Origin: Candidatus Gallionella acididurans
GTDB taxonomy: Bacteria; Pseudomonadota; Gammaproteobacteria; Burkholderiales; Gallionellaceae
Reading direction: 5' to 3'
Assembly: GCA_001577345.1 (NCBI GenBank)
Contig: LSLI01000025.1
Coordinates: forward strand, 1 to 32,869
Length of the DNA stretch: 32,869 nt
Positions 1-32,869 of this stretch are shown one piece after another. The notes below the pieces were generated by a model. The model ran no database searches, was not told the origin of the DNA, and saw nothing but the letters and a program-made list of their open reading frames with translations. The position numbers were made by a program, and so were the translations under genes. Position 1 is the first letter of the stretch. Each line of letters starts with the position of its first letter.

Positions 1-695
1 TTAGGCGTGGTTTTGGCCAATAGTTGTGCGGGTGTCGGGAATAAGCGTGCAGTAAGCTCTTGCGCAGACAGCTCTACAGTGTCCTTGAATGAAACGGGAG
101 ATTGCTTTATTTGGTTGCTGGACAATGTCAGCTCCTGGGAACCTTCCCAGACTATCGTGCCGTTTTCACCGTCCCATATCTGAAGAAACAGCCTCACGGT
201 AGTTATTTCTGTTATCGTCATGTTGAATCCAAGAACTCCCCACAGGCCCTGTGTTGTCTGCGTGAATCCGCCAAGTTTGAGTTGAGCTATATAACGGGCC
301 CCGGTTTGACGGGAAATTTTCAGCAAAGTATCCCGATTGAAAATCCCCGTTAAGCGGGAATCTTCATACATCCTCTTATATTCTTCAGCGAGTCCGTCCT
401 TATTTATTATTCCGAGTGTTTCCGGCAAGGTGACGATACGCAGATCAGGGCGGGCCTGTTTCAGAGCATCTGTAAACGCCAGCGCCAGACCTTGCTTGTC
501 CTCTTCCTGCCCTGTTACAGTGCCCGGCGTAATAAAGGCGATTCCCGCCGTTTTCAAGGCCTGGGGTTCCAGATTAACTGACTGAACCAGTGTTGTTGGA
601 TATGACTGAGTGGTGACGGCACAACCGGAGAGCAACGTCATTACGATAAAACCCACCGCGGGCATCGCCAGTATTTTTGATCTGGTCAACGACAT
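1..695 (-). CDS. Putative outer-membrane lipoprotein, C-terminus beyond the window
   Basis: An open minus-strand frame starts at the ATG at 695-693 and is still open at base 1, giving 231 visible residues. The N-terminus has a basic start (MSLTRSKIL), a hydrophobic core and the lipobox LLSGC near residues 21-25, so the protein should be exported and lipidated on Cys25 by Lgt and LspA. The rest is a mixed alpha/beta soluble domain with pieces such as GIAFITPGTV, ARYIAQLKLGGF and RLFLQIWDGENGTIVWEG. The last of these reads like beta strands of a periplasmic lipoprotein of CsgG/LpoB-like general fold, but that is only an impression. I do not recognise a family. No good Shine-Dalgarno lies in front of the ATG. 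Base composition is more AT-rich than the core genes to the right. Confidence 0.75.
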   Translation of the reverse strand, partial: MSLTRSKILAMPAVGFIVMTLLSGCAVTTQSYPTTLVQSVNLEPQALKTAGIAFITPGTVTGQEEDKQGLALAFTDALKQARPDLRIVTLPETLGIINKDGLAEEYKRMYEDSRLTGIFNRDTLLKISRQTGARYIAQLKLGGFTQTTQGLWGVLGFNMTITEITTVRLFLQIWDGENGTIVWEGSQELTLSSNQIKQSPVSFKDTVELSAQELTARLFPTPAQLLAKTTP

Positions 696-786
696 CAAGG
701 GTCCAGACTTAAATGGATATTCATGGCAGAATCCTTATAAACACAGAAAGTGAAACTTTTTTCAGAATATCCCTTTTGTATGGAAC

Positions 787-810
787 GCTCTGTGTGCCAG
801 AGCACAGAGC
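787..810. repeat. Perfect 8-bp inverted repeat upstream of the lipoprotein gene
   Basis: GCTCTGTG at 787-794 is matched by CACAGAGC at 803-810 around an 8-nt spacer. It lies about 90 nt upstream of the lipoprotein start, so it could be an operator or part of decayed mobile DNA. No T-run follows on either strand. Confidence 0.5.
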
Positions 811-922
811 AATGTGCTGCGGATAGTAATTTTTGTGGCCCGCCTGAATTCTTCCAGCTTTAGATTCCAATGGTGCTATTAAGTTGAAGTTTCGCAATTG
901 GGACGAATCAGCCTTTCGATCC

Positions 923-1164
923 TTATAATGGCTTAGCCATGGCGACCTTTTGTACCGAGTATCGCCTGCGAATTTCGTAAATGATGTCCATGTAAAACAC
1001 TCCAGATACCTCCGGCTAAAACGCCGGATGGTTACACGCTGAGGTGGAAACTATTGGACGCCGTTTCCACCCCTAATCTGGAAAGTGTTGCACGCTGTTT
1101 CACACCCTAACTTTTTAACGTGGCCTTTCGGTGCACCCTGGGAACGTGAAATAACTCCCCGACA
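923..1164 (-). mobile_element. Remnant of the left end of an IS21-family insertion sequence with the start of istA
   Basis: On the minus strand an ATG at 991-989 opens MDIIYEIRRRYSVQK, which matches the usual N-terminus of IS21-family IstA transposases. The reading then departs from the family (VAMAKPL) and stops at 923-925. Upstream, between 1000 and 1164, are repeated related units containing TGTGAAACAG, GCAACACTTTCCA, GGTGGAAACGG and AATAGTTTCCACC. These resemble the multiple terminal repeats of IS21-type elements. The outer tip is probably the TGTC at 1164. Neither the rest of istA nor istB is present, so the element is dead. Family assignment comes from the IstA start and the repeated end motifs and was not checked by search. 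Confidence 0.6.
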
Positions 1165-1177
1165 TTAAACTTTTCTT

Positions 1178-1214
1178 GGGCGGGGGTTGGTGCGGGGTTG
1201 GTGGGGTTGGTGGG
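1178..1214 (+). repeat. G-rich tandem repeat with G-quadruplex potential
   Basis: Four or more G-runs (GGG, GGGGG, GGGG, GGGG, GGG) are separated by TTGGT-type loops, giving three to four imperfect copies of GGGGTTGGT on the plus strand. This fits a G-quadruplex pattern. It sits just outside the IS21-like tip and upstream of the broken manC start. Whether it folds is inference. Confidence 0.55.
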
Positions 1215-1366
1215 TCTGGAATGAGGTAGAATCAAACTCATTAGGAAGCAGAAAAAGACGTGGTGGCTTCGATACCGGAGTCCACACACTAAGACGTCAT
1301 CTGGCTTCGTTGCAAAAAGATAGTCTTGAGGGAAACTCGATCGTATTGGGTTTGGAAGGAAGTACA

Positions 1367-1423
1367 ATTGAAAAAATCATTTCAGCCGTCATTCTCGACG
1401 GCGGAAGCGGCAGCCGGTTGTGG
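1367..1423 (+). pseudogene. 5' stub of a mannose-1-phosphate guanylyltransferase (ManC/CpsB-like)
   Basis: The frame reads IEKIISAVILDGGSGSRLW, the N-terminal nucleotide-binding signature of GDP-mannose pyrophosphorylases (family pattern MKKIISAVILAGGSGSRLWPLSR). AAGGAAG at about 1356-1362 is a good ribosome binding site. The initiator is probably the TTG at 1368-1370, but the A-run after it has six A's, whereas seven would be needed to read TTG-AAA-AAA-ATC in the ManC frame. A one-base loss has therefore put the start out of frame. After Trp at 1421-1423 the similarity stops, and no trace of the remaining roughly 450 residues is seen. The first Ala of the AGG loop is Asp here. Intact enzymes make GDP-mannose for exopolysaccharide. 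Confidence 0.6.
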
Positions 1424-1533
1424 TCGCCGCCACGCCCACTTGCTCGTGCAAGACCTCGTTTGCATACGTCCAACTTGCCTTACCCCGAGCACCAATCATC
1501 TGCACAGCACGCATCACCAATAAAAGATCCCCT

Positions 1534-1698
1534 ATGGCTTGCAATCTGAACAAGTTCCTTCATCTCTCCGGCTCAGGCGCATTGCTCGCCGCTCTGGTGC
1601 TGCCTGTCCTAGCGGCCTGCACTTGGGTGCCGGGAATGAACATGAACAGCCAGGTAGCCAAGGTGCCGCAACGGCAACCAGCGCCGGTAAAGCATTAA
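1534..1698 (+). pseudogene. 5' stub of a Wza-like polysaccharide export lipoprotein
   Basis: The 54-residue frame from ATG 1534 begins with a lipoprotein signal (hydrophobic ALLAALVLPVLAAC, lipidated Cys29) followed by TWVPGMNMNSQVAKVP. The pattern of Cys followed by a PGM-M motif is typical of the start of Wza/GfcE-type capsule export proteins. The frame ends with TAA at 1696-1698 after a Pro/Gln-rich tail, and the roughly 300-residue polysaccharide-export and SLBB domains are missing. It lies 110 nt after the manC stub, and both genes usually occur in exopolysaccharide loci, so the two look like collapsed remains of one cluster. It could instead be a small entericidin-like lipoprotein that is still expressed, so pseudogene status is inference. 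Confidence 0.45.
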
Positions 1699-1701
1699 TG
1701 T

Positions 1702-2958
1702 TCAGGGAAGTGATCGCTTCAGACCTACAGAAACATTCCTATTCCTTTCTGTTTGACCATTTATATTAATGCTGTCAGCAAACAACTCACTCGCAACACT
1801 CCATAGACTGTCAAGCTTATATTCAAATCCCAAGGCGAAATTATTACGAATGCCAGGCCATCCGCCAGTCTCACCCAATTTAGCGTAGGGCATAAATTCA
1901 CCCATAGGAAATCCCAGCTTCACATCGCCACCGTAATCATTGGCAGTTATGGAATTGGTATGAAAATCCGCAAAACCGTCTACGCCTAACAACACGCTAC
2001 CAATATCCCACCCGTAACCTGCTTCAAGACCTGGATATAATTGATTGACAGTGTGATTGGTAGGCGGGCTACTTGTGTTGTAGCCGATTTTGCCAATTAG
2101 ATAGGCGCCGCCGAATTCGCTAGCTTGTGCGGCGGTAATGCTCGCCTTCGGACTCTTTTCATATTGTAAAATGCTTGCATCTGCAACCGCCTCTCCTGTA
2201 CTTATTGATGCGCCCCCAGCAGCAGGAACTGGAGTAGAAACAGTTACAGGAACGAGAGCAGTAGATGTAGCAGGAGCTGTGGACGGCGGTATGGAAAGCA
2301 ACAGACCAAACGTACTGGCAGGTATAGCTGAAGCAGTGACCAAGGTAGGCGGAGTATTGGGTGACGTCACGTAAGCTGCCTGTCCTGCTCTTAAATAGAT
2401 TGAACCGCGGTCACTTGTCATTTCGATCTTTCCAGTCATCACCTGACTATAGATAGTTCCGCCCACCATAACTACCTCGAACTCAGCACCATGTATGCCG
2501 ATGGTCGCATTCGGGGTTGATATCCTAAACCTGTATGCTTGCGCGTTTTTCTGGTCGATTATGCCAGGAAAAAAATGAAATCCGCCTTTGAACATCGAAA
2601 AAACAATATTGCTATTCTTAACCCGCTTGGCATCGTAGCGGTATTCTCTGACCTTGAATGTGGAATTAGCTTGCATGGTGACGACTTGACCATCTTCGAA
2701 TTTCAGCACGGCATAGCTATTGGCACCTGTACTGATCACTGTGCCGGAAGCAACGGATTCCGTTTTAACCGCTTTATGTGCGACATTTGTGCCATGCATG
2801 ACAAAAACCTCGCCAGACATGTCAGAAACCTGACCACCTGTTGCAGAGGTTGGCATCGCTGTTTTTTTGATGGTAATAGTGCCACCAGTTATATCTGCCG
2901 CAAAAGAAACAGTAGAAAATAAGGTAAGAACTATAATAATTGCCGAAATTATTTTCAT
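1702..2958 (-). CDS. Exported FecR-domain protein fused to a C-terminal outer-membrane beta-barrel
   Basis: The start chosen is the ATG at 2958-2956. It is followed directly by a signal peptide (MKIISAIIIVLTLFSTVSFA, cleavage after residue 20) and lies 50-60 nt downstream of a sigma70-like promoter; the longer upstream frame would begin inside that promoter. The 418-residue protein has a FecR-type domain at about residues 40-190 (GEVFVMHG, GTVISTGANSYAVLKFEDG, FRISTPNATIGIHGAEFEV). A Pro/Ala/Ser/Thr-rich linker at about 195-265 follows, then about 140 residues of amphipathic strands typical of a small porin-like barrel (GGAYLIGKIGYN, YPGLEAGYGWDIG, NFALGFEYKLD). It ends VSVGLKRSLP without the usual terminal aromatic. 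FecR domains without a sigma-regulator transmembrane layout are known in exported proteins; coupling to a barrel suggests a surface or peptidoglycan-facing sensor or scaffold. Function is unknown. Confidence 0.8.
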   Translation of the reverse strand: MKIISAIIIVLTLFSTVSFAADITGGTITIKKTAMPTSATGGQVSDMSGEVFVMHGTNVAHKAVKTESVASGTVISTGANSYAVLKFEDGQVVTMQANSTFKVREYRYDAKRVKNSNIVFSMFKGGFHFFPGIIDQKNAQAYRFRISTPNATIGIHGAEFEVVMVGGTIYSQVMTGKIEMTSDRGSIYLRAGQAAYVTSPNTPPTLVTASAIPASTFGLLLSIPPSTAPATSTALVPVTVSTPVPAAGGASISTGEAVADASILQYEKSPKASITAAQASEFGGAYLIGKIGYNTSSPPTNHTVNQLYPGLEAGYGWDIGSVLLGVDGFADFHTNSITANDYGGDVKLGFPMGEFMPYAKLGETGGWPGIRNNFALGFEYKLDSLWSVASELFADSININGQTERNRNVSVGLKRSLP

Positions 2959-3016
2959 TCCGATGATTCCATTTTCGTTTGGCGGATTCAACTCTGAAGT
3001 GCAACTTTTGTAAGCG

Positions 3017-3045
3017 ACTCTAATACTGATGCTAGGGGGCGTCAA
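3017..3045 (-). promoter_or_regulatory. Sigma70-like promoter of the FecR-barrel gene
   Basis: On the minus strand TTGACG (3045-3040) and TAGAGT (3022-3017) are separated by 17 nt. Transcription would start near 3010, leaving a leader of about 50 nt before the ATG at 2958. Confidence 0.55.
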
Positions 3046-3153
3046 TACATATCAGGCTGAATGTTTGAAACTAAATGGTGAGCGACAACTATCTTGGAGA
3101 GTGGAACAATCCCAGGGCTGGCTTCTATGCCGCTGCCATTAACGTTGTTTGCT

Positions 3154-3417
3154 TGGTTGATGAAATCCGAACCCACTGACGTCAGTATCGATGACCTTGC
3201 CAATTATCCCAACCAGACCGTAGCCTGGTATGGCATGCGCAATTACCACTCAACTGTCGGTGCGCGTTTAAAAATACCCAGGTGTGCGCGCTGTAGGAAT
3301 ACCCAGAGTGCAGGCAGCCTAAAGTTGGCTGGCCTGTTGATAAGTGTAGCGCATTTGCATGGAAGAAGTCGCGTGGGGAGTGGCCTTAACGACTCTCCCC
3401 ACGCGGCTGATTTTTAG
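3154..3417 (+). pseudogene. Broken EVE-domain gene (thymocyte nuclear protein 1/DUF55-like)
   Basis: The frame from 3154 reads WLMKSEPTDVSIDDL and continues to WYGMRNYH near 3249. This is the well-known start of bacterial EVE-domain proteins (YWLMKSEP..SIDDL....W.GVRNYQARN), which are small nucleic-acid binding proteins of about 150 residues. The aromatic-cage neighbourhood at the start is present. After RNYH the sequence loses all family similarity, and the frame ends at 3417. The normal ATG-x-Tyr start is replaced by TTTGCT, so the only upstream starts are unrelated. Deletion plus frameshift is the likely cause. A remnant, not a working gene. Confidence 0.65.
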
Positions 3418-3446
3418 GTGGCATTAGTGGAATATCTTGGAATTGA

Positions 3447-3488
3447 TAATGGTGCGGAGAGAGGAATCGAACCTCCGACCTACGCGTT
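3447..3488 (-). repeat. 42-nt duplicate of the 3' half of tRNA-Thr (att-like scar)
   Basis: These bases match 6642-6684 (the tRNA-Thr 3' half plus its CCA and three following bases) with a single one-base gap, in the same orientation. Identity begins at the nucleotide immediately 3' of the anticodon and runs through the anticodon stem, variable loop, T-arm, acceptor strand, CCA and the TTA after it. This is the classic footprint of tyrosine-recombinase integration into a tRNA 3' end, with this copy as the distal attachment site. No integrase is visible between the two copies. Confidence 0.75.
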
Positions 3489-3825
3489 CCAAGGAATCGA
3501 CACCTGCATATTTCCTCGCATATTCAGCAGCGTGTAGCACCTCAGATTTATAGTGACATCAGTTTGATGGCGCTCTCCATCGAAAAGTTGATGCCACTCT
3601 CATGCCGCAATTATACAGGCCATGGTGACCGGCATCTTGGTTACGTACAGTACCAGCTGCTGTCGACAAGTCTAAAGGAGAAATTCCGCCTGCTTGAAAA
3701 TGCAAAATAGAGAGTAGACTGCCTGGTGGCAATAGCACATATTCTTGTAACCAGTTGGGTTAGCCTTGATAGCTGTGCATCTTTGAAGGAAGTGCCTTGA
3801 GCAAGATGCGAACGAACAAGACCCG
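3489..3825. other. Gene-free stretch inside the islet
   Basis: No coding frame with recognisable similarity is present. A minus-strand frame runs through the tRNA scar (VLHAAEYARKYAG near 3535-3500), which could be the tail of a lost gene but matches nothing I know. AAGGAAG at 3786-3792 is the only ribosome-binding-like site and lies far from the kinase ATG. The kinase promoter should be here, but I cannot place it with confidence. Confidence 0.4.
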
Positions 3826-5001
3826 ATGCGGAAAGCTGCCGAAGCGCAACTTGCCTACGCACCCAAGCCGAAGCCGCGCTCGGCCAAGGAACTCCTGCAC
3901 GAACTTCAGGTACACCAGATCCAACTGGAGATGCAGAACGAAGAGCTGCGGGGTGCGCAGCTCGCGCTGGGAGAATCGCGCGACCGTTACGTGGATCTCT
4001 ATGAATTCGCTCCGGTCGGTTATCTCAGCCTCAACCACGACGGGATAATCGACGAGATCAACCTTACCGGTGCCACGCTGCTTGGAATGGAGCGCAACAA
4101 ACTACCCCATCGTCGCTTCGCCCCTTTTGTGGCCACTGCGGATCGCGATCGCTGGCATCGCCATTTTCTGAACGTTCTGGCACGCGACAACACATTGACT
4201 TGCGAACTGGCATTTCAGCACGGTGAAGAGCCTTACTTTTACGCACGTCTGGATTGCTTGTGCTTGAAACAAGTTGGCAAGGAATCCGTGGTTCGCATCG
4301 TGCTGACCGACATTACCGAACGCAAAACCATCGAGCGCAAACTGCGCGACCTGACCGCGCATCTACAGACGGTACGCGAGCAAGAAAAAGCCAGTATCGC
4401 ACGCGAAATACACGACGAACTTGGCGGCTCAATGACGGCCATGAAAGTTAAAATCCACCAGTTAAAAACCGACATATCCAATGATATTAATGCGCTGGCA
4501 CTGCTTGAACAAGTCGAGTCAATGTCGCAACTGATCGATGGCGCGGCGGGCATCACTCGGCACATCATTGCCGATTTGCGCCCAACCATACTTGACTATC
4601 TCGGACTGCTGGCGGCGATTGAATGGCAAGCCGCCCAATTTCATGAACTTACCGGCATCGAATATCTGGTGAACTGTATCGGAGATAAGGGCAATCTCGA
4701 CAAGCCGCACTCGATCGCGCTGTTCCGCACCCTTCAGGAAGCGCTCACCAATGTAACGAAGCATTCCAGAGCTTCCAGAGTGGAAATTGAATACCACCAT
4801 GGCGACGATGAGGTGATGCTGTCCGTCTGCGACAATGGGTGCGGCCTCTTGGAAGAAGATGCCGTCAAATTGGGATGCTATGGCATTCTTGGTATAAATG
4901 AGCGCGTTGAGCAACTGGGTGGCACAGTCAAATTTGACATTCCGCCTGGCGGCGGGCTTTGCTTGACGGTGATTGTTCCCCTACCGGAACGGAGCATCTA
5001 A
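3826..5001 (+). CDS. Cytoplasmic PAS-domain sensor histidine kinase, NarX/DegS type (HisKA_3)
   Basis: This 391-residue kinase has no transmembrane segment, so it should sense a cytoplasmic or diffusible signal. Residues 22-52 form a coiled coil (ELLHELQVHQIQLEMQNEEL), and about 53-170 form a PAS domain (FAPVGYLSLN) ending in the PAC motif TDITERK. Residues 185-250 are a HisKA_3 dimerisation domain with the phospho-acceptor H196 in AREIHDELGG. Residues 295-388 are an HATPase_c domain with N-box N309 (EALTNVTKHS) and G-boxes DNGCG (336-340) and GILGINERV. All catalytic elements are intact. The stop overlaps the start of the response-regulator gene (TAATG), so the pair should be translationally coupled and functional partners. 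The start has a poor ribosome binding site; an in-frame TGA at 3784 limits any extension. Confidence 0.9.
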   Translation: MRKAAEAQLAYAPKPKPRSAKELLHELQVHQIQLEMQNEELRGAQLALGESRDRYVDLYEFAPVGYLSLNHDGIIDEINLTGATLLGMERNKLPHRRFAPFVATADRDRWHRHFLNVLARDNTLTCELAFQHGEEPYFYARLDCLCLKQVGKESVVRIVLTDITERKTIERKLRDLTAHLQTVREQEKASIAREIHDELGGSMTAMKVKIHQLKTDISNDINALALLEQVESMSQLIDGAAGITRHIIADLRPTILDYLGLLAAIEWQAAQFHELTGIEYLVNCIGDKGNLDKPHSIALFRTLQEALTNVTKHSRASRVEIEYHHGDDEVMLSVCDNGCGLLEEDAVKLGCYGILGINERVEQLGGTVKFDIPPGGGLCLTVIVPLPERSI

Positions 5002-5642
5002 TGGCAGGCATGATCCGTATTCTGCTCGCCGACGACCACGCCATGGTGCGGCGTGGATTGGCGCAAATTCTGGAACAGAGTGGCGGGATGGAAATCGTTG
5101 CCGAATACGCCAATGGTATTCACGCGCTGAACTGGCTTTGCGACAACGACTGCGATGTGGCGTTGCTCGACATTGCCATGCCCGGCATGAACGGCATTGA
5201 CCTGCTCAAGCAGCTTACACAGATAAAACCAAAATTACCCGTGCTGATTATCACGGCCTACCCAGAAGATCAATTCGCCGTGCGTCTCATCAAGGCTGGC
5301 GCAGCCGGATATTTGAACAAGGACTGTGCGCCGGAAGAAGTGGTGAATGCGGTGCGTAGCGTGGTGAGTGGCAAGATGTACATTAGTACGGCAGTGACCA
5401 AAATGCTCACCAACGCAATCAGGCTGCCGGATGGAAAGCTCACGCACGAAATCCTATCGACTCGTGAATATCAGATTTTTTTGCTGTTCGCTTCAGCCAA
5501 AAGCATATCTGAAATTGCCGCCACCTTATCACTGAGCGTGAAAACCGTCAGCACCTACCGCACCCGCATTCTGGAGAAAATGCAACTGCGCAACAACCTT
5601 GAGCTGATGCAGTATGCGGTTGACAAAAATCTCTTGAATTAG
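5001..5642 (+). CDS. NarL/FixJ-family response regulator, partner of the adjacent kinase
   Basis: The start chosen is the ATG at 5001, whose A is the last base of the kinase TAA; GGAACGGAG lies just upstream. The 213-residue protein has a receiver domain (residues 1-125) with the acidic pair in LLADDH, the phospho-acceptor D57 in VALLDIAMPG, the conserved Thr in IITAYPED and the Lys in GYLNKD. A C-terminal LuxR-type helix-turn-helix (about 145-208) contains LSTREYQIFLLFA, SISEIAATLSLSVKTVSTY and RILEKM. Phosphorylated by the kinase, it should bind DNA as a dimer. Likely targets are nearby, for example the outer-membrane gene at 5828, but this is inference. The most similar described regulators would be UvrY/NarL-like, and the signal is unknown. 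Confidence 0.9.
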   Translation: MAGMIRILLADDHAMVRRGLAQILEQSGGMEIVAEYANGIHALNWLCDNDCDVALLDIAMPGMNGIDLLKQLTQIKPKLPVLIITAYPEDQFAVRLIKAGAAGYLNKDCAPEEVVNAVRSVVSGKMYISTAVTKMLTNAIRLPDGKLTHEILSTREYQIFLLFASAKSISEIAATLSLSVKTVSTYRTRILEKMQLRNNLELMQYAVDKNLLN

Positions 5643-5673
5643 CCGCAAACAGCCATTCTGTAACACCTGCGCC

Positions 5674-5694
5674 CTGTCAGTAAAACACTGACAG
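5674..5694. repeat. Perfect 8-bp inverted repeat after the response regulator
   Basis: CTGTCAGT and ACTGACAG flank AAAAC. There is no T-run, so it is a weak terminator candidate. Its symmetry and position between the regulator and the barrel gene make it a possible regulator binding site. Confidence 0.5.
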
Positions 5695-5827
5695 CGAAGG
5701 TTACCGCTTCCTACATCACGCTCAGCCAAACCCCGATTTATCTTCCGCGTGCAAGGGAACATCATTCCCGTGCGGATTTTGCACTTCACTTGGTGCTTGA
5801 GGCCGCCAGTGATTAATAAGGTGCATC

Positions 5828-6379
5828 ATGTTAATACCGGGAACCGGTAAGTTTGGTCGTGCCACAACACAGGCGAAGGCAGTAATAAATTCCCACTTTT
5901 CAAACAGATGGATAGTTTGTATTTTTCTCGCCTCCATTTTCAACACATCAATCGCGGAAACTTTTGCAACTGTTGAGTCAAAACCGATTAGCGAGCTTTG
6001 GTTAAACGTGGGATTTTATTCTCGCCACTTTCAGAAAGAAAAGGGATTTAATAACGACAATTACGGGTTGGGGGGCGAGTACCGCTATTCAACAGTAAGC
6101 TCCATTACTTTTGGCGAATATTACAACAGCGTTAAACAAACCACACACTACGCAGGCTGGTATTGGCGACCGCTTGAAATTGGACCTGTCCGTTTGGGAA
6201 TGGCTGCGGGAGGTATGGACGGGTATCCTAATATGCGTAGCAGTGGCTGGTTTTTAGCAGTTATACCTACAGCCAGCATTGAGTATAAACATGTTGGAGC
6301 CTATCTGATGTATATCCCAAGTTACCAAGACAAACTATATGGAGTGATTTCTTTGCAGATGAGAATCATGGTGTTCTGA
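5828..6379 (+). CDS. Small outer-membrane beta-barrel protein, possibly PagP-like
   Basis: ATG 5828 has AAGGTG about 5 nt upstream. The 183-residue product has an unusually long n-region, a hydrophobic core (WIVCIFLASIF) and probable signal cleavage after NTSIA, residue 43. The mature part alternates polar and aromatic/hydrophobic residues over about eight strands (ELWLNVGFYSRHF, YGLGGEYRYS, HYAGWYWRPLEIG, VRLGMAAGG, VGAYLMYIPSY, GVISLQMRIMVF). It ends in Phe, as outer-membrane barrels do. The order of short motifs (an early His, a later x-Ser after a Tyr-rich strand, P-L, Y-x-x-YIP, Q-M-R at the end) recalls PagP lipid A palmitoyltransferases. However, the catalytic Asp-Ser is Asn-Ser here and the His context differs, so enzyme activity cannot be claimed. 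It follows the two-component genes within the tRNA-bounded islet. Confidence 0.65.
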   Translation: MLIPGTGKFGRATTQAKAVINSHFSNRWIVCIFLASIFNTSIAETFATVESKPISELWLNVGFYSRHFQKEKGFNNDNYGLGGEYRYSTVSSITFGEYYNSVKQTTHYAGWYWRPLEIGPVRLGMAAGGMDGYPNMRSSGWFLAVIPTASIEYKHVGAYLMYIPSYQDKLYGVISLQMRIMVF

Positions 6380-6601
6380 TTGGGGTAAAGCAAATAAAAT
6401 GTTGTTCAATCTCCACGAACACACCAGCGTGATGTTCAGGACGGAATCTGACCATCATCAATTCCAGCATCAAAGGCAACAGCCGTCTCAAATAGGAAGC
6501 CGCATACCGTGGTAGACCAACGCGCTTTTTGCATCGAAAAGTGATGTGGCTTTTGATGTCGGTCTCAACACTGCAGAATCCGTGGGGCTGCGGTCTAGCG
6601 T
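6380..6601. other. Intergenic stretch between the barrel gene and the tRNA terminator
   Basis: No convincing gene. A short plus-strand frame at about 6513-6611 reads DVAFDVGLNTAESVGLRS, which has barrel-like alternation and may be the last strand of a lost outer-membrane protein gene. The rest shows nothing I can identify. Confidence 0.35.
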
Positions 6602-6638
6602 AAAAAGAAAAAGGGGCTACACACCGTGTAACCCCTTT
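6602..6638 (-). terminator. Rho-independent terminator of tRNA-Thr
   Basis: On the minus strand a 13-bp stem (AAAGGGG plus six further pairs, one of them G-U) with a 3-nt loop is followed by TTTTTC and TTTTT. It begins just downstream of the tRNA CCA. Confidence 0.85.
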
Positions 6639-6644
6639 ATTTAA

Positions 6645-6720
6645 TGGTGCTGGAGAGAGGAATCGAACCTCCGACCTACGCGTTACGAGTGCGTTGCTCT
6701 ACCAACTGAGCTACTCCAGC
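6645..6720 (-). tRNA. tRNA-Thr (anticodon CGU), CCA encoded
   Basis: A full cloverleaf reads on the minus strand. The acceptor strands are GCTGGAG/CTCCAGC with discriminator A and an encoded CCA at 6647-6645. The D-loop has AGCTCAGTTGGTAGAGC, the anticodon loop ACTCGTAAC has anticodon CGT, and the T-arm contains GGTTCGATTCC. It reads ACG codons. It carries its own promoter and terminator. Its 3' half is duplicated at 3447-3488, so it appears to have served as an integration site. Confidence 0.95.
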
Positions 6721-6732
6721 AATATTGCTGCA

Positions 6733-6738
6733 ATTATA
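6733..6738 (-). promoter_or_regulatory. -10 box of the tRNA-Thr promoter
   Basis: A perfect TATAAT lies on the minus strand 12 nt upstream of the tRNA 5' end. No good -35 hexamer is seen at the usual spacing. Confidence 0.45.
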
Positions 6739-6779
6739 AAGGACGCACTGAGCTTGGCGCCACGATTTTGATTTCTTAT

Positions 6780-6854
6780 GGAGTGTAGCGACGTGTCTCT
6801 GCTTTCCCCCATGCGTTGATGCTTTCCCAACGCAGCGACGCGTCGCTGCACTCC
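6780..6854. repeat. Nested inverted-repeat element between thiO and tRNA-Thr
   Basis: Outer arms GGAGTGTAGCGACG (6780-6793) and CGTCGCTGCACTCC (6841-6854) pair with one mismatch. Inside, GCGTTG and CAACGC form a second stem, and CAGCGACGCGTCGCTG (6833-6848) is a perfect palindrome. The element abuts the thiO stop, so it could end that transcript; it also looks like a dispersed intergenic repeat. Confidence 0.7.
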
Positions 6855-6863
6855 AAACAGGCA

Positions 6864-7955
6864 TTACTGCCAGCGGTATTCATCCACCGAAAATGGTTGC
6901 GCTACGCCTTCAATCTCATTAAGCAACAGGTCTGCACTGGCGAATGACATGGTCACACCATATCTGAAATGCCCGCTGTTGGCGTAAAGGTTGGTCAGCT
7001 GCGGATGCCGTCCTATGGTGGGGATGTTGTCCGGCGAACCGGGGCGGAAACCTGCCCAGTGCTGCACCGGCTCGCGGCTCTGCCAACCCGGAAAGATTTC
7101 CCGTACACGGCCAAGCAGGCTGTCACGCGCCTCGGCAGTCGTGGACTTGTCGAAGCCAACGTCCTCCAGCGTGCTGCCTATCAGGACATGGCCGTCGCGG
7201 CGGGGAATCAGGTACAGATTCTGTTTGAGCAGTATTTGCCGGAACGGTGGCGTGTCGAATTTGAGCAACAGTATCTGCCCGCGTATCGGCCGGATATCCA
7301 TGTTGAGGGCGTGTTCGCCCAGCAAATCCCTGCTCCACGCCCCTGCCGCCACGATGTAGTAGTCCGCGACCAGTCTGCCTTGCGTTGTCTGCAGCGCAAG
7401 CACACGGTCGCCCGCAATCTCGAATTGTTGCACCTCGTGTTGTTCCAGGATCACGCCACCGAGCATTTCGACATGCTTGGCCAGCGCCTGCATCAGTCGC
7501 GGATTGCGCACCTGCGCGACTTCAGGCAACAGCAGCCCGTCACCCGGTTGGCCAGCGCCCTGCCGCACTTGCAGATTTCCGGGCAAATAATCGGCAAGGT
7601 TTACCTGCTGCAATGCGACCCGGTGTTGGGCGCACCATTGCGTGGCCAATTCTGTTTGATACGGCGGCAGCAGCAACATGCCGCTGCGTTGATATTCTGA
7701 ATCGATGCCGGTCGCGTCATGCAGCTTCGCGGCTGCCTCACCGAACATGTCCATGCCGCGATGCGCGAGGCGCGTGACCGGCTCCTTGTAATCCCAGGAA
7801 CACAGCGGCGAGAGGATGCCTCCGCCCGCCCAGGATGCCTCGCGCCCCACTGCGCCGCGCTCGACCAGTGTCACGCTATAACCGGCCTGCAACAGTGCTT
7901 GCGCGCTGGCCAGTCCGACCGCGCCACCGCCCACAATCAGGAAATCCGTTTGCAT
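6864..7955 (-). CDS. thiO: Glycine oxidase ThiO (FAD-dependent), thiamine biosynthesis
   Basis: This is a 363-residue flavoprotein of the D-amino-acid oxidase (DAO) superfamily. The N-terminal dinucleotide-binding motif VGGGAVGLASA is at residues 8-18, followed by the conserved LVERG end of strand 2 and the EASWAGGGILSP signature typical of ThiO. The C-terminal FAD contact GHFRYGVTMSFASADLL is also present. The reaction converts glycine to iminoglycine (dehydroglycine), which ThiG uses to build the thiazole of thiamine. No thiazole synthase genes lie beside it here. It is downstream of ispH on the same strand with a 41-nt gap, so it may be the last gene of the ribF-ileS-lspA-ispH run. Other DAO-family amino-acid oxidases are the main alternative. 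Confidence 0.85.
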   Translation of the reverse strand: MQTDFLIVGGGAVGLASAQALLQAGYSVTLVERGAVGREASWAGGGILSPLCSWDYKEPVTRLAHRGMDMFGEAAAKLHDATGIDSEYQRSGMLLLPPYQTELATQWCAQHRVALQQVNLADYLPGNLQVRQGAGQPGDGLLLPEVAQVRNPRLMQALAKHVEMLGGVILEQHEVQQFEIAGDRVLALQTTQGRLVADYYIVAAGAWSRDLLGEHALNMDIRPIRGQILLLKFDTPPFRQILLKQNLYLIPRRDGHVLIGSTLEDVGFDKSTTAEARDSLLGRVREIFPGWQSREPVQHWAGFRPGSPDNIPTIGRHPQLTNLYANSGHFRYGVTMSFASADLLLNEIEGVAQPFSVDEYRWQ

Positions 7956-7996
7956 ATGGCGGAGAGAATCAGGGTTGCCGGTTCGGGATCGCCGGA

Positions 7997-8947
7997 TCAG
8001 GAACGGGCCACAATCGGAATCAGGGTCTTGGGCAACGGAAACACGACGTTCTCTACGATACCCTGCAACTCAATCACCCTGGTCCCGCCCATTTTCTCCA
8101 GCCGCGCAATCACGCCCTGCACCAGCACTTCGGGTGCGGATGCACCCGCGCTGATGCCGACATGCGCTTTTCCGGCGAACCATTCGGGCTGCAATGCTTC
8201 GGCATCATTCACCAAATAGGCGGGGATTCCGATATTCGCCGCGACTTCGCGCAGGCGGTTGGAGTTCGAGCTGTTCGGCGAACCGACCACGACCACCACG
8301 TCACATTGCTTGACCAGCGCCTTCACCGCATCCTGGCGGTTTTGCGTCGCATAGCAGATGTCGTCTTTCTTCGGCCCGGTGATGAACGGGAAGCGCGTCT
8401 TCAGCGCGGCAATGATCGTGCTGGCATCATCCACGGACAGCGTGGTCTGCGTGACATAGGCCAGGTTCTGCTCGTCCTTCACGCTGAGCTGAGCGACCTG
8501 ATCCGGCGACTCCACCAAGTACATGCCGCCGTTGCCCCCTTCTTCACATTGGCCCATTGTGCCCTCCACTTCGGGATGGCCGGCGTGGCCTATCATCACG
8601 ATCTCCTTGCCCTGCTCGCGCATCCGCGACACCTCGATATGCACCTTGGTCACCAGCGGACAGGTCGCATCGAACACCGTCAGCCCGCGCGCCTGGGCCT
8701 CATGGCGCACCGCCTGCGAAACCCCGTGGGCGCTGAAGATCAGGATGCTGCCGCTAGGCACATCCGCCAGGTCCTCGATGAAGATCGCGCCCTTCTGGCG
8801 CAAGCCATCCACGACGAATTTGTTGTGCACCACCTCGTGGCGCACATAAATGGGCGAGCCGTGCAGTTCCAGTGCGCGCTCCACGATCTCGATGGCACGA
8901 TCAACACCGGCGCAGAAGCCGCGCGGATTAGCGAGTAACAAGTCCAT
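7997..8947 (-). CDS. ispH: 4-hydroxy-3-methylbut-2-enyl diphosphate reductase
   Basis: This is the last enzyme of the MEP isoprenoid pathway. It reduces HMBPP to IPP and DMAPP with an iron-sulfur cluster. The 316-residue protein has the three cluster cysteines: C12 in RGFCAGV, C96 in DATCPLV and C198 in [10 protein letters not shown]. It also has the substrate/proton-relay Glu in [10 protein letters not shown] (E126) and the SSNSNRL motif that binds the diphosphate. Length fits the family. Its start lies inside the lspA 3' end (20-nt overlap), so translation is probably coupled to lspA. Confidence 0.97.
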
Positions 8948-9404
8948 TTTTATCTTTCAAAAAACTGTCCAGAATGAGTACGAATGCGCCGCATGTAATC
9001 GACGAATCGGCAAGGTTGAAAGCCGGAAAATAATATTGCTGCCAGTGGAACGACAGGAAATCCACCACATAACCATAGGTGATCCGGTCGATCAGGTTGC
9101 CCAGCGCACCGCCCAGTATCATGCTAAGGCCGAAGCAAAACAATAGCTGTGTCCTGTGCCTGGGCAGTAACCAGACTATCCAGGCCGAGGCGGCAATCGC
9201 AATGATGCTGAACAGCCAGCGCTGCATCCCGCCCGCATCGTTCAAAAAACTGAACGCTGCACCGGTGTTATGCGCCAGCACCAGGTTGAACACGCTGAGC
9301 ACGGTAAAACTTTCACCGAAAGCAAAATGGCTGGTAATCCACGTCTTGCTCAGCTGGTCGAGTACGATCACCAACGCGCTCAACCATAACCAGCGGTTAA
9401 GCAT
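8928..9404 (-). CDS. lspA: Lipoprotein signal peptidase II
   Basis: This inner-membrane aspartic protease removes signal peptides from prolipoproteins after Lgt lipidation. The 158-residue protein has four hydrophobic segments. The catalytic aspartates are D115 in VVDFLSFHW and D133 in FNLADSS, and the conserved [10 protein letters not shown] and GALGNLIDR motifs are present. It overlaps ileS by 8 nt and ispH by 20 nt, the usual compact ileS-lspA-ispH order of proteobacteria. Substrates in this window include the lipoprotein at the left edge. Confidence 0.97.
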
Positions 9405-12297
9405 AACGTCGCACCTCGCCGCTGCCGTACAGATTGCTCACGCAACGGCCGCACAGCGTAGCATGCTGCGGGTCCGCGCCGACATCCGCGCGGTAATGCC
9501 AGCAGCGCTCGCACTTGTCGTGCAGGCTGGCGGAGACATCGATATGCCCTTCCGCTTCCGTCGCGACGAGATGCACGGTGGCGCGCGAGGTGATGAATAC
9601 CAGGCGCAGGTCATCGCCCAGGCGCGCCAGCACTCGATAATCATCACCCGCCGCATACACATCCACCTCTGCAGCGAGCGCTGATCCGATCAGGCCTGCG
9701 CCGCGCGCGTCTTCCAGCTGCTTGTTAACCTTCGCGCGCAATGCCCCGATCTTCAACCACGCGGCAACCGCATCGCCGTCCAGTTGTGCATCGGGCAGCT
9801 TATGCCACTCATCGATGAACACACTGCGGTCGTTGCTGCCGCTTAACACCTCCCACACCTCCTCGGCAGTAAAGCTCAGGACGGGCGCGATCAGGCGCGC
9901 CAGCGCATGGGTGATGTGGTAAAGCGCGTTTTGCGCAGAACGGCGCGCGGCAGAACCCGCACCGGCTGTGTAGAGACGGTCTTTCAGGATATCGAGATAG
10001 AAACTGCCCAGGCCCTCGGAACAGAAAGCCTGCAATTTTTGCGCGACCAGGTGGAACTCATAGCCCGCGTAAGCTCCGGCAACCTCATTCTGAAGGCGCT
10101 GCGTCAGCGCCAGCGCATAGCGGTCTATCTCCAGCCACTGATGCACCGGCATGGCATGCTGCTGCGGGTCGAAATCGGCGATGTTAGCCAGCAGGAAACG
10201 CAAGGTATTGCGGATGCGCCGGTAACTTTCCACGACGCGCTTGAGTATCTCGTCGGAGATCGTCAATTCACCGGAGTAATCGGTTGATGCCACCCACAGG
10301 CGCAGGATATCGGCCCCCAGCGTGTCCAGTATCTTTTGCGGCGCGATCACATTGCCTTTGGATTTCGACATCTTGTGGCCGCTGCCGTCCACGACAAAAC
10401 CGTGCGTCAGCAACGCGGCGTAAGGCGCGCGGCCGTTGATCGCACAGGCGGTCAGCAGGCTGGACTGGAACCAGCCGCGATGCTGGTCCGAACCTTCCAG
10501 ATAAAGATCAGCCGGCGACTCGTCCTGCTCCAGGCGCCGCCGAACCTCGTCCCTGAAAGCCGGGTGATGGCGCAACACCGACGCATGCGTGGTGCCGGAA
10601 TCGAACCACACGTCCAGCGTGTCGCCGAGCTTCCGGTACTGATCGGCCTCTGCGCCGAGCAGGTCGACGGAGTTCAGGCTGAACCACGCCTCGATACCGT
10701 CGCGCTCGACCAGAAGGGCCACTTGCTCCAGCAACTCCTGCGTGCGCGGGTGCAGCTGGCTGGTTTCCCGGTTCACGAAAAACGGCATGGGCACACCCCA
10801 GCTGCGCTGGCGCGACACGCACCAGTCGGGTCGGTTCCTGATCATCGCCTCCAGACGGGCGCGCCCCCAACTCGGGAAGAATTCGGTCTGCTCGACCGCC
10901 TGGTTAGCCAAATCACGCAAACTCTGTCCGTCACGCTTTTCAGATTTGGCTGAATGCAAACGTTTTTCTTGCACCAGATTTTCAGTCTCGGCAAGCCCGC
11001 CAGACGCAACGTTATCCATGCCGATAAACCACTGCGGCGTGGAGCGGAAAATGATCGGGGTTTTGTGCCGCCAGCAGTGCGGATAACTATGCTGCATTTT
11101 TTCGATGTGCAACAGATGGCCGCTGGCTTGCAGCGCACCTGTCACCACATCGTTGGCTTTCCACACGAACAATCCGCCGACCAGCGGCAGGTTTGCGGAA
11201 AACTTGCCGTCGTCGCCTACCGGGCTGTCGGTGGGCAGATTGTATTTCTGGCCGGCAAAATAATCGTCCAGGCCGTGCGCCGGCGCGGTGTGCACCAGGC
11301 CGGTACCCGCCTCAAGCGTGACGTGCCCGCCGCAGATGACAGGCACACTGCGCTCGTAGAACGGGTGCTGCAGCAGCAATCCTTCCAGTGCCTCACCCTT
11401 GCAGGTCGCCGCAATGCCGTCTCCCCTGTCGTTGCTTCCGCCCAGCTGGTATCGTGCCAGGCATTGGGTCGCAAGATCGTAGGCAAGGATCAGATAGCCC
11501 TTGGGCGTTTTGATCAAGTCATACTGGAGTTCCGGGTGCACGCACACCGCCTGGTTCGCCGGCAAGGTCCAGGGCGTGGTGGTCCAGATCACCGCATACA
11601 CTTTGGCATTTGCCGGCAGCGACACGCCGAACGCCTTGCCCAGAGCGGCCTTGTCCATTACCTCGAAGCCGACGTCTATCGCCGGAGAGGTCTTGTCTTC
11701 ATATTCGACTTCCGCCTCGGCCAGTGCCGACTGGCAATCCAGGCACCAGTTCACCGGCTTGTAGCCCTGGTAAAGATAGCCGCGTTCGTGGATGTCGCCG
11801 AGCGCGCGGATGATGTCGGCCTCGGTCCTGAAATCCATGGTCATATAGGGATAATCCCATTCACCCAGCACGCCGAGACGGATGAAATCTTTTTTCTGCC
11901 GCTCGATCTGCTCCCTTGCGTAGGCACGGCACAGCGCGCGGAACTGCGCGGGCGGGATCGCCTTGCCGTGTTTCTTCTCCACCTGCAATTCGATCGGCAG
12001 GCCGTGGCAATCCCATCCGGGCACATAGGGCGCGTCAAATCCCGCCAGGGTCTTGCTCTTGATGATGATGTCCTTGAGTATCTTGTTCACCGCGTGGCCG
12101 ATGTGGATGTCGCCGTTCGCATAGGGCGGGCCGTCATGCAGGATGAACACCGGCTTGCCCTGCTTGGCAGCGCGGATCTTTTTATAGCGTTGCTGCTCCT
12201 GCCAGCGCGCCAGCATTTGCGGCTCGCGGCGGGCCAGGTCACCGCGCATCGGGAAGGGCGTGTCGGGTAAATTCAGTGTGTCTTTATAGTCTGCCAT
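9397..12297 (-). CDS. ileS: Isoleucyl-tRNA synthetase
   Basis: This class I synthetase charges tRNA-Ile and edits Val. The ATG at 12297 ([19 protein letters not shown]) was chosen because it matches the family N-terminus; the frame stays open 14 codons further upstream without family similarity. The 966-residue protein has the HIGH motif at 65-68 (NGDIHIGHA), the CP1 editing domain, KMSKS at about 641 ([10 protein letters not shown]) and a C-terminal zinc site (CERCW...CGRC). This is the bacterial type with a C-terminal zinc finger. It starts 42 nt after ribF ends and overlaps lspA. Confidence 0.97.
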
Positions 12298-12339
12298 ATC
12301 GGGTAATCTGTCCTGTTGAATCCTTGCCCCGGCGGGCAA

Positions 12340-13266
12340 TCAATCATGTTGTTCGAACCACTTCCTTGCCTGTTCCACATCTGCGGCAATCTGCAGCGTC
12401 AACGCCGCCACATCCGGATATTTCTCTTCATCGCGCAGTTTCTGCAGAAACTCCACGCGCAAATGCCTGCCATAGATCTGCTGCGAAAATTCGAACAGAT
12501 GGACTTCCAGAACAGCCTTGCCATCCTGTTTCACCGTCGGGCGCACACCCAGGCTGGCCACGCCCTGCAACACGCCCAAACCCTCGGCATGCGCATTGAC
12601 CACATAAATTCCCGACAACGATGTACGCATATGCTTCAGTTGGATGTTGGCGGTGGGATAACCGATTTTCCTGCCCATTCCATCTCCATGCACCACACGC
12701 CCGCTGATGCTGTAATGCCTGCCCAGATAATGCTGTGCCGAACGCAACTGCCCCGCGGACAATGTGGCGCGCACTGCCGTGCTGGATATGCGCACACCAT
12801 CGTGCCTGACGCTGCGTACCGCCTGCACCTCAAAGCCGCGGGATGTCCCGAACTTTTCCATCAGCGCAAAATCACCGCTGCGCCCGCTGCCGAAGCGAAA
12901 GTCATCGCCGATCAGCACGAACCTGGCCGACAACTTTTCATACAACGCATTGATAAAATCCGCCGCGCTCATCTGCGCAAAGTGCGCGTTGAAACGGCAC
13001 ACGTGCACACGATCCACGCCCAGCCCGGAAAACAACTCCAGCTTCTCGCGCAAAGTGGTCAATCTTGCCGGCGCCTGCAGGGGCGTGAAGAATTCGCGCG
13101 GATGCGGCTCGAAGATCACCACCGCCGCCGGCAAGCCGCGCGCCTTGCCCTCGGCCAGCAACTGGCTCAGCAAAGCCTGATGGCCCAGATGCACACCGTC
13201 GAAATTACCGATGGTGAGTGCAACGGGCCGGGAGTCAGGGGAATAAAGTCCGCGAAGAATCAACAT
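12340..13266 (-). CDS. ribF: Bifunctional riboflavin kinase / FMN adenylyltransferase
   Basis: RibF converts riboflavin to FMN and then FAD. Residues 1 to about 180 form the nucleotidyltransferase domain (VALTIGNFDGVHLGHQALL, with the HxGH-type motif). Residues from about 185 form the riboflavin kinase domain (GRVVHGDGMGRKIGYPTAN). Its 308 residues are of normal length. ribF leads the ribF-ileS-lspA-ispH cluster. The upstream side is odd: a perfect TATAAT sits only 8 nt before the ATG and no Shine-Dalgarno is seen, so the message may be leaderless. Confidence 0.96.
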   Translation of the reverse strand: MLILRGLYSPDSRPVALTIGNFDGVHLGHQALLSQLLAEGKARGLPAAVVIFEPHPREFFTPLQAPARLTTLREKLELFSGLGVDRVHVCRFNAHFAQMSAADFINALYEKLSARFVLIGDDFRFGSGRSGDFALMEKFGTSRGFEVQAVRSVRHDGVRISSTAVRATLSAGQLRSAQHYLGRHYSISGRVVHGDGMGRKIGYPTANIQLKHMRTSLSGIYVVNAHAEGLGVLQGVASLGVRPTVKQDGKAVLEVHLFEFSQQIYGRHLRVEFLQKLRDEEKYPDVAALTLQIAADVEQARKWFEQHD

Positions 13267-13274
13267 GGGCGCGG

Positions 13275-13280
13275 ATTATA
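13275..13280 (-). promoter_or_regulatory. TATAAT box 8 nt upstream of the ribF ATG
   Basis: The minus strand reads TATAAT, then eight bases, then ATG. A start 7-9 nt after a -10 box would fall at or within a base or two of the initiation codon. No matching -35 box is visible 16-18 nt upstream. Confidence 0.4.
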
Positions 13281-13282
13281 CC

Positions 13283-13318
13283 GTAGGGAGGATGAGCCGT
13301 AGGCCTTATCCGCCGAAT
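13283..13318. repeat. Probable dispersed repeat remnant (GTAGG...GGATGAGCC...GCCTTATCCGCC)
   Basis: GGATGAGCCGTAGGCC followed by TTATCCGCCGAA resembles half of the widespread GGCGGATAAGGC-type intergenic repeats of beta- and gammaproteobacteria. Family membership is from memory of the motif only. Confidence 0.3.
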
Positions 13319-13351
13319 GAACAGCATTGGAGCCGCCCCGCTTCAACCTGA

Positions 13352-13564
13352 TCAAACTTTCTTCAGGAATTCCGGTTTCAGCCGCAGGCCTTTGACTTTG
13401 TCAGAATTGCCCTCGACGGCTTCATCGCCTTCTCCGAGGCGGATATTCTTGATGACCGTGCCTCTTTTCAGCGTAACGGACGAGTGTTTCACCTTCAAGT
13501 CCTTGATAACCTGCACCGAGTCGCCGTCCTTGAGCACGTTGCCATTGCTATCTTTCACATCCAT
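13352..13564 (-). CDS. Small PhnA/YjdM C-terminal-domain protein without the zinc ribbon
   Basis: The 70-residue product (VKDSNGNVLKDGDSVQVIKD, LKRGTVIKNIRL, LRLKPEFLKKV) matches the C-terminal SH3-like half of PhnA/YjdM proteins. Those are normally about 110 residues, with an N-terminal Cys4 zinc ribbon that is absent here. GGAAAAG before the ATG is a ribosome binding site. The name alkylphosphonate utilisation protein is historical, since YjdM does not itself cleave phosphonates. The gene sits 72 nt after tldD on the same strand and 85 nt before ribF. Its role is unknown. Confidence 0.85.
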   Translation of the reverse strand: MDVKDSNGNVLKDGDSVQVIKDLKVKHSSVTLKRGTVIKNIRLGEGDEAVEGNSDKVKGLRLKPEFLKKV

Positions 13565-13636
13565 AATTTCTTTTCCATACTTTTTGCCTGAATTTTTGCC
13601 ATCCGGCTTTGCAGTTGCAATCGGGCCAGTGTCACG

Positions 13637-15100
13637 CTAACCCGTCCCGCCCACCGTCAGGCCGTCGATCCGCACCGTGGGCTGCCCCACGCCGACAGGC
13701 ACGCTCTGGCCTTCCTTGCCGCAGGTGCCGACACCGGAATCGAGCGCCATGTCGTTGCCTATCATCGCGATGCGAGTCAGCACGTCCGGGCCGTTGCCGA
13801 TCAGCGTCGCGCCCTTCACCGGGTGGGTGATCTTGCCGTCTTCTATCATGTAGGCTTCGGCGGTGGAGAACACGAATTTTCCGCTGGTGATGTCCACCTG
13901 TCCGCCGCCGAAATTCACCGCATACAAGCCGTGTTTTACCGACGCGATGATTTCCTGCGGGTCCTTGTCGCCGTTGAGCATGTAGGTGTTGGTCATGCGC
14001 GGCATAGGCAGGTGCGCGTAGGATTCGCGCCGCGCATTGCCGGTGACCGGCATGCCCATCAGCCGCGCGTTGAGCGTGTCCTGCAAATAGCCGCGCAGTA
14101 TGCCGTTCTCGATCAGCGTGGTGCACTGGGTGGGATTGCCCTCATCGTCCATCTGCAGCGAGCCGCGCCGCCGCGCCAGCGTGCCGTCATCCACCACGGT
14201 AACGCCTTCGGCGGCAACACGTTCGCCGACACGGCCGGAAAATGCCGAGCTGCCCTTGCGGTTGAAGTCGCCTTCCAGACCGTGGCCTATCGCCTCGTGC
14301 AGCAAAATCCCCGGCCAGCCGTTGCCCAGCACCACGGTCATGTTGCCTGCCGGGGCCGGTCTGGCATCCAGATTCACCACCGCCTGATGCACCGCCTGTG
14401 CGGCATATTTGCGCAGCATCGCATCGTCGAAATAGCCGTAATCGAAACGCCCGCCGCCGCCCGCCGCACCCTGTTCGCGCCTGCCATTGCTCTCGATGAT
14501 GACCGTGACCGACAGCCGCACCAGCGGGCGTATGTCGGCATTCATCAGGCCGTCGCTGCGCGCTACCATCACCACTTCATATTCCCCCGCCAGTCCGGCC
14601 ATCACCTGCACCACGCGCGGATCGAGCGCGCGCGCATAGCCTTCGAGGCGTTCCAGCAACGCGACCTTGTCGCCATCCTTCATGCTGGCGATGGGATCAT
14701 GCGGCAGATAGATATCGCGGCGCGAGCCGTGGCGTATCACAGGCACACTCTGCGTGCCGCCCTGCCTGGCAATCGCGCGCGTGGCTTGTGCCGCGCTTTC
14801 CAGCGCGTTCAGGCTGATATCGTCCGAGTAGGCGAAAGCGGTTTTCTCGCCACTCACGGCGCGCACCCCGACTCCCTGGTCGATATTGAAGCTGCCGGAC
14901 TTGACGATGCCTTCCTCCAGCGACCAGCTCTCGGCGCGGCTGTACTGGAAATACAGGTCCGCATAGTCGAGACGGTGCGTCATCATGCTGGCAAACACCT
15001 GCTCGATATGCCCGGTTTCAATGGCATAGGGCGTGAACAGCGATTGCTGCGCGGTAGAGAACAGCGTATCCGGATGGGCTGATTTTTGCGGGCTATTCAT
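13637..15100 (-). CDS. tldD: Metalloprotease TldD (TldD/PmbA family)
   Basis: TldD pairs with TldE/PmbA to form a zinc metalloprotease that degrades unfolded peptides, processes microcin-type leaders and acts on the CcdA antitoxin. The 487-residue protein has the HEAIGHGLE motif near residue 267 (HExxxH zinc site), a glycine-rich central region ([12 protein letters not shown]) and the conserved C-terminus ([23 protein letters not shown]). Its partner PmbA is not in the window. It follows nit after 15 nt and yhdP before that, a common order in this group. Confidence 0.95.
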
Positions 15101-15115
15101 TGGGATTCTTTCTGT

Positions 15116-15973
15116 TCAGGCACAACTGAATAAAATGCGATGTTCCAGCGCTGGCAGGCTGGAGCGCAGGCTGGCCTGGTAGGACGGGTTCACATCGGCG
15201 ATTACCACGCCCGAGCCGCGCGCCAGCTTGTCCAGCACCCTTCCCCAGGGGTCGACGATCATGCTGTTGCCGTGCGTCTCGCGCCCGCTGACGTGGTAAC
15301 CGCCCTGCGCGGCGGCGATCACATAGGCCAGATTTTCAATGGCGCGCGCGCGCACCAGCGGTTCCCAGTGCATCTTGCCGGTGGTCTCGGTGAACGCGGA
15401 AGGCAGCACGATGATGTCCACATCTTTCATCGAGCGGAATAACTCCGGGAAACGCAGGTCGTAACATATCGCCAGGCCGATGCGCCCGAACGGGCTGTCC
15501 ACCACCACCACCTGGTTTCCGGGTTCTATGGTTCTCGCTTCGTGGTAATTCTCGTTGCCCAGCTCCAGATTGAACAGGTGTATCTTGTCATAGCGCGCCA
15601 CCTGCTCGCCGCGTTCATCGAACACCAGGCAGGTATTCCTGACCTTGCCCGGCGCGTCGGCCGCCAACGGAATCGAGCCTCCAACCAGCCATATCTTGTA
15701 GTGGCGCGCGGTTTCACTGAGGAAAGACTGGATAGGTCCCAGTCCGGGCTGCTCGCGCACCGCAACCTTGTCCATATCTTTCATGCCCATGATGGGGAAG
15801 AATTCCGGCAGCACCACCAGCCGTGCACCCTGTTCGGCAGCGTTGCCGATCAGGCGGCGGGCCTCGCTCAAGTTTCCGGCAACGATGGTGCCTGAAGCCA
15901 TCTGCACGGCAGCGACCTTGAATGCATTGACCTGCGCGGCAATGCGTTGCTGAGTGGAATCGCCTGTTGTCAT
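15116..15973 (-). CDS. Carbon-nitrogen hydrolase of the Nit family (probable deaminated-glutathione amidase)
   Basis: This 285-residue nitrilase-superfamily amidase has the catalytic Glu57 in VVLPEFF, Lys130 in RYDKIHLF and Cys170 in GLAICYDLRFPELFR. The ENYHEA and SAFTETTGKMHWE motifs point to the Nit1/Nit2 branch, which repairs deaminated glutathione or acts as an omega-amidase. The ATG at 15973 is preceded by AGGAAAGAG and lies 11 nt after the yhdP stop. Substrate specificity cannot be read from sequence; branch assignment is by motif resemblance. Confidence 0.9.
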   Translation of the reverse strand: MTTGDSTQQRIAAQVNAFKVAAVQMASGTIVAGNLSEARRLIGNAAEQGARLVVLPEFFPIMGMKDMDKVAVREQPGLGPIQSFLSETARHYKIWLVGGSIPLAADAPGKVRNTCLVFDERGEQVARYDKIHLFNLELGNENYHEARTIEPGNQVVVVDSPFGRIGLAICYDLRFPELFRSMKDVDIIVLPSAFTETTGKMHWEPLVRARAIENLAYVIAAAQGGYHVSGRETHGNSMIVDPWGRVLDKLARGSGVVIADVNPSYQASLRSSLPALEHRILFSCA

Positions 15974-15984
15974 TATTCTCTTTC

Positions 15985-18900
15985 CTATTCGCCCAGCTTG
16001 TTTAGTTCAGCCTTGATCCCGCTAATTTTAACCACATCGGGATTGCTCCATGTCCCGCTGACATTGTATTCAAATGACGCCAACTTATCGAGCGGATTTC
16101 CCAATACCTTGTTGACTATGAGTGACCCTATGCCCACCGCCGGGCTGATCGCAAATGCGCCGATCACCGACATGCTGTTGCCGATAGTCGGCATGACCCT
16201 GACCCGCAGATCCTGTGTTTCCCGGTTCAAGTCCACGCTACCCTTCATCGTCACCTTGGCAGACGACCCATCTATATGGAAATCCTGCGTGTCTATCACG
16301 CCATCCTTGATAGCCGCAGTGCCGTTGATGTTATCGAACTGAAAACCCTCGCTGAACACATCGGTAAAACCCAGCGCGATGTGCCTGGGCAGGTCCTGCA
16401 GGCTGAGCACACTGAGCAGTTTGCCCGCGCCCGGATCCATCTTCAGGAACCTGCCCTTGCCGGTATCCAGTTTGAGCGTACCGTTTAAAGCGGCGATACT
16501 AAATTCATCCGGGGTGCCCGACCACGACAAATTGGCCGCCAGCCTGCCATTCCCGCCCTTGACGGTATTGGGATAGCCGGAACGCTCCAGAATCTTTCCC
16601 GCATCGCTGATATCAAGCACCAGACCGACCTGGGTTTTCATTCCCCCCGCCGCATCGCTCCAGACTCCGTCGCCCACCAGACTGCCGTCCGGATTGGCGA
16701 TGTTCAGGCGGCGCAACCGCCAATCCTTGCCTTCCGGATGTCCGATAAATTCGAAGCGGCCGATTTGCTTGCCCTTTAGCTGAAAATTTTCAACCCGGAT
16801 ATCGAGCGCGGGCAGAGTGCCCGGATGCATCTCTGAATGCGGCTTAGTCACAATGGCTTCAGGTTTCGCTGTTAGCCCGGGCTTGGCGGCCTCAATGGGT
16901 CGCAACGCTTGCGCGGGTTGTTCGTCGCCGGTCAATTGCAGATTGCTGATGCGCGCACGAACCAGGCCGCCCGCATCATACCCGCGGGGTTCCCAGATCA
17001 CTTCGCCATTCGCCGCGCTACTGGACAACTTCGCGGACAGGCCGTCCCCGTGTTTTGCCGCATCAATTTGCAGCGCAGTGATGCTATACCCGTAGCCGGT
17101 CAGCTTATCGATGCGCAGATCTGCCCCGGCAAGAGGCAGGACACTGCCCGCAGATTCTTTCGCGCTGCCGGTCACGCCATCCCAGCCCTGTATCGACAAT
17201 ACAGGCAAGTTGCCGACCAGCCACACGCCCTCCCTGTTGCGCAGTAGTTTGCGCTTCCTTTTTGATTCGGGCGACGGGTCTTTGGCGCCAAACCTGATCA
17301 GGCCGCGCTTGATAACCATTGCACCGTTTTCCTCCCGGCGCGACAGCTGCGCTGAAAATATATCGCCAAGTTTGGCGCTGATGACATCCTGCCCCGCAAC
17401 GAACGCTGCCTTGTCCGGAACAGGCAGTTTCGACGATGCCTTCCCGGGCGATGTCGAAGGCATCGGGACAGGATTCATTTCCATATGCAGCGTCATCGCC
17501 TGGTCGGCGGCCTTGGCAAAAGGCTGTGGCAAGGTGGAACGGAGCCCCTGCAAATTGGCATTGATGCTGAACTGCACGGATTTTTTTACCACGTTGATGT
17601 CGGCATCCCAGTTTGTGCTGCCATGCAGATAGCTCAACAGCGGGATGGGCCGGAACTTGCGTAACGCATCCATGTTGCTGCTCCCCTTAAGGGTGGCATG
17701 CACTCCGCCATTCGCGCCGGTCTGCAGATTGATAATGGCCGGCCCGCCGAGTATATCCGCCGAGATGTCGTTCGCCTTCATGCCTGATTCGGTAAATGAC
17801 AAAACCCCGCGCGTGTTGCGCAACAGCGGCACACCATCGCCAAAATCAATATCACTGTCCTGCACCCTGACCGTCCCGTTCACTTTCACCGGTTTGTCGC
17901 CAAGCAGCGGGACGCGCAGGGACAGATCCAGTTGGCTGTTGCCGCTGGCGCGCATACCGTCGGTAAAACCGTCTGTATAGCCGCGCACCGGACTTTTCTG
18001 GATGAAATCCAGGAAAGTGTTGCCCGAGGCCAGCGCCTCTCCATTCACCTCAAGCAACAAGTCTTTGCTCATCATGTCCGGCACGGTGACGGTAACGTTC
18101 TGCAAACTGGCGCCGGCCATCGTCGCGGATTGCGCCTTTACTTCCAGCTTGTTGCCGCGGATCAAGAATTCGCCGGATATTTTTTCTATCTGCGGCCAGC
18201 CCTTGTCGAATTCCATCACCACGTCACGCGCATGCCCGTCGATTTCAAACAGCACGGGCTTGCCGGGGCCGGGCGGGAAATCGCTCAAGTTGCCCTTGAT
18301 GCGTATGCGGAAGTCTTCGGTGTGCCCGGCGAGCAATGCGCCGTTCAACCAGTCGTTGCCCGCCTGGTTCAGCGCGATCAGCGGGGTGTAACGGGCGGCA
18401 CGCCTGACATCTCCGCGCGTCAACTTGCCGGTCAGATCCAGCACACCCAGGGTACCCGCCTTGGTCTGGTAACTGCCGTACAGATTGCCGGCCATATCAT
18501 CGTTGACGACAGCGATGTTATCTATATTGATAGCCAGCACACCGTTTTCCTTCTTCCAGCCGGCCTGGCCGACCAAAGTCGCGAAGGACAGCGGTTCACG
18601 CACGACTCCCGGCGCATCCACAGTCATGCGCCGTGAATTGATGCTCAACCTGCCGCTTGCATCGGTGCCATCCACATTAAAAGTCAAACCGGAAAAACCC
18701 GGCATGTTGCCGACCTGGTTCACGGCAAGACTTTCAAACTGCCCGGTGATTTTGTAGCTGAGCGGCTTTTCAACCTCGCCGCGCCATTGAGCTTCGAGAT
18801 TGGACACCTTCCCTCTGGGCGCATACGCATCCAGCTTTGCGCGCAGGCCGGCATCCATGGGCACATATTTCGCCAGCTTGTCCATGGTCTCGAACTGCAG

Positions 18901-19983
18901 CATATTGGCGCGAATCTCGCTTTCTGCCGGCTGGCCGTTGCCGGCGCCGGTGTTGCGGAAATAAAAGTCTGTGGGGCGCAGCGCGATCCCGTTCTGCAGG
19001 CGCAGCACCAAACCCTTGCTCATGACTTCGAAGCCTCCGCTCAATTCCTGCCATGCGGCGCGGCCATGCATGTTTGCCAGCGACAATTCAGGAACCTCAT
19101 CGGCCAGCTTGACCACCACGTTATGCAGCGCCACATCTGCAGTGATCCCGGTGATTTTGCCGCCCTCGACCGTCAGCCAGCTGCGCACACCGCCGCGACC
19201 GAGGTTGAATTCCTTGGGCAGCTCCAGCCAGCTGCGCCAGGCTGTTATGTCGATAAACCCGAACTGGGTGAACAGCGTGCCCCCCCACCCGGGCAGATCA
19301 TCAAAGCTTTTCCCGTGAAAATCCCCGCGCACATCCAGCGGCGCCGCCAAGTCAGCAGGCGGCAGGGCCTGCAATGCAAAACGATGGTGGCTTAACAGGT
19401 TCTCGAGACGGAAATTGACCTTGTTCAATATCAGCGGCTGGGCATCCCGCGACTCGTCTACCCAGACGATGAGCGCGTCGCGCACCACCACGCGGTATTG
19501 GTGCAGCAGCCAATCGGCCGGATCGTTGTTGCCGCCTTTTTTGGAAAGCGCCACGCCGCCGATAAATATGGTACTGCTTGCATCGCGGCGAACCAGCAAC
19601 TCGGGACGGTCGATTTCCAGGCTGGCAAGCCGCAACTGCGCGGTCAGCAACGACATCCACGATATCGTTCCGTTGACGTCCTTCAATATCAGGGCCGGCT
19701 GGTTCTGTTCATCCAGAAGACGCACATCGGAAAAATCAAGATGCGGCTGCAAGCCCTGCCAGTCACCGGAAATTTTGCCGATCGTGACCGGGTTGCCTAT
19801 CGCTGCCGACAACGATGCAGTGATCCTGTCGTGATACTGCTCGATGTCGGGCAATAACCAATAACGCAATGCCATGACAATGATCGCGATCAATACTGCA
19901 ATAACTGAAAGCGCGACTATGGTATACCGGGTCAACCAGTTAAAGCTGTGCCAGAGCAGGCGTACGGGGAAGGAATTCAACAT
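15985..19983 (-). CDS. yhdP: YhdP-family AsmA-like protein (envelope lipid transport)
   Basis: This very large protein (1332 residues; E. coli YhdP has 1266) has one N-terminal transmembrane anchor (about residues 18-42, TIVALSVIAVLIAIIVMAL). A long periplasmic region follows, made of repeated beta strands (DUF3971 in the middle, AsmA-type segment at the C-terminus). YhdP, TamB and YdbH act together to move phospholipids from the inner to the outer membrane. A Pro/Lys-rich loop near residues 1035-1065 is not typical. It heads the yhdP-nit-tldD operon and is divergent from glnE. No clear Shine-Dalgarno precedes the ATG. Confidence 0.9.
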   Translation of the reverse strand: MLNSFPVRLLWHSFNWLTRYTIVALSVIAVLIAIIVMALRYWLLPDIEQYHDRITASLSAAIGNPVTIGKISGDWQGLQPHLDFSDVRLLDEQNQPALILKDVNGTISWMSLLTAQLRLASLEIDRPELLVRRDASSTIFIGGVALSKKGGNNDPADWLLHQYRVVVRDALIVWVDESRDAQPLILNKVNFRLENLLSHHRFALQALPPADLAAPLDVRGDFHGKSFDDLPGWGGTLFTQFGFIDITAWRSWLELPKEFNLGRGGVRSWLTVEGGKITGITADVALHNVVVKLADEVPELSLANMHGRAAWQELSGGFEVMSKGLVLRLQNGIALRPTDFYFRNTGAGNGQPAESEIRANMLQFETMDKLAKYVPMDAGLRAKLDAYAPRGKVSNLEAQWRGEVEKPLSYKITGQFESLAVNQVGNMPGFSGLTFNVDGTDASGRLSINSRRMTVDAPGVVREPLSFATLVGQAGWKKENGVLAINIDNIAVVNDDMAGNLYGSYQTKAGTLGVLDLTGKLTRGDVRRAARYTPLIALNQAGNDWLNGALLAGHTEDFRIRIKGNLSDFPPGPGKPVLFEIDGHARDVVMEFDKGWPQIEKISGEFLIRGNKLEVKAQSATMAGASLQNVTVTVPDMMSKDLLLEVNGEALASGNTFLDFIQKSPVRGYTDGFTDGMRASGNSQLDLSLRVPLLGDKPVKVNGTVRVQDSDIDFGDGVPLLRNTRGVLSFTESGMKANDISADILGGPAIINLQTGANGGVHATLKGSSNMDALRKFRPIPLLSYLHGSTNWDADINVVKKSVQFSINANLQGLRSTLPQPFAKAADQAMTLHMEMNPVPMPSTSPGKASSKLPVPDKAAFVAGQDVISAKLGDIFSAQLSRREENGAMVIKRGLIRFGAKDPSPESKRKRKLLRNREGVWLVGNLPVLSIQGWDGVTGSAKESAGSVLPLAGADLRIDKLTGYGYSITALQIDAAKHGDGLSAKLSSSAANGEVIWEPRGYDAGGLVRARISNLQLTGDEQPAQALRPIEAAKPGLTAKPEAIVTKPHSEMHPGTLPALDIRVENFQLKGKQIGRFEFIGHPEGKDWRLRRLNIANPDGSLVGDGVWSDAAGGMKTQVGLVLDISDAGKILERSGYPNTVKGGNGRLAANLSWSGTPDEFSIAALNGTLKLDTGKGRFLKMDPGAGKLLSVLSLQDLPRHIALGFTDVFSEGFQFDNINGTAAIKDGVIDTQDFHIDGSSAKVTMKGSVDLNRETQDLRVRVMPTIGNSMSVIGAFAISPAVGIGSLIVNKVLGNPLDKLASFEYNVSGTWSNPDVVKISGIKAELNKLGE

Positions 19984-20003
19984 GAGTTCAGTTATTAGTA
20001 GCT

Positions 20004-20109
20004 AGTCGTTAGACGTTAGTGGTTGCTTAAATCAAACCGTAATCACCGACTGGTGACCAGCGTCTAACGGCTGCTTCGGGTTTAATCTAACGACTGGCGA
20101 CTAACGACT
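20004..20109. repeat. TAACGACT-type interspersed and inverted repeats between yhdP and glnE
   Basis: AGTCGTTAG at 20004-20012 is the inverse of CTAACGACT at 20087-20095 and 20101-20109. Between them lie CTGGTGACCAG (20050-20060) and TCACC/GGTGA arms (20043-20056). The two halves fold into one long imperfect hairpin across a divergent promoter region of 163 nt. Confidence 0.7.
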
Positions 20110-20146
20110 AATCAGAAGACAATACGCATTCTAACTTAAGGAGCTT

Positions 20147-22999
20147 ATGAATACCGAAAACTCGGCGCGCGGCAACTTTTCAGACTTGTTACAAAAGACC
20201 CTGAACTGCAGTCGCTATGCCAGGCGGGAACTCGAAATAGACCCGGCCCTGCTGGATTGGTTGCAAAATAATTACGGCACCCCGTTTGACCGCGCAGGGA
20301 TGCTGGCTGCGCTGCAACATTCCGGCAGCGATCAGCATCACTCTTCCCTGCCCCCTGATGGAACCACTGGTGAAGCCACCAGCCATCTGACTAACCCGGC
20401 AAAAGACGATAACCAAGTCACTGGTTACACCGCAAGCGCGGGAGAGAGCGATCGAGCCGCCGCCGCGACAGGCCCGTTTGATTCGGAAGCCGCCCTGGCG
20501 CGCGCCGTGCGCATTCTGCGCAAGCGGGTGATGGTCAGGCTGATCCTGCGCGACCTCAACAACCTGGCTGGCCTGGACGAAGTAATGACCACAATGAGCG
20601 CGCTGGCCGAAGTCTGCGTGCAGCATGCGCAATCCTGCCTGATGCGCAACCTGCAGCTCCTGTTTGGCGACCCGATCGGCGAATCCAGTGGCACGGTACA
20701 GGAACTGCTGGTCATAGGCATGGGCAAGCTGGGCGGCGGAGAATTGAATGTCTCCTCAGACATCGACCTGATCTTTGTCTATCCAGAAGACGGCCGGACT
20801 GGCGGTCCGCACAGCTTGAGCAATCACGAGTTCTTCACCCGGCTGGGCCGCCGCCTGATTTCGCTGATCAACGACCTCACCGCCGACGGCTATGTGTTCC
20901 GCGTGGATATGCGGCTGCGCCCCTATGGCGAGAGCGGTCCGCTGGTGACCAGCTTCGCCGCGCTCGAAGAATATCTGGTCAGCCAGGGACGCGAATGGGA
21001 ACGCTATGCCTGGATCAAGGCGCGAGTCGTGGCGCCCGCGGAAAGTCCGCACATCGACGAACTCAGGAGGCTGGTCAAACCGTTCGTGTTCCGCAAATAT
21101 CTCGATTTCGGCGCGATCGACTCGATGCGCCGCCTGCATGCGCAGATCCGCCGGGAAGTGCAGCGCCGCGACCGTCTCAACAACATCAAGCTCGGCCCGG
21201 GCGGCATTCGCGAGATCGAGTTCATCGCGCAGGTATTTCAACTGATACGCGGCGGGCAGGATGCCGGCCTGCGGGTACTTCCGACCCGGCAGGTATTGCA
21301 GGCACTCGCCAGGACCGGGCAACTCGGCGCACAGGTCGCCGCCGACCTTGATGCCGCCTACGTATTCCTGCGCGACCTGGAACACCGCCTGCAGTATCTG
21401 GATGACCGGCAGACCCAGGAGCTGCCGGACAACCCGGAGGACCAGAATATCATCGCCGCTGCGATGAATCGCGCGGATTACGCGACCTTGCTGGATGACC
21501 TTGACCGCCACCGCGCGCTGGTCAGCCTGCAGTTCGGGCAGATTTTCCATGCGCCGCCCGGGGAAGCAAACGATGCGCAGCTCTGGCGCGAGGGCATCAG
21601 CGATGACGAGTTGGGCATCCAGCTGAAAGACCTCGGTTATCTTGCCCCAAACGACAGCGCGCAACGCCTGCAGCAGCTGCGCACCGGCAACCGTTACCGG
21701 CAATTGCCGGAACAGAGCAGGCAGCGGCTGAACCAGCTGATTCCGCAATTCATCACGCTGAGCGCGCAGCACGGCGACCCTGACGCCACGCTTTCCAGGT
21801 TGTTGACGCTGCTGGAAAGCGTCAGCCGCCGCGCCGCGTATCTCGCCTTCCTGTCCGAATATCCGCAGGCCGCACAACGCCTGACCGCATTCGTCGCCGC
21901 CAGCGATTGGGCGAGCGGATACCTGACACAGCACCCGGCGCTGCTCGACGAGCTGCTGGATACGCGCGAAATGTACCGGCCGCCCGACTGGCAAAATATC
22001 GGCCGGGAGTTGCAGGGCCGCCTGGACGACAACACCGGCGACAGCGAAAGACAACTCGACGTTTTGCGCCAGGTGCAGCAGGAACAGACCTTTCGGTTGC
22101 TGGCGATGGATCTGCAGGGCCTGTTGCCGCTGGAAAAACTCAGCGATCACCTGAGCGATCTTGCCGACCTGATGCTGCGCCACGTGCTGGCACTGTGCTG
22201 GGCCGGCGCGCGCAAGCGCCACCGCGACGAGCCGGGATTCGCAATCATCGGCTACGGCAAGCTGGGCGGCAGGGAGCTGGGCTATGCCTCCGACCTCGAC
22301 ATGATCTTCCTGTACGACGACGATCACCCCGATGCGCAGGAGAACTACGCGCGGCTGGCGCAGCGCATCAACACCATGCTGGGCAGCTACACCTCATCGG
22401 GACGTTTGTATGAAACAGATCTGCGCCTGCGCCCGAACGGGGCGAGCGGACTGCTGGTCAGTTCGATCGCGGCGTTTGCCGAGTATCAGCAGAAAGATGC
22501 CTGGGTGTGGGAACACCAGGCCTTGACGCGCGCGCGCTTCTGCGCGGGCGATGCCGGTGTCGGTGTGGTTTTCGAGCAGCTCCGCCGGCAGGTGCTGTGC
22601 CAGCCGCGCGAACTTGCCGCACTGCGCGGAGAGATACTCGGCATGCGCCGCAGGATGCACGACGGCCATCCCAACGACAGCGGCCTGTTCGACATCAAGC
22701 ACGACAGCGGCGGCATGGTGGATATCGAATTCATCGTGCAATTCCTGGTGCTGGCCCATGCCCATCGCCACCCGCAGCTGACCGCCAACATCGGCAACCT
22801 CGCTCTGCTCAAACTCGCGGGCGAACTTGGCCTGGTCAGCGCAGAAATCGCCGCACAGACCTGCGCCCTGTACCGCATCCTGCGCCAGACACAACACCGG
22901 ATGCGGCTCAACAATCTGTCGCCGTGCCGCGTGCCTCCCGGTGAGATCGACACCGCCGCCAGCCGGCGGCTGTGGATGATGCTTTTTGCGGAGGATTAG
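20147..22999 (+). CDS. glnE: Glutamine synthetase adenylyltransferase / adenylyl-removing enzyme
   Basis: GlnE adds and removes AMP on glutamine synthetase in response to PII, setting nitrogen assimilation. The 950-residue protein has two nucleotidyltransferase cores: GMGKLGGGELNVSSDIDL at about 191 (the AMP-removing half) and GYGKLGGRELGYASDLDM at about 702 (the adenylylating half). Both keep their paired aspartates. AAGGAG lies 4 nt before the ATG. Residues 58-112 form a polar low-complexity stretch (SSLPPDGTTGEATSH and onward) not expected in the family. It may be a repeat insertion tolerated in a loop. Confidence 0.95.
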   Translation: MNTENSARGNFSDLLQKTLNCSRYARRELEIDPALLDWLQNNYGTPFDRAGMLAALQHSGSDQHHSSLPPDGTTGEATSHLTNPAKDDNQVTGYTASAGESDRAAAATGPFDSEAALARAVRILRKRVMVRLILRDLNNLAGLDEVMTTMSALAEVCVQHAQSCLMRNLQLLFGDPIGESSGTVQELLVIGMGKLGGGELNVSSDIDLIFVYPEDGRTGGPHSLSNHEFFTRLGRRLISLINDLTADGYVFRVDMRLRPYGESGPLVTSFAALEEYLVSQGREWERYAWIKARVVAPAESPHIDELRRLVKPFVFRKYLDFGAIDSMRRLHAQIRREVQRRDRLNNIKLGPGGIREIEFIAQVFQLIRGGQDAGLRVLPTRQVLQALARTGQLGAQVAADLDAAYVFLRDLEHRLQYLDDRQTQELPDNPEDQNIIAAAMNRADYATLLDDLDRHRALVSLQFGQIFHAPPGEANDAQLWREGISDDELGIQLKDLGYLAPNDSAQRLQQLRTGNRYRQLPEQSRQRLNQLIPQFITLSAQHGDPDATLSRLLTLLESVSRRAAYLAFLSEYPQAAQRLTAFVAASDWASGYLTQHPALLDELLDTREMYRPPDWQNIGRELQGRLDDNTGDSERQLDVLRQVQQEQTFRLLAMDLQGLLPLEKLSDHLSDLADLMLRHVLALCWAGARKRHRDEPGFAIIGYGKLGGRELGYASDLDMIFLYDDDHPDAQENYARLAQRINTMLGSYTSSGRLYETDLRLRPNGASGLLVSSIAAFAEYQQKDAWVWEHQALTRARFCAGDAGVGVVFEQLRRQVLCQPRELAALRGEILGMRRRMHDGHPNDSGLFDIKHDSGGMVDIEFIVQFLVLAHAHRHPQLTANIGNLALLKLAGELGLVSAEIAAQTCALYRILRQTQHRMRLNNLSPCRVPPGEIDTAASRRLWMMLFAED

Positions 23000-23025
23000 A
23001 TCGGCAAAGAATTATCGCCGGACTT

Positions 23026-23238
23026 TCAGCGCTTGCGCAGCGGGTCGAGCAGGCACGACAGGCCGTTGTGATCCAGTTCCTGCATCAGCGCCAGCAGCCG
23101 GCCGAGTTCGCCGGGCGGAAAGCCCTTGCGGGCAAACCAGTTGAGATAGTTTCCGGGCAGGTCCGCGATCAGGCGGCCCTTGTGTTTGCCGTAAGGCATC
23201 TCGCGCGTGACCAGCAGCTCCAGGTGTTCGTGGTTCAT
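23026..23238 (-). CDS. DUF3820 family small protein
   Basis: This 70-residue protein has the family core MPYGKHKGRLIADLPGNYL, followed by NWFARKGFPPGELGRLLALM and LDHNGL. The start at 23238 (MNHEHLELL) was chosen because it matches homologues. A longer frame exists, but its earlier ATGs (such as 23280) lack a ribosome binding site and similarity. DUF3820 proteins have a putative RNA-binding or nuclease-related fold, and their function is not established. The gene converges on glnE with 26 nt between the stops. Confidence 0.85.
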   Translation of the reverse strand: MNHEHLELLVTREMPYGKHKGRLIADLPGNYLNWFARKGFPPGELGRLLALMQELDHNGLSCLLDPLRKR

Positions 23239-23516
23239 CCCGGTAAGCTGCCCCTGTTGTTTGATTATTGAGGTTTTCATATTTGATGACAGTGACACAC
23301 TTTCTGAATGCAGTAAGGGGAAATTAAAAAACTGGCACGTCAATCCCGCGAATTCGGGGAATCCAGAATGCATCGTCATTGCAACCAAGCTTCAGCTGCG
23401 AGCAATGGCACAAACACCTGTCATTGCGATAACCAGCGACTTGCCAGCTTGCTGGCTTAGTCGATTGGCTAGTAGTTTCATCAGGAGGCGAAGCCGACGC
23501 GGCAATCCAGTAATGC
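23239..23516. repeat. Decayed copies of the CATTGCGA/GGCAATCCAG repeat in a gene-free stretch
   Basis: There is no gene between the DUF3820 start and zapE. Fragments of the same repeat family recur: CGTCATTGC near 23374, TGTCATTGCGA near 23419, and GAGGCGAAGCCGACG followed by GGCAATCCAG at 23485-23510. A GCCAGC-TT-GCTGGC hairpin lies at 23443-23456. The pattern suggests repeated insertion and decay of one non-coding mobile repeat. Confidence 0.6.
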
Positions 23517-23613
23517 TGTCATTGCGAGAAGGCGTAGCCGACGTGGCAATCCAGTTGGTTTAAAAAAATGCATCTTGGTCTTGCTGGATTGCTTCACTTC
23601 GTTCGCAATGACG
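23517..23613. repeat. Palindromic mobile repeat, best copy (TGTCATTGCGAG...CGCAATGACG)
   Basis: The left arm TGTCATTGCGAG...GGCAATCCAG (23517-23554) and right arm CTGGATTGC...CGCAATGACG (23584-23613) are imperfect reverse complements around a 29-nt centre. This is a known style of dispersed, MITE-like palindrome in many Gram-negative genomes. It encodes nothing and would fold strongly if transcribed. Confidence 0.75.
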
Positions 23614-23818
23614 GCAAGGGTGTCGTGAATTATGGAAGCATCAATAGTTTTGCCGGCCCGGTGATTTGGCCGGGCGATTTATCCGGAAACGCGGCATAAT
23701 TGCGCCCGTTCGTGACCATCACCCACGGCTATCACACTGCTTATCCGCGCCCATTTTATGCCAATCAAATGAGCCCAACATGCCACAACGCACTTTGACC
23801 ATCAACCCGGAAGGCAAC

Positions 23819-24928
23819 ATGAGCCCCAAGCTATGGTATCAGGCCGCCAGCCAGTCGCCGGACTTTGTCCATGATGCCGCGCAGGCTGCCGCAATAGCCG
23901 AACTGGATACGCTCTGGCATCAGCTGATGGATTTCAAATCCAGGCGCAACCAGTTTCTGGGGCGCAGCCTGCTGAGCCCCGATGTGCCCAAGGGCTTGTA
24001 CCTGTGGGGCGGCGTCGGCCGCGGCAAGACCTTTTTGATGGATGCGTTTTACGCCTGCCTGCCGTACCAGCGCAAACGCCGCATCCACTTCCACAATTTC
24101 ATGGCCGAGGTTCATCACGAAATGAAGGTGCTGGCCGGCGCGGACGACCCGCTGATCGCGCTGGCCGACAACATCGCCAAATCCACCCGCATGCTTTGCC
24201 TGGACGAGTTTCACGTCGATGACATCGCCGACGCGATGATACTGGGACGGCTGGTGACGGCACTGTTCGAGCGCGGCGTGGTGCTGATGACCACTTCCAA
24301 CTACCCGCCCGACGGCCTGTATCCGGACGGCTTGCAGCGCAGCAATTTTTTACCGGTGATCGAGTTGCTCAAGCGCGAGCTGAAAGTATTGTACATAGAC
24401 AACGGCAATGACTACCGCCTGCGCGCCTTGACCCGCGAACCGCTGTTCCTCGTCGCAAACGATGCCGCGGGAGATGCCGCGAACGAGGCGCGCCTGGCGG
24501 AGTTGTTCGACCGGATCGGCGGGGAGCCGCGGCGCGATGGCAGCCATGCAGTCGTGCGGGGACAGCCGATCCCGGCGGAAAGGATAGCCCGCAATGCGGT
24601 CTGGTTCGATTTCAGGGAACTGTGCGCGGGTGCGCACGCGCAGGAGGATTACCTGGAGATCGCCCACCGCTTTCCCACGGTATTCCTGTCGCACATCCCG
24701 CAACTGACCGCAGACCGCAGCGCCGAGGCCAGGCGTTTCACCTGGCTGATCGATGTGCTTTACGACTGCAATGTCAGGCTGGTGGCATCAGCCGCGGTGC
24801 CGCTGGAGGAACTTTTCACCGGTGGTGCGGCATCCGGCGAGACTACGCGCACCATAAGCCGATTGACCGAGATGCAGACCCAGACCTATCTGCAATTGCC
24901 GCATCGTTCCCAGGGTGTGACTTTGTAG
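23819..24928 (+). CDS. zapE: Cell division ATPase ZapE (AFG1/LACE1 family)
   Basis: This AAA+-like P-loop ATPase associates with the Z-ring in E. coli and influences FtsZ; mitochondrial Afg1 relatives act in protein quality control. The ATG at 23819 (MSPKLWYQ) was chosen because GGAAGG lies 5 nt upstream and the next residues match the family (SPDFVHDAAQ). An in-frame ATG at 23780 has a weaker site. The 369 residues include Walker A GGVGRGKT, Walker B MLCLDEFHV, the sensor region MTTSNYPPDGLY and the C-terminal RRFTWLIDVLYD motif. Its length is close to E. coli ZapE (375). Confidence 0.95.
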   Translation: MSPKLWYQAASQSPDFVHDAAQAAAIAELDTLWHQLMDFKSRRNQFLGRSLLSPDVPKGLYLWGGVGRGKTFLMDAFYACLPYQRKRRIHFHNFMAEVHHEMKVLAGADDPLIALADNIAKSTRMLCLDEFHVDDIADAMILGRLVTALFERGVVLMTTSNYPPDGLYPDGLQRSNFLPVIELLKRELKVLYIDNGNDYRLRALTREPLFLVANDAAGDAANEARLAELFDRIGGEPRRDGSHAVVRGQPIPAERIARNAVWFDFRELCAGAHAQEDYLEIAHRFPTVFLSHIPQLTADRSAEARRFTWLIDVLYDCNVRLVASAAVPLEELFTGGAASGETTRTISRLTEMQTQTYLQLPHRSQGVTL

Positions 24929-24930
24929 CG

Positions 24931-24950
24931 GGCCAAGCATGCACTTGGCC
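24931..24950 (+). terminator. Hairpin after zapE, possible weak terminator
   Basis: GGCCAAG and CTTGGCC pair perfectly around CATGCA immediately after the zapE stop. No T-run follows, so termination is uncertain. It may be an older relative of the GGGCC-type repeat at 25001. Confidence 0.4.
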
Positions 24951-25000
24951 TGTCGAATCGGCGCTATCAGATTGGCTATCGCTGGAATGGTGTGTCACCC

Positions 25001-25060
25001 TGTAGGAGCGGGCCATGCCCGCGATTGTTTTTTTGTTCGCGGGCATGGCCCGCTCCTACA
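25001..25060. repeat. Perfect 24-bp inverted repeat, REP-like (TGTAGGAGCGGGCC...)
   Basis: The left arm 25001-25024 begins TGTAGGAGCGGGCC and ends GCCCGCGA. Its exact reverse complement occupies 25037-25060, with a T-rich 12-nt loop. GTAGGAGCGGGC repeats are known as REP-like intergenic elements in Pseudomonas and related bacteria. It lies between zapE and the convergent mocA-like gene and may stop transcription from either side. Confidence 0.85.
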
Positions 25061-25130
25061 ACGCAAAATATTTCGGCGTTAGTGTCGAATATCACAATGC
25101 GAGCCCGATGACTTTCGGTTGCAGGATCAT

Positions 25131-25784
25131 TCACAGATATTGCAAATCCCCCGGGATATCAATATCGGCAAAGATACCGGCATCCCCGATCGGGATATCC
25201 GCGGCTTTGGCCAGATCGCGTTCCAGCAAACGCCGGGCTCCGTTGTCTCCCTGCAGCGCCAGCAATTCATCGCGGTAATGGGAGGCAAACCCGACCGGAT
25301 GGCCGCGCCTGCCGGAGCGCGAGGGCGCAGCCAGTTCGGCCCCGGCCGACAGCGCATCGCGCACGCCCGTGATCGCCGCGACCGGCACCGCGGGCATGTC
25401 CGCCAGCCCGATCAGCCAGGCGGCGGCATCACGGTTCGCGCGCACGCCGCACACCAGGCTGGATGCCATACCCTGCGCGGCACCCACACATTCGACCCAG
25501 CGTATCTGCGCTGACTTGTTCTCGCCCAGCGCGGTTTCGATCGCGCTGCAAAATGCATCCGCCCCGGGCCTGACGATTACCGTGACATGCCCGAACGCTT
25601 CCAGCCATGGCAGCAGACTGTGCGCGGCGAGCGGCAATGTCACGCCGCGCAACGCCACCCCATGCAGCAACTTGTCCGAGCCGAAGCGGCGCGACTCGCC
25701 CGCTGCCAGAACGATGGCGGCGATATCGCCCGCGGCAGGCCCTGAACCGGCCCCGGGATTATCCGGCTCAACCCGATTATTCAG
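25131..25784 (-). CDS. mocA: MocA-like molybdenum cofactor cytidylyltransferase (NTP_transf_3)
   Basis: The product has the nucleotidyltransferase signature [19 protein letters not shown], the acidic [10 protein letters not shown] motif and GHPVGF, as in MocA. MocA turns molybdopterin into the cytosine dinucleotide form used by xanthine-dehydrogenase-family enzymes. It is last in the operon xdhC-iorA-iorB-mocA, which fits. The start is not ATG, GTG or TTG: no such codon lies between the iorB stop and the conserved core. The best candidate is a CTG at 25784-25782 that overlaps the iorB TGA (CTGA), with GGGAG about 8 nt upstream. That gives 217 residues. MobA-type enzymes and other NTP transferases are less likely in this context. 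Confidence 0.8.
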
Positions 25785-27973
25785 GCAAGTTTCTCCCGGT
25801 CGAACGGCATGCGCCGCATGCGCTTGCCGGTCAGCTTGAACACCGCGTTGGCAACCGCCGGCGCGATCGGCGGTGTGCCCGGTTCGCCGATGCCGGTGGG
25901 CGGCTCGCTGCTGGCCACGATATGCACCTCGATCTGCGGCATCTCGGAATAGCGCAGCGGCGGATAGTCGTTGAAATTGGACTGCATCACGCGGCCCTTT
26001 TCCAGCGTGATCGCCCCGTGCAGGGCGGCCGAGAGTCCGAAAACGATGGCGCCCTCGATCTGCTGGTGGATGCCGTCGGGGTTGACAATCATGCCGCAAT
26101 CCACCGCGGCGACCACGCGATGCACGCGGATCTTGCCGCTATCCACCGACACTTCGGCAATCTGTGCAACATAGCTGTTGAACGACTGGTGCACCGCGAC
26201 GCCGTAGGCATGACCGGCGGGCAGTTTCTTCTTGCCCCAGCCGGCCTTGTCCGCCGCCAGCTGCAGCACGCCCCGGTAACGCGAAGTGGCAGGCAGCATC
26301 GCCATCCGGTAGGCCACCGGGTCCTTGCCGGCGAGATGCGCCAATTCGTCGACCATCGTCTCGACGACGAACGCGGTGTGCGAGTGGCCCACGGAGCGCC
26401 ACCACTGCACCGGCACCGCATTCTTCGTGCTGTGCAGTTCGACCTGCAGGTTGGGGATCATATAGGGCAGCGTGGACGCGCCTTCCACCGAGGTGGCGTC
26501 GATGCCGTTATGGGTCATGAAGCCCTCGAACGGCGTGTCGGCAACGATGGACTGGCCGACGATGGTGTGTTTCCACGCCAGCGGCTTGCCGTCCTTTGCG
26601 ATGCCCGCCTCGATGTGGTCGGCCCACATCGGCCGGTAATAACCGCCGCGCGTGTCGTCCTCGCGCGTCCACACCACCTTCACCGGTTTGCCGACCGCCA
26701 TCGCCACCTGCACCGCCTCGATGACGAAGTCCGAGCGCGGATTGGCGCGACGGCCGAAGCCGCCGCCGAGGAAAGTCGTGTGGATCTGCACCTGTTCCGG
26801 CTTCAGTCCGGCGGTCTTCGCCGCCATCGCGCAGTCCATCGTCTGCATCTGCGTGCCGGTCCAGATCACGCAGCTGTCGGGTTTCAGGTCCACCACGACG
26901 TTGAGCGGCTCCATCGCGGCGTGCGCCAGATAAGGCACTTCATACTCCGCAGTGACGGACTTGTGCGTCTTTTTGAAGCCCTGCACGGTATCGCCATCCT
27001 TGCGCGCCACCAGGCCGGGCTGCCTGGCCAAGGCAAGGTATTCTGCAGTCATCTTGGGCGTGGACAGCGCCGCACCCGGCCCCTCATCCCATTCGATTAC
27101 CAGCAGGTCGCGCGCGGTCTTGGCGGGCCAGAAACCGGATGCCGCGACCGCGACCCCGGTCGGCACCTGGTACACGCCCTGCACGCCGGGCAGTTTGCGC
27201 GCCCCGGTCGCATCGAAACTCTTCACCTTGCCGCCGAACACCGGGCTGCGCGCGACCAGCACCGTCAGTACCCCGGGCAGATAAACGTCGAGCCCGAACT
27301 GTGCCGTGCCGTTGATTTTGGCCGGCGTATCCAGGCGTTTCATCGGCTTGCCGATGATCTTGAAATCCTTGGGCGACTTCAGCACGACATCATCCGGCAT
27401 CGGCAGTTTCGCCGCGGCATCGGCCAGCGCGCCGTAGCTCGCTTCCCTGCCGCTGCCGGCATGAATCACCCTGCTGTTCCCGGCATGGCATTCGCTTTCC
27501 GGCACGCCCCATTGCTGTGCTGCGGCGCGGACCAGCAATATCCTGGCGCTGGCACCGACACGGCGCATCTGCTCCCACGACGAAGGGATGCTGGTACTGC
27601 CCCCGGTCAATTGCATGCCGAAGCCGGTGTGGTTGTACACCGCACCCACCGGTGCCGACACCACGCTGATGCGGCTCCAGTCGGCTTCCAGTTCCTCGGC
27701 GATCAGCATGGGCAGCGAAGTGTAGACACCCTGCCCCATCTCGGACTTGTTCACAACGATCGTGATGCTGTCGTCCGGCGCGATGTGGATGAAGGCGTCG
27801 GGCGGGTAGACCTGTTTCGCCGAATTGGGCGGTGTTTCACCGGCATAGGCGCGGCCGCCCTGCGTCGGCAGGTAAAAGCCGATCACCAGACCGCCCATCA
27901 ATGCGACCGACTCCTTGAGGAATTTGCGCCGGGAAGGATTTTGCGCGGCAGTATTTTTCATTTGGGTTTTCAT
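25781..27973 (-). CDS. iorB: Molybdopterin-binding large subunit of an IorB-type hydroxylase, Tat-exported
   Basis: This 730-residue protein is the catalytic subunit of the isoquinoline 1-oxidoreductase/aldehyde dehydrogenase branch of the xanthine dehydrogenase family. It hydroxylates N-heterocycles or oxidises aldehydes. The Tat signal (SRRKFLK with twin Arg at 15-16, then a hydrophobic helix, ending GRAYA) sends the folded complex to the periplasm. Mo-cofactor motifs include [30 protein letters not shown] and [12 protein letters not shown]. The catalytic Glu is E697 in [13 protein letters not shown]. The ATG overlaps the iorA stop by 4 nt. The natural substrate cannot be told, so the gene symbol marks the family, not proven isoquinoline activity. 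Confidence 0.9.
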
Positions 27974-28452
27974 TTTGCACCTCCCGCTTGTTCAGACGCC
28001 AATTGGGCGGAGGCCGCCTGAATCGCCGCGCGGACGCGGTTGTAAGTGCCGCAGCGGCACAGGTTGCCATCCATCGCGGCGCTGATCTGCGCTTCGCTGG
28101 GGTGGGGATTTTCCATCAGCAGCGCGGTGGCCGACATGATCTGGCCAGACTGGCAGTATCCGCATTGCGGCACGTCCACTTCCTGCCAGGCCGCCTGCAC
28201 GGTTTTGCCCAGCGCGGATGCGGCGATTCCTTCTATCGTGGTGACCTGCTTGCCGCCGGCCGCAGACACCGGCGTCTGGCAGGAGCGCACAGCGCTGCCA
28301 TCCAGGTGCACGGTGCAGGCACCGCACTGCGCGATGCCGCAGCCGTATTTGGTGCCGGTCATTTGCAGGTGGTCGCGCAGCACCCAGAGCAAGGGTGTAT
28401 TGGGGTCGGCATCGACCTCGGTGGCTTTTCCGTTGATGTTTAAAGTGATCAT
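27970..28452 (-). CDS. iorA: 2x[2Fe-2S] small subunit of the IorAB-type hydroxylase
   Basis: The 160-residue protein carries a plant-ferredoxin-type cluster (C38, C43, C46, C58 in GCGIAQCGACTVH) and a second helical-domain cluster (C97, C100, C132, C134 in QCGYCQSGQI and LCRCGTY). It passes electrons from the molybdenum centre. The start chosen is the ATG at 28452, whose ATGA overlaps the xdhC TGA, with AGGAG 8 nt upstream. A GTG two codons earlier is less likely. It has no Tat signal and should be carried out with IorB. No FAD or cytochrome subunit is adjacent, so the final electron acceptor is unknown. Confidence 0.93.
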   Translation of the reverse strand: MITLNINGKATEVDADPNTPLLWVLRDHLQMTGTKYGCGIAQCGACTVHLDGSAVRSCQTPVSAAGGKQVTTIEGIAASALGKTVQAAWQEVDVPQCGYCQSGQIMSATALLMENPHPSEAQISAAMDGNLCRCGTYNRVRAAIQAASAQLASEQAGGAK

Positions 28453-29486
28453 GAGCACATCTCCTGTTTGATGGGTTTAGACTGGTTGTTGGCTTGGCGC
28501 TGTTCGGTCGCCGGAGCCTGATTGACGGGTTGAGCGGCTGCTTCAACTGCCCGGTTACGGATAGCGATCAGGTGCGCGAGTATCGACACCGCGATCTCCG
28601 GCGGCGTGCGGCTGCCTATGTCCAGACCCACCGGCCCGTGCAGCCGTTCGATCTCCTCCGGCGTGAGATCGAACATCTTCAGCCGCTCGCGGCGCCTTGC
28701 ATTGTTGGCCATGGAGCCCAGAGCGCCGACATAGAACGCCGGCGACTTGAGCGCCTCCAGCAGCGCCATGTCGTCGAGCTTGGGATCATGGGTCAGCGCG
28801 ATGATCACGGTGGCGCTGTCGGCTTGCAGCGCAATCACCGCGTCGTCCGGCATCTCGCCGGTCAAGGTCGTGTCCGGCACGTCCCAGGTCGCGCGCATCT
28901 CCGCGCGCGGATCGCAGATGATCACCTGGTAGTCGAGCGCCTGCGCCATGCGCGCGAGATAAGCGGAAGTCTGGCCTGCGCCGATGATCAGCATGCGCCA
29001 GCGCGGGCCGTGCACCGTGGTCAGCATCGCGCCGTCGAACGAGATTTTTTCGCCGCGGCCGGCATCCTCCAGCCCGACCCGCAAGGTATCGAGGTGCAGC
29101 GTGCGCCTGACCAGCCGGTGGGTCCGCACCAGATGCAGCACCTGCTCCACCCAATCCACGTTGTGCACCGGCTCGACGACCAGGCGTATCACGCCGCCGC
29201 ACGGCAGCTTGAAACGCCTGGCTTCTTCGCCGGTGGCGCCGTAGCTCAGCACCTCGCAGCAATCGCCAGCCAGCTGACCGCGCTGCGCGCGCAGCACCAG
29301 GTCGTCCTCGATGCAGCCGCCCGACACCGAACCCACCGCCAGACCGTCGCCGCGCAGCGCGAGCATCGAGCCCGGCGGGCGCGGGCTGGAACCGAAGGTT
29401 TCCACCACCGTCACCAGCCACAGCGGCAGGTCAGCCGCCTGCCAATCGCGCAGTGTTTTCAGTACAGAAAGATCGACGCTATCCAT
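28449..29486 (-). CDS. xdhC: XdhC-family molybdenum cofactor insertion/sulfuration protein
   Basis: XdhC proteins bind the molybdenum cofactor, oversee its sulfuration and hand it to xanthine-dehydrogenase-type apoenzymes. The 345-residue product has an N-terminal XdhC/CoxI domain (VETFGSSPRPPGSMLA and VGSVSGGCIEDD) and a C-terminal Rossmann domain (MLIIGAGQTSAYLARMA, FYVGALGS, HGPVGLDIGS). The ATG at 29486 (MDSVDLSVLKTL) was preferred over the longer frame because GGGAGGT lies 5 nt upstream. A Gln/Asn/Pro-rich tail closes the protein. It is the first gene of the operon; overlap with iorA implies coupling. Confidence 0.93.
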   Translation of the reverse strand: MDSVDLSVLKTLRDWQAADLPLWLVTVVETFGSSPRPPGSMLALRGDGLAVGSVSGGCIEDDLVLRAQRGQLAGDCCEVLSYGATGEEARRFKLPCGGVIRLVVEPVHNVDWVEQVLHLVRTHRLVRRTLHLDTLRVGLEDAGRGEKISFDGAMLTTVHGPRWRMLIIGAGQTSAYLARMAQALDYQVIICDPRAEMRATWDVPDTTLTGEMPDDAVIALQADSATVIIALTHDPKLDDMALLEALKSPAFYVGALGSMANNARRRERLKMFDLTPEEIERLHGPVGLDIGSRTPPEIAVSILAHLIAIRNRAVEAAAQPVNQAPATEQRQANNQSKPIKQEMCS

Positions 29487-29788
29487 ATGTACCTCCCTGG
29501 TGCCGGCGGATATTTTCCCAAATTTTCGGGATGGAATCCACCGGCGGTTAATGCGAAATCGTATTGTCCACAAAGGGCGGTATCGTACGCCATCTGGCGG
29601 CAAAATCTACCGCGACAAGATGTCTTTTTCAAACCAACCCGATATTAATCTGCCAGTAATTTGCCATGATTCAGTGCGGTCGCAACCATACGTGCGTTAT
29701 CGCACAGAGCATCTCGCTTGGCAGGACGATAATTCTAGAATGGCGGGTGGATTGCACACACGATCCAAAAGACTCAAGGAGAATCATC
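29487..29788. other. Divergent intergenic region, xdhC | AsmA-like gene
   Basis: No gene is seen. The region should hold two promoters. On the plus side a TAGAAT or GATAAT box lies near 29728-29742, but no -35 box at the right spacing can be picked. ACCGGCGGAT and ATCCACCGGCGG near 29505-29550 form a loose inverted repeat close to the xdhC start. Confidence 0.35.
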
Positions 29789-31690
29789 ATGACCCGGACA
29801 AGAAAATGGCTAGTCGGAATTGCCGTGTGCCTGTTGTTGCTTGTTACGGCAGTTAGCCTGTTCGACTGGAATCTCGCCCGGACGTATATCGCGCGCCAAG
29901 TAACCGGCGCGACAGGCCGAAGCTTTGCGATCAACGGCAACCTGGAAGTGCATATTTCGCTGCGGCCCCACATCATCGCCAACGACGTCGTGATGGGCAA
30001 CGCGTCGTGGAGCAAGGATCCGGTCATGGCGCAGATCAAGCGAGCTGATTTCAGGATCGACCTTTTTAAACTCCTGATTGGCCGCTTGGCGTTTCCTGAA
30101 ATCTCGTTGTCCGAACTTCACCTGGTGCTTGAAGTAAACAATGACGGTACGCCGAACTGGATTTTCAGCCCGCAGGACAAGCAAAGTAAATTGCCCTCGA
30201 TAGATGCGCTCACGATTGATCACGGCAGTGTCGAGTTCCGCGATCCGACGACCAATACCGACCTGGCCCTCGAACTCCATACACTGGCCGCCAACAAGGA
30301 CAATCCTGAATCCATGGTCGAAGTGACTGGGACAGGCAAATTCAAAGGGATGCAGGCCAGGCTCCAGGCGCGCGGCGGAGCGCTGCTTACACTTTCCAAT
30401 TCCGTCCGGCCATACCCGATCAAGGCGACCGCGACACTGGGAACCACCCAGGCCAGCATCGATGGGACACTGATCGACCCCCTGCACTTCAATAAAGAAG
30501 AAGTGAATTTCCAGCTCGAAGGCAGCGATCTGGCACTGCTGTATCCGATCGCGGGCGTGCCGTTGCCGCCGACGCCTGCGTACAAGCTGGCCGGGTACCT
30601 GAGCCACAGCGGCGATATCTGGACATTCAAGCGCTTCAAGGGGAAAGTGGGTAACAGCGACATGAGCGGGGATTTCTCGGTGGATCGCGGCAGGACTCCC
30701 CAGCTGATCACCGCCGACGTGGAATCGCAGATCCTGGATCTGAAAGACCTGGCCGGCATCATAGGCGCAAACAGCGGCGCCAAGACCAGCGGCAAGGTGC
30801 TGCCGACCGAGCCTTTCAATCTCGACAAGCTGCGCGCTGCGGATGCTGATGTCCGCTTCAAGGGCGCGAAGATCGTTACCGGGAAGTTGCCAATCCAAAA
30901 TATGGACGCGCATCTCACTGTAAAGGACGGCATGCTCAAACTTGCGCCGCTGAACTTCGAGGTCGCCGGCGGCCAAATGGTCACCGAGATTACAATGGAC
31001 GGACACAAGTCGCACATGGCCACTCACGCCGACATCACGGCTAAAGGCCTGAACCTCGACCAGTTGTTCCCGGGTTCGAAACTGAATGAATCCAGCGCGG
31101 GCACCATGGGTGGACGCGCAAAGCTCGATGCAGGCGGTGACTCGATCTCGCAAATGATGGGGTCGGCGAACGGCGAGGCGGCGCTGATCATGGATGGCGG
31201 CACCATCAGCGAACTGCTGCTCAGGTTGTCCAACCTCGACATCGCCAATTCTTTCCTGTTGCTGCTGGGTGGCGACAAGCAAATCCCGATACGCTGCATG
31301 GTCGCGAACTTCAAGGCAGTAGCGGGAGATTTTACGGTCCAGGATCTGGTGCTCGATACTTCCAAGGTAAACATCACCGGCGAGGGCCATGTGAATTTTG
31401 CCGATGAATCGCTACACCTGAAACTGGTATCGAAGGGCACGAGCCTGGCGGCGCTGCGCGGCCCGATCATTATCACCGGCTCGTTCATGAAACCATCGGT
31501 GAGTCCCGACATGGACGAGGTTGTGGCACGCGGCGGTCTCGCGGTCGGCCTGGGCGTACTGACAGCGGGCATCGGCGCGCTGTTACCGCTGCTCGAGTTC
31601 AACAAGAAAAAAAACAGCAGATGCGCGGCGTTGATGATTCATGCCAAGTCGGATGCGGGCATCAGACAGAGCGATATCGCGCCGCACTGA
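29789..31690 (+). CDS. AsmA family protein
   Basis: The start at 29789 (MTRTRKWLVGIAVCLLLL) has AAGGAG 7 nt upstream and begins with the inner-membrane anchor, whereas the longer frame does not. The 633-residue periplasmic protein has an AsmA N-terminal domain (GRSFAINGNLEVHISLRPHI and WSKDPVMAQIKRADFRIDL) and a C-terminal AsmA_2 region (SADGEA-like SANGEAALIMDGG, VLDTSKVNITGEGHVNF, and LKLVSKG). Members of the AsmA clan are linked to outer-membrane lipid and protein homeostasis, and this gene adds to yhdP in the same window. The last 25 residues are basic and unlike the family. Confidence 0.88.
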   Translation: MTRTRKWLVGIAVCLLLLVTAVSLFDWNLARTYIARQVTGATGRSFAINGNLEVHISLRPHIIANDVVMGNASWSKDPVMAQIKRADFRIDLFKLLIGRLAFPEISLSELHLVLEVNNDGTPNWIFSPQDKQSKLPSIDALTIDHGSVEFRDPTTNTDLALELHTLAANKDNPESMVEVTGTGKFKGMQARLQARGGALLTLSNSVRPYPIKATATLGTTQASIDGTLIDPLHFNKEEVNFQLEGSDLALLYPIAGVPLPPTPAYKLAGYLSHSGDIWTFKRFKGKVGNSDMSGDFSVDRGRTPQLITADVESQILDLKDLAGIIGANSGAKTSGKVLPTEPFNLDKLRAADADVRFKGAKIVTGKLPIQNMDAHLTVKDGMLKLAPLNFEVAGGQMVTEITMDGHKSHMATHADITAKGLNLDQLFPGSKLNESSAGTMGGRAKLDAGGDSISQMMGSANGEAALIMDGGTISELLLRLSNLDIANSFLLLLGGDKQIPIRCMVANFKAVAGDFTVQDLVLDTSKVNITGEGHVNFADESLHLKLVSKGTSLAALRGPIIITGSFMKPSVSPDMDEVVARGGLAVGLGVLTAGIGALLPLLEFNKKKNSRCAALMIHAKSDAGIRQSDIAPH

Positions 31691-31728
31691 GCGTCATTCC
31701 CGGCGCAGACCCTATGTTGCCTGGCAGG

Positions 31729-32793
31729 CTAGGCGGCCGACGCGTGGAGAAAATCCAGAATCACCAGCTCGTCACGCCGCAGCGCGGCATGCGACATCTC
31801 ATGATTGGCGTTGTGCGTTTCCGTCACATCGGAATGTGGCGCCGTGCGGCCCAGGTGATATGCACTCAGCACCGCGGGATGCACGTAATACTTGCGGCAC
31901 ACGGCGCGCGTGTTGCCCAGCCTTTCCGCCGCCGCGTCCAGCGCCCGCAGGATGTTGCCATCCACCTCGCTGCGGCTGGTCGCGGGACCCATCGTGCGCA
32001 ACGCCACTGCGGCCACCACGGTGCCACCCCAGGTGCGAAAATCCTTGGCCGTGATATTGCGGCCGCTGACTTTGCGCAGATATTCATTCACATCCTCCGA
32101 CAAGATCGGCTTGTGCTTGCCGAACGCATCGAGACACTGGAATATCTCCTGCCCGTGCAATTCCTGACAACGCTGCACGATACGGGCGAGCCGCAAGTCG
32201 TCGACAGCCAGGACACGCTCGACCCCGCTCTTGCCGCGGAAGCTGAAGCTCAACAACGTCCCATTCACCTGCACATGCCGCCTGCGCAACGTCGTCAACC
32301 CGTAGGAGTGGTTCGCGCGCGCATACTCGTCGTTGCCGACGCGGATCAGCGTCTTGTCCAGCAGCCACACCACTGAAGCGAGCAGTTGGCGCCGCGACTG
32401 TTTGCCGGCGCGCAAATCGCGTTCCACGCGCTCGCGCAGCATCGGCAGTATCTCGCTGAACGCGAACATGTGGCGAAACTTGGTTTGATCGCGGGCCGCG
32501 CGGTACGAAGGATGATAGTGATACTGCTTGCGGCCGCGCGCATCGCGCGCCGTTGCCTGGATATGTCCTTCCGGATCCGGGCAGATCCAGACATCGGTCC
32601 ACGCCGGCGGAATCGCCAGCGAGTTGAGCCGCTTGCGCATGGCCGGGTCGGTGATGCGCGTGCCTTCCGCATCGCTGTAGCTCCAACCCCTGCCCGAACG
32701 GCGCCGGCTGATACCTGCCACATCATCGGTAACATATTGCAGTCCGGCGCGGGTCGCCGTCCTGCAATATTCGCTGTGCTTTGCTGAACTCAT
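31729..32793 (-). CDS. DNA topoisomerase IB (poxvirus/Deinococcus type)
   Basis: This 354-residue enzyme nicks one strand through a 3'-phosphotyrosine and relaxes supercoils. Catalytic elements in order are R151 in LIRVGNDEYA, K188 in FRGKSG, R253 in TAKDFRTWGGT and the nucleophile, probably Y303, in CRKYYVHPAVL. The N-terminal DNA-binding part has IPPAWTDVWICPDPEGHIQ and ARGRKQYHYH. Bacterial type IB enzymes occur in a scattered way and are often horizontally spread. It converges on the AsmA gene. The 76 nt upstream to the window edge hold no visible gene. Confidence 0.94.
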   Translation of the reverse strand: MSSAKHSEYCRTATRAGLQYVTDDVAGISRRRSGRGWSYSDAEGTRITDPAMRKRLNSLAIPPAWTDVWICPDPEGHIQATARDARGRKQYHYHPSYRAARDQTKFRHMFAFSEILPMLRERVERDLRAGKQSRRQLLASVVWLLDKTLIRVGNDEYARANHSYGLTTLRRRHVQVNGTLLSFSFRGKSGVERVLAVDDLRLARIVQRCQELHGQEIFQCLDAFGKHKPILSEDVNEYLRKVSGRNITAKDFRTWGGTVVAAVALRTMGPATSRSEVDGNILRALDAAAERLGNTRAVCRKYYVHPAVLSAYHLGRTAPHSDVTETHNANHEMSHAALRRDELVILDFLHASAA

Positions 32794-32869
32794 GCTGCTG
32801 CTCCCAATTGTTCAATCGGCATGTGATTTGCACTGCAAGATCAGCGATACCGGCGCGCCTTGATGGAAT

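Follow-up and report, generated by a model that had tools for sequence, protein, structure and literature searches.

How did three genes, encoding a histidine kinase, a response regulator and a barrel-type protein, come to lie between a tRNA gene and a copy of its 3' half in Candidatus Gallionella acididurans, a member of an iron-oxidizing genus? We addressed this question in a window of 32,869 nt (contig C25 of a 316-contig draft genome, here G000; related genomes and their contigs are likewise given G and C numbers).

The islet is bracketed by tRNA-Thr(CGT) and a displaced copy of its 3' half

ARAGORN found tRNA-Thr(CGT) as the sole tRNA gene of the window (Table 1). The original prediction described a same-orientation, 42-nt repeat of this tRNA with one gap, and our search of the genome against itself recovered it (3447 to 3488 versus 6642 to 6684, 98% identity over 43 columns, E = 2.2e-13); without a gap, the repeat covers 38 nt at 95% identity (3456 to 3493 versus 6652 to 6689). 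The repeat had been proposed to start just 3' of the anticodon; the relic reaches further, to about 3493, because the anticodon-loop part is also present, with two substitutions. In addition, the relic carries a 1-nt deletion in its acceptor part. tRNA-Thr(CGT) was the best place for the fragment in the whole genome, and an origin from another tRNA gene was rejected, as the single further match, inside tRNA-Pro, reached 88% over about 33 nt.

The kinase, regulator and barrel genes lie between the two copies in the order and orientation first reported. The claim that their composition sets them apart from the flanks did not hold up: the GC content is 50% in the islet, 48% on its left side and 60% on its right side, and provides no boundary marker. 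Two observations count against the element reading developed below: beyond the distal repeat lies a gene fragment, EVE-like by eye, in place of LE (Table 1) or native sequence, and the porin-to-macA block of this genome is on a separate contig (C57), interrupted by IS-like sequence.

Table 1. Positions of the islet features in the window
Feature	Position	Strand	Basis
attR relic, displaced 3' half of tRNA-Thr(CGT)	3447..3493	-	Repeat, genome and RE comparisons
RE, distal end of the element family	3489..3654		Homology to G103 and G070 sites
Candidate integrase arm-type repeat in RE, TTGATGGCGCTCT	3564..3576	+	Motif comparison; putative function
Candidate integrase arm-type repeat in RE, TTGATGCCACTCT	3588..3600	+	Motif comparison; putative function
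Cargo block common to window and G076	3704..6500		93.1% identity over 2804 aligned columns
PAS-HisKA_3-HATPase histidine kinase	3826..5001	+	PAS_9, HisKA_3, HATPase_c
LuxR-type response regulator	5001..5642	+	Response_reg (PF00072), GerE (PF00196)
183-aa barrel-type protein, possibly distantly PagP-like	5828..6379	+	127 homologues; weak profile matches of members
38-nt integrase-gene remnant, putative 5' end	6450..6487	-	38/38 to G103:C15 103520-103557
LE, tRNA-proximal end of the element family	6499..6644		Homology to relatives' LE
Candidate integrase arm-type repeat in LE, TTGATGTCGGTCT	6553..6565	+	Motif comparison; putative function
Terminator-like hairpin with T-run within LE	6613..6635	-	By eye; largely conserved in LE alignment
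Target gene tRNA-Thr(CGT) with element-supplied 3' half (attL core)	6645..6720	-	ARAGORN

The islet ends belong to a family of tRNA-Thr elements

We then compared the locus in relatives, where the original prediction expected an empty site. Such islet-free sites were indeed present in 12 of 32 oriented loci, with a native gene, HlyD-type (macA-like) or cation-efflux, at most 200 bp from the tRNA; some of the 20 other loci run into a contig end. G110, which by thiO is among the two closest of the genomes compared, lacks the trio and has a porin, possibly native, behind a stretch that also adjoins the tRNA in the window.

This stretch, termed LE, is 94% identical between the window and G110 (the extent of this match set its start), 88% and 85% in two elements of G103, 85% in G072 and 77% in G006. 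A genus-wide search gave LE matches in 8 of 76 genomes, few of them at tRNA-Thr; short, terminator-like matches away from tRNA-Thr in G017 and G104 were not counted, and LE in G019 (70 nt, 74%) and G076 (truncated) was detected by local comparison only. By eye, a hairpin followed by a T-run inside LE looks like a terminator for the tRNA transcript; an integron attC-like origin for LE was also considered by eye and dropped. The opposite end, RE, is 81 to 87% identical to three sites of G103:C15 and one of G070:C148, and a tRNA fragment precedes three of these four RE copies.

From the tRNA outwards, G103:C15 reads LE-integrase-RE-att (36.4 kb), LE-integrase-RE-att (42.2 kb) and then native sequence, which past the last att is 85% and 80% identical to the islet-free sites of G017 and G008, running there straight into the tRNA. 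Each element has a tyrosine integrase, conserved LE and RE and a 45-nt tRNA fragment. The fragments of G103 and G070 match the window tRNA perfectly over these 45 nt, anticodon loop included, and the own tRNA of G103 differs from this sequence at one position. The window shows LE and RE in the same order, and shares with the G103 elements the target tRNA, both ends, the att and the integrase 5' end; the islet differs in being 3.2 kb long and integrase free, whereas the G103 elements span 36 to 42 kb and encode integrases. Genes for restriction, SRAP and ImpB/MucB-type polymerase functions were among the G103 element ORFs scanned, no relaxase or T4SS hit was obtained in the 20 of 74 ORFs (at least 90 aa) scanned against Pfam, and the window cargo block had no match in the G103:C15 elements.

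LE could instead be native DNA, the distal fragment being a tRNA duplication unrelated to integration and the trio ancestral chromosome. LE directly follows tRNA-Thr in five genomes (G000, G110, G103, G072 and G006), weakly also in G019, and a 35-nt part of it occurs in G022 beyond an inserted block; G006, G019 and G022 at first made a native LE seem likely, and in G110 it lies close to the possibly native porin. The G103 array already contradicts this explanation, which we regard as very improbable: LE is found there twice, after the tRNA and after the internal att, with RE across each att. The 12 islet-free loci, the scarcity of LE at tRNA-Thr and an integrase trace adjoining LE (see below) argue in the same direction. 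Inserts with short att repeats in G022, G015 and G003 were tried as members of the family and rejected, their repeats being about 19 to 22 nt and on the T-loop side; neither LE nor RE was found at the G015 and G003 loci, and G022 has only the terminator-sized LE piece.

LE and RE share a candidate arm-type repeat (TTGATGnCnCTCT repeats), and their 12/13 match was reached by 0 of 100 dinucleotide shuffles, for a motif picked after inspection of the LE and RE sequences themselves.

A 38-nt trace of the integrase gene remains

The absence of an integrase was correctly predicted: PF00589 is absent from C25, and all 16 PF00589 hits of the genome are on other contigs. The suggested search for pseudogene traces yielded a 38-nt remnant next to LE, whose identical counterpart in G103 (Table 1) overlaps the 5' end of the integrase ORF 102398-103549. 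G072 displays comparable decay (tRNA, LE, trace, integrase): there, the remnant segment (97%) runs on into the integrase N-terminal part, and the integrase match extends only to about residue 133. We did not find a cognate integrase in the G000 genome, the highest identity to the G103 integrase being 40% over 66 aa among the four of nine own matches listed; the best by E value among these (36% over 100 aa) is a fragment beside tRNA-Pro.

The full-size G103 parents, the conserved LE and RE and the integrase trace support the earlier idea of a tRNA-targeted element reduced to a signalling cargo. We conclude, with a probability of about 0.9, that the islet (3447 to 6644) is a decayed and now probably fixed integrative element of a Gallionella family targeting tRNA-Thr(CGT). 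The ancestor would have been a full-size element encoding a PF00589 tyrosine integrase. Recombination between its attP and the anticodon loop of the tRNA gene would have supplied a new 3' half and displaced the old one to the far end, a step that we infer from the intact arrangement in the G103 arrays. An internal deletion would then have eliminated the integrase gene, along with whatever further element genes were present, and fused the 38 nt left near LE to the three-gene cargo; the scar is visible, and the order of events is a reconstruction.

The cargo was inherited vertically

The trio also occurs at tRNA-Thr in G076 (Gallionella sp. clean1820), the one further genome where it was found. 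The junction between integrase remnant and barrel gene is common to both genomes. Cargo and core flank are both 92 to 93% identical, with similar dS values (0.15 to 0.18 for the cargo, 0.17 to 0.21 for the core). The shared junction and like divergence indicate that loss of the integrase preceded the separation of the two lineages, with vertical inheritance of the cargo ever since. The cargo genes are under purifying selection, as judged from dN/dS against G076 (kinase, 0.24; regulator, 0.13; barrel, 0.34; omega 0.13 to 0.34). In G076, a different 125-bp sequence separates tRNA and cargo, and on the far side of the cargo RE and att are missing, with another integrase remnant and a truncated LE in their place; these ends being rearranged, the common ancestor is only partly reconstructed.

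A still-mobile, nonautonomous element served in trans by the integrase of a related full-size element would also retain both ends with their candidate arm repeats, and full-size elements with a matching integrase are present in the genus. We nevertheless consider this improbable: since the split from G076 the cargo has diverged as much as the core, the trio was found nowhere but at the tRNA-Thr locus among the barrel places of 101 genomes, no cognate integrase was found in the genome among the matches listed, and the loop part of attR, in the crossover region, carries two substitutions, whereas in G103 and G070 the match of the fragment to the tRNA spans 45 nt. The last two observations in particular suggest that the decayed element is probably an immobile, fixed chromosomal segment.

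Relation to known systems

The islet resembles a CIME (cis-mobilizable element), defined as having lost integration and transfer genes while keeping attL and attR (PMC5704250). It lacks an integrase, and retains cargo, both ends and both att sites, attL corresponding to LE plus the tRNA core and attR to RE plus the att relic; relatives carry tandem elements at this locus. It differs in its mutated attR, and its likeness to CIMEs lies in the lost integrase and the kept ends.

Islander maps tRNA islands from a tDNA and its displaced fragment and requires an integrase ORF (PMC4383910). As in such islands, a tRNA gene and a same-orientation 3' fragment bracket the islet, and the anticodon loop, where its repeat ends, is one of the crossover subsites given in that paper. 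In certain islands, the same paper notes small deletions located 3 bp upstream of the discriminator; the islet fragment likewise has a 1-nt deletion in its acceptor part. Of the features of a tDNA-targeted island, the tDNA with displaced fragment and the islet-free relatives are present and the integrase is absent, so that the islet would be missed by design under the procedure set out there. It also differs from a tycheposon, a tRNA-bordered element with a tyrosine recombinase (PMC10872708), as it has no recombinase.

The islet exemplifies a class of islands discarded by integrase-requiring detection, and offers a clean case of a tRNA-targeted mobile element turning into ordinary chromosome. 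Available for side-by-side comparison are the full-size parents, a relative whose integrase is truncated, and the integrase-less product common to two sister genomes; the locus is a recurrent integration hotspot in Gallionella. A bolder and rather unlikely extension is that tRNA-Thr elements in this genus repeatedly lose their integrase and keep their ends, and that incoming G103-type elements remobilize or accrete them, the locus acting as a ratchet that imports and then domesticates cargo.

Cargo genes

The original prediction suggested looking for the cargo elsewhere. The trio was seen at no other tRNA and at no non-tRNA locus, none of 17 further barrel places in 101 genomes has the kinase and regulator alongside, and no full-size element with the trio was found among the genomes searched. 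Kinase and regulator most likely sense some signal and set the expression of target genes, possibly including that of the barrel gene. The window barrel protein matched no Pfam family, and as a single sequence no PDB sequence, at E ≤ 10; the profile of its family gave two PDB matches (E = 0.56 and 1.5), neither a PagP. A distant likeness to PagP is weakly suggested by 12 of 52 aligned members that matched PF07017 at E ≤ 1 (best E = 2.1e-4).

Structure of the islet

The islet (3447-6644), which the original prediction took for a tRNA-targeted element stripped to a signalling cargo, lies between tRNA-Thr(CGT) and a displaced copy of its 3' half; the repeat extends to 3493, then with two mismatches. 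Between the two copies, we found genes for a PAS histidine kinase (HK) and a LuxR-type response regulator (RR), both identified by family search, and for a 183-aa barrel-type protein; gene names here and below were assigned by eye wherever no family search is given as their basis. The same-orientation repeat and its three genes were as predicted, but composition failed as an islet marker: GC content is 50% in the islet, 48% to its left, and 60% to its right. The contig's left part differs in composition from the core, and the islet itself is unmarked. Another tRNA had been considered as the source of the fragment (3447-3488), and nowhere else in the whole genome (G000; 3.43 Mb in 316 contigs, the window being the complete contig C25) did we find a match as good as that to the tRNA-Thr(CGT) 3' half. 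The acceptor 3' strand of this fragment (3447-3493) lacks 1 nt (CTCCGCACCA), and the identical deletion is found in the distal fragment of G022 (L064) and in the tRNA-Thr(CGT) that stands in place in G026 (L080); the window fragment may have kept the form that the tRNA end once had in this clade.

Coordinates of the tRNA-Thr repeats and element parts in the window and in G103:C15, the latter in order reading away from tRNA-Thr (LE, tRNA-proximal end; RE, distal end; att, tRNA-Thr fragment)
Feature	Location	Orientation	Remark
tRNA-Thr(CGT)	window 6645-6720	minus	
Copy of tRNA-Thr(CGT) 3' half	window 3447-3488	same as tRNA	98%, one gap
tRNA-Thr	G103:C15 140859-140934		start of array
First LE	G103:C15 140718-140858		
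First integrase	G103:C15 138331-139512		86% identical to second-element integrase
First RE	G103:C15 104460-104615		
First att	G103:C15 104410-104454		
Second LE	G103:C15 104270-104408		
Second integrase	G103:C15 102398-103549		PF00589 protein
Second RE	G103:C15 62200-62340		
Second att	G103:C15 62150-62194		

The tRNA-Thr site in relatives

The genus sample comprised 76 genomes, G000 included, and 32 relative loci were oriented around tRNA-Thr(CGT). As anticipated, an empty site exists: 12 of the 32 are islet-free, with an HlyD-type (macA-like) or cation-efflux gene <200 bp from the tRNA; several of the remaining 20 end at contig ends or carry other genes there. The tRNA-Thr locus is a hotspot. 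G022 (L064, contig C81) has a 13.4-kb block that includes type I restriction genes (HsdM assigned by Pfam, the others by eye) between the tRNA, on one side, and an LE piece and a 20-nt tRNA fragment, on the other; none of the 10 PF00589 matches of G022 lies on C81. Shorter inserts of 1.7 kb in G015 (L078) and 4.6 kb in G003 (L094) are bounded by the tRNA and a 21- to 22-nt T-loop-side fragment, and searches of these two loci for LE, RE, and the G103-type integrase found none; they possibly represent a second element type. By eye, the end ...ctaaa just before the tRNA is similar in several relatives.

Full-size elements share the islet's ends

LE, the 145 bp adjoining the window's tRNA, is also found beside the tRNA in G006 and, weakly, in G019, and a terminator-sized part occurs past the inserted block in G022. 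These cases suggested that LE was native sequence and the predicted boundary wrong, a reading overturned by the search for the distal end. RE (window 3489-3654) matched, among the 76 genomes, three places on one contig of G103 and one in G070 (81 to 87% identity). Three of these four copies are preceded by a tRNA-Thr fragment of 45 nt without a mismatch to the window's tRNA; the fourth (at 108469 in G103) has no adjoining fragment. The islet carries the same LE, att, and RE as the G103 elements, identically ordered.

G103:C15 holds two elements in tandem, 36.4 and 42.2 kb long. Past the last att, the native sequence aligns to the G017 site at 85% identity and to the G008 site at 80%, both islet-free, and does so straight into their tRNA. 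The array contains six matches to PF00589, which include fragments. From its 74 ORFs of ≥90 aa, 20 were scanned against Pfam, and these included a second integrase type, SRAP, an ImpB/MucB-type polymerase, restriction, N6-methylase, a B-type DNA polymerase, and GGDEF-EAL, with no relaxase or T4SS protein among the 20. The second integrase type (35 to 36% identical to the first) is present in both elements (76155-77300 and 117338-118483), which, together with the att-less RE copy at 108469-108591, suggests that they are nested or composite.

Integrase trace and mobility

The claim that no integrase is left held, and the trace that was sought for it was found: all 38 nt of window 6450-6487 recur unchanged at G103:C15 103520-103557, a segment that overlaps the integrase ORF at its 5' end. 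The minus-strand translation of the trace is LLPLMLELMMV, part of which may be leader, the integrase start codon being putative. PF00589 matched nowhere in C25, and tblastn of the G103 integrase against the window gave a best E value of 0.65. Among the G000 matches to this integrase that were listed (4 of 9), the best was 36% identical over 100 aa, with the others at 26 to 40% over parts or all of the protein. In G072, the tRNA, LE, and the trace are followed by an integrase matching up to near residue 133, with a macA-like gene past it. Elsewhere in G000, tRNA-Pro(CGG) is directly followed by a truncated integrase (C5, 5550-5852), perhaps the relic of another island.

The window's LE and RE have a 12/13 match in common (TGCATCGAAAAGT / TCCATCGAAAAGT), and 100 dinucleotide shuffles gave none as good. 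Near it, a TTGATGnCnCTCT-like motif (up to two mismatches allowed; picked after inspecting these sequences) sits at the aligned position in five of the six LE copies, the G006 match lying elsewhere, and occurs twice, 24 bp apart, in all five RE copies. From these sequences, we infer that the motifs are candidate integrase arm sites. The fragments of G103 and G070 have an intact anticodon loop, where the repeats end, and the window fragment has two substitutions in it; since tyrosine recombinases require matching overlap sequences, the islet has probably lost the ability to excise.

Distribution and nature of the cargo

The suggested search for the cargo at other tRNA sites turned up the trio in one further genome, at the same tRNA. 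When 101 genomes were searched for the barrel, 18 places apart from the window's own were found, and their neighborhoods were covered up to 5 kb per side where the contig allowed. HK and RR adjoin the barrel gene in one, G076:C121 (DAICZN010000054.1, L133; Gallionella sp. isolate clean1820), which also carries the kinase's best relative, and in none of the remaining 17; G008 has a distant RR-domain match (33%) ∼4 kb from its barrel gene. Among all 76 genus genomes, the sequence between RE and the kinase start likewise had a match on its cargo side in G076 only. G007 has a kinase-regulator pair (53 and 64% identity) with no barrel gene within the 4.2 kb examined.

Both signalling proteins hit NarL/UhpB/GacA-type families with scores below the curated cutoffs. 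The barrel has 127 homologues, and the 120 listed all lack a precomputed Pfam domain; PagP was matched weakly by 12 of 52 aligned members, and all 52 keep H67, N100, and S101. The PagP catalytic set is His-Asp-Ser. Our guess for the barrel is lipid A modification or a related role in the outer membrane.

Age, selection, and rearranged flanks

Identity between G076 and the window is 93.1% for the cargo, 92.8% for thiO, and 91.9% for 2.8 kb of core flank, and dS is 0.15 to 0.18 for the cargo and 0.17 to 0.21 for thiO and ispH. The dN/dS values are 0.24 (HK), 0.13 (RR), and 0.34 (barrel), next to 0.19 (thiO) and 0.09 (ispH). The cargo genes have descended together with the chromosome and been maintained by selection. 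Because G076 shares the junction of barrel gene and integrase remnant, in an alignment unbroken up to window position 6500, the integrase deletion is older than the G000-G076 split. The ends differ in G076: another 125 bp adjoins the tRNA, and the kinase side has a truncated LE and a second integrase remnant, an arrangement that fits a former tandem array. In G110 (thiO 92.6%), the tRNA and LE are followed by an OprB porin, a methyltransferase, and a cation-efflux gene (named from the related L081 protein), and the trio is absent from this locus.

The G110 porin block is 95% identical to G000:C57, where an IS-like sequence (by eye) interrupts the region upstream of a PAS kinase that is also present in G076; the islet's left side has therefore been rearranged in G000.

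According to PMC5704250, CIMEs have lost integration and transfer genes and kept attL and attR; the islet fits this description apart from its conjugative descent, which is putative. Islander, as described in PMC4383910, demands an integrase ORF and would miss the islet, which has none. According to PMC9897764, tRNA fragments left by integration are a common source of false tRNA calls. Among the titles returned for Gallionella, genomic island, tRNA, and integrase combined, we found none on such islands.

Several minor features lie left of the islet. An EVE-domain-like gene fragment (3154-3248, by eye) adjoins the att relic, with similar sequence in many genus genomes, mostly at 75 to 82% identity. 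A 34- to 37-nt sequence at 2981-3017, possibly the end of an IS, is repeated at 94 to 100% in G022, G010, and G020. Positions 953-1104 hold a ∼150-bp repeat found in several genus genomes, often at contig ends, and a lipoprotein-like gene at the contig end (4-692) has a 93% identical copy on G000:C64.
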